Assembly: GCA_945872795.1 (NCBI GenBank)
Contig: CAMCAZ010000026.1
Span: forward strand, 1 to 45,569
Direction of reading: 5' to 3'
Origin: Chryseobacterium gleum
GTDB lineage: Bacteria > Bacteroidota > Bacteroidia > Flavobacteriales_F > PHOS-HE28
Length of the DNA: 45,569 nucleotides
The stretch's first letter is position 1; each line of letters starts with the position of its first letter. The position numbers were made by a program, and so were the translations under genes. The notes below the pieces were generated by a model. That model was not told where the DNA came from. It made no database searches and was given only the letters and a program-made list of their open reading frames with translations. Positions 1-45,569 of the stretch are shown here, piece by piece.

Positions 1-3219
<3,219 letters not shown>

Positions 3220-3221
3220 TG

Positions 3222-3764
3222 ATGGGCGGTTCTGATGATTTGGGCGTGCCGGTTCGCAGAGCCTCACCGTCGCGCTTTCCGCTGCAACTCCGCGCCCGGA
3301 TTACCGGGCTTGCGGGATTTCCGCTTCAATCGCTCACGCGAGGCTCCCGTTCGCTAATCACATTTCTTTTTGGGACTGTTGTCCTGTTCTCCGGGTGCAG
3401 CACCGATAGTGGTTCGTCCACCGAAAACAGCGACCGTGTTGATGAGGCCAAAGCACCTATTGGAAATAGTTGCGCTGATCTTCAGACGTCATTCACCTCC
3501 TACACCGAGGCGATGGATCGAATCCGGTCGGCGTCCTTCCGCATCGCCGAAGAACAGAACACGGATGAAAGCTCATGGGTCCGAGGTTCCGAGTTCTACA
3601 GTTGCGATGGCGCAACCGGATTCTTCATCCTCCGCACCGATGACCGGGACTACATCCACGTTGACGTGCCAGTTGCAGTGTGGCAGGGGTTCAAAGAAGC
3701 CTCATCGTTCGGGAGCTTCTACAATATGAACATCAAGAGGCGCTATCGCCTCGTCTTGAACTGA
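3222..3764 (+). CDS. KTSC-domain protein, possible lipoprotein with repeat-derived N-terminus
   Basis: The C-terminal ~75 residues resemble the KTSC domain (from about FYSCDGATGFFILRTDDRDY to SFGSFYNMNIKRRYRLVL), a small domain often found alone or beside nucleic-acid enzymes; its function is not established. Before it lies a lipobox-like hydrophobic stretch, ITFLFGTVVLFSGC, with the Cys at codon 59 if ATG 3222 is used. The start is a problem. No ATG, GTG or TTG occurs between GTG 3246 and the hydrophobic stretch, and bases 3243-3346, which would encode an Arg-rich leader, are a dispersed repeat. ATGs at 3216, 3219 and 3222 overlap or abut the end of the mutase gene. Either the protein has an unusually long n-region, or the repeat displaced the original start. 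It overlaps the next gene as TGATG and is the first gene of a three-gene cassette. Domain fairly sure, start unsure. Confidence 0.6.
   Translation: MGGSDDLGVPVRRASPSRFPLQLRARITGLAGFPLQSLTRGSRSLITFLFGTVVLFSGCSTDSGSSTENSDRVDEAKAPIGNSCADLQTSFTSYTEAMDRIRSASFRIAEEQNTDESSWVRGSEFYSCDGATGFFILRTDDRDYIHVDVPVAVWQGFKEASSFGSFYNMNIKRRYRLVLN
3243..3346 (+). repeat. Dispersed repeat, left copy flanking the AbiV cassette
   Basis: It begins GGGCGTGCC and contains CTTGCGGGATTTCCGCTTCA followed by ATCGCTCACGCGAGG. A related sequence occurs in the opposite orientation at about 5606-5721 and shares the GGGCGTGCC end, the TTCCGCTTCAATC core and a CACG(c)GAGG end. From memory, similar TTTCCGCTTCAATC-type repeats are scattered in Bacteroidota genomes; that is recollection, not a search result. 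The copy is in frame with the KTSC gene. Confidence 0.7.
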
Positions 3765-4879
3765 TGCCATTACATTCGACACACATGAAGCGCATCGTTG
3801 CCAAAGAGTTCCTGCTGCTTGTCGGCTGCGTTGTGGTCGTGTTACTCGTAGCGCTTGTGGGTTGGACACGCAACGTCTGGCTGAGCCAACGCATCCACAA
3901 CATCAGAAGTGAGCATGCAGAGCAATTAATGGTTCTAGATTCCCTCCGGGCAGAAACTGATTCTGTTTCCCTCAATTTCATCGAACTGTTCGACACTGCC
4001 TTTGTGCACGGGCACCCAGATGTATTCATTGGCCAACGCCCTTTGCATATTGGTTCTGGGTCCTATTCAATGGACGACCTGCTCAGCGATTTCAGTCGAA
4101 TCTATCTCGCGTGCTTGTTCAACACCCTCAGAGAAACCGGCTACTATTCTCAGTCGAGAATGGAAGAACTGACCGTAGCTAGTCGGATGAAATCTCGAAT
4201 GGCAAATCCAATTTTGAAGGAAGCGCGACGAAACTGGGCAGGACTTGAAGAACCGCCAATTGAGGTTAAAACACCTGATGGCATCGTCATCGGCTTTCCA
4301 TCCTCGATGGGTCGGATTGATATGGCCGATGTCATGGGTATGCTCTACGCGAACCCTACGAAAGGGAGACCTCGGAATTTGCTTCATCGTGAATCACATG
4401 ACCCTAGGCGCTCCAGCAGTGCAGTCTTGTTGGATGCGTTGTTACTGAATGAACACCAAGGTCTCGGAGAGATTGTCAGCGCCGCTTACTCGACTGTGGG
4501 CGATTCGGTGTCTTACCAGATGGCATTGGCCTTTTCGAAGACCGTCATGCACGAATCGCCTGCACATGAGAATCTGCGTAACGCATATGACCACTTGGCA
4601 CAACGCAACGTGCTTATCTGCGCCTTCGATGAGTTGCTCTACACTCTCCAGCGCAAGCCGGTGCCGCCAACGCAAGAAGCGTTGGATGCGCTCGCGACAC
4701 AGAGAGCAACCGTGGACGAGTTACGCAAGGAAGAGAATGACGCTCGGACTAGCCTGTGGAGCGGGGCCAAGCAATGGGCAGTGGTGAAGTGGGCCGCGAT
4801 CGTGCTGCTCGTATTGGTCTATCCGTTGCGCTTGCTCGTTCTGGGAACACGCTGGGCATTGCGCACATTGAGATCGTAA
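3764..4879 (+). CDS. Membrane-anchored protein of unknown function, partner of AbiV-like gene
   Basis: I do not recognise a family. With the ATG at 3764 the protein has 371 residues; that ATG overlaps the upstream TGA as TGATG, which favours translational coupling. ATG 3785 (MKRIVAKEF) is an equally plausible start. One hydrophobic segment lies near the N-terminus (about residues 15-34, LLLVGCVVVVLLVALVGW). A probable second one lies at the extreme C-terminus (about 340-365, WAAIVLLVLVYPLRLLVLG). Between them is a ~300-residue, mainly helical-looking soluble region with no catalytic motif I can name. A short coiled-coil-like stretch (ATQRATVDELRKEENDAR) precedes the C-terminal segment. Base composition is clearly less GC-rich than the mutase upstream or hipA downstream. 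Its stop overlaps the AbiV-like start as TAATG, so the two proteins are probably made together, perhaps as a membrane sensor or anchor for the HEPN protein (inference). Confidence 0.8.
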   Translation: MPLHSTHMKRIVAKEFLLLVGCVVVVLLVALVGWTRNVWLSQRIHNIRSEHAEQLMVLDSLRAETDSVSLNFIELFDTAFVHGHPDVFIGQRPLHIGSGSYSMDDLLSDFSRIYLACLFNTLRETGYYSQSRMEELTVASRMKSRMANPILKEARRNWAGLEEPPIEVKTPDGIVIGFPSSMGRIDMADVMGMLYANPTKGRPRNLLHRESHDPRRSSSAVLLDALLLNEHQGLGEIVSAAYSTVGDSVSYQMALAFSKTVMHESPAHENLRNAYDHLAQRNVLICAFDELLYTLQRKPVPPTQEALDALATQRATVDELRKEENDARTSLWSGAKQWAVVKWAAIVLLVLVYPLRLLVLGTRWALRTLRS

Positions 4880-5565
4880 TGGCCAAGTTGAAGGAGGTCC
4901 AACACTGGGGTTCGCTTTCCGCAGAGAAGGTGGCCGAAGGCGTGAATGCCGCCTTCGGTAACGCTCAGGAGCTATACGATGAGGCAGAGATCCTTTTCAA
5001 ACAAGGGCGCTTCGCTCGTGCTGCATCACTGGCCGTTCTGAGTATCGAGGAGGTCGGCAAAGTGTTCTTACTTCCACTGCTACTGACCACGACCAACAAG
5101 CAGGACCTAAGGCTCATCTGGAAGGGATACCGGAATCACAAGCACAAGAATAATCATGTGCATCTGCAAATGACCAAGGGTGCCCTACAACCACTTACTC
5201 GGCACTCTGTTGCCCCTGCCGCATCAATTGACAAGTGGAGCGATGGGTTGGATGATATTAAGCAACTGGGCTTCTACACTGACTGCACAACCACTAAGGA
5301 TTGGGGTATACCGTCGGATGCGATCAAAGAGGCCGGTGCAGCACAAGTCATGAAGATTGCCGCGAACAGCCTAACCAAGTATCGCGGCTTGGATTCGTTT
5401 GGTTCCGTTCCCTTTTGGGAGATATGGAGTAAGCACATGATCGGCATGATTGACATGACCGAAGACCAGAAGCACGCAGCCTTCATTGCCGTCTTCGACG
5501 AAGCTGAGAAGAGTGTGCTTATCGAGTCTGGTTCCCGTGACGCAATGGAGGCCTTCCTCAAATGA
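4879..5565 (+). CDS. AbiV family HEPN protein (abortive infection)
   Basis: The 228-residue protein resembles AbiV-family HEPN proteins. The N-terminal half has the pattern DEAEILFKQGRFARAASLAV then LSIEEVGKVFLL (about residues 34-66), and further on WKGYRNHKHKNNH (about 81-93). AbiV proteins protect lactococci from phage by shutting down translation of phage products. HEPN proteins are often RNases, but the usual R-x4-6-H spacing is not exact here, so nuclease activity is not shown. The start is ATG 4879, overlapping the previous stop by one base (TAATG); an upstream in-frame ATG at 4756 lies inside the preceding gene and is unlikely. It is the last gene of the cassette, and an inverted copy of the repeat found before the cassette follows it. 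Confident in the HEPN/AbiV assignment, less so in an anti-phage role. Confidence 0.8.
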   Translation: MAKLKEVQHWGSLSAEKVAEGVNAAFGNAQELYDEAEILFKQGRFARAASLAVLSIEEVGKVFLLPLLLTTTNKQDLRLIWKGYRNHKHKNNHVHLQMTKGALQPLTRHSVAPAASIDKWSDGLDDIKQLGFYTDCTTTKDWGIPSDAIKEAGAAQVMKIAANSLTKYRGLDSFGSVPFWEIWSKHMIGMIDMTEDQKHAAFIAVFDEAEKSVLIESGSRDAMEAFLK

Positions 5566-5605
5566 ACTGACGCTTTCGCCGTGTGCTTGAGTTGTGCATT
5601 CCTCG

Positions 5606-5721
5606 TGACGGATTGAAGCGGAAAGCCCGCAAGCGAGGAGCCCGGCTCGAGGCCTTGATGACGAGTGCGGACTTGAAGCGAAGAGCCGGACCCGGCTGCT
5701 CTTGAGCCGGGGCACGCCCTC
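5606..5721 (-). repeat. Dispersed repeat, right copy (inverted) flanking the AbiV cassette
   Basis: Read on the minus strand it starts GGGCGTGCC, contains CTTCGCTTCAAGTCCGC, then CTTGCGGGCTTTCCGCTTCA, and ends CGTCACGAGG. These blocks match the copy at 3243-3346 in the same order, with the middle more diverged. Together the copies bracket the three-gene cassette in inverted orientation. Confidence 0.7.
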
Positions 5722-5726
5722 CTGCC

Positions 5727-5820
5727 GATCAGACGATCGGGCGATCAGAGAATCAGACGATGGGCCACCTGACCTGCCCCCGGCATTCGATCTTCTGATC
5801 GTCCCACCATCTGATCCCCG
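5727..5820. repeat. Imperfect hairpin repeat built of GATCAGA units
   Basis: The left half carries GATCAGACGATCGGGCGATC and further AATCAGACGATGGG units. The right half carries the complement-like CGATCTTCTGATCGTCCCAC and CATCTGATCCCCG. The halves pair imperfectly around a C-rich loop. It may act as a terminator for the AbiV cassette or be a palindromic mobile repeat; no T-run follows. Confidence 0.55.
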
Positions 5821-5830
5821 TTCATCATTA

Positions 5831-5887
5831 GATGCTCGTACGCATCATTATTAGACGTTTGTTCATACTTTGATGCTCTTGGGCATC
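5831..5887. promoter_or_regulatory. Paired palindromic operators of hipBA
   Basis: GATGC-N6-GCATC occurs twice, at 5831-5846 (spacer TCGTAC) and 5872-5887 (spacer TCTTGG). The starts are 41 bp apart, about four helical turns, so both sites face the same side of the DNA. A further half site GCATC lies at 5938-5942. HipB proteins are known to repress their own operon by binding paired palindromes; the E. coli sites differ in sequence. Assignment to this HipB is inference from position. Confidence 0.7.
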
Positions 5888-5919
5888 GTTGGGATGGAAC
5901 GCACCGCTGGAAGAATGCG

Positions 5920-5927
5920 TATATTTG
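5920..5927 (+). promoter_or_regulatory. Promoter -7 box of hipBA
   Basis: TATATTTG fits the Bacteroidota -7 consensus TAnnTTTG exactly. It lies 41 nt before the hipB start and just downstream of the second operator palindrome, so a repressor there could block transcription. Confidence 0.6.
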
Positions 5928-5968
5928 TGGCGTGAACGCATCGTTAATGAACTGATACGCTGTTTACG

Positions 5969-6334
5969 ATGGCTACAAGCAACATCTACTGGCAAGGCCT
6001 GAGCGACACCCAGGCGGTGGAGCAACTGGGCACGGAACTGCGGCGCATGCGGCTGGAGCGCAACCTGAGCCAAGCCGAGGTGGCCACCCGCGCCGGCCTG
6101 GACCGCACCACCGTGGTGAAGCTGGAGGCCGGTAGGGCCGCCACCCTGCTCACCGTGGTGCAGGTGCTGCGCGCCATCGGGCGGCTGGAGGTGCTCGATG
6201 GCTTCCACCAGGAGCCGCAGCCCACGCCCTACATGCTGGTGGAGGCGCAGGAGAAATACCTGAAGAAGCAACGCAAGCGCGCCGGGCGTAAGAAGCCCGC
6301 AGTGGTGCCGCCCAAACCCAAGAGCACATGGTAA
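5969..6334 (+). CDS. hipB: HipB-type antitoxin, XRE-family HTH regulator
   Basis: The 121-residue protein has a helix-turn-helix of the XRE/Cro type at about residues 20-75 (LRRMRLERNLSQAEVATRAG, then LDRTTVVKLEAG). It is followed by a basic C-terminal tail (KKQRKRAGRKKPAVV). HipB neutralises the HipA kinase and represses the operon. The gene overlaps hipA by 7 bases, typical for antitoxin-toxin pairs. The operator palindromes and the promoter box lie directly upstream. It is longer than E. coli HipB; the basic tail may contact DNA or HipA. Start ATG 5969 is the first codon that keeps the whole HTH. Confidence 0.9.
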   Translation: MATSNIYWQGLSDTQAVEQLGTELRRMRLERNLSQAEVATRAGLDRTTVVKLEAGRAATLLTVVQVLRAIGRLEVLDGFHQEPQPTPYMLVEAQEKYLKKQRKRAGRKKPAVVPPKPKSTW

Positions 6335-7638
6335 CGCACGCCAAGGTGACCCTGTGGGGCCAGGTGGTGGGCGTGGTGGTGTGGGACGACCAGCTGCAAC
6401 GCGCCACCTTCCAATTCGACCGCGCATTCACGCAGAGCGGGCTGGACGTGGCGCCGATCATGATGCCGCTGGCCCAGGCGCGCGGAGGCGACGAGGTGTT
6501 CAGCTTCGGCGATGTACGCGACGAGACCTTCCGCGGGCTGCCGGGCCTGCTGGCCGACAGCCTGCCCGACCGCTTCGGCGAGCAGATCCTGAACGCGTGG
6601 CTGGCCACCCAGCGGCGCACGCCCGGCAGTGCCAACCCCGTGGAACGCCTCTGCTACACCGGTCGCCGCGGTATGGGCGCGCTGGAGTTCGAGCCGGCCC
6701 ACAACGACTGGGAGGCGAGCAGCGATGCACTGGAGGTGGAGGAGCTGGTGCGCGTGGCCAACAACGTGCTGTACCAACGCGAAGCCTTCGCCACGAACAA
6801 GAGGAAGGGCCGCGCCGAAGCCTTGCTGGACATCCTGCAGGTGGGCACTTCGGCCGGCGGCGCGCGGGCCAAGGCGATCGTGGCCTTCAACGCGGAGACC
6901 GGCGAGGTGCGCAGTGGCCAGATCGACGGGCTGCCAGGCTTCACCTATTGCCTGATCAAGTTCGACGGGGTGACCAACGAGAAGCTCGGTGACCCCAAGG
7001 GCTACGGCCGCATCGAGTATGCCTACCACCTGATGGCGCGGGCCTGCGGTGTGGAGATGATGCCTTGTCGCCTGCTGGAAGAGCGCGGTCGCGCGCACTT
7101 CCTCACCCAACGCTTCGACCGCGTGCGCGATGCGGAAGGCACGGTGCACAAGCTGCACATGGCCACGCTCTGCGGCATCGCGCACATGGACTACAACCAG
7201 CCGCTCGCGCACAGCTACGAGCAGGCCTTCCAGGTGATGCGGCTGCTGGGCCTGCCCTACCCGGCCGCGGTGGAGCTGTTCCGCCGCATGTGCTTCAACG
7301 TGGTGGCCATGAACCGCGACGACCACACGAAGAACATCAGCTTCCTGATGGACCCGCAGGGCGACTGGCACCTGGCACCGGCCTACGACGTGACCTACGC
7401 CTACCACCCGGAAAGCCTGTGGCTACGGCAGCACCAGATGAGCGTGAACGGCAAGCGCACGGACATCACCCGCGAGGACCTGCTGACCGTGGCGAAGGCC
7501 ATGAACATCAAGAAGGCCGCGGCGATCATCGACGAGATGAAGGCCGGCGTGCGGAAGTGGAAGTCCTTTGCAAAGCAGGCGGCGATGCCCACGAAGCAGG
7601 TGGAAATGATCGGAAGGATGCACCAGGTGCGGATCTGA
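6328..7638 (+). CDS. hipA: HipA-type serine/threonine kinase toxin
   Basis: HipA toxins are kinases; the E. coli enzyme phosphorylates glutamyl-tRNA synthetase, halting translation and causing persistence. The 436-residue length is normal. An N-terminal HipA_N-like region (VTLWGQVVGVVVWD to about residue 110, with LPGLLADSLPDRFG) precedes the kinase core. Visible motifs are the Gly-rich phosphate loop GTSAGGARAK (about 173-182), the catalytic loop NRDDHTKN (329-336; D331 and N336 correspond to the usual catalytic Asp and metal-binding Asn), and AYD with D354 as second metal ligand. All key residues are present, so the toxin should be active. The target in this organism is unknown. It is translated from an ATG overlapping the hipB stop, and no further gene follows for 234 bp. 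Confidence 0.93.
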   Translation: MVTHAKVTLWGQVVGVVVWDDQLQRATFQFDRAFTQSGLDVAPIMMPLAQARGGDEVFSFGDVRDETFRGLPGLLADSLPDRFGEQILNAWLATQRRTPGSANPVERLCYTGRRGMGALEFEPAHNDWEASSDALEVEELVRVANNVLYQREAFATNKRKGRAEALLDILQVGTSAGGARAKAIVAFNAETGEVRSGQIDGLPGFTYCLIKFDGVTNEKLGDPKGYGRIEYAYHLMARACGVEMMPCRLLEERGRAHFLTQRFDRVRDAEGTVHKLHMATLCGIAHMDYNQPLAHSYEQAFQVMRLLGLPYPAAVELFRRMCFNVVAMNRDDHTKNISFLMDPQGDWHLAPAYDVTYAYHPESLWLRQHQMSVNGKRTDITREDLLTVAKAMNIKKAAAIIDEMKAGVRKWKSFAKQAAMPTKQVEMIGRMHQVRI

Positions 7639-7872
7639 CCGCGGGCAGGTATTGGCTCGTTCCCAACGTGTTCAAGTAAGCGCATGGCGAGCACGCTTAT
7701 GCAGTGTGGCAAGGAGACCGATGCTGTGTACCGGAATCATGAACAACCACGCGGAGATGCCGCACCACCACGCAAGCCGAATTATAGCGGTGCGATATCA
7801 AAGACCCGCATGGATGTCACCTATCTTGTAACGCTCTCCGGCGGCCTCACTTTATCCCGGCGAGGCCTCATC

Positions 7873-8280
7873 ATGCAACCCATCCACCTCCTCGGACTTT
7901 CGCTACTGGTCACTCTCTCCGCCTGCACCCAACAGCAGGAGAACGCTACGGACACCGCCACCTCGACCACAGCACCGACCACCTCGGCACCCATGGATGC
8001 TCAAGCGCCTTCGGCCAGCACAAGCGCGGTGACGGACCCGAACCCGCCACACGGCGAACCTGGTCATCGATGCGAGATACCCGTGGGCGCCTCACTATCG
8101 GGAACACCACCTTCGTCGGGTCCGGTGGACCAGATACCGACCACGCAACAGATCACCATGCCTCAAATGGGCACCCAACCCGCTACCGGGGCAAGCCTTA
8201 CCCCTACTGGCATGAACCCACCCCATGGTGAGCCCGGTCATGATTGCGCTGTTGCAGTGGGAAGCCCGCTACCGAAGTAG
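7873..8280 (+). CDS. Small lipoprotein with duplicated NPPHGEPGH-Cys motif
   Basis: The 135-residue protein has a lipoprotein signal (MQPIHLLGLSLLVTLSAC, Cys 18) and a Thr/Ser/Ala/Gln-rich linker. Two copies of a motif follow: NPPHGEPGHRCEIPVGASL in the middle and NPPHGEPGHDCAVAVGSPL at the C-terminus. I recall NPPHG-PGHRC-type sequences in uncharacterised Bacteroidota proteins. The closely spaced His and Cys residues suggest metal or haem binding, which is unproven. ATG 7873 is chosen because it starts a standard signal peptide; ATG 7810 is in frame but would give a long leader. It stands alone, facing a convergent minus-strand gene. Confidence 0.8.
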   Translation: MQPIHLLGLSLLVTLSACTQQQENATDTATSTTAPTTSAPMDAQAPSASTSAVTDPNPPHGEPGHRCEIPVGASLSGTPPSSGPVDQIPTTQQITMPQMGTQPATGASLTPTGMNPPHGEPGHDCAVAVGSPLPK

Positions 8281-8313
8281 TGTAGAGCGCTCAACTTCAA
8301 GCATACGACCGGC

Positions 8314-8997
8314 TCAGGGCCTTGTCGCGAACCAGAGATGGTGCTTGGTCCCCTTGTCGCGGTGTGCGAACACCTTTTGCTCCTCCACCCGGAATCCGGC
8401 CATTCCCACGCGGCGTGTGAACGCTGCATTGGGATCGGTGGACCAGACCGCCAGAACGCCTCTTGGGCTCAGCGCATCATAGGCGGAGCGAAGGCCGCGG
8501 TGCGAATACAGACGGTTGTTGCGGGCCTGGGTGAGGCCTTCGGGACCGTTGTCCGTGTCAAGGAGAATGGCGTCGTAGGTACCCTTGCCGGCTCGGATCA
8601 GTTCAAGAACGTCGCCGTTATGGACCACCGTGCGTGGGTCGTTCAAAGGCATGCCGGAGCGCTCGCCCATCGGACCTTGGTTCCACTTGATCACCTCGGG
8701 GACCAGTTCGGCCACCACGACCTTGCCCTGGTCGCCGACAAGGCGGAGCACCGTGGCCAGCGTGAAGCCCATCCCCAGCCCGCCGATCAGTACTCGGGCG
8801 GTGGCCGGTGACTTCAGCTTGGAAAGCGCCAGCTCGGCCAAGGCATCCTCCGAACCATGCAGGGCGGTGGACATCAGTTCACCGGCGATACCGACGACTT
8901 CGATGGAGAACTCGTCGTTCCGCTGATACAACAGGAGCTCACCCCCATTGTCAGGTATCAGCGCCCGGTCCAGGAGCTTATTGATCCGAATTTTCAT
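8314..8997 (-). CDS. Spermidine-synthase-like methyltransferase-fold protein
   Basis: The 227-residue protein has a Rossmann fold with a glycine-rich nucleotide loop GGLGMGFTL (residues 72-80) and an acidic residue at the end of the next strand (VVVAELVPEV). NGDVLELI and YDAILLDTDNGPEGL follow. This is the layout of spermidine-synthase-like proteins. The residues that define true aminopropyltransferases cannot be confirmed by eye, so the substrate is open; it may be an S-adenosylmethionine-dependent enzyme of another kind. It is a single gene, convergent with the lipoprotein gene, with the SRPBCC gene upstream on the same strand. Confidence 0.8.
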   Translation of the reverse strand: MKIRINKLLDRALIPDNGGELLLYQRNDEFSIEVVGIAGELMSTALHGSEDALAELALSKLKSPATARVLIGGLGMGFTLATVLRLVGDQGKVVVAELVPEVIKWNQGPMGERSGMPLNDPRTVVHNGDVLELIRAGKGTYDAILLDTDNGPEGLTQARNNRLYSHRGLRSAYDALSPRGVLAVWSTDPNAAFTRRVGMAGFRVEEQKVFAHRDKGTKHHLWFATRP

Positions 8998-9119
8998 GTG
9001 TGGCGTCGCTCAGGATGGGCGCAAGGTCGGCATGTTCCGGGGAAGTGGGCAGGAAACTCCCCACAGGTGCTCCTCCTATCGCACACCGAGCCTCCGGAAA
9101 AGCTCTACTGTTCCGCCGA

Positions 9120-9587
9120 TCAGGCGGCCATCGCTCCTTGCTGCTCCTCGGCCGTCCGCTTCAAACCGACCAATGCCTCCACCCACTGTTTGCCCGCTTC
9201 ACGCGCACGACGTACATCCTGTGGCAGGCCTGCGAAATCGCCCTGCCAGAGTTGAATGCGCGTCCGGCCATCGCGCTCCACCTCCATGGAGATATCCACC
9301 GTGGTGTAGCTGGCAGGTTCGTCGGGCAGGCCCCCGTCCAGTTCCAGAACGGTGTAACGCAGGCGCTGCTCGTTCAATGCGGTCATCACGATGCCTTGGG
9401 CACGGATGTTCTCCTGACCCTCGGTGAGGTCCACCCACTGGAGGGGCGCACCACGCTCCCAGCGGCTTCGGGCCTGCAACCCCTCCCGGTACAATTTCGT
9501 CAATTGCGGATCCGTCAAAGCCTTCCAGATCACGGCCGGGGACGCATCCACCAGCAGGGTAAGTTGTACGGTCGTTACTCGTTCCAT
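9120..9587 (-). CDS. SRPBCC/AHSA1-like domain protein
   Basis: The 155-residue protein has the pattern of the START-like (SRPBCC, AHSA1-type) fold. An N-terminal strand and helix (TVQLTLLVDASPAVIWKALT), a long set of strands with LQWVDLTEGQENIRAQGIV, and a C-terminal helix (VRRAREAGKQWVEALVGLK) are visible. Such domains form a hydrophobic pocket; the ligand here is unknown. ATG 9587 (MERVTT) is preferred over the ATG at 9617, which adds ten residues with no fold contribution. Its neighbours on the same strand are the Nudix gene upstream and the SpeE-like gene downstream, with gaps of 104 and 122 bp. Confidence 0.75.
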   Translation of the reverse strand: MERVTTVQLTLLVDASPAVIWKALTDPQLTKLYREGLQARSRWERGAPLQWVDLTEGQENIRAQGIVMTALNEQRLRYTVLELDGGLPDEPASYTTVDISMEVERDGRTRIQLWQGDFAGLPQDVRRAREAGKQWVEALVGLKRTAEEQQGAMAA

Positions 9588-9691
9588 GATAAGCGAACAA
9601 CGCATAATCCGTGCCATTGGTGTGTTCAGGTCAGCCTGTCACCCTGCTGTACTGGGAAGCCCAAACACCCGGTCCGGGTTACGGCGCGACC

Positions 9692-10096
9692 CTATTGGCC
9701 TCGGAAAACCTGGAGGATGGCCGCGTGATCGAAACCCATGGACACCTGCTCTCCGGACGCCAGCCATCGATGCGCAGGGGCCTCTTCCGTGGCAATGACC
9801 TCGCCTCCGGTGATCCGCACATGGAACGCCAAGCTCACGAAGGAACCGCGTGGGTCCCGACCCGGCGTTGAGAAAACACCGATCAGCCGCACAACCTCCA
9901 CGGTCAGCCCCAATTCCTCCCGCACCTCCCGCACCACGGCCTCCTCCACGGTCTCCCCCGGGTCCACCAGCCCACCGGGCAAGACCCAGGAGCCTCGGAA
10001 GGGCTCGGTTCCCCGTTCCATCAACAGGATCCGCCCGTGATGATCCGTGATGACCGCATCGACGGTCAAAACAACGCGTGAGGAGCTGTGCGCCAT
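9692..10096 (-). CDS. Nudix hydrolase
   Basis: The 134-residue protein carries a full Nudix box GGLVDPGETVEEAVVREVRE followed by ELGL (residues 41-64), matching Gx5Ex7REUxEExGU with all metal-binding glutamates. Nudix enzymes cleave nucleoside diphosphates linked to another group. The N-terminal strand (VVLTVDAVITDHHGRILLME) and an ADP-ribose-pyrophosphatase-like size fit a house-cleaning or NAD-related role; the substrate cannot be read from the sequence. A promoter box lies only 4 nt before the ATG, suggesting leaderless transcription. It is divergent from the ABC exporter gene. Confidence 0.9.
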   Translation of the reverse strand: MAHSSSRVVLTVDAVITDHHGRILLMERGTEPFRGSWVLPGGLVDPGETVEEAVVREVREELGLTVEVVRLIGVFSTPGRDPRGSFVSLAFHVRITGGEVIATEEAPAHRWLASGEQVSMGFDHAAILQVFRGQ

Positions 10097-10100
10097 GGCG

Positions 10101-10108
10101 GAAAGATA
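10101..10108 (-). promoter_or_regulatory. -7 box of the Nudix gene, start-proximal
   Basis: Minus-strand TATCTTTC resembles the Bacteroidota box TAnnTTTG. Only four bases separate it from the ATG at 10096, so transcription should begin at or very near the start codon. Confidence 0.5.
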
Positions 10109-10192
10109 CCTTGGGGCGACTGACGATCCGTCCGCTCGCTTCGCTGTGGCCCGCCACTTGCCTTAGGCGGCGCATTCATCCCGTTATCGCCC

Positions 10193-12019
10193 TTGAACCC
10201 CAATAAATTCCCTTCATCCCGCGCCGAACGGACGCCGAACGGCCCGCGCGCACAGATCCGGGCAGCCGGCGGAGAACTACCCAAGGCCCGTTCCTCCGTG
10301 ACGTGGCGCACGGCATTCTGGCAATTCATCTGGCCGCGACGCCGGCACGTCCTGCTGGGCTTGGGCCTCATCGTCATCAGTCGCCTGGCCAGCCTCATAC
10401 TGCCGGGGGCAACGAAATTCCTGATCGATGATGTGATCGTGAACAAGGACGTTCAGCTCCTGTGGTGGCTGCTCGGCGCCGTGGTGGTCGCCATCGTGGT
10501 GCAGAGCCTCACCAGCTTCTGGCTTACGAAATTGCTGAGCGTGGAGGCCCAATTGCTGATCAGCCAGCTGCGGGCACAGGTGCAGCGCAAGGTCCTCTCC
10601 CTGCCGATCAGTTTCTTCAACAACACCAAGAGCGGCGCACTGGTGAGCCGCATCATGAGCGACGTGGAGGGTGTACGGAACCTCGTGGGAACCGGCTTGG
10701 TCCAACTCGTCGGTGGCACCTTCACGGCCATCATTTCCCTGGTCCTGCTCATCCGGATCAGTCCCTTGATGACCTTCTACACCTTGGTGCCCGTGGGCAT
10801 CTTCGCCTTTGTGGCCATGAAGGCCTTCGCCCGCATCCGACCCATTTTCCGGACCCGCGGAGTGATCAACGCGGAGGTCACGGGGCGATTGACCGAAACA
10901 CTGAACGGGGTGCGGGTGATCAAGGGCTTCAACGCGGAGGAGCAGGAGAACCGGAACTTCGAGGTGGGTGTGGAGCGCCTGTTCCAGAACGTGAAGGAAA
11001 GCCTGACGGCCACGGCGTTCATCACCAGCAGCAGCACCTTCCTGCTGGGCCTGGCGAGCGCGGGCATCATGGGCATCGGCGGCTGGCAGATCATCCACGA
11101 CCAGCTCACCTTGGGCGAATTCCTGGCCTTCACGCTCTACCTCGGATTCATGATCGCCCCCATCGTGCAGATGAGCAACATCGGCAGCCAGCTCACCGAA
11201 GCCTTCGCAGGCCTTGACCGTACCGAGGAACTGATGAACATGGATCCCGAGGATATCCCCGACGAGCGGCCGTTGAAATTGGGCTCCATCAAGGGCGATA
11301 TCGTCTTTGACGATGTCCACTTCGCATACGACGAAGGCAAGGAGGTGCTGCACGGGATCAGTTTTGAGGCCAAGGCGGGGAGCGTGATCGCACTGGTGGG
11401 CACATCGGGGAGCGGTAAAAGCACCATCGCCGGGCTGGCGGCCACCTTCCTGAACCCCACATCCGGCCGGGTGACCGTGGATGGTCACGACCTGAGCAAG
11501 GTGGGGCTGAGCAGCTATCGCCAGCACTTGGGCGTGGTGCTGCAGGACGACTTCCTCTTCGAGGGCACCATCCGGGAGAACATCCTCTTCCCACGACCGA
11601 ACGCCACTGAGGACCAGCTCCGGAAGGCCGTGAGGGCCGCCTATGTCAACGAATTCACCGACCGACTGGAGCTTGGGTTGGAGACGGTGATCGGTGAGCG
11701 AGGGGTGAAGCTCAGCGGAGGGCAACGGCAACGGGTGGCGATCGCCCGCGCCATGTTGGCCGACCCACGGATCCTGATCTTGGACGAAGCCACCAGCAAC
11801 CTGGACACCGAGAGTGAGGCCCTGATCCAGAAGAGCTTGAACGAGCTGGTGAAGGACCGCACCACCTTCGTGATCGCACACCGCTTGAGCACCATCCGCC
11901 AGGCGACGGAGATCCTGGTGATCGAGCATGGCCTGATCGCTGAACGCGGCACCCACGACACGCTGATCGCCAAGCAGGGCCGCTATTTCGACCTGTACAC
12001 CTACCAGGCCCGGATCTGA
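10193..12019 (+). CDS. ABC exporter, MsbA-type fused permease and ATPase
   Basis: This 608-residue half-transporter has an N-terminal ABC exporter membrane domain (about residues 45-340, six helices, beginning RRRHVLLGLGLIVISRLASL) and a C-terminal ATPase. The ATPase shows Walker A GTSGSGKST (about 403), signature LSGGQRQR (about 507), Walker B ILILDEATS (about 526) and the H-loop AHRLST. It should act as a homodimer in the inner membrane. Lipid A flippase (MsbA) and multidrug export are both possible. The start given is TTG 10193. The first ~40 residues (MNPNKFPSSRAERTPNG...) are polar and may not all be translated. The Smr gene follows 23 bp later but has its own promoter-like box. Confidence 0.9.
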   Translation: MNPNKFPSSRAERTPNGPRAQIRAAGGELPKARSSVTWRTAFWQFIWPRRRHVLLGLGLIVISRLASLILPGATKFLIDDVIVNKDVQLLWWLLGAVVVAIVVQSLTSFWLTKLLSVEAQLLISQLRAQVQRKVLSLPISFFNNTKSGALVSRIMSDVEGVRNLVGTGLVQLVGGTFTAIISLVLLIRISPLMTFYTLVPVGIFAFVAMKAFARIRPIFRTRGVINAEVTGRLTETLNGVRVIKGFNAEEQENRNFEVGVERLFQNVKESLTATAFITSSSTFLLGLASAGIMGIGGWQIIHDQLTLGEFLAFTLYLGFMIAPIVQMSNIGSQLTEAFAGLDRTEELMNMDPEDIPDERPLKLGSIKGDIVFDDVHFAYDEGKEVLHGISFEAKAGSVIALVGTSGSGKSTIAGLAATFLNPTSGRVTVDGHDLSKVGLSSYRQHLGVVLQDDFLFEGTIRENILFPRPNATEDQLRKAVRAAYVNEFTDRLELGLETVIGERGVKLSGGQRQRVAIARAMLADPRILILDEATSNLDTESEALIQKSLNELVKDRTTFVIAHRLSTIRQATEILVIEHGLIAERGTHDTLIAKQGRYFDLYTYQARI

Positions 12020-12030
12020 GACCGGGTGGG

Positions 12031-12038
12031 TAGTTTCG
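12031..12038 (+). promoter_or_regulatory. -7 box of the Smr gene, start-proximal
   Basis: TAGTTTCG lies in the 23-bp gap after the ABC exporter gene, with four bases between it and the ATG at 12043. The same octamer lies 5 nt before panB and 23 nt before the methyltransferase gene at 21768. Confidence 0.5.
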
Positions 12039-12042
12039 CGCC

Positions 12043-12297
12043 ATGGCCAAGCTCAAGCTCGATCTGCACGACATCTTCAACAAAGGCCGCGAGATCGACC
12101 GGGCGTTGGAAGAGATCATCCAGGATGCCATCGACCGACGCATTGCACTGGTGGAGATCATTCCCGGAAAAGGCAGTGGCCAGCTGAAGAAGAAAGTGAT
12201 CCGCTACCTGCAGCAACCGGCGGTGAAGAAGCTCTACCACCGGATCGAGAAGGACGGTGACAACTTCGGCCGGCTCTTCGTGCACTTCAGGCATTGA
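12043..12297 (+). CDS. Small Smr-domain protein
   Basis: The 84-residue protein is essentially one Smr (small MutS-related) domain: LDLHDIF near residues 6-12 (the LDLHG motif), then IIPGKGSGQLKKKVIRYL at about 40-57 (the HGKGxG motif, here PGKGSG). Smr domains are found in MutS2 and in stand-alone nucleases acting on DNA or on mRNA of collided ribosomes. The first His of the GKG motif is replaced by Pro, so activity may differ. The C-terminus (GDNFGRLFVHFRH) completes the fold. It ends 6 bp before the convergent acetyltransferase-like gene. Confidence 0.8.
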   Translation: MAKLKLDLHDIFNKGREIDRALEEIIQDAIDRRIALVEIIPGKGSGQLKKKVIRYLQQPAVKKLYHRIEKDGDNFGRLFVHFRH

Positions 12298-12302
12298 AGG
12301 AA

Positions 12303-13472
12303 CTACAACGTTCGCTGGAACACGCGATAACGTTTGTAGATCGAGGCACCCAATCGTTCCAGCTCCGCGCGCATCCGCACGTTGCTCTCGAGCACCAGGT
12401 GGCTGTCCATCACCTCCATACCTCTCCGACGGGCCTCGGCCATCAGTTCCACGCCCAGCAGGCAGGTGAGCCCTCTACCCTGTACGGAAGGATGCACAGC
12501 CCCCAGGAACAGATCGAGCTGTCGTGAGCGCCGCATGGACCGCAGGATATGCCACCAACCAAAGGGCCAGATGCGTCCGCGTGCCTGTTGCAGCCCCTCG
12601 CTCATGTCCGGCATCGCCACCACGAAGGCCATGGGTTCATCGTGCTGGTCCACCACCAGTTTCACCAAACGGGGATCGAGCAGGACCATGTACTGGTCCG
12701 CGAGGTGTTTCATCTCCAGCTCGGTCATGGGGATGAAGCCGTACAAGTCGGCGTAGGCCATGTTCACGAGCCGGAGCACAGGCAGCACCCAGGGTCGAAG
12801 CGCACGTTTGCTGGTGATGGGCACCAGGTGGAAATGCCCTTGGTCGGTGACCCGTTGAGCGATGCGGAAGTAGATCTCCGGAAGCTCATCGGGAATCGGA
12901 AGGCGGTACGAAAGGGCATCGAAGAAGGGCGCATATCCCAGCGCTGAGAGGATCTCCGGCAGGTGCGGCGGATTGGTGGGCGTGGCCAGCACCGGCAAAT
13001 GCTCGAAGCCCTGCACTTGAAATCCCTGGGGATCCTTGTCACTTAGCCCGAAAGGACCGACGACCCTGTCCATGCCCAGGCCTGAGGCCCATTGCTCCAC
13101 GGCCTGCAATAGGGCACGCACAACGGCCGGGTCGTTCACCGCATCCAATTGGTGGAAGCGCGCGCTGCGTTCCCCATGCAGACGGTTGTAGGCATGATGG
13201 ACCAACCCCATGACCCGGCCCACCGCCGAACCGTCCCGATAGGCCAGCAGGCGGATGAAGGAACAGTCCCGGAGTGCCGTGTTGCGCTCGGGATCATGAA
13301 AGGCCTCCTCGTCGGCCCACACGGGTGGTACATAGTTGGCCCTGCGATCGGGCAAGTTCGCCGATAGATGGATGAATATGCGCAACGCAGAGGCACCTTC
13401 CACGTGAACGATGCTCACACCGGTGTTCTCCCTTGATCCTGCCATTGGCCGGGGTGCGGAGCGTTCGTTCAT
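12303..13472 (-). CDS. GNAT-superfamily acyltransferase-like protein
   Basis: The 389-residue protein looks like a two-part GNAT-type protein. The N-terminal part has FIHLSANLPDRRANYVPPVW and ERNTALRDCSFIRLLAYRDG, typical of a conserved family annotated as GNAT or hypothetical in Bacteroidota and other phyla. The C-terminal part (LDLFLGAVHPSVQGRGLTCL, LGVELMAEARRRGMEVMDSH) contains the acetyl-CoA-binding Q/RGxG-like turn QGRGL, followed by ESNVRMRAELERLGASIYKR. The acceptor substrate is unknown. The start ATG 13472 is the longest; ATG 13445 (MAGSRENTG) is also possible. It is convergent with the Smr gene and divergent from yajQ, with a shared 155-bp promoter region. Confidence 0.75.
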   Translation of the reverse strand: MNERSAPRPMAGSRENTGVSIVHVEGASALRIFIHLSANLPDRRANYVPPVWADEEAFHDPERNTALRDCSFIRLLAYRDGSAVGRVMGLVHHAYNRLHGERSARFHQLDAVNDPAVVRALLQAVEQWASGLGMDRVVGPFGLSDKDPQGFQVQGFEHLPVLATPTNPPHLPEILSALGYAPFFDALSYRLPIPDELPEIYFRIAQRVTDQGHFHLVPITSKRALRPWVLPVLRLVNMAYADLYGFIPMTELEMKHLADQYMVLLDPRLVKLVVDQHDEPMAFVVAMPDMSEGLQQARGRIWPFGWWHILRSMRRSRQLDLFLGAVHPSVQGRGLTCLLGVELMAEARRRGMEVMDSHLVLESNVRMRAELERLGASIYKRYRVFQRTL

Positions 13473-13627
13473 GGCGTGGATCGGCGACGGATGCAGTGCC
13501 GCAGGGGAAGCGCGGCCCCAAAGTAACCGCTCCGGTCCTTGGTCGATACCATCTGGACGATCGGGCGACCCAGAACGCCCGTTCTGCTTGGGTTTTGCAT
13601 CTTTACACGTCCGAAAACACTACACCC

Positions 13628-14119
13628 ATGCCCAGCCTCGACATCCTTTCCAAGGTCGATATCCAGATGCTCGACAACGCCATCAACGTGGTGAAACGCG
13701 AGATCGATACGCGCTACGACCTGCGCGGGACGAACACCACCATCGAACTGGACAAGAAGGCGCTGACGATCCGTTTGAGCACGGACGACCACATGAAGCT
13801 GGACTCGGTCCTGGACGTACTGCTGGAGCGCTCGGGCAAACAGAAGGTGGACGTGCGGAGCTACGACCTCAGCGAGGAAGCTGTGCCCAGCGGTAAGTCG
13901 TTGTACCGTATCATCAAGGTGAAACAGGGCATCGAGCGCGAGACCGCCAAGAAGATCGTGAAGGCCATCAAGGACAGCGGGCTGAAGGTGCAGCCGCAGA
14001 TCATGGACGACATGATCCGGGTCACCGGGAAGAAGATCGACGACCTGCAGGAGGTGATGGCCCTATGCCGGGAACAGGACTTCGATGTGCCCTTGCAGTT
14101 CGACAACATGAAGAGCTGA
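13628..14119 (+). CDS. yajQ: YajQ family nucleotide-binding protein
   Basis: The 163-residue protein matches YajQ closely in length and sequence: it starts MPSLDILSKVDIQMLDNAIN, then VKREIDTRYDLRGTNTTIEL, and ends LCREQDFDVPLQFDN. YajQ has two ferredoxin-like halves. Some members bind cyclic di-GMP and alter transcription; others have been linked to phage or tRNA binding. The start MPSLDI is diagnostic, although the frame stays open further upstream. A DUF3667 gene follows after 6 bp, probably co-transcribed. Confidence 0.95.
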   Translation: MPSLDILSKVDIQMLDNAINVVKREIDTRYDLRGTNTTIELDKKALTIRLSTDDHMKLDSVLDVLLERSGKQKVDVRSYDLSEEAVPSGKSLYRIIKVKQGIERETAKKIVKAIKDSGLKVQPQIMDDMIRVTGKKIDDLQEVMALCREQDFDVPLQFDNMKS

Positions 14120-14125
14120 TCCGGG

Positions 14126-15085
14126 ATGGCGCGCAAGCGGATCAAGCGGCCGGAATGCCCCAACTGCGGGCGTGCCCTGGAGGCCGATGCCAACTTCTGC
14201 GCGCGCTGCGGCCAGGAGAACCACACCCACAAGCTGCCGGTCCGGCATTTTGTGGTGGAATGGCTTTCGGGCATGTTCAACTTCGACACCAAGCTGCTGC
14301 GCACCTTGCGCGACCTGTTCTGGCCGCCGGGGCGGGTGATCAAGGAGTTCAATGCGAACAAGCGGGTACGTTACGTCCATCCGCTCAGGCTCTACCTCTT
14401 CACCAGCGTGCTTTTTTTCCTGCTCCTTGCATGGGCCACCGCACGCCTGCAAGCCGATGAAGGGCCGGTGGTGGTCGTGAACCCATCCGAAGGAGAGCCC
14501 CGCGAAGCGAACGGCCTGACACTGCAGTTGGGTGATGACCAGCAGATCACGGACAGCACTTTGATCGCCCTCTCCGCAATGCCACGCATCACCAACGAGA
14601 TCCTGGACAGCACCATGGTGGCCGGTGGCGTCACCCCCAGTCTCATCAACCGGACGATGATCCGCCTGGCGCTGAACCTGAGCGGCAACAGCCTTCGAAA
14701 GGAAGCGTTCGTCCAGGAATTGCTCAGCACCTTCAGCAAGGTGATGTTCGTGATATTGCCGCTCTTCGCCCTTCTCCTGAAGTTGCTCTACTGGCGCAGC
14801 GGGGTGTTCTACACGGAACACCTTGTCTTCGCCTTGTACTTCCACACCGTGCTCTATCTGCTCTTCGGCATTTCCCTGCTTCTGGGCATCCTGGGAGCAG
14901 GAAGCTGGTCGGACAGCATGTTGATACCCCTTACCCTCGGCTACCTCTTCTGGGCTGCCCACACGGTCCATCAACGGTCCTGGACGAACACCGCCTGGAA
15001 GGTCGCCGTGATCATCGTGATCTATGGTGTGCTCCTGGGCTTTGGTCTGGTCGCGGCGGCTGTCGTTGGTTCCATCAACGCCTAG
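14126..15085 (+). CDS. DUF3667 membrane protein with zinc ribbon
   Basis: The 319-residue protein begins with a zinc ribbon, C11-P-N-C14 and C25-A-R-C28 (CPNCGRALE, FCARCGQEN). The DUF3667 signature NFDTKLLRTLRDLFWPPGRV then YVHPLRLYLFTSVLFFLLL follows. After a soluble loop (about 110-190) come three to four further hydrophobic helices. The function of DUF3667 proteins is not known. It lies 6 bp after yajQ in the same direction, so the two probably form an operon. The upstream limit is firm because ATG 14126 directly precedes the Cys pair. Confidence 0.85.
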   Translation: MARKRIKRPECPNCGRALEADANFCARCGQENHTHKLPVRHFVVEWLSGMFNFDTKLLRTLRDLFWPPGRVIKEFNANKRVRYVHPLRLYLFTSVLFFLLLAWATARLQADEGPVVVVNPSEGEPREANGLTLQLGDDQQITDSTLIALSAMPRITNEILDSTMVAGGVTPSLINRTMIRLALNLSGNSLRKEAFVQELLSTFSKVMFVILPLFALLLKLLYWRSGVFYTEHLVFALYFHTVLYLLFGISLLLGILGAGSWSDSMLIPLTLGYLFWAAHTVHQRSWTNTAWKVAVIIVIYGVLLGFGLVAAAVVGSINA

Positions 15086-15150
15086 TGCGACCAGGCAGCG
15101 TTGGACGACATGATCACGTCATACCCTTAACGACCCAATTCACCCGGACC

Positions 15151-16443
15151 ATGAAACCGACCCTTACACTTCTCCTGTGTGCAGTTCTCCTTGGATCTGC
15201 CCGGGCACAGACCTACTTCTACATCGACGCGATCGCCGTTCAGCCCTCCCCCACCAGCGACCAGGACAATGTCTCGGTCGCCCTGACAGGTGGCCTTTCC
15301 AGCACAGGCGCTTACGTGGTGAGCGCCTCCGCCACCGTGATCGGAAGCGTGGTCACCATTTCCATCGCTGCTGCGGATGATGGTGGCGCTACGGTCATCG
15401 TGCCGCACACGGAGGTCGTACCCGTCGGGCAACTGGACGCCGGGGATTACACCATTGTGATCGATGGACAGAACGTAGGGGACTTCGCTCCCGGTCCGCA
15501 GCACCAGTTCACCGTAAGTGGCGGTGGTTCACCCTGCGACAGCCTTGAGCTTGTATCCGTCCGCTGGCACCCCTTCACGGACACCGCGCTCGTGGTCCAT
15601 GTGATCAACAGCAATACCATGAACGAACTGTTCGACTACCCCAATTTCATCCTTTACGATGCCAGCGGGGATACGCTTGCCAAGGAAACGGTCAACTTCT
15701 TCGGGATCGGCGGTGAGAGCTACCACACCATGCGCATCATGGACGGTGTGGAGATCCCGGTGAACACCTTCAGCGCCACGCTGGAATTGTGGACCGGTTT
15801 CACCACCTCGCTGGCCTGCACCTGGGAACTTGAGGTGGACCTATGCCCGCCAGCGCCCTGCACCACCCTGATCCCGAACATCCAGAACCTCGGCGGTGCC
15901 ATCACCACCGGCACCTTCAACTGGGGAATACTCTCCAACGCGGTCGTTGTGGTGAGCGGCAGCTTCGTCCTGGACGCTGAGAACCAGTATGATGCCGATA
16001 CGATCTGCCTGCCACCCGGCGTTTACACCATGCTCGCCGGCAGCGATGGGGGGCCGCTCAGCGGACAGCCCTACTACAGTGCCGTGGTCCCTGGTGGTTT
16101 CAGCACTGCTTCCACGCCGGTCGGTGATCTGGTCCCCGAACCCCTGGCCTTCCGCTTCTACGAACCCTGCTTCGATCCGACGCAGAGCGTGGGGTCCGCG
16201 AACGAGATCGCGGACCTGACACTGCTCAGTGGAGCAGGTGAATTCACCCTCGTGCATGCGCAAGGGATGCTGGGCGAAATCCGGGTATTCGACTCCACGG
16301 GAAGAATGGTACACCGGTCCTCTTCCACAGCGGACCGGACCGTGATCGGCACACAGGGCTGGCCCACCGGCATCTACAGCGTCGTCGTGGCCACGCTGAA
16401 GGGCATCGAACTATCCATCAGGACCTATGTGCATCGACCCTGA
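15151..16443 (+). CDS. Secreted protein with probable T9SS C-terminal sorting domain
   Basis: The 430-residue protein has a signal peptide (MKPTLTLLLCAVLLGSARAQ, cleavage near residue 20), several beta-rich repeats without recognised motifs, and a C-terminal ~80 residues of type A sorting-domain style (EIRVFDSTGRMVHRSS, then GWPTGIYSVVVATLKG). Such domains direct proteins through the type IX secretion system to the cell surface of Bacteroidota. Paired cysteines (CDSLELV, LACTWELEVDLCPPAPC) suggest disulphide-stabilised extracellular domains. No enzyme motif is visible. ATG 15151 starts the signal peptide; the frame is open further upstream but without a signal. Confidence 0.8.
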   Translation: MKPTLTLLLCAVLLGSARAQTYFYIDAIAVQPSPTSDQDNVSVALTGGLSSTGAYVVSASATVIGSVVTISIAAADDGGATVIVPHTEVVPVGQLDAGDYTIVIDGQNVGDFAPGPQHQFTVSGGGSPCDSLELVSVRWHPFTDTALVVHVINSNTMNELFDYPNFILYDASGDTLAKETVNFFGIGGESYHTMRIMDGVEIPVNTFSATLELWTGFTTSLACTWELEVDLCPPAPCTTLIPNIQNLGGAITTGTFNWGILSNAVVVVSGSFVLDAENQYDADTICLPPGVYTMLAGSDGGPLSGQPYYSAVVPGGFSTASTPVGDLVPEPLAFRFYEPCFDPTQSVGSANEIADLTLLSGAGEFTLVHAQGMLGEIRVFDSTGRMVHRSSSTADRTVIGTQGWPTGIYSVVVATLKGIELSIRTYVHRP

Positions 16444-16758
16444 CGGAGTCCGGCGCACCGGTACGATCTCAGCCAGCGTGCAGCACGTGGCGCGGTTCAA
16501 CAGGTTGTGAATTAGACCATCGGTCTGGCTCTGCACCATAACCTGCAACTCCCCCAGCGCAAGCCCCCCCGAAACCATGAAAAGGCGAAGCCCGCCTTAC
16601 GGGGCGGGCTTCTGAATTTCCTGATTTCCCGGCTTACGGGCCTGGACAGGGGCTTTTAACGCCGCTGGGCTGATGCCCCCTGTGATCAGGTATGCCTACG
16701 GGCTTGCTTACCCAAGCCTTCATGTAGTGCAACGCAGGACCTTCCGGAAATGTTGCGG
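16444..16758. other. 315-bp convergent intergenic region
   Basis: It separates the secreted-protein gene and the minus-strand Lacal_2735 gene. Apart from the hairpin at 16587-16612 I see no gene or conserved signal. Confidence 0.6.
16587..16612. terminator. Hairpin, likely bidirectional terminator
   Basis: The 10-bp perfect stem GAAGCCCGCC/GGCGGGCTTC encloses a 6-base loop TTACGG between convergent genes. The T-run after it is weak (TGAATTTCC on the plus strand). Confidence 0.6.
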
Positions 16759-16932
16759 TCAGGCTTTGGGTGTCGTCTTTTCGAACTCATCCAGCAAGGC
16801 CTCGGCCTCGGCCCGCTTCAGGTCGCTCGCCTTGCGATCGATGGTGCTCAGGCGATGGGATTCGGCCAGCATCGCCTTGTAGCGGTCCATGATGGCTTCC
16901 CGTGGATCTTTTTTCTTGAACAGGCCGAACAT
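16759..16932 (-). CDS. Lacal_2735 family small protein
   Basis: The 57-residue protein starts MFGLFKKKDPREAIMDRYKA and continues LSTIDRKASDLKRAEAEALL. This matches the short Bacteroidota family known as Lacal_2735 (MFGLFKKK..., then LST.NR..SD.K.AEA). Its function is unknown; it is mainly one long helix and probably cytosolic. An upstream in-frame ATG at 16986 would add 18 residues and overlap the NRDE gene by 4 bases. MFGLF is preferred because the family begins there. It is probably transcribed with the NRDE gene 50 bp upstream. Confidence 0.8.
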   Translation of the reverse strand: MFGLFKKKDPREAIMDRYKAMLAESHRLSTIDRKASDLKRAEAEALLDEFEKTTPKA

Positions 16933-16982
16933 GCTCTGTGGTTTGCTTCTGAACAACAAGAACAGCCGTTCAGTTCGACCGA

Positions 16983-17714
16983 TCAAACAGTTCGCATGGT
17001 CTCCCGCACCTCGTGTACGGGTGAAAAGCCCCGTTCCTCGAAGTGTACGGTGCCCTGTCGATCAACGAGCAGCACGGTCGAACAGCGCGTACCGTATCCC
17101 GCCGCAACGATATGCATGGAGCTTAGCACACGCTCCCAGGAAGCCCCGACGCCGGTATCCGGCAGGTCATCGTCCTCCGCAGGCGTGGTATCGCCCATCA
17201 TGTGAAAGAGGTCCTGAGGGTCCATCTTACGAGCCTGCACCAATTCCGTCAACCGTCGCTTGGCGCGTTGCACCTTCGGCCAGGGCGTATTCAAGAGATG
17301 ATTGCTGAGCCCGTGCACGCCGGGAACGAGCACGTGATCCAACCCGTGGACGTTCGAATGGTACATCAGTCGGTCCGCGGGGCCATGAAGGAGGTTGAAG
17401 CCCTCATAGACGGAAGTATCCAGCCCCGCCAACTCATCCTCCAATGCAAGACGCACCAGTTGCCCGCGCGAGGGTCCGTTGACCACTGCTGTTCTGCGCA
17501 GGTCGCGATGATTGGTCAATGCGGCAAAACGACCGCTCCGGGTGATGCCGAGCCAGGTCCCTCCGGCCCGGAGGTCTCGCCCTGCCAGGATGTGTGGTGC
17601 ATCCGGCCAGAAATGCGCTTTTTCACTGGGCCGTTCCAGGAACTCATCCCGGTTGGCGGCCAGGATCAGGGGATACTCGGGGTGGACCTTATAGGCCAGA
17701 ACGATCAGGCACAC
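16983..17714 (-). CDS. NRDE (TANGO2-like) family protein
   Basis: The 243-residue protein begins MCLIVLAYKVHPEYPLILAA and then NRDEF (residues 21-25), the defining signature of NRDE/TANGO2 proteins, followed by AGRDLRAGGTWLGITRSGRF and AALTNHRD. The Cys at position 2 resembles the N-terminal nucleophile of Ntn hydrolases, but activity is not established; eukaryotic TANGO2 affects lipid and haem handling. Length is normal. The promoter box lies 7 nt before the ATG and overlaps the edge of a MITE-like element. Confidence 0.9.
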   Translation of the reverse strand: MCLIVLAYKVHPEYPLILAANRDEFLERPSEKAHFWPDAPHILAGRDLRAGGTWLGITRSGRFAALTNHRDLRRTAVVNGPSRGQLVRLALEDELAGLDTSVYEGFNLLHGPADRLMYHSNVHGLDHVLVPGVHGLSNHLLNTPWPKVQRAKRRLTELVQARKMDPQDLFHMMGDTTPAEDDDLPDTGVGASWERVLSSMHIVAAGYGTRCSTVLLVDRQGTVHFEERGFSPVHEVRETMRTV

Positions 17715-17721
17715 AGCCCGT

Positions 17722-17729
17722 CAAAACTA
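17722..17729 (-). promoter_or_regulatory. -7 box of the NRDE gene overlapping a MITE end
   Basis: Minus-strand TAGTTTTG matches TAnnTTTG exactly and stands 7 nt before the start at 17714. Its first three bases lie in the CTAG (17727-17730) that ends the MITE-like element. Confidence 0.55.
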
Positions 17730-17894
17730 GTGTCGCAACCCGTAAGTTCCTTAACCATCTCCGCCCCTCTTTCACCTTCCTGCCGCGTTGGAACATTTCG
17801 TCGTAGCGCCCACTACGCCGTACATGTTCCGCCTTGCATGAAGGCGAAATAGTGGCAGACCTTCAGTTAACCAACTTACGGGTTGCGACACTAG
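17727..17894. mobile_element. MITE-like element A, 168 bp, perfect 22-bp terminal inverted repeats
   Basis: CTAGTGTCGCAACCCGTAAG-TT at 17727-17748 is the exact reverse complement of 17873-17894, and complementarity continues into TTAAC. CTAG at both ends could be a target duplication; because it is self-complementary it cannot be told from the repeat. Nested inside are GGAACAT/ATGTTCC (17790-17796, 17824-17830) around CGTAG-N6-CTACG (17802-17817) at the exact centre. There is no coding capacity. It would need a transposase in trans. Confidence 0.8.
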
Positions 17895-17904
17895 CACCAC
17901 GACA

Positions 17905-18228
17905 CTAAAAGACCGCTTCGCCCTTGAGGAACAGGACGAAGATGAAGGTCATCAGGAAATGGTGGAAGAGCAGGAGCGCGGTGGCCAGGGTGAGCACCAT
18001 TTTTCCATTGCGCGTCAGTTCCGGGAACAACTTCTTGTTGTTCACGGCAATGATGGGCAGGGGAATGGTGGCCAGTAGAAAGGTGATGGCGAGGGTCTTG
18101 AACAGCACCACATTCTCCATCAACCCAAAGAACAGATGGGCGTAGTAGAACAGGAACCCTGCGAAGGACAACAGTCCCAATCGGATGAAGAGCCGGGCCT
18201 CAGCGACCATTTTCTGTTTGCTTTCCAT
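17905..18228 (-). CDS. Small membrane protein, unknown function
   Basis: The 107-residue protein has three strongly hydrophobic helices (about residues 15-35 LGLLSFAGFLFYYAHLFFG; 42-62 LFKTLAITFLLATIPLPII; 80-103 LATALLLFHHFLMTFIFVLF) and short charged loops. I do not recognise a family. The hydrophobic pattern, N-terminal MESKQKM and ordinary codon use make it look real. It is isolated between MITE A and a 281-bp gap. Confidence 0.65.
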   Translation of the reverse strand: MESKQKMVAEARLFIRLGLLSFAGFLFYYAHLFFGLMENVVLFKTLAITFLLATIPLPIIAVNNKKLFPELTRNGKMVLTLATALLLFHHFLMTFIFVLFLKGEAVF

Positions 18229-18509
18229 AAGGTAGACGCAGGGTTCTAACGAGGTTGCGTACCCGGTGGTTTCAACTTATCAACGGTTTCCCGTCCAGCC
18301 CTGAGTGAACTCCCGGGGCGATATTTCGCACAGACCGGTCCTTCTGCAGGACCGACCACTCCGGACGACGGAACGTGATCAGGACTTGGGCACTGGCGAA
18401 TTGTGCGTCAGCGCCGGTCCGGGATGTACGGGCGTCCACCCATGTGCTTGGTCGAAATGAAGGCCTTGTTCATGGCTGCCAACTTTCACGAGAAACGCTA
18501 CCGGCCGGA

Positions 18510-20057
18510 TCACGGGGTCGTGATGAAATAGCGGGCGGTCCGCTCATCGGCCAGGTTCCACTCCTGCCAACGCCGATCGGACCGACGCTGAATGAAACGG
18601 TCCCGTTTGGCGTCCAAAGCCCTTCGGAACTCCAAGGGATCCAGATTCTCCACCCAGCGCACGCGGTTGTTGCGATGGCGTGCCATCTGCTCCTCCACGA
18701 GGTCAATGTCCGCGTACAGCAGGGGCAATACCTTATCGCTCATGGCCAGGTAATTGTCGATATCGATCTCTCCGGGATTGGTGTGCCGCAGGTTGGTGCG
18801 CACGATGAAACTGTCCCAGTCTACCAAGGTGAGCCCGACCAGCACGGCAAATGCCGCCCATCCGTTCACCCTGACCAGGTAGAAGAAGCTCTTGCGCTCC
18901 CTCAGCTTGACGAACAGCGTGACCAGCCCTACCAGAACGAGGACCAGGAACACGATGACGCCGATGCGTTTGTAGGCCAGACCATGGAAGGAGATGTAGT
19001 GATAGTTCCGCAGGAAGACCGAGATGCCCAAGATGAAATTCTGGACCACCCAGAGCATGGCGAGCCTTTTCAGCAGGGCACTGCGTACGTAGAAGTTCTG
19101 GTTGCCGCGGAACAGGTGGAGCAGGATCGCGATGCTCAGCAGGATACTGATGATGAGGATCCAGGTCCCCTCATGGACGAACTGTTTCAGGCTGAAGCCC
19201 TCCGGGACCTCGAACCCGACCCATACCCATCCGATATCGATCACGTTCACCACCAGCAGCAGGGCGTTCACCAGCACGAGGAGCAACACACCCATCCTGC
19301 GCTCGCGTTCCAGCAGGTTCATGCCTTGCGGGGCCATCCACTGCGGGCGCAGCACCTTGCGCCGGAGCAGGGCATCCGTCCAATTCTGCTCCCATTGCAG
19401 CGCACGTTTGGGAGCGAAACGATAGAGCAAAGCCGCACTCACGGCCATGGCGTAAAGGAAGAAGAAGGTATGGGCAGTGAAGATGCTCGTCAGCAGATCA
19501 CCGAGCACCTCCCAGATGCCGTTCAGGAAACCTGCGGTCAGTTCCTCGAAGCGCGGATTGCCGACACGATACAAGTGAAAGAACACAGCTCCGATCAGGA
19601 TCGGAAGCACCGCAAGCTTCCCCCAGCCCCAACCCTGCCGGGGAGCATTCCGACCTTGCAGCAGGACACCGGCACCATCCCAGGCCGCCATGGGCAGGTA
19701 CACTACGTTCGAGAACCATTGCTGGATGGCATAGAACAGACTGCGTAACTGGCGTTCATGGGCCAGGCTGGTCGACACGCCCAAGGCGATCACCGCGGCG
19801 ATCATCGCCACCGTGCTGGCATGGACCACCACCATTCCGGCTGCGACGTTCAGGCCACCCAAGGTCCACCGCGCGGGCACCGACAGCCCCTTCCATCCAT
19901 GGCGATGCAGCAAGAGAGCGGTGATCAGCAGAGCGAAGAGCAGCAGGTTGAGCCCCAACGAGAGCTCGTGGAACAGACGATCGAAGATCACAGCGGTGAG
20001 CAGGATGGTCAGGAACGGTGTCCAACGCTGTGATCCGGCGTTCAAAGGTTCTGTCAT
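18510..20057 (-). CDS. DUF4153/DUF4173-type polytopic membrane protein
   Basis: The 515-residue protein has about eleven hydrophobic helices. The C-terminal region LVGLTLVDWDSFIVRTNLRH followed by NPGEIDIDNYLAMSDKVLP is characteristic of the DUF4153/DUF4173 group of Bacteroidota and Actinobacteria, whose function is unknown. ATG 20057 (MTEPLNAG) is taken as start; the frame extends to 20228 but that stretch is Pro/Arg-rich and unlike the family. These genes are often beside a winged-helix regulator. None is seen here, but a TACTTTG inverted repeat lies 223 bp upstream of the chosen start. Confidence 0.8.
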   Translation of the reverse strand: MTEPLNAGSQRWTPFLTILLTAVIFDRLFHELSLGLNLLLFALLITALLLHRHGWKGLSVPARWTLGGLNVAAGMVVVHASTVAMIAAVIALGVSTSLAHERQLRSLFYAIQQWFSNVVYLPMAAWDGAGVLLQGRNAPRQGWGWGKLAVLPILIGAVFFHLYRVGNPRFEELTAGFLNGIWEVLGDLLTSIFTAHTFFFLYAMAVSAALLYRFAPKRALQWEQNWTDALLRRKVLRPQWMAPQGMNLLERERRMGVLLLVLVNALLLVVNVIDIGWVWVGFEVPEGFSLKQFVHEGTWILIISILLSIAILLHLFRGNQNFYVRSALLKRLAMLWVVQNFILGISVFLRNYHYISFHGLAYKRIGVIVFLVLVLVGLVTLFVKLRERKSFFYLVRVNGWAAFAVLVGLTLVDWDSFIVRTNLRHTNPGEIDIDNYLAMSDKVLPLLYADIDLVEEQMARHRNNRVRWVENLDPLEFRRALDAKRDRFIQRRSDRRWQEWNLADERTARYFITTP

Positions 20058-20279
20058 GGTGGTGATCGGATGGGGAGGTCGGGACAATGGTATTGGAATG
20101 CACTCAGGGTCTGATGGATCGTGCAACGCACGCGGTGGCGCCGGTATTGGATGGCTTGCCCGGAAAGTGTTTGCGGAACGACGAAGCCGGATATCCCTGC
20201 GCGGCGACGGGCAGAGCACACCTTTCATTCACGCCACTACTGGCAACAGGTCGTTGCGATGGCCCATCCGAAAGCAAAG

Positions 20280-20298
20280 TACTTTGCACTTCAAAGTA
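20280..20298. promoter_or_regulatory. Inverted repeat TACTTTG-N5-CAAAGTA, operator candidate
   Basis: The 7-5-7 palindrome is perfect and lies in the gap between the ZIP transporter gene and the DUF4153-type gene. I recall AAAGTAC-type palindromes before operons with winged-helix regulators in Bacteroidota; this is recollection. A regulator binding here and its target gene are not shown. Confidence 0.45.
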
Positions 20299-20338
20299 AC
20301 GACGCATCAAACGGCCTATTGTGCGTTGCTGCGAATTT

Positions 20339-21040
20339 TCAATGGATGGTCAACGCGGCCAGTCCGGCGCCGACGATGACGGCGGCGAAGCGGGTGGCGT
20401 TGAAACGGTGCTCGGGGGCACTTTCGAAGATGATGGTCGTTCCGATGTGCAGCAGCATACCGATCGCCAAGCCGAGCATGTGATCCAGGAAATGGTGGCC
20501 AAGGTCCTGGCCCAGCGTGGCCCCGAACAGGATGCCGAGGGGAGCGGCCAATGCGAAGGTCACCAGGAGGGTCCAGCTCCGGCCATCGCCGGCACCCGTG
20601 CGCTGGAGGACCGTGGCCAGTGCAATGGCCATGGGCATCTTGTGCAGGAGCACGCCCACCAGGAAATGCACGTCACCGGCCACCTTCGGATCGGCAAAGG
20701 GGATGCCCTCCGCGAAGGAATGCAGGCACAGGCTGCCCAGCGTGAGCAGGGGAAGCGCATGGGACGCCTTTCCGTGGATATGCATGTGACCATGTTCGAT
20801 GCCATGGCTGAAGAACTCCAGGATCACCTGGACGAGGAAACCGCCGAGCACCCAGAAACCGATCCCGGCCCCCACCTCTGCGTAGAGCTCCGGAAGCATA
20901 TGCAGGAACACCACGCCCAGCAGGAAAGCCCCACTGAAGCTCAGGAGCAGGCGGAGCCACTTCGAATCGGGCCGCGTGAGGCGGACCAGACCGCCGGCCA
21001 GCATGGGCACCAGAAAGAAGGCGATCGCCACGGGTATCAT
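20339..21040 (-). CDS. ZIP family metal transporter
   Basis: The 233-residue protein has eight hydrophobic helices and a His-rich loop (HGIEHGHMHIHGKASH). The ZIP metal-site motifs are in helix 4 (LHSFAEGIPFAD) and helix 5 (LLHKMPMAIALATVL). ZIP carriers bring zinc or related divalent metals into the cytosol. ATG 21040 overlaps the TGA of the methyltransferase gene as ATGA, so the two are co-translated; the frame extends upstream inside the methyltransferase gene but is not needed. Length is typical of short bacterial ZIPs. Confidence 0.88.
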   Translation of the reverse strand: MIPVAIAFFLVPMLAGGLVRLTRPDSKWLRLLLSFSGAFLLGVVFLHMLPELYAEVGAGIGFWVLGGFLVQVILEFFSHGIEHGHMHIHGKASHALPLLTLGSLCLHSFAEGIPFADPKVAGDVHFLVGVLLHKMPMAIALATVLQRTGAGDGRSWTLLVTFALAAPLGILFGATLGQDLGHHFLDHMLGLAIGMLLHIGTTIIFESAPEHRFNATRFAAVIVGAGLAALTIH

Positions 21041-21768
21041 GGGGTCTCCCGGCGTTTGGTCCACATGACGAAGCGCTGGGAGGTCTCCGGGTCGAAGGGA
21101 CTGATGTCCGGACCATCGGTGCATTCCTCCACCTCCAGACCCGCATCCACTGCCATCTGTCGCAGTTCTTCAGGCATCAGTGCAAGAACACGTTCCTCAT
21201 AGCGGTGGTGCTCGGGTCCATCGCTTACGGCGATGCGCTTGACGATCACCCCCTCCTCCACCGTCCGTGTGATGTGGAACTCAACATCCTCCCGCGTGAC
21301 CACTTCATCGGCCACCAGATCGCGCAGTACCGCTGCGGTGTTCATGAAGTCCAGCACGAACCTGCCTCCGGGACGCAGATTGCTGGCCACGGCCTCAAAA
21401 ATGGCCCGGTCATCCTGCCGGTCCCGGGTATAACCAAGGCTGGTGAAGAGGCAACAGACCAGATCGGACTGACCGGGTTCAAAGGGTGTACGCATGTCGT
21501 GCACAACGAAGCGCGCACCGGGCACGTTGCGTGTGGCCTCGGCAATGCTCTCCGGAGAAAGGTCCACGCCGGTTACCGTCAATCCGGCCTCGGCGAAAAA
21601 GCGGGCATGCCGGCCACGGCCACAGGCCAGGTCCAACAACCGGTCACCGGAGCTGGGACGCCAGTGGGCCATGACGGTACGCACCCAACGGGCTGCCTCC
21701 ACCTCGTCGCGATGCCCGTATAGCAAGGCATAATAGCGCGTACCGAACCACTCCTTGTACCAACCCAT
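21037..21768 (-). CDS. Class I SAM-dependent methyltransferase
   Basis: The 243-residue protein has motif I LLDLACGRGRHARFF (residues 44-58), the acidic end of strand 2 (VTGVDLSPES), then DLVCCLFTSLGY and LRPGGRFVLDFMN. These place it among UbiE-like or Methyltransf_25-type enzymes; the substrate is unknown. The N-terminus MGWYKEWFGTRYYALLYGHR is conserved in a Bacteroidota subgroup as far as I recall. It is the first gene of a two-gene operon with the ZIP transporter (4-bp overlap). A TAGTTTCG box lies 23 nt before the start. Confidence 0.88.
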   Translation of the reverse strand: MGWYKEWFGTRYYALLYGHRDEVEAARWVRTVMAHWRPSSGDRLLDLACGRGRHARFFAEAGLTVTGVDLSPESIAEATRNVPGARFVVHDMRTPFEPGQSDLVCCLFTSLGYTRDRQDDRAIFEAVASNLRPGGRFVLDFMNTAAVLRDLVADEVVTREDVEFHITRTVEEGVIVKRIAVSDGPEHHRYEERVLALMPEELRQMAVDAGLEVEECTDGPDISPFDPETSQRFVMWTKRRETP

Positions 21769-21791
21769 GCCTGCGTACCGAAAATGAACGG

Positions 21792-21799
21792 CGAAACTA
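21792..21799 (-). promoter_or_regulatory. -7 box of the methyltransferase-ZIP operon
   Basis: Minus-strand TAGTTTCG (consensus TAnnTTTG, one change) lies 23 nt upstream of ATG 21768 in the divergent gap with siaB. Confidence 0.5.
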
Positions 21800-21918
21800 A
21801 CCGATCGTCATCGTTGGGGTTGACAATTCCGTGGATAACTCCACCCAGGGAGCTGCGAGCCCCTTGACCGATCACAGTTGCTTTGCACCTAAGGCCGCTA
21901 CAAGCGGCAGTCCCGGCC

Positions 21919-22476
21919 ATGCTCGACCAGATCCACGACTTCTATGATTCCCTTGAGCGACATCGCGTGATGCTCTCGTTCAAGGGGGATCTCTCGGAAG
22001 AGCTCATCACCTCCCTGTTGGGGGCGGTGGAACACCAGCTGCCCAGCATCGAGCCCGAAGCCAAGACACGCAAACGCGTGTTCAACGTGGTGACCGAATG
22101 CCTGCAGAACCTTTATCACCACAATGCCCACCTCAAACTCACCAACGGAGGTACCGTACGCACGGCTGACCCGCATGGTGTGGTGATGATCGCGCGCACT
22201 GATTCGGGGTATTCCGTGCTCACCGGCAACTTCATGGTCAGCTCGGAGGTGGAGCGATTGCGATCCCACTTGGACCGCATCAACACCCTGACACCCGAAA
22301 TGCTCCGCGAGCTCTACCGCGAAAAGCTGGCCGATGGCACCTATTCACAAAGCGGTGGTGGTGGCTTGGGCATGATCGACATCGCCCGCAAGAGCGGTGG
22401 CAAACTTGAATACGGATTCATCCCCTACCATGCGGACAATGCGTTCTTCAGCCTGAACGTGAACGTGAACTCCTAG
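21919..22476 (+). CDS. siaB: SiaB family protein kinase
   Basis: The 185-residue protein resembles SiaB, a GHKL-fold kinase that phosphorylates SiaC. It has an N-box-like VVTECLQNLYHHN (E60, N64, N69) and a Gly-rich loop SGGGGLGMIDIARKSGG near residues 146-162. It begins MLDQIHDFYDSLERHRVML. In Pseudomonas SiaB and the phosphatase SiaA set SiaC phosphorylation, which controls a diguanylate cyclase and aggregation. Here siaC follows after 13 bp, but no SiaA phosphatase or SiaD cyclase is in the window. ATG 21919 is favoured over 21883, which adds twelve unconserved residues. Confidence 0.88.
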   Translation: MLDQIHDFYDSLERHRVMLSFKGDLSEELITSLLGAVEHQLPSIEPEAKTRKRVFNVVTECLQNLYHHNAHLKLTNGGTVRTADPHGVVMIARTDSGYSVLTGNFMVSSEVERLRSHLDRINTLTPEMLRELYREKLADGTYSQSGGGGLGMIDIARKSGGKLEYGFIPYHADNAFFSLNVNVNS

Positions 22477-22489
22477 ACCTCTCACCACC

Positions 22490-22882
22490 ATGGCATCGCT
22501 GCAATTTGAAGGTTCCTCCAAAACACCATTCGTGAACTTCGATCACGAGACCGGTCTGCTCGAATTGAAGGGCCGTTCGATCCCGGAGAACTCCATCGAG
22601 TTCTACAAACCATTGATCGACTGGGTGGACAAATACGGCCGCACCCCACAGCAGCGGACCGCCCTGCACGTTCAGTTGGAGTACTTCAACACCAGTAGCT
22701 CCAAGTGCATCCTGGACCTGTTCAAGAAACTGGAGGCCATCCGCGCCGCAGGGAATGATGTCACCGTGCTGTGGCACTACGAGGAGGATGACGAGGACAT
22801 GCTGGAGGCCGGTGAGGATTACGCCGGAATCATCAACATCCCGTTCAAGATGATGTTGATCAAGGAGGTGGACGGGCAGTGA
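22490..22882 (+). CDS. siaC: SiaC family regulatory phosphoprotein (DUF1987)
   Basis: The 130-residue protein matches the SiaC/DUF1987 family: TPFVNFDHETGLLELKGRSI near the start, then EFYKPLIDWV and VQLEYFNTSSSKCILDLF. The Thr of YFNTSSSK is residue 68, the position phosphorylated in Pseudomonas SiaC. It is the output of a partner switch; its effector here is unknown. It is co-directional with siaB (13-bp gap), and its stop lies 22 bp from the end of the convergent ABC transporter gene. Confidence 0.9.
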   Translation: MASLQFEGSSKTPFVNFDHETGLLELKGRSIPENSIEFYKPLIDWVDKYGRTPQQRTALHVQLEYFNTSSSKCILDLFKKLEAIRAAGNDVTVLWHYEEDDEDMLEAGEDYAGIINIPFKMMLIKEVDGQ

Positions 22883-22904
22883 TCGTCGCACGTTGGCAGC
22901 ACCC

Positions 22905-25900
22905 TCAGCGGGGGTCCCGGGAAGGGATCAGTCGCATCAGGCGCGGGAAGAAGTCCGCGTAGAGCATCAGGGCCAGTACGAGTGACATGCCCCAGAGCAC
23001 GGCAGCATTCGCCCAGAGCGTGGGGATCTTCATGCCCAGAAACCACTTCATGGGCGCATAGAACTGCGCGCTGAAGATGCTTCCCCTCTTCGGGACGAGG
23101 TACACCGGGTCGCTCTTCTGTACCAGCTGGCCTTGGTATTCCACGATGACGTTCACGTCGTTGCGGTTCGTCACGATCTCCGACAAGCTCTCGTTCCGGT
23201 ATCCATCCAGCAATGCGAAGTAGGCCTTTCGCCCTTCCTCCGTGGCCGTCATCCGACCGATGAAGGCCTCCTTCTCCTGTTCCGCTGTCCGGTACACGGC
23301 CCGGTAGTGGTCCACGAGCACCTGCAGGCACTGCTCCACCTCATCCAGCGCGGCAGTGGTCACGAGCTCGGGCGTGAGCAGGTTGGTCGATGGGCAGTTG
23401 AATCCCTTGATCAATGCGGCTTCCCGTTGCAGCTCTGCGCTGATCAGGGCCAGTTCATAGGCCACATCCACCTCCGGAGCGAGTCCCTGCCTGGCACGAC
23501 GCACATCACCCACACTGTTCTGGATCTCCCGTACCCACAGGTCCTTCTTCCAGTTCGCGGTCTTCATCCGCTGATCGAAGGGGTAGACGATCCGCTCATA
23601 GGCATTATCCATGAACTGGGTCACAGCGAGCCCTTCATAAGCCCAGCGGGAGGCCATGACGTTGCCGATCCATGGAACGCTCGTCTCGGAAGCGAACCAG
23701 GGGTGCAGTTTATCGAACTTCACGATGATCCCGCTGAAGAGCAACTGCGGAATGATGAGTACGGGGATCATGATGTAGATGACCTTGGCACTGTTGAAGC
23801 TCGCGCTCACGTTCAGGCCGAGGACGTTGGCCATGCACGAGGTGCTGAAGAGGAGCAGCCAATGGGCCGGCAGGAGCCCGTCGATACCCAGCACTACACT
23901 GCCCACGATCACGAACAACAGCGTCTGGACGGCCGAGATCATGAACAGGATGGACACCTTGCTCAGCAGGTAGCTCGCCCGGCTCAGGTCCAGGAATTTC
24001 TCCCGTTGGCGGATCTGTCTGTCCCGGATGATCTCCTCCGCACTGACCGTGAGCCCGAGGAACAGAGCGACGATGACAGCAATGAAGAGGTATTGTGGAA
24101 TATTGTCGTTCTCCCGGAAGATATAGGCGTCCGCAGTACCGTAGCCCACGCGATAGTACTTGAGGAAGAAGGCCATGACATAGGCCAGGACCGGTGCTTC
24201 CAGCAGGTTGATGAGCACATACTGGCGATTGGCCAGCTTGCTCAACAGATCACGTTTGAAGTAGACCACGAACTGCTTGAACTTGTCGGGTATTGCGAAG
24301 GTGCTCCTGGGCACGCTGCGCTCATCGGGGACCGTCGCCGCACGGCCTTCCATCTGTGCCTTGAACACCTCGTTCCAGGCTTCGGGACTGATCCGGCGTT
24401 GGTCCGTCTCATTGCCGTACTCATCCACCAGTTTGGCCTCGAGGATGTTGAAGATCTGCTCGGGGTTCACGTTGCCACAGGCGCTGCACTGGCCCACATC
24501 ACTGTTCACCTGGCCGGTCACCCGTTTGAAGTAGACCACCGCATCCACGGGATCACCGTAGTACACCGGATGTCCCTCCTGGTCCATCAGCAGCAGCCGA
24601 TCGAACAGCTTGAAGATGTCCGAGGAGGGCTGGTGGATCACCACGAAGACGAGACGGCCCTTCAGGGCAAGCTCCTTGAGGAGGTCCATGATGTTCTCCG
24701 AATCCCTGGAACTTAGACCGCTGGTCGGCTCGTCCACAAAAAGCACGCTGGGCTCCCGGATCAGTTCCAAGGCGATGTTCAAACGCTTCCGCTGGCCGCC
24801 ACTGATGGTCTTGTCCAGGGGGCTGCCCACCTTGAGGTCCTTGGTCTCGTATAGCCCGAGGCTCTGCAACATGCGCAGCACGCGCTCGGTGACCTGCTCC
24901 TTGTTCAGGTCGCCGAAACAGAGTTTGGCGTTGTAGAACAGGTTCTGGAAGACGGTAAGCTCCTCGATGAGCAGGTCGTCCTGGCTCACATGCCCGATCA
25001 CGCCGCGGATGCGATCGCGTTCGGTGTGCACGTCGATCCCGTTGATGGTCACATGACCCCTCCCGGGCTTCAGGTTGCCATTGAGCACATTGAGCAGCGT
25101 GCTCTTCCCACTTCCACTGCCGCCCATGATGCCGATGAGCTTGCCCCCGGTCTCTGCCAGATGCAGCTCATGCAGGCCCAGCCGTCCATTGGGGAAGGCA
25201 TATTCGATGGCCTCCGCCTTGAACACGATCCGCGGGCGACCGTTCTTGGACATGAAGGCACCCAGGATGTCGCTGTAATAGATGGGCACGCCATGGGTGG
25301 GGCGCACACTGCTGCCGTTGCTGAGGACATAGTGACCGCCTGCTCCGATGCGTTGACCGTTCAACAGGATCTCGCCGGATCCCGTATAGCGCATCACATA
25401 AAGGTTGACGCTCGGTACGTGCAGCACGCGCAGGTCTCCTTCCATGCCATGGGCATGCAGGTGGCGGGCCTTCTCGAAGGGCGATTCCATGGCCGCATCG
25501 ATGTACAAGAGGTGGGCCGAGTCCTCCCGCTCCTTGATATCGCTCTCCACAAAGGCCTGGCATCGGCGGAACTCCTCCTGGCCGATGTTGAAGGTCTCCG
25601 CCACGGTGGTCACGAAGTCCTGCTCCTGCTCACTCACCTCGCCGTTGGCGTAGATGAACTCCAGCAAGTGCACCAGCACCACGAACTTTTGGCGCTGGTT
25701 CAGTTCCTCGTTGACCTGGGTGCAGATCTTCAGCACCTTCACGGAGTTCAACGAGGTGCGCTTGCGGCCGGTGCGCGTCTGTCCACCGCTGGAGTGAAAG
25801 GCCAGCACGAAGGCCTGGTAGCGGGCAAGGTGCGAGGCGGCCACCTCGGGACTGAACTGCTTGCGGAGGAAGCGCTCAAGGGGCGCCGCATTATCCGGGC

Positions 25901-25979
25901 GCATGCCTTCGCCCACCGCATCGCCCTTGGCGATGATGGCGAACAATTGCAACAGGGCTTTGAGGATCTTCTCGCTCAT
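22905..25979 (-). CDS. ABCG-type transporter with TerB-like and FHA-like N-terminal domains
   Basis: This 1024-residue protein combines several parts. Residues 1-140 look like a TerB-type helical domain (VHLLEFIYANGEVSEQEQDF). Residues about 180-250 look FHA-like (GEILLNGQRIGAGGHYVLSN, then GSSVRPTHGVPIYYSD). The ATPase follows, with Walker A GGSGSGKST near 284, signature ISGGQRKRLNIALEL, and Walker B VLFVDEPTSGLSS near 415. The ABC-2 type membrane part starts near 587 (LLEAPVLAYVMAFFLKYY) and ends with a helix close to the C-terminus. A long soluble insert lies between the last two helices. The order ATPase then membrane is that of the ABCG family; the substrate is unknown. ATG 25979 is chosen, since the extension to 26045 would run through a terminator hairpin. 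It may be transcribed with the two upstream secreted-protein genes by read-through. Confidence 0.85.
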   Translation of the reverse strand: MSEKILKALLQLFAIIAKGDAVGEGMRPDNAAPLERFLRKQFSPEVAASHLARYQAFVLAFHSSGGQTRTGRKRTSLNSVKVLKICTQVNEELNQRQKFVVLVHLLEFIYANGEVSEQEQDFVTTVAETFNIGQEEFRRCQAFVESDIKEREDSAHLLYIDAAMESPFEKARHLHAHGMEGDLRVLHVPSVNLYVMRYTGSGEILLNGQRIGAGGHYVLSNGSSVRPTHGVPIYYSDILGAFMSKNGRPRIVFKAEAIEYAFPNGRLGLHELHLAETGGKLIGIMGGSGSGKSTLLNVLNGNLKPGRGHVTINGIDVHTERDRIRGVIGHVSQDDLLIEELTVFQNLFYNAKLCFGDLNKEQVTERVLRMLQSLGLYETKDLKVGSPLDKTISGGQRKRLNIALELIREPSVLFVDEPTSGLSSRDSENIMDLLKELALKGRLVFVVIHQPSSDIFKLFDRLLLMDQEGHPVYYGDPVDAVVYFKRVTGQVNSDVGQCSACGNVNPEQIFNILEAKLVDEYGNETDQRRISPEAWNEVFKAQMEGRAATVPDERSVPRSTFAIPDKFKQFVVYFKRDLLSKLANRQYVLINLLEAPVLAYVMAFFLKYYRVGYGTADAYIFRENDNIPQYLFIAVIVALFLGLTVSAEEIIRDRQIRQREKFLDLSRASYLLSKVSILFMISAVQTLLFVIVGSVVLGIDGLLPAHWLLLFSTSCMANVLGLNVSASFNSAKVIYIMIPVLIIPQLLFSGIIVKFDKLHPWFASETSVPWIGNVMASRWAYEGLAVTQFMDNAYERIVYPFDQRMKTANWKKDLWVREIQNSVGDVRRARQGLAPEVDVAYELALISAELQREAALIKGFNCPSTNLLTPELVTTAALDEVEQCLQVLVDHYRAVYRTAEQEKEAFIGRMTATEEGRKAYFALLDGYRNESLSEIVTNRNDVNVIVEYQGQLVQKSDPVYLVPKRGSIFSAQFYAPMKWFLGMKIPTLWANAAVLWGMSLVLALMLYADFFPRLMRLIPSRDPR

Positions 25980-26014
25980 CCGACCGCACTTCCTCCCACT
26001 GACGGGAAAAGAAA

Positions 26015-26041
26015 AGCGCCCCTCTTTACGGGAGGGGCGCT
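26015..26041 (-). terminator. Intrinsic terminator downstream of the 26070-26489 gene
   Basis: A perfect 10-bp stem AGCGCCCCTC/GAGGGGCGCT with a 7-base loop is followed on the minus strand by a T-rich tract (TTTTCTTTTCC). It separates the secreted-protein gene from the ABC transporter gene and may attenuate rather than stop transcription. Confidence 0.75.
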
Positions 26042-26069
26042 GCAAGGTTGCAGGAAAGATGAGGTCGCC

Positions 26070-26489
26070 CTATTTCTTGAAACCGACCAGCATCACGGCG
26101 CAGCCGCTGCCTGCCTTGGAGGGGTCCAACGAAGCTTCAATGCTCACATCCAAAGTGCTCGTGATGGCCAGGTCCCAATAGGGGGCCGAGCTGTACTCCT
26201 TGTTCGAGTAGAGCAGGTTGCGCTCCTTGTCGAACACGGAAAAGAGCAGGATCCCGTCGGAGTCGCCGCTGCATGCGGCAACCCGATAGGTGCTTCCACC
26301 GAACAGGGTCAGCTCGAACTCGGCCACCTCCTCCCCTTGGAGAAGCGCGCGGTAGAACTGGCCGTCGGGGATGTACTGGCTGGTGATGTGTGCCTCGCAG
26401 CGATCGGCGATGGGGGCGCAAAGGCCCTGTGCCTGGGAGAGCGCAGCAAAACCGGGAACGAACAAGGAAAGGAGAAGGTACCTACGCAT
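26070..26489 (-). CDS. Secreted protein, unknown function
   Basis: The 139-residue protein has a signal peptide (MRRYLLLSLFVPGFAALSQAQ). The mature part begins GLCAPIADRCEAHITSQYIP and contains four cysteines, probably forming disulphides in the periplasm or outside. Strands such as FELTLFGGSTYRVAACSGDSDG recall small beta-sandwich proteins seen in Bacteroidota, but I do not recognise a named family. It follows the lipoprotein gene by 3 bp and ends at a clear terminator. Confidence 0.75.
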   Translation of the reverse strand: MRRYLLLSLFVPGFAALSQAQGLCAPIADRCEAHITSQYIPDGQFYRALLQGEEVAEFELTLFGGSTYRVAACSGDSDGILLFSVFDKERNLLYSNKEYSSAPYWDLAITSTLDVSIEASLDPSKAGSGCAVMLVGFKK

Positions 26490-26492
26490 GGG

Positions 26493-27395
26493 TCAGGCAA
26501 GGATCTTGGAACGGATGGCGGACACTTGGGCGGCGATGGCCGAAAGTTGCTCGGCGGTGATGGTCACACTGCTCTTACTGTTGATGAAGGTGGTCCGGGA
26601 TGCGACATCCGTGACGGGCTTCTCATAGGTGTAGGAGGCGCTGATCCCATCGAAGGTGGCCTGCAGGGTGCGCAGCCCTTCAACGGTCTCCTTCGCACTT
26701 TCGTCCGTCACGGCTGTGGACAGCAGGGCCACCAGATCGGCCAAGGCCTTGCGCTGCTCACCGATGCGGTCCATCAGGGCCTGGTCCTTGAACGCTGCTG
26801 GATCGGAGAGCGTAAGGTGGAGCGATTCCAGCCAACCACCGGCCAAGACCAGTGCGCTGATATCGTGCCGGTCGTTGTCCTTCAGGTATTGATCCGCGGC
26901 ACGGAAGGCAGACCCGCTGAACTGCAGCAGGCTGTCCTCGCTGCCCAGATTGGCCTTGAAGCGATCAAGCAAGGCACGGTCGAATGCATTGGAGAGTTCG
27001 AGCTTCCCGCCCAGCTTCTCAATGGCCTGCAGGGTGGCCAACGCCCGCTGACCATCCTTGTGCACGGTCACGTAGGCCATGTCGGCACCCAGCATCCCGA
27101 GCATCAGGGCCTGCGGGACCTTGGCGGTCAGGCTCTCCCCTTTCTCCAGCGGAGCGGTGATGCCCTTCTGGTATTTCAGGCCGGCCTTACGGATGGCGAA
27201 CGCGGTCTGCACGGGAGAAGGCACACTGAAGACCTTTCCGCCCACCTGCAGCAACTGGGCACCGTTCGCTACGGTATCCGTGGGAAGGGGATCGGTGCTC
27301 GCATCCTGGTCCGGTGCGGAAGGCCCACCACAGGCGGCGAGCGAGAGGACCACTGCGAGGCCCAAGAAGGAGTTGACGGAGTATGGCACAGCCAT
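26493..27395 (-). CDS. Lipoprotein, unknown function
   Basis: The 300-residue protein has a lipoprotein signal ending LSLAACG (Cys 22), then a Pro/Asp-rich linker. A mostly helical body follows (ALATLQAIEKLGGKLELSNA, ISALVLAGGWLESLHLTLSD), ending LSAIAAQVSAIRSKILA. I recall similar helical lipoproteins in Bacteroidota annotated only as hypothetical. It is the first gene of an operon with the secreted protein 3 bp downstream. A TACCTTCG box lies 32 nt before the start. Confidence 0.75.
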   Translation of the reverse strand: MAVPYSVNSFLGLAVVLSLAACGGPSAPDQDASTDPLPTDTVANGAQLLQVGGKVFSVPSPVQTAFAIRKAGLKYQKGITAPLEKGESLTAKVPQALMLGMLGADMAYVTVHKDGQRALATLQAIEKLGGKLELSNAFDRALLDRFKANLGSEDSLLQFSGSAFRAADQYLKDNDRHDISALVLAGGWLESLHLTLSDPAAFKDQALMDRIGEQRKALADLVALLSTAVTDESAKETVEGLRTLQATFDGISASYTYEKPVTDVASRTTFINSKSSVTITAEQLSAIAAQVSAIRSKILA

Positions 27396-27427
27396 GGAAG
27401 CGCTGGGGGATTTCGGAGTTCGAAGGT

Positions 27428-27435
27428 CGAAGGTA
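27428..27435 (-). promoter_or_regulatory. -7 box of the lipoprotein operon
   Basis: Minus-strand TACCTTCG, one change from TAnnTTTG, lies 32 nt before ATG 27395. The same octamer precedes the NhaC gene. Confidence 0.45.
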
Positions 27436-27501
27436 ATGGAGTCTTCTACCGAAGTGGCGGTGGAAAGGCTTCACTTTTCAACAGCCACACCGGGGTGCAG
27501 C

Positions 27502-28767
27502 TTAATGGGCTGCCCGCCAATACCGCCAGCGCGCACCCGTGGAGGCGTACCAGAGCATGAACCCGTAACAGGGCAGCATCATGGCGTAGGCCATCTGCGG
27601 GCCAACGCCGGACGACGCGGCCAACTGCCCGTAGATCAAGGGTAGGATGGCGCCACCAGCGATGGCCATGATGAGGATGGCGCTGGCCTGCTTGGTGAAC
27701 CGCCCCAGATCGGCAATGGCGAGCGGCCAGATGGCCGGCCATACCAAGGCGTTCGCAAGACCCAGGAGCGCGATGCACAGTACCGAGGTGTATCCGTCAG
27801 TGACCATCGCGGCCACTGTGATCAGCACGCCCAGGATGGCGGAAATGACCAGGGCCCTGGACTGTGACAGGAACCTGGGGATGGTGGCGATACCGATCAC
27901 ATAACCCACCACCATGCAGATCAGCGTGTAGCTCGTGAGATGTTTGGCCTCACTGAGGGGTATGCCCTGCGATTCGCCGTAGGTGCCGATCGTATCGCCC
28001 GCCATCACCTCCACGCCCACGTAGAGGAACAAGGCCACGGCACCCAGCACCAGATTGGGATAGCTCAGTACGGAACGGCCCTCCGCCCGATCGCCTGCGC
28101 TCTCCACCTGTTCATCCAGTTCGGGCAGGGGTGAGAAGCGCACGGATACCGCCAGGATGATCAGGGCCACGGCCATGATGAGGTACGGTTTCACCACACG
28201 CGCGGCCACTTCATCCAATCGGGCCTCATGGTCCAGGCCTTGAAGCGTGTCCAGTTCGATACGCAGCGCATCCGCGTCGCTCAGCAGCACCGCACCCACC
28301 ACCAGCGGAGCCAGCACACCGGCCAGTTTGTTACAGATCCCCATCACACTGATGCGTGCCGCTGCGCTTTCCAATGGACCCACCACAGTGATGTAGGGGT
28401 TGCTGGCCGTCTGCAGCAACGACAGTCCGGTGCCGATCACGAACAAGCCCAGCAGGAACAGGCCGTAGGAGCGCATCTGTGCGGCAGGCACGAAGACCAA
28501 GGCCCCCACCGCCATGATCAGCAGGCCGTACATCATCCCGTTCTTCATCCCTGTGCGTTCCAGGATGCGGGCCATCGGCAGGGCCGTGAAGAAGTACGCG
28601 ATGTAGAACGCAAAGGTCACATAGAAGGGCTCCGCTCCCGGTTCCAGCTCGCAGATGATCTTCAGGTAGCTGATCAACGGACCGTTGATCCAGGTGATGA
28701 AGCCAAAGAGGAAGAACAGGGCCCCCAACATGAGGATGGCCGTGGTGGTGCGTGAATTACCGTTCAT
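27502..28767 (-). CDS. Sugar MFS transporter, FucP family
   Basis: The 421-residue protein has twelve hydrophobic helices. FFLFGFITWINGPLISYLK in helix 1 and TASNPYITVVGP later are hallmarks of FucP/GluP-type sugar:proton symporters. The second half includes YVGVEVMAGDTIGTYGESQG, also typical of the family. It probably imports a hexose such as glucose, galactose or fucose; the substrate is not readable. ATG 28767 (MNGNSRTTT) is the family-like start; the longer frame to 28908 is not. A box-like TACATTGC lies 36 nt upstream. No sugar-catabolic gene is adjacent. Confidence 0.9.
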   Translation of the reverse strand: MNGNSRTTTAILMLGALFFLFGFITWINGPLISYLKIICELEPGAEPFYVTFAFYIAYFFTALPMARILERTGMKNGMMYGLLIMAVGALVFVPAAQMRSYGLFLLGLFVIGTGLSLLQTASNPYITVVGPLESAAARISVMGICNKLAGVLAPLVVGAVLLSDADALRIELDTLQGLDHEARLDEVAARVVKPYLIMAVALIILAVSVRFSPLPELDEQVESAGDRAEGRSVLSYPNLVLGAVALFLYVGVEVMAGDTIGTYGESQGIPLSEAKHLTSYTLICMVVGYVIGIATIPRFLSQSRALVISAILGVLITVAAMVTDGYTSVLCIALLGLANALVWPAIWPLAIADLGRFTKQASAILIMAIAGGAILPLIYGQLAASSGVGPQMAYAMMLPCYGFMLWYASTGARWRYWRAAH

Positions 28768-28901
28768 GGTCGGAGGACACCCCTTGGGAAGTACCGGGGC
28801 GGCGCAATGTAGCCGGAGCCACAGCCCACTGATGCCCCGGGACTCCCGGCCTACCAACATCCCACTGTGGACCGCAAAGGCGGAATGACCTCCGCTGGTC
28901 C

Positions 28902-29072
28902 CTACCAATTCAAGGCCTTGCGGTAATACCGCGGGAAGCGGATGCTGCGACGCACCCGCTGGTAATAGGCGTTCCAGAGGGGTGTGCGCTTGAGTTCCTG
29001 TACCCCGTGATCCACGGATGAGGGGTCACAGGCGTGCTGTGTGGCTTCCCGTGCGTGTTTCCTGGCTTCCAT
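28902..29072 (-). CDS. Possible 56-residue basic protein
   Basis: A short frame on the minus strand starts MEARKHAREATQHACDPSSV and ends NAYYQRVRRSIRFPRYYRKA-LNW. The C-terminal half is basic and aromatic, and codon choice is GC-rich at third positions like its neighbours. It fills most of the otherwise empty gap between the sugar transporter and priA. I know no family for it; conservation would decide whether it is real. Confidence 0.4.
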   Translation of the reverse strand: MEARKHAREATQHACDPSSVDHGVQELKRTPLWNAYYQRVRRSIRFPRYYRKALNW

Positions 29073-29167
29073 ACCCAACAGACAAGGGGAAGCCCCCTGT
29101 TCGCTGCCTGGACCGGTAGGGCCGATCCGGAGAACGCCGTTCCGTGGATCACCTTTGCACAGTTCCT

Positions 29168-31621
29168 GTGACCCGCTACGTCGACGTCATATTACCCCTC
29201 GCCGTTCCCGGCATCTTCACCTACATCTGGCCCGAGGACCAGCCCGATGTGGTGCCGGGCATGCGCGTGGCCGTGCCCTTCGGCCGCGGACGGAAGCTCT
29301 ACAGCGGCCTGGTCCGCAGGGTACACCGGGAAACACCTCCCCACCGGTCCGTGCGCACCGCGCTGAGCCCCTTGGACGCCGCACCCATCGTCCACGAGAC
29401 CCAGTTCCTGCTCTGGGAACGCATGGCCACGCACTACCTCTGCAGCCTCGGGGAGGTGATGATCGCCGCCGTTCCCGGGCAGCTGTCACTGAGCAGTGAG
29501 ACCCGCCTGGTGATCGACCCCGGCGCCACCGAAGACCCTGAGATGACCGGCCGCGCAGGCTTGCTGCTGGATGCGCTGGAACATCGACAGGTGGTCACCT
29601 TGGAAGAGGCCGGTGAGCTTCTGGGCCTCAAGGACCCCATGCCCGTGGTGAAGCGCCTGATGGAACGGGGAGCGTTGCGGCTGGAAGAGGAAATGCGCGA
29701 CACGTGGCGGCCAAGGACGGTGAGCTATGTCGCCCTGGCACCCGATGCCCGATCGGAGGAAGCGCTGCACCAGTGGTTCGACCGATTGGAAAAGGCGCCC
29801 AAGCAGCTCCACCTGCTGATGCGTTACGTGGAGCTGAGCCGATGCCTGAGCACTACACCGCGGGAGGTTGACCGCTCAGCGCTCCTTCGGGCTTCCGGCA
29901 CTTCCAATACGGTGCTGAAGGCCTTGGTGGAGAAGGGCCTGTTCCTGATGGAGGAACGGGAGGCCGGCACCCCACCTCCTGCCGATCAGCGGCGTGCCGA
30001 ACCCGTGCTTTCCGAGGCCCAACGCACCGCACTGGACCAGGTGCGGGCGGCCTTCGAGGAACGGGCGGTGGTCCTGCTGCGCGGTGTCACCTCGTCCGGG
30101 AAGACCGAATTGTACATCACCCTGATCCAGGAAGCGCTGGACCGGGGTGAGCAGGTGCTCTACCTCCTGCCTGAGATCGCCCTCACCACCCAGATCATCA
30201 GCCGGCTGCGGGAGCGTTTCGGTGATCGCATCGCGGTGGCGCACTCACGCATGGCCATGCACGAGCGCACCCAGCTTTGGCTCACCATGGCACAGGGCGA
30301 TCGGCCGGCACCCATCGTGGTGGGAGCCCGTTCGGCCTTGTTCCTGCCGTTCACGAAGCTCGGTCTCGTGGTGGTGGATGAGGAGCACGACCCCAGCTAC
30401 AAGCAGCACGACCCTGCACCACGGTACCATGCCCGCGACATGGCCGTGATCCTGGCCGCCCTGCACGGGGCACGCACGCTCCTGGGCTCCGCCACGCCGG
30501 CCATGGAGAGCCTGTACAATGCCAGGACCGGGAAGTTCGGGCACGTGGAACTGCTCACGCGTTTCGGCGATGTGGCCATGCCGCACATCACGCGGGTCGA
30601 CCTGCGGGATGCATACAAACGGAAGGCCATGCGTGGCCATTTCAGCAGCACGCTGATCGACACCGTGCAACAGGCCTTGGACCGTCGGGAGCAGGCCATC
30701 ATCTTCCAGAACAGGCGCGGCTACGTGCCGGTGTGGCAGTGCGAGACCTGCAGCTGGATCCCCGAGTGTGACCAGTGCGACGTGAGCCTGACCTACCACA
30801 AGCAGCAACACCAGTTGCGCTGCCACTACTGCGGTCGCCATTATCCACCGCCCACCATCTGTGGCAGCTGCGGCAGCCCGCGCCTGAAGATGCTGGGCTT
30901 CGGCACGGAGAAGATCGAGGAGGAACTGGCCACGCTGTTCCCCGAGGCCCGCATCGGGCGGATGGACCAGGACACCATGCGGGGCAAGAACGCCATGGAC
31001 CGCTTGCTGACCAGTTTCGGGGAAGGCGGTATCGACATCCTGGTGGGTACCCAGATGGTGACCAAGGGATTGGATTTCGACCATGTGAGCGTGGTGGGCA
31101 TCCTCAATGCGGACAACCTGATGCGCTTCCCCGATATGCGGGCCCATGAACGGGCCTTCCAGCTCATGGCCCAGGTGGCGGGGCGGGCGGGGCGAAGGAA
31201 GAACGCGGGCACGGTGATCATCCAGGCCATGGATGTCAACAACCCCATCCTGGACCTCGTGGTCCGGCATGATGTGGAAGGCATGTACCAGCGGGAGATC
31301 GAGCATCGCCAGAGCCATGGCTATCCACCGTACACAAGGCTCATCGAGCTCACCTTGAAACACCGGTCGGAGGAGCGGGTGGCGGCCACCGCCGTGGCGC
31401 TGGGACAGGCGCTGCGTTCAGGTCTCGGCGAACGGGTCCTCGGGCCTGACATTCCGCTGGTGTCCCGCATCCGCGACCGACACCTGCGCAAACTGCTCAT
31501 CAAGATCAGGCGCAGTGCACACACCGAGGAGAAGGCCTTCGTGAGCGAGATGATCGACCGCGTGTTCAGCGACCCCGCACACAGTGCCGTGCAGCTGGTG
31601 ACGGACGTGGACCCGATGTAG
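29168..31621 (+). CDS. priA: Primosomal protein N', PriA helicase
   Basis: PriA restarts stalled replication forks by binding fork DNA and loading the helicase. The 817-residue protein has the 3'-DNA-binding N-terminal domain (YVDVILPLAVPGIFTYIWPE). Helicase motifs are GVTSSGKTELY (Walker A), VVVDEEHDPSYKQHDP (DEEH box) and GTQMVTKGLDFDHV. The zinc region has four Cys pairs (CETC, CDQC, CHYC, CGSC) binding two zinc ions, and the C-terminal domain is present. The start is taken as GTG 29168, because a CACCTTTG box at 29150-29157 would place the transcript start after the alternative GTG 29144. It is monocistronic, convergent with the hydrolase gene. Confidence 0.93.
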   Translation: MTRYVDVILPLAVPGIFTYIWPEDQPDVVPGMRVAVPFGRGRKLYSGLVRRVHRETPPHRSVRTALSPLDAAPIVHETQFLLWERMATHYLCSLGEVMIAAVPGQLSLSSETRLVIDPGATEDPEMTGRAGLLLDALEHRQVVTLEEAGELLGLKDPMPVVKRLMERGALRLEEEMRDTWRPRTVSYVALAPDARSEEALHQWFDRLEKAPKQLHLLMRYVELSRCLSTTPREVDRSALLRASGTSNTVLKALVEKGLFLMEEREAGTPPPADQRRAEPVLSEAQRTALDQVRAAFEERAVVLLRGVTSSGKTELYITLIQEALDRGEQVLYLLPEIALTTQIISRLRERFGDRIAVAHSRMAMHERTQLWLTMAQGDRPAPIVVGARSALFLPFTKLGLVVVDEEHDPSYKQHDPAPRYHARDMAVILAALHGARTLLGSATPAMESLYNARTGKFGHVELLTRFGDVAMPHITRVDLRDAYKRKAMRGHFSSTLIDTVQQALDRREQAIIFQNRRGYVPVWQCETCSWIPECDQCDVSLTYHKQQHQLRCHYCGRHYPPPTICGSCGSPRLKMLGFGTEKIEEELATLFPEARIGRMDQDTMRGKNAMDRLLTSFGEGGIDILVGTQMVTKGLDFDHVSVVGILNADNLMRFPDMRAHERAFQLMAQVAGRAGRRKNAGTVIIQAMDVNNPILDLVVRHDVEGMYQREIEHRQSHGYPPYTRLIELTLKHRSEERVAATAVALGQALRSGLGERVLGPDIPLVSRIRDRHLRKLLIKIRRSAHTEEKAFVSEMIDRVFSDPAHSAVQLVTDVDPM

Positions 31622-31632
31622 GCCGGTTCCCG

Positions 31633-33048
31633 TCATTCGACCACCAGTGTGCGGAAGGCACGTTGGGCAGCACTGCGGAGCTCCACATGGTAGGTCCCGG
31701 CGCTCACTCCGGACAGGTCCAATCGCTGTTGCTCTCCAACCCCGTAGTTACCCCGACGCACCACCCGGCCATCGCTCTGGTACAGGGACCAATCGCCACC
31801 ATCACGGAAATGCTCCGGGAGCTGTATCCACAGCTCGTCGCTGCAGGGCTGCGGCCATACCTTCCACCCGGCATCGGCCAGGTCGTTCACGCCCACGTCC
31901 GTGCAGGGGGTATGCAGCTCATCGAACCAGGCCTTTGCGGCGAACAATGCCGGAAAGGCACAGGAGCCATGATCGAAGCTGGCGCCCGCGCTCACGGCGG
32001 AAACGGAGGTCGCTCCGTTGGCCTGCATGGCATCCAGGGCCACTACACTGTTCCGGTAGGACACATGATCATCGGCCTCGCAATAGATCATGCGTACCGG
32101 GGAGACCGGGGTCCAGTCGTAGACATCGTTATCCCGCAGGGCTACCCGGAACGGATGGTCCGCTTCCGTGATGAAGGCCTCCAATACCGCGTCGACGATG
32201 ATGTCCGAAGGGACATCCGGCATCACGTCGTCCACCGCACCGGAACCGTTGTTCCCTTCGAACAGGGGTGGCAGCAGCACATCATAAGGCGCATCGAACA
32301 CCTCCGAGACCTCGTTGAACAGGCCGGGATAGATGCGACCGTAGGAGAGCAACACGTAGGGCAGGTAGTAAGGTGCCGGGTACGGCTGATCCGAGGTGAT
32401 CACGGCGGCCTGCACCCCGCTGGCGTCAAAAGGCCCACTGCACGGCGCGCTGGCGGTGACCTGGAATTCCTCGGGATACAGGGCCTCGATCATGCGGTGG
32501 GTGGCCATGCAGGTGTGTCCGCCCTGTGAGTAGCCCACCAGGAAGAGCTGTCCGTTCAGGCCGATCCCGCGTTGCGCGCAGAATTCGCGGGTGGCACGCA
32601 GCATGTCGATGCTGGCCGTGGCCTCACTTTGCGCATGCATGTAGGGATGCTGACCGGGCGAATCCCCAAGGCCCAGGTAATCGGGCAGGGCGGCCACATA
32701 ACCATAGCCACCAAGGAAGTAACCCACCAGGCATTCGTTGCTCAGGCGCGAGGGCACGTCCTCCCGGCCCAGGATGGTGCCATGCATGTAACTGGCAAGG
32801 GAAAGCGAACAGGGTGCCGCCGTGGGCAACACCACCGCCCCGCTGGCGATGGTCGGTTCACCGAAGGGATCGACCGTGTTGTAGATCAGCCGATGCACCG
32901 TGACGCCGTACGATGCGCCGCCCACCCCTTCCGCAATAAGGTCCTGCTGGGTGTAGGTGAGCAGCAACGAATCGGAGATGAGGACCTGTGCATGTGTGCC
33001 TTGGACCAGCAAGATCAGGATCAGCCAGGGGGTGCGGATGTGCTTCAT
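31633..33048 (-). CDS. Secreted alpha/beta hydrolase (lipase-like) with T9SS sorting domain
   Basis: The 471-residue protein has a signal peptide (MKHIRTPWLILILLVQGTHA) and an alpha/beta hydrolase domain with nucleophile elbow GYSQGG (Ser 174). The strand LASYMHGTILGREDVPS precedes it, and candidate acid (YCEADDHVSYRNS) and His (ASFDHGSC) residues follow. It resembles secretory lipases or esterases. The last ~80 residues (WKVWPQPCSDELWIQLPEHF, VSAGTYHVELRS) look like a T9SS type A sorting domain, so the enzyme is probably at the cell surface. Paired cysteines fit an extracellular location. ATG 33048 starts the signal; a promoter box lies 5 nt before it. Confidence 0.87.
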   Translation of the reverse strand: MKHIRTPWLILILLVQGTHAQVLISDSLLLTYTQQDLIAEGVGGASYGVTVHRLIYNTVDPFGEPTIASGAVVLPTAAPCSLSLASYMHGTILGREDVPSRLSNECLVGYFLGGYGYVAALPDYLGLGDSPGQHPYMHAQSEATASIDMLRATREFCAQRGIGLNGQLFLVGYSQGGHTCMATHRMIEALYPEEFQVTASAPCSGPFDASGVQAAVITSDQPYPAPYYLPYVLLSYGRIYPGLFNEVSEVFDAPYDVLLPPLFEGNNGSGAVDDVMPDVPSDIIVDAVLEAFITEADHPFRVALRDNDVYDWTPVSPVRMIYCEADDHVSYRNSVVALDAMQANGATSVSAVSAGASFDHGSCAFPALFAAKAWFDELHTPCTDVGVNDLADAGWKVWPQPCSDELWIQLPEHFRDGGDWSLYQSDGRVVRRGNYGVGEQQRLDLSGVSAGTYHVELRSAAQRAFRTLVVE

Positions 33049-33053
33049 GGATG

Positions 33054-33061
33054 GGAAAGTA
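33054..33061 (-). promoter_or_regulatory. -7 box of the hydrolase gene, start-proximal
   Basis: Minus-strand TACTTTCC lies 5 nt before ATG 33048. It fits TAnnTTTG with the last base changed and shares the position of the boxes of panB, Smr, Nudix, NhaC and NRDE genes. Confidence 0.45.
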
Positions 33062-33120
33062 GCATCCGGGACCGAACCCACCAAATGGGCGTTGGTCCGC
33101 CCTGTTCAGAACGGAGCTCC

Positions 33121-33287
33121 TAAGAGCCTGTTCACGATCTCTTGCGCGATGGACCTCGAGACCACGTTGAGGTCAGGCGAGGCCGAAAAAATTCTGCGTA
33201 GCGGTGCCTACGGGGAATTTTTTCGGCGAAGCATGGGCTCAAAGGAGGCCGAGGGACGCGTGTGAAGAGATCTTGAACAAGCTCTAA
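33121..33287. mobile_element. MITE-like element B, about 161 bp plus TAA duplications
   Basis: Terminal inverted repeats GAGCCTGTTCACGATCTCTT (33124-33143) and the complement of GAGCTTGTTCAAGATCTCTT (33265-33284) differ at two positions. TAA flanks both (33121-33123, 33285-33287), as a 3-bp target duplication. GAGCyTGTTCA ends and TNA duplications recall IS5-related elements (family knowledge, unchecked). At the centre CCGAAAAAATTC/GAATTTTTTCGG (33183-33194, 33215-33226) surround CGTAG-N6-CTACG (33197-33212). There is no coding capacity. The right end contributes the stop codon of the pseudouridine synthase gene. Confidence 0.8.
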
Positions 33288-34006
33288 GAAGCCGAACTGC
33301 CCGCCAACGGCCAGAGCGCGTGCCACAGTCGGCCGTCCGGGAGCGGTGCTTCGGCGGCCACTTGCAGACCGGTGACCGGATGCCGGAACTGCAACGAATG
33401 GGCGTGCAGGGCGATGCTGCGGGCAGGGCCATCAGCACCCCGCTCCCCCCGTCGGGCACCGTACTTCACGTCGCCTTTGATGGCATGCCCCCAGGCGCCG
33501 AGCTGAGCCCTGATCTGGTGGAAGGCACCACCCTCGGGCCGCAGTTCCACCAGCGTATAGCGGTCGCCCAGGGTCAGGACCCGGACATGAAGGCGTGAGG
33601 GGGCATCGGTCCGTTCGCCGGTGTTGTCCACCCTCGCGCGGTGCACATGCGTATCGTGGACCAAATGATGCTCCAAGAAGAGCCCCTCGGCGGGCAATTC
33701 CACACGCCCCTCCACGATGGCACGGTAGACCTTGGTCACCTCGCGCTCGCGCAAGGCCCGGTTCAGTTCAGCCAGCACCTCCGGCCGTCGGGCCAGCAGC
33801 ACCAGCCCGCTCACCGGCCGATCGATCCGGTTGACCAGTTCGATGCGCGGATCGTCGAGGGCAGCGCGTACCGCGGTCAGCAGATCGGCATCGCCGGAGG
33901 GGTCGGCCTGTGCCGGCATGCCCGCCGGCTTGTGGACGATGACAAGGGTGTCGTCCACATGGATCGGCAGGAACGGTACAGCAGGGTCAGTACTGTTCGT
34001 CGGCAT
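33284..34006 (-). CDS. RluA-family pseudouridine synthase
   Basis: The 240-residue protein converts uridine to pseudouridine in rRNA or tRNA. The catalytic motif is NRIDRPVSG (residues 59-67, Asp 62), matching the RLDxxTSG pattern. The N-terminus has [20 protein letters not shown], and [12 protein letters not shown] and [20 protein letters not shown] follow, all standard for the family. The RNA target is unknown. ATG 34006 lies 20 bp inside the end of panB, so the genes are an operon. The TAG stop (33284-33286) is made of the last base of the element B inverted repeat and the adjoining TAA duplication, so the native C-terminus may have differed slightly. Confidence 0.9.
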
Positions 34007-34805
34007 TCGGGAAGGACTTCGACCGCACATCGGCCACGTAGGCGGAAACAGCATGGGTGATCACCTCATGCAGGTCGGCATAGCGGCGCAGGAAGCGCGG
34101 ATTGAACTCCTGGTTGATGCCCAACATGTCATGGAGCACCAGCACCTGTCCGTCCACCCCTCCCCCGGCACCGATCCCGATCACCGGGATGGAAACACTG
34201 GCGGCCACTTCCGTGGCGAGCCGGGCAGGGATCTTCTCCAGCACGAGGGCGAAACAGCCGGCCTGTTCCAGCAACTTGGCATCCTCGCGCAGGCGCTGGG
34301 CCTCGGCCTCCTCCTTGGCCCGCACCACATACGTACCGAACTTGTAGATGCTCTGTGGGGTCAACCCCAAGTGTCCCATCACGGGGATGCCGGCGGTGAG
34401 GATGCGCTCCACGGAACCGAGCACTTCGCGACCTCCTTCAAGCTTCACCGCATGCGCACCGCTCTCCTTCATGATCCGGATCGCGGAGTTCAAGGCGCCC
34501 TTGGTATTGCCCTGATAAGTGCCGAAGGGAAGGTCCACCACCACCAGTGCCCGCTGAACACCCCGCACCACGCTGCTGGCGTGGTAGATCATCTCGTCCA
34601 GGGTGATGGGCAGCGTGGTCTCATGGCCGGCCATCACATTGCTGGCACTGTCACCCACCAGGATCACATCGATCCCGGAGAGGTCCACCAAGCGCGCGAG
34701 GGAAAAGTCATAGGCCGTCAACATGGCGATGGGAACGCCCTTGGCCTTCATTTCCTGCAGCGTGTGGGTGGTCACGCGTTTGACATCCCTGGAACCGGTG
34801 CTCAT
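33987..34805 (-). CDS. panB: 3-methyl-2-oxobutanoate hydroxymethyltransferase (PanB)
   Basis: PanB makes ketopantoate from 2-oxoisovalerate and methylene-tetrahydrofolate, the first step to pantothenate and coenzyme A. The 272-residue length is normal. Visible motifs are [20 protein letters not shown], then [11 protein letters not shown] (Mg-binding Asp), [15 protein letters not shown] (catalytic-type Glu follows), [11 protein letters not shown] and [25 protein letters not shown] 34805 is preferred; it has the TAGTTTCG box 5 nt before it, and the open frame upstream is unlike PanB. The pseudouridine synthase gene overlaps its 3' end. panC and panD are not in the window. Confidence 0.96.
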
Positions 34806-34810
34806 GGGGG

Positions 34811-34818
34811 CGAAACTA
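34811..34818 (-). promoter_or_regulatory. -7 box of panB, start-proximal
   Basis: Minus-strand TAGTTTCG with five bases (all C on that strand) before ATG 34805. It is identical to the box of the Smr gene. Confidence 0.5.
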
Positions 34819-34923
34819 CTGCGGAACCACCACGAACGACCAGAATGGGCCCGGCTGCGGCCGCCGTAGCCTGTGGCGGACCGACCGTTGACCGGACCAC
34901 CACCGCTGGTGGGCCACCTCACC

Positions 34924-34931
34924 TATCTTTG
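34924..34931 (+). promoter_or_regulatory. -7 box of the DUF4249-like lipoprotein gene
   Basis: TATCTTTG matches TAnnTTTG exactly and lies 19 nt before ATG 34951. Confidence 0.6.
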
Positions 34932-34950
34932 ACCGCCTGACGCTTTGACC

Positions 34951-36042
34951 ATGCTACGCCCCCTCCCCCTGCTCGCGACCGCCGCACTGGTCATCATGAC
35001 CGGTTGCAGCACCGACCTGGATATCAATGCCCCGTACAAGGATTCCACGGTGGTATATGCCCTGTTCAACATGCGCGAGGACACGCATTATGTGAAGATC
35101 AACAAGGCCTTTCTGGGCGAAGGCAATGCACTGACCTACGCGCAGATCGCGGATTCCAACGAATATGCGGCCGAGGACATCGAGCTGGCCCGTGTGATCC
35201 GCTTCACGAACGGCAACCCGGTGGATTCCTTCGAGTTGCAGCCGATCACGATCAACAACAGGGTGCCTGGCACGTTCTACGCACCCCAGCAACGCCTTTA
35301 CTATTTCGCCGGTCAACAACAGTTCCTGCCTGTCACCGGCCTGGCCGTGTACCTGGACCCGGCCAGCGAATATCAAGTGAAGCTGCGCGTCAAGGGGAAC
35401 AACATCACGGCCAAGACCAATGTGGTGAACGACTTCACCATACAGACCATCGACCAGGACACCACCGAGTCCTTGAACGCGAACCGGGTGAACTTCATGA
35501 ACGCCACGGGTACGGATTACGGGCAGTATGAGTTCAATTGGACCTCACGCCTGAACGGCAAGCGCTATGAGGTCTCCTGGCGCTTCCGATATGATGAGGT
35601 GCGCGGGCAGGACACCATCCGGGGGCTGTCCATCACCCAGAAAATGGGCAGTAAGATCGCCGCCAGTTCCAACACCTCCGAGCCCATGTCCCTGTTCATT
35701 CCGGGCGAAACGTTCTATTCCACCCTGGCGGCCCGCATCCCGGTGAACGCTGCTGTGGACAAGCGCATCTTCCGCGGCTTGGATTTCCTGGTCTCCGTGG
35801 CCAATGACGAGTTCGACACCTTCCTGACCCTGAGCGAACCCGTATCGGGGATCATCGAGGACCGTCCCGCGTACACGAACATCACCGGGGCTTATGGGAT
35901 CGTTGCGGGGCGGTACACCAAGAACGTGATCGGCAAACGACTGGGCGCCAATTCACTGATCGAACTGATCGAAGGCCCCTACACCGCTCAGCTCCGTTTC
36001 TGCTCGGGTCTTGACCCCGGCACTTCCTTCAGCTGCAACTGA
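34951..36042 (+). CDS. DUF4249-like lipoprotein
   Basis: The 363-residue protein has a lipoprotein signal (MLRPLPLLATAALVIMTGC, Cys 19). It then has LDINAPYKDSTVVYALFNMR and VKINKAFLGEGNA, which resemble the start of DUF4249 proteins (DINAPYK... VVYGLL... KINRAFLG). Beta-rich sequence with LTLSEPVSGIIEDRPAYTNI and TGAYGIVAGR closes the protein. Many such lipoproteins sit next to TonB-dependent receptors; none is visible here, so it is an orphan copy. ATG 34951 is used, not the TTG six bases upstream. A terminator hairpin follows before dnaK. Confidence 0.75.
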   Translation: MLRPLPLLATAALVIMTGCSTDLDINAPYKDSTVVYALFNMREDTHYVKINKAFLGEGNALTYAQIADSNEYAAEDIELARVIRFTNGNPVDSFELQPITINNRVPGTFYAPQQRLYYFAGQQQFLPVTGLAVYLDPASEYQVKLRVKGNNITAKTNVVNDFTIQTIDQDTTESLNANRVNFMNATGTDYGQYEFNWTSRLNGKRYEVSWRFRYDEVRGQDTIRGLSITQKMGSKIAASSNTSEPMSLFIPGETFYSTLAARIPVNAAVDKRIFRGLDFLVSVANDEFDTFLTLSEPVSGIIEDRPAYTNITGAYGIVAGRYTKNVIGKRLGANSLIELIEGPYTAQLRFCSGLDPGTSFSCN

Positions 36043-36061
36043 CAACTGTCTTTTTGACAGC

Positions 36062-36090
36062 GAACGACCTGCCCTTCAAGCAGGTCGTTC
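36062..36090 (+). terminator. Terminator-like hairpin between lipoprotein gene and dnaK
   Basis: The 11-bp perfect stem GAACGACCTGC/GCAGGTCGTTC with loop CCTTCAA is followed by ATCTTTCT. It ends the lipoprotein transcript 20 bp after its stop. Confidence 0.7.
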
Positions 36091-36177
36091 ATCTTTCTGA
36101 CAGGAAATCGGCCGGGATCGCGCTGGCATGAAGGTTGACAAGCGGAGGTTCGACCGCAGAACGAAAGACCGACACAC

Positions 36178-38076
36178 ATGAGCAAGATCATAGGTATTGA
36201 CCTGGGCACCACGAACAGTTGCGTAGCCGTAATGGAAGGCAACGAACCGGTGGTGATCGCGAACAGCGAAGGCAAGCGCACCACCCCCAGCGTAGTGGCA
36301 TTCATCGAAGGAGGTGAGCGCAAGGTGGGTGACCCGGCCAAGCGCCAGGCGATCACCAACCCTACGAACACCATCTCCTCCATCAAACGCTTCATGGGAA
36401 GCTCGTTCGATGAGATCGCCAAGGAGATCAGCCGCTTCCCCTACAAGGTGGAACGCGGTGCCGGCAATGCCCCCCGGGTGACCATCGGTGACCGCCAGTT
36501 CACCCCGCAGGAGATCAGTGCGATGATCCTCCAGAAAATGAAGAAGACCGCCGAGGACTACCTCGGCACGACCGTGACCGAAGCGGTGATCACCGTACCG
36601 GCCTATTTCAACGACGCCCAGCGTCAGGCCACCAAGGAGGCGGGCGAGATCGCCGGCCTGAAGGTCCGCCGCATCATCAACGAGCCCACCGCTGCAGCCC
36701 TGGCCTACGGCCTGGACAAAACGAGCGTGGACCAGAAGATCGTGGTGTTCGACTGCGGTGGAGGTACACACGACGTGAGCGTCCTGGAGCTCGGTGACGG
36801 TGTGTTCGAAGTGAAGAGCACCGACGGTGACACCCACCTGGGCGGTGATGACTTCGACCAGGTGATCATCGACTGGTTGGCCGACGAGTTCAAGAGCGAC
36901 GAAGGACTGGACCTGCGCAAGGACCCCATGGCCCTCCAGCGCCTGAAGGAAGCGGCCGAAAAGGCCAAGATCGAACTGAGCTCCACGACCAGCTCGGAGA
37001 TCAACCTTCCGTACATCATGCCGGTGAATGGCATCCCCAAGCACTTGGTGCGCAGCCTGACCCGCGCGAAGTTCGAGCAGCTGGCCGACAGCCTCATCAA
37101 GCGCACCATCGCTCCCTGCGAAAGTGCACTGAAGAACGCCGGTCTGAAGACCAGCGACATCGACGAGATCATCCTGGTGGGAGGAAGTACCCGCATCCCC
37201 GCCATTCAGGAAGCCGTGAAGAAGTTCTTCGGCAAGGAGCCCAGCAAAGGCGTGAACCCTGACGAAGTGGTGGCCATCGGCGCCAGCATCCAGGGCGGCG
37301 TGCTCACCGGTGAGGTGAAGGACGTTCTGCTGCTGGACGTGACCCCGCTGAGCCTAGGCATCGAGACCATGGGCGGCGTGATGACCAAGCTCATCGAATC
37401 CAACACCACGATCCCGACCAAGAAGAGCGAGACCTTCAGCACGGCCAGCGACAACCAGCCCAGCGTGGAGATCCACGTGCTGCAGGGTGAACGTCCCATG
37501 GCAGCAGGCAACCGCACCATCGGCCGCTTCCACCTGGACGGCATCCCACCGGCACCGCGCGGTGTGCCCCAGATCGAGGTCACCTTCGACATCGATGCGA
37601 ACGGTATCCTGCATGTGGGCGCCAAGGACAAAGCCACCGGCAAGGAGCAGAGCATCCGCATCGAGGCCAGCAGCGGCCTGAGCAAGGAGGACATCGAAAA
37701 GATGAAGAAGGAGGCCGAGGCCAACGCCGACGCCGACAACCAGGCCCGTGAGCGTGTGGAGAAACTGAACGCCGCCGACAGCCTCATCTTCCAGACCGAG
37801 AAGCAGCTGAAGGAGTTCGGTGACAAGATCCCCGCCGACAAGAAGCAGCCCATCGAGGACGCCCTTGGCAAACTGAAGGCCGCCCACGCCGGACAGGATA
37901 TCGCTGGCATCGAAAGCGCCATGGCCGAACTGAACGCGGTGTTCAGCGCAGCCAGCGAAGAGATGTACAAGAGCGGTGCACAGGGTGGTGCCAACGGAAC
38001 CGAAGCCAACAGCGGAGCCAAGGCGGATGCCGAGGTGACGGATGTGGACTTCGAGGAAGTGAAGGACGAAAAGTGA
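36178..38076 (+). CDS. dnaK: Chaperone DnaK (Hsp70)
   Basis: The 632-residue ATP-dependent chaperone begins [20 protein letters not shown]. The nucleotide-binding domain shows [14 protein letters not shown], the phosphate-2 loop [15 protein letters not shown] (His where E. coli has Phe, which I recall as common in Bacteroidota), and [16 protein letters not shown]. The linker [15 protein letters not shown], substrate domain and a C-terminal tail ending [12 protein letters not shown] are all present. It works with DnaJ and GrpE in the cytosol; neither is adjacent here. The 135-bp leader contains the upstream terminator but no clear inverted repeat of CIRCE type. A strong terminator follows the gene. 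Confidence 0.98.
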
Positions 38077-38115
38077 GCCCCGACCACCCCGCCTAGTGCG
38101 GTCTGAACAGAACAG

Positions 38116-38148
38116 AAAGCCCCGTCGCGATCAGCGACGGGGCTTTTT
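38116..38148 (+). terminator. Intrinsic terminator of dnaK
   Basis: The perfect 13-bp stem AAAGCCCCGTCGC/GCGACGGGGCTTT with loop GATCA continues into a T-run (TTTTT at 38144-38148). It is the clearest terminator in the window. Confidence 0.92.
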
Positions 38149-38287
38149 CATTCCGAGTGCCGGAAGGTGGATCGCTTGAACGCCCGCAGGCTACCGCAGC
38201 AGCGCAGGCCTGTGGCGAGCGCCTGATCAACCGAGGCGACCTGGTGTGAAAAGGAGAGCATCGCCCCCTCCTGCGGCACCGAAAGGC

Positions 38288-39751
38288 CTACGGTTTCGCT
38301 TCCACTCCGGGTTTCAGGCGCAGGATCCGGTAGCCCACCCAGGCCTGGAGCACCGTCATCAGGGGGCTGATGAGGTTGAAGAAGCAGAAGGGCAGGTAGG
38401 TCAACGTGGCCACCCCAAGTACGCTGCTCATGTAGGCACCACAGGTGTTCCAAGGCACCAGGGCGGAGGTGACCGTGCCACTGTCCTCCAAGGTCCGGCT
38501 CAACACCCGCGGGTCCAGGCCATGTTCGCGGAAGACCGGTGCGAACATGCGGCCGGGGACCACGATGCTGAGGTATTGATCGGAAGCCGTGACATTCGTG
38601 AACACACAGCTTGCCGCCGTGGTGGCCACGAGGGAGCCATCGCCGCGGACCAGGCCCATCAGGGAACCTGTGATGCGTTGCAACAGCCCGGCGCCTTCCA
38701 TGACCCCGCCGAAGGTCATGGCGCACAGGATCAGCCAGATGGTCTTCAGCATCCCGGCCATGCCACCGGCGGACAAGAGCTCATCCACGGTCACGTGGCC
38801 CGTGCTGATGGAGATGCCCCCGCCCATGGCACGGATCAGGACCTCATAGGTGCGCCGGAGCGACCCGCCCTCCACAGTGGCCAGGTCGTTCAGCAGGTCC
38901 TGTTGGAACAGCGCAGCGAAGAGGGCGCCCAGGAGGGTCCCGATGAACAGGGACGGAAGCGCTGGGACCTTGCGCCAGATGAGGACCATGACGGTGAGCG
39001 GAACGAGGTAGAGCCACCAACCGATCTGGAAACGTGTGTTGATCGCCTCATGGATCGATGTGATACCCTCGACCGTCCCGGAGGTCGAACTCCAGAGACC
39101 GATCACCAGGAAGAGCACCAGGGTGATGACCAGGGATGGTATGGTGGTATACAGCATGTAGCGGACATGCCCAAAGAGGTCCGTTCCGGCCACAGCGGGA
39201 GCCAGGTTGGTGGTGTCGCTCAGTGGACTGAGCTTATCCCCGAAGTAGGCACCACTGATCACCGCTCCGGCCACGAGTCCCTCATGGACGCCCAGGGCGC
39301 TGCCGATCCCCATCAACGCGATCCCCACGGTGGCAGCCGTGCTCCAGGAGCTTCCCGTGGCCAGCGATACCACGCAGCAAGCCAAACATGCAGCCACCAG
39401 GAAATAACTGGGATGCAGCACCATCAGGCCATGGTCGATCATGGCCGGGACGATGCCTGCCACCAACCATGCCCCGGACAATGCACCGATGAGCAGAAGG
39501 ATGAGGATGGCACCCAGCGCGGTGCGGATGCTTTGCACCACGTGCTCCATCAGAGCCTCGAAGGAGTGGCCATGCATCAGGCCAACGACCACGGCACATG
39601 CCGCAGCGCCCAACAAGGCCAATTGATTCGGCCCGTCCAACCCGGCATCCCCGAACACCACCACGTTCAGCCCAAGGGCCAGCACGAGCAGGACCAGTGG
39701 CACCAGAGCGGCGAACAGCGATACTGGGCGATCGGGGGCGGTGTGCGGCAT
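38288..39751 (-). CDS. nhaC: Na+/H+ antiporter, NhaC family
   Basis: The 487-residue inner-membrane protein has about eleven or twelve helices. Its core sequences LATGSSWSTAATVGIALMGI and GAVISGAYFGDKLSPLSDTT then NLAPAVAGTDLFGHVRYMLY are the NhaC signature. It probably exchanges sodium for protons, aiding salt and pH balance; some relatives exchange organic acids. ATG 39751 begins MPHTAPDRPVSLFAALVPLV. A TACCTTCG box lies 6 nt before it. It stands alone, convergent with dnaK. Confidence 0.92.
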   Translation of the reverse strand: MPHTAPDRPVSLFAALVPLVLLVLALGLNVVVFGDAGLDGPNQLALLGAAACAVVVGLMHGHSFEALMEHVVQSIRTALGAILILLLIGALSGAWLVAGIVPAMIDHGLMVLHPSYFLVAACLACCVVSLATGSSWSTAATVGIALMGIGSALGVHEGLVAGAVISGAYFGDKLSPLSDTTNLAPAVAGTDLFGHVRYMLYTTIPSLVITLVLFLVIGLWSSTSGTVEGITSIHEAINTRFQIGWWLYLVPLTVMVLIWRKVPALPSLFIGTLLGALFAALFQQDLLNDLATVEGGSLRRTYEVLIRAMGGGISISTGHVTVDELLSAGGMAGMLKTIWLILCAMTFGGVMEGAGLLQRITGSLMGLVRGDGSLVATTAASCVFTNVTASDQYLSIVVPGRMFAPVFREHGLDPRVLSRTLEDSGTVTSALVPWNTCGAYMSSVLGVATLTYLPFCFFNLISPLMTVLQAWVGYRILRLKPGVEAKP

Positions 39752-40090
39752 CGCGGCCGAAGGTAGCGGAAGCCCCCCTTCCATGCCGTTCGTCGCGGAT
39801 TCCGGGAGCGCTAAGACGCACACATCATCTGTGGGTTGCCTCTACGAGAAAAATATCTTTCAACCCTTGCCGGGTAATTCCCACCCCGGTACTTTCGATC
39901 GCAGTGTTCCGAAAACACGTGTGTTCAACCAAGCCAACAACGCACAGTCCCTATTGATCGATCTGTACACAGTAGCCACCCCTTGACCATCCAGGCGTAA
40001 TCAGGTTGCCTAGTTGCCTTGATCACGCCGACAGCTGACCTCTTTGCCCGAAATGGGCGGCTGAATGAACGTGGTGAACAGCCCACACCA
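39752..40090. other. 339-bp divergent promoter region of nhaC and the giant surface protein
   Basis: No gene is seen. The minus-strand TACCTTCG (39758-39765) serves nhaC. On the plus strand TATCTTTC (39854-39861) and TACTTTCG (39890-39897) are box-like but lie about 200 bp before ATG 40091, which implies a long leader if used. Short repeated GTGTT/AACAC units surround the palindrome ACACGTGT (39915-39922). Confidence 0.5.
39758..39765 (-). promoter_or_regulatory. -7 box of nhaC, start-proximal
   Basis: Minus-strand TACCTTCG is separated from ATG 39751 by six bases. It is the same octamer as before the lipoprotein operon at 27428. Confidence 0.45.
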
Positions 40091-43000
40091 ATGACCGCAT
40101 CCCAACCCAAACCCTATCTCATGAACGGAATGAATAATCCACCAGGACAACGAACGTGGGCCTCCCTTTGGCGCAGTTCGATCCTGAGCACCGCCCTCCT
40201 TTTCTCAGTTGGCCTCCATGCACAGGTAACGGTCACCATAGACGGTGTACCTTACGTAGGACAGGGAACCTCTGGTCTAGCACCGATGGGTAGCGCGGCG
40301 CACCATGCCAGCGAACACGTGTATCTGGCCACCGAGATCGCCCAAGACTTCACGATCAACCGGATCGAGCTTTCGAAGAGCGCCCTCGCTTCATCGGCAC
40401 CGCTGAATACGTATAACAACGTAGCCATTTACCTATACACCACGGCCAGCCCCGCGTTTGTCGCTGGCGCTTTCGCTACAGCAGGCAAGACCTTGGTGTA
40501 CAGTGGTTCCATCGCATGGTCCTCAACGGGGTTCAGCGGTGTGAACCTGACCACCCCGTTCACCTACACCCAAGCTGCCGGGAACCTGGTCATGCTGGTG
40601 GTACGAACGGACAACGTCACCCATACTGGAAACGTCTTTAATTGTGCCCGGGGTAACGCCGCTTCCGGTGTAACGGCCCTCACCTCACGCAGGTACAATG
40701 GCGCAACAGCTCCTGTGGCCGGAACAACAGCCCTGGCCACAAGCGCCTTCCGCGCGGCAGCCCGGTTCATGTTCGTACCGGTTTGTGCCGGCACCCCAGC
40801 ACCGGGGAACACCTTGGCCAGTGTAGCCGGTGCATGCACTGGACAGAACTTCACGCTAAGCCTTCAGAACACCGTCGGCAACCTGGCCACTTATGCCTGG
40901 GAATTCGACAATGGAGGCGGCTGGACACCCTTCGGCACCAATGCACCGACCCAGGTGGTCACGCAAAGCGTGAGCACCTCGTATCGCTGCCTGGTGGATT
41001 GCCCCGGCGGTGGTGGCACCCCTACCACGGCACTGAGCAATGTGGTCACCGTGCCAACAGCCACCACCTTCCCGGTGGATTTCGCTTCGGCCACTTTCCC
41101 ATCCAACTGCTGGAGCGCAACTGCGGCCGCCACGCTTCTTCGGAGCACGGTGAATGCCTACGGTCTGCCTGGAACGGGTTCCTCGCGCTGGGACTTCTAC
41201 AACGCTGCGAACAATACGATCCTGACGATCACCAGCCCAACGTTCACTGCGATCGGGGCCGGTCAGCAGATCCGCTTCGATGTGGCAGGCACAACCTTTA
41301 ACACCGGTGAGGTCGACTCCATCGCCGTGGAGACCTCCTCGAACGGCGGCACCACCTGGGCCCTGCTCCAGGGCATGTCCAACGATGTGGGCGGCCTCCT
41401 GAACACCACGTCCCCCATCACCACCAACTTCATTCCCACCGAAGGCCAATGGGCCACGCGCACCTTCTCACTTCCGGCAGGGGTCAACCGCGTGCGCTTC
41501 CGCGGTCGTTCCAACTTCGGGAACAGTGTCTACATCGATAACATCCTGATCGAGCCGATCCCCACCTGCTTCGTACCCACCGGCATCTCAGTGTCCGGAA
41601 CGAGCGGTACTTCGGCAGCCGTAAGCTTCACGCCGAACGGGTCCACCAGCTACATCATTGAATATGGTGCTCCCGGGTTCACCCCAGGCACCGGTGCCAG
41701 CGCAGGCGGAGGAACGGTCATCACCACCACGACCTCACCGGTCACGATTTCTGGATTGGTGCATCCCACCCAGTACCAGGTCTACGTGCGTTCGTTCTGT
41801 GGCGATGCTGACTACAGTGCCAACTCGAACGGCTTCCTGTTCTACTCGCAGCCACCCTTCGACAACTGCGCCGCCATCACCACCTTCCCGAGCGTGGCAC
41901 CGGGTAACACCATCTCCATCACCGGCAACAACTTCGGCGCCACCGATGGAGAGGGCTTCGGCGCACTGATCTCTTGGGAGGCCTTCACCCTCACGGGCTG
42001 TGTGACCACGCTCAACATCAACTACTGCGGTAGCACCCCTGCGCGCACCAACGCGTTCGTCAACCTCTTCGTGGGATGCCCCTCCACCGGCTTCATCCCC
42101 TGGACCGGAACGCCAGGTCCCGCATGCCCCAACGGCAGTGTGAACGTGCCGTACGCCAACGTGCCCGCAGGCACCTACTACATCGGCGTGATGAACCAGA
42201 CCGGCGCCTCCGGACCCTACGGCATCAACGTGGTGGCCGGCCCTGCCTGCCCGCCGCCGCCCGCCAATGATGAATGCAGCACGGCCACGCCGATCGCCTG
42301 CGGTGATGTGTTGAGCGGTACTACGGTGGATGCCACCACGACCGGTGCACCGAACTCCCTGTGCAACGGCTTCCTCAACAACACCTCAGGTGGTGTGTGG
42401 TATGTGGCCGAGAACCTTTGCGGCCCGGTCACCGCCTCCATCTGCGGCTCCCTGCCGGCGTGGGATTCCAAGATCGCCGTGTACAGCGGTAGCTGTGGTG
42501 CATTCACCTGCATCACCACCAACGACGATGGCTGCACGCCGAACACCGGCCTGAGCCAGGCCACCTGGACGGCCGATGTCAATGAGACCTACTACATCTA
42601 CGTGCTCGGTTTCGGCGCTGCGGATGAAGGGGCCTTCAGCCTCGCCCTCAACTGCACCAGCACACCGGTATCTGCCACGGCCACAGCAGTGGACGACTGC
42701 GGGAACAGCCAGTTCGATGTGGATGTGGATGTGACCGACCTCGGTGGTGCCGCATCGGTCACCATCAACCACAGCGTCAACGGTGTGGCCCAAACGCCGA
42801 TCACCGGCGTGCTCACCGGTATCACCAACCTCGGTCCCTTCGCCGCCGGTGCGGAGGTGAACGTCACTGTCTCGAACGGAGCGTCGGGTTGCACAGCCGA
42901 TCTCGGCAACCACTACAGCAACTGCGCGGTGGACATCGTGTGCGCCAACCCGCTCACCTACCTGCACTGCTACAGCAACAGCGACCCCCGGACCTGGACC

Positions 43001-45569
43001 TTCAACCCGCCCACGGCCGGTGAATCCATCACCGTGGCCTTCATCGGTGGCACCATCGACCCGAACGATGTCATCCGCATCTACAGCGGAACGGACAACT
43101 CGGGAACGCTGCTCGCCTCCAGCACGGTCACCAACCTGAACGGGTTGACGGCCACATCGCTTATCGGTGAATCCCTGTACATGGAGATCGACTCCGATCC
43201 CACGAACAGCTGCGCCGATGGTAACCAGACCACTTGGGAGTTTGAAGTGGAATGCACGGCAGGATGCGTGGACCCCGATGGTTCAGTGACCGCGAACATC
43301 GATTGCGGGACCTACAGCTTCACACTGGATGTGGAGGTGCTGTTCACTGGCGATGCTGCTACAACAGATCTTGTTTATACCGTCAACGGTGGCAGTCCCA
43401 CGACCATTCCCGGTCTGCTCGACTTTGATGTCACGAACATCGGTCCATTCGCCATCGGCAGCGTGGTGAACGTGGTGCTCGCGCACGAATCGGACGTTGC
43501 ATGCAACCGCAACCTCGGCAACTTCCAGCCTGGTCTCTCCTGCCCACCTCCCGGCACCTCCTGTGCACTGCCTTTGGTGGTGAGCAGCTTCCCCTATACG
43601 CAGAGCAATACCACCTGCGGAAAGGGCAATGACCTGATCGGCACCCAGTGCGGCCTCGGCGCCAACTATGGCGGTGGCGAGGACTTCGTCTACCAGCTGA
43701 ACATCGGCACGAGCGGCGACTACCAGATCAGCCTCCAGCTGAGCGGTGGTGCATCCTTCGCAGGCTGGTTCCTGAAGTCGAGCAGCAACTGCACCACTGC
43801 AGGTGCATGCGTATCCAACGCGGTGACCACTGCGGTGAACGGTCTGGCCTCGGGTATCGTGAACCTGGCCGCAGGTACCTACTACCTGGTCATCGACTCG
43901 CGCCCCCTGCCGAACTGCGTGGCCTACACAGTGAGCGTGACCCCCTTCACCTTCCTGGCTGGCGACAACTGCAACAATGCCATCCCCCTGACCACCGGTG
44001 CGAGCTGTGCTCCCACCCCCGGCAGTGTGGCAGGCATGACGCAGACCCTGCTTGCCGGCGTGTGCGGCGGTACGGCCGATGACGACATCTGGTACAGCTT
44101 CGTGGCCAGCGCCACCAGCCAGGTCGTCACCTTGGACGCCGACTTCGATGCGGTGCTGGAACTACGCAGCGGCGCCTGCAATGGCACCAACGTGGCCTGC
44201 GCGGATGCGAACTTCGCCGCAGGTGTGGAAGAGATCATCGCCACCGGGCTCACCATCGGCAACACCTACTACGTGCGCATCTGGTCATGGGACGCTACGG
44301 TACAAGCCACGCCTGGCTTCGACATCTGCGTGGTGGATCCTCCCCCGCCCCCTGCCAACGACGCCTGCGCCGATGCACAGGTGCTGACGGTGAACGACCC
44401 TGCTGATTGCCCTGCCAACGCCGTGAGCGGCGATAACAGCTTCGCGGACGATGAGGGCACCGCCTTCAGCTGCTTCGTGGGTGGACCTTACAGCGACGTG
44501 TGGTACAGCTTCAACTCCGGCGCGTTCACCTCGGTGAGCTATTCGGTGACCAACTTCACCCTCCTGTCCATCGTGGTGGAAGTGTTCGAAGCGAACTGCA
44601 CGGGGACCTCGGTCTTCTGCGGTCTTGGTGCTGCCGGCCTTACCGGGAACATCCCAACCACGCCCGGCACCAACTATGTGATGCGCATCGCGTCGGCGGC
44701 CGGCGGTGGCGGAACGTTCGACCTGTGCCTGAACGCCACTCCTCCTCCTCCTGCCAACGACCTGTGCGCGAACGCCATTGCGATCGCCTGCAATAGTGTG
44801 ACCACAGGAACCACTGTTGCTGCCACGAACACGGGCGCTCCCGCAAGCTGCGACGGCTACGTGAACAATGCGACCAGCGGGGTGTGGTACACCATCACAG
44901 GTTGGGATGGTCCGATGACCGCCAGCTTGTGCACCGGTACCGCTTACGATTCGCAGATGGCGGTATTCACGGGTAGCTGCGGCACCTTCACCTGTGTAGC
45001 AGGTAGCGACGACTTCTGCGCTTCGCAGAGCCAAGTGACCTGGACAGGTACGGCGGGAACAACCTACTACATCTATGTGGCTGGTTGGGTTGGCGCTTCC
45101 GGTGCCTTCACGCTCACCACCACCTGTGGTAGCAACAACAGCAGCTGCCCTGCCAACGGCCTCACTGTGGAGTTCCAGACCGATGCAACGCCCTTCGAGA
45201 CCACCTGGGAGATCCGCAACAGCACCGGTGCCGTGGTGGCCGCCAGCGGTGGGCCCCTCGCTGCACCCTTCGGTATCCAGACCGAGAGCGGTTGCCTGCC
45301 CGACGGCTGCTACACCCTCCGCGTGCTTGATGCGGGCGGTGATGGCATGACCACGGGCGGTTACATCCTGCGCACGCAGGGTACCAACCTCCGTATCATC
45401 GACAACCGGAACAACTTCAACACCGGTTCCGTCAGCGCCGTCAGTGGTGGTCAGGGCTTCTGCCTGCCCATCAGCAACCAACGCCTGATCTTCAACAGCT
45501 GCGACAAGCTCGACTGGGCCAACGGCTCGTATGTGGTGGCCATCTCCGACCCGGCTGTGAACGCCGAGT
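40091..45569 (+). CDS. Giant modular secreted surface protein (3' partial)
   Basis: The frame is open from ATG 40091 to the window end (1826 codons, no stop). ATGs 40121 and 40130 are alternative starts. A signal peptide (SSILSTALLFSVGLHAQ) is cleaved near residue 44. The modules are beta-rich and Cys-containing. In order they are an N-terminal domain; a region around 250-490; a fibronectin type III-like domain (about 493-577); a series of related ~130-residue modules that begin (PPPP)AND.C..A and contain VWY.. and YYI/YV (starting near 587, 720, 1291, 1417, 1552); two GNSQFDVDVD-type domains (about 867 and 1059) with NIGPFA or NLGPFAAGAEV; and a CUB-like domain (about 950-1056, DVIRIYSGTDNSG). 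PPPP linkers join some modules. It is presumably exported by type IX secretion for adhesion or as a cell-surface filament, but its sorting domain lies beyond the window. Not an enzyme by any motif seen. Confidence 0.85.
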   Translation, partial: MTASQPKPYLMNGMNNPPGQRTWASLWRSSILSTALLFSVGLHAQVTVTIDGVPYVGQGTSGLAPMGSAAHHASEHVYLATEIAQDFTINRIELSKSALASSAPLNTYNNVAIYLYTTASPAFVAGAFATAGKTLVYSGSIAWSSTGFSGVNLTTPFTYTQAAGNLVMLVVRTDNVTHTGNVFNCARGNAASGVTALTSRRYNGATAPVAGTTALATSAFRAAARFMFVPVCAGTPAPGNTLASVAGACTGQNFTLSLQNTVGNLATYAWEFDNGGGWTPFGTNAPTQVVTQSVSTSYRCLVDCPGGGGTPTTALSNVVTVPTATTFPVDFASATFPSNCWSATAAATLLRSTVNAYGLPGTGSSRWDFYNAANNTILTITSPTFTAIGAGQQIRFDVAGTTFNTGEVDSIAVETSSNGGTTWALLQGMSNDVGGLLNTTSPITTNFIPTEGQWATRTFSLPAGVNRVRFRGRSNFGNSVYIDNILIEPIPTCFVPTGISVSGTSGTSAAVSFTPNGSTSYIIEYGAPGFTPGTGASAGGGTVITTTTSPVTISGLVHPTQYQVYVRSFCGDADYSANSNGFLFYSQPPFDNCAAITTFPSVAPGNTISITGNNFGATDGEGFGALISWEAFTLTGCVTTLNINYCGSTPARTNAFVNLFVGCPSTGFIPWTGTPGPACPNGSVNVPYANVPAGTYYIGVMNQTGASGPYGINVVAGPACPPPPANDECSTATPIACGDVLSGTTVDATTTGAPNSLCNGFLNNTSGGVWYVAENLCGPVTASICGSLPAWDSKIAVYSGSCGAFTCITTNDDGCTPNTGLSQATWTADVNETYYIYVLGFGAADEGAFSLALNCTSTPVSATATAVDDCGNSQFDVDVDVTDLGGAASVTINHSVNGVAQTPITGVLTGITNLGPFAAGAEVNVTVSNGASGCTADLGNHYSNCAVDIVCANPLTYLHCYSNSDPRTWTFNPPTAGESITVAFIGGTIDPNDVIRIYSGTDNSGTLLASSTVTNLNGLTATSLIGESLYMEIDSDPTNSCADGNQTTWEFEVECTAGCVDPDGSVTANIDCGTYSFTLDVEVLFTGDAATTDLVYTVNGGSPTTIPGLLDFDVTNIGPFAIGSVVNVVLAHESDVACNRNLGNFQPGLSCPPPGTSCALPLVVSSFPYTQSNTTCGKGNDLIGTQCGLGANYGGGEDFVYQLNIGTSGDYQISLQLSGGASFAGWFLKSSSNCTTAGACVSNAVTTAVNGLASGIVNLAAGTYYLVIDSRPLPNCVAYTVSVTPFTFLAGDNCNNAIPLTTGASCAPTPGSVAGMTQTLLAGVCGGTADDDIWYSFVASATSQVVTLDADFDAVLELRSGACNGTNVACADANFAAGVEEIIATGLTIGNTYYVRIWSWDATVQATPGFDICVVDPPPPPANDACADAQVLTVNDPADCPANAVSGDNSFADDEGTAFSCFVGGPYSDVWYSFNSGAFTSVSYSVTNFTLLSIVVEVFEANCTGTSVFCGLGAAGLTGNIPTTPGTNYVMRIASAAGGGGTFDLCLNATPPPPANDLCANAIAIACNSVTTGTTVAATNTGAPASCDGYVNNATSGVWYTITGWDGPMTASLCTGTAYDSQMAVFTGSCGTFTCVAGSDDFCASQSQVTWTGTAGTTYYIYVAGWVGASGAFTLTTTCGSNNSSCPANGLTVEFQTDATPFETTWEIRNSTGAVVAASGGPLAAPFGIQTESGCLPDGCYTLRVLDAGGDGMTTGGYILRTQGTNLRIIDNRNNFNTGSVSAVSGGQGFCLPISNQRLIFNSCDKLDWANGSYVVAISDPAVNAE

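Follow-up and report, generated by a model that had tools for sequence, protein, structure and literature searches.

Across a Bacteroidota genus, the interval from mcm to hipBA serves as a site of cargo exchange, or hotspot, and a three-gene cassette that ends with an AbiV-family HEPN gene is one of its many alternative cargoes. The cassette was found in a window of 45,569 nucleotides, which is the whole stretch of DNA that was analysed and is part of contig 26 of a 3.3-Mb genome (G000). In the explanation that we prefer, for which we judge the chances to be about even, the laterally exchanged cassette would probably be anti-phage, with AbiV as its effector. From its location and the family of its last gene, a role of the cassette in defence is likely. 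The weakest step of this explanation is the idea that the products of the three genes work as a single system. The hotspot and a two-ended membrane-protein family, one member of which is encoded in the cassette, are the broader results. The mcm-hipBA interval offers a defined site for the search for new defence genes in these little-studied Bacteroidota.

The three plus-strand genes of the cassette lie between the stop codon of mcm, at 3219, and hipBA, which begins at 5969. The features of the locus are as follows.

19 to 3219, plus strand: mcm, a fused methylmalonyl-CoA mutase-like gene and left border of the hotspot (open reading frame; C-terminus found in the genus)
3222 to 3764, plus strand: KTSC-domain ORF, core from about 3339, start uncertain (Pfam KTSC match)
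3238 to 3343, minus strand: left copy of a dispersed repeat of about 110 nt (nhmmer 87.7 bits, E 1.8e-26)
3764 (or 3785) to 4879, plus strand: two-ended membrane protein (hydropathy, relatives and the TGATG overlap with the KTSC ORF)
4879 to 5565, plus strand: AbiV-family HEPN protein, 228 aa (Pfam, NCBIfam and PADLOC matches)
5594 to 5718, plus strand: right copy of the dispersed repeat of about 110 nt (nhmmer 78.5 bits, E 1.2e-23)
5969 to 6334, plus strand: gene for a hipB-like HTH antitoxin; it forms the right border of the hotspot and lies outside the cassette (Pfam HTH_3)
6328 to 7638, plus strand: hipA-like kinase toxin, outside the cassette (Pfam HipA_C, 171.6 bits)

Layout and composition of the cassette

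The KTSC ORF, the two-helix membrane protein and the AbiV-family protein are encoded in this order and in the same direction. An earlier note on this DNA had claimed that the genes are joined by TGATG and TAATG overlaps, that they are lower in GC than their surroundings, and that they encode a KTSC-domain protein, a membrane protein of no recognised family and an AbiV protein. All of this holds. The TGATG overlap at 3762-3766 joins the KTSC ORF to the membrane gene, and the TAATG overlap at 4877-4881 joins the membrane gene to AbiV; the starts are kept in a second species, and the ATG within the TGATG overlap is conserved in both relatives at the same site (G001 and G044). The third-position GC content (GC3) of the three genes is 0.66, 0.60 and 0.62, compared with 0.80 +/- 0.05 for the 20 other genes of the window, a difference of 2.7 to 4 standard deviations (z = -2.7 to -4.0). 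By GC3, the composition of the cassette is foreign. The KTSC ORF matches Pfam KTSC (PF13619) with 31.6 bits, above the cut-off of 25, in a match that covers only positions 27-58 of the 58 in the profile. AbiV matches Pfam HEPN_AbiV (PF18728) with 118.1 bits, the cut-off being 27.1, and for the membrane protein no family of Pfam, NCBIfam or PADLOC scores above the cut-off.

The mcm-hipBA hotspot and the dispersed repeat

The interval from the end of mcm to hipB was fetched from the 45 genomes of the genus, and 25 intervals could be measured (counterparts L022-L053). The left border, mcm, carries a family name that we take from knowledge of such sequences rather than from a profile search; its C-terminal 192 aa are found in 34 of the 45 genomes. 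The hipB-like gene beside mcm is conserved across the genus, and hipA is present in 31 of the 45. The shortest interval measures 207 bp and the longest 7.4 kb, and the cargo mostly differs between them. A cytosine methylase with a BsuBI/PstI-type endonuclease, which is a type II restriction-modification system by its profiles, is found in G002, and a SoFic-type Fic protein in G043, with close copies in G035 and G044. Further cargoes are an HNH protein with an mREase_IV match (G029), a DUF4145 protein with a PD-T7-4 match (G033), an Sll1717/PDC-M28C ATPase (G038) and a RecQ/UvrD helicase fusion of 1608 aa (G035, L042:2347-7170). Some of the cargo, namely beta-lactamase-like proteins, PKD-type secreted proteins and unknowns, is not defence-like.

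hipBA is thus a resident border. The positions from 3.2 to 7.6 kb had been read previously as a small defence island that includes hipBA, and this reading does not stand. Such an island would hold several acquired systems side by side, and here there is one cassette next to a resident hipBA; hipBA was rejected as an island member, being conserved in the genus as is the end of mcm. A hotspot whose cargo differs between genomes is the more fitting description of the locus. The locus is variable, and relatives carry defence-type cargo in this interval.

The two copies of the dispersed repeat are the only ones in the window above an E-value threshold of 0.01, and a 31-nt core of the two is 90% complementary. 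There are few copies in the whole 3.3-Mb genome. A plus-strand copy lies behind the cargo in 15 of the 25 mcm-hipB intervals, while only G000, G001, G044 and G002 have an inverted copy at the mcm end. The dispersed repeat is a genus-wide intergenic element. The earlier description of copies in opposite orientation at the two sides of the cassette is borne out, but copies also follow other cargo, and for this reason the repeats are no more than putative ends of a mobile unit. Their interpretation as cassette-specific terminal repeats is unsupported, a copy trailing unrelated cargo at many loci. Short intervals, of 207 and 302 bp, belong to G018 and G020, and an exact empty site was not established. 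No REP-associated tyrosine transposase (RAYT) was seen in the cassette. RAYT-like ORFs lie just after mcm in four relatives (L033, L023, L044 and L028), and the two of these that were scored reached 39 of 80 bits, under the NCBIfam cut-off.

Two minor observations concern these elements. Elsewhere in G000 (L056, about 1433-1536), a copy of the dispersed repeat lies directly 5' of a gene whose start is clearly lipoprotein-like. A linker inside mcm (2540-2602) holds a near-perfect palindrome, in frame and with arms of 26 nt; relatives carry different palindromes at the same linker position, and in three of these 20-22 bases are matched.

The three gene products

The KTSC ORF has a lipoprotein-like hydrophobic stretch and a cysteine (LITFLFGTVVLFSGC). 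The segment RGSRSLITFLFGTVVLFSGC resembles a lipoprotein signal, and there is no usual start codon shortly upstream of it. The frame is open from the ATG at 3222 through the left repeat, with no ATG closer to the signal-like stretch; its 56 codons across the left repeat stay open in both same-site relatives. The dN/dS of the KTSC gene against two relatives is 0.2-0.5. KTSC was not found in phage records. A KTSC protein described as DNA-binding occurs with a HerA ATPase and a nuclease in HerA ATPase systems (PMC9503650). As in those systems, the KTSC-domain protein here belongs to a predicted defence operon; unlike in them, its domain follows a signal-like stretch and is predicted to lie outside the cytoplasm.

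The conserved homology of the membrane protein begins at the methionine encoded at 3785. Numbered from this residue, the transmembrane segments given by hydropathy are residues 9-27 and 337-355. The charge pattern and hydropathy suggest that both ends are inside the cell and that the middle is periplasmic; the structure model, with a mean pLDDT of 44, is too poor to test this topology. Using a profile built on the two ends, relatives were found in several families of Bacteroidia. The N-terminal end has a K and the motif A-(K/R)-E ahead of the helix, and at the C-terminal end the helix is followed by (Y/F)-P-x-R and W-(A/S). The best relatives, which match at both ends, are in G050, G173, G372, G057 and G151, and loci with family members are L113, L114, L115, L116, L117, L118 and L120. 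The relatives are 156 to about 370 residues long and cannot be aligned in the middle. This unnamed family, with conserved ends and a variable middle, spans the Bacteroidia and is nameless in Pfam and NCBIfam. Four repeat units of about 26 residues make up part of the middle in the proteins of G001 and G044 (L011 and L014), and self-similarity above that of 100 shuffles is also found in those of G173 and G151; by the same shuffle test, such repeats are absent from the protein of the window. No membrane-protein relative was found on plasmids.

Where the context was readable, relatives outside the genus are mostly solitary amid housekeeping genes, and none of those examined adjoined AbiV or KTSC. 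Together with the envelope nature of the KTSC lipoprotein and the membrane protein, this context would agree with an envelope-stress or housekeeping operon that includes a HEPN RNA-binding protein and has no part in defence. We regard such an operon as very improbable, considering that the composition of the cassette is foreign, that its genes are present in few of the 45 congeners, and that it lies in a hotspot with defence-type cargo.

The assignment of the third gene product agrees across libraries: in addition to Pfam, it matches NCBIfam TIGR04498 (105.3 bits, cut-off 27) and the PADLOC AbiV model (E 5e-6), and by sequence profile it matches the solved AbiV structures 9bj5-9bj7 with an E of about 1e-3. 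Among 13 AbiV sequences, E57, H87 and Y133 are invariant, and E58 and P145 are nearly so. There is no Rx4-6H at the corresponding position of the window protein. AbiV is known to lack this classical motif and to have a conserved E-E and H (PMC3710099), so that in these residues, and in a profile match far above the cut-off, the protein resembles the lactococcal family. The structure model of AbiV, based on two sequences, is helical and, with a mean pLDDT of 52, too poor to test the HEPN fold or the active site. Among the 395 genomes that were sampled from the class, 13 have an AbiV gene. The AbiV genes elsewhere are mostly single, and none examined outside the genus adjoined a relative of the membrane protein. 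One Klebsiella and one Vibrio plasmid carry full-length relatives (33-35% identity) that have different neighbours. None was found in viral contigs, and phage records gave one weak partial match.

Partners or neighbours

A complete cassette was found in one other genome of the genus, G044, where it occupies the same site, shows the same overlaps and has a Fic gene behind it. At this site in G001, the KTSC and membrane genes are present and the AbiV slot is occupied by a gene whose 223-aa product contains two hydrophobic helices and has no similarity to the product of the gene behind the membrane gene in G173. At another site in G042, a shorter relative of the membrane protein is encoded next to the remnant of a KTSC gene and to a type I restriction-modification methylase-like gene, and AbiV is absent. 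G029 retains a KTSC fragment close to a contig end. The proposed co-occurrence of the three genes in other genomes is therefore borne out in G044, but at the orthologous site only, and G001 lacks AbiV; with two genomes and a single orthologous site, it comes close to one observation. To our knowledge, AbiV has not previously been described together with a KTSC protein and a two-helix membrane protein.

The histories of the genes differ. Between G000 and G001, dS is 0.12 for KTSC, 0.43-0.73 for the adjacent mcm and 1.9 for the C-terminus of the membrane protein, all of which are rough values from short alignments. The low dS of KTSC relative to the other two indicates that segments were exchanged separately, which makes the operon a mosaic. 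The dN/dS values, which are 0.24-0.33 for the membrane protein (G001-G044) and 0.14-0.15 for AbiV (G000-G044), in addition to that of KTSC, show that the cassette genes are under purifying selection.

These discordant histories would be expected if the genes were neighbours rather than partners, with KTSC and the membrane gene forming an envelope unit behind which a stand-alone defence gene, AbiV, had landed. The other gene in the AbiV slot of G001, the membrane gene of G042 next to its KTSC remnant, and the AbiV genes of other genera and of the two plasmids, which have no such partners, favour this reading as well. However, the TAATG overlap between the membrane gene and AbiV is identical in G000 and G044, and the dS of AbiV between them, 0.6, is similar in magnitude to the value for mcm next to the cassette, which indicates that this arrangement is not recent. 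We consider mere neighbourhood a possible but doubtful account. The case for a joint mechanism rests on gene starts whose overlap is conserved in two species, and its likelihood is roughly equal to that of the genes being simply neighbours.

Lactococcal AbiV arrests translation. In the preferred explanation, the AbiV of the cassette would be kept inactive until infection and would then stop protein synthesis, or attack RNA through a non-canonical HEPN site, leading to abortive infection. The membrane protein and the KTSC lipoprotein may act at the envelope, as a sensor or as a restraint. The effector slot behaves as if it were exchangeable, a different membrane-anchored protein replacing AbiV in G001. 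A more specific version, which we hold to be unlikely, is a three-part abortive-infection system that reaches from the envelope to the cytoplasm, in which the KTSC lipoprotein and the two-ended membrane protein sense phage and free an exchangeable effector. The fast-changing periplasmic middle of the membrane protein would then take part in phage detection at the envelope. If the three genes do act together, AbiV gains an input from the envelope side, and the question of its trigger becomes testable by gene deletions.

Membrane-associated HEPN proteins have the HEPN domain and the transmembrane segments fused in one chain (PMC3710099). The proposed coupling of an envelope sensor to a cytoplasmic HEPN effector is similar, but here the two parts are encoded by separate genes and their coupling is putative. 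Furthermore, the AbiV entry in the same survey lists no partner, while the present gene is the third of an overlapping operon, after the KTSC and membrane genes.

The gene order and overlap could also be those of a toxin-antitoxin system, with AbiV as the toxin, the membrane protein as its restraint at the membrane and the KTSC protein as an accessory. In G015, an AbiV gene lies downstream of one that encodes a SocA/Panacea antitoxin domain (66.7 bits; for the domain, see PMC8832971), and AbiV can therefore have an antitoxin-like partner. Against such a system, which seems to us decidedly improbable, other AbiV genes of this sample have no evident antitoxin, and G001 retains the membrane protein without AbiV.
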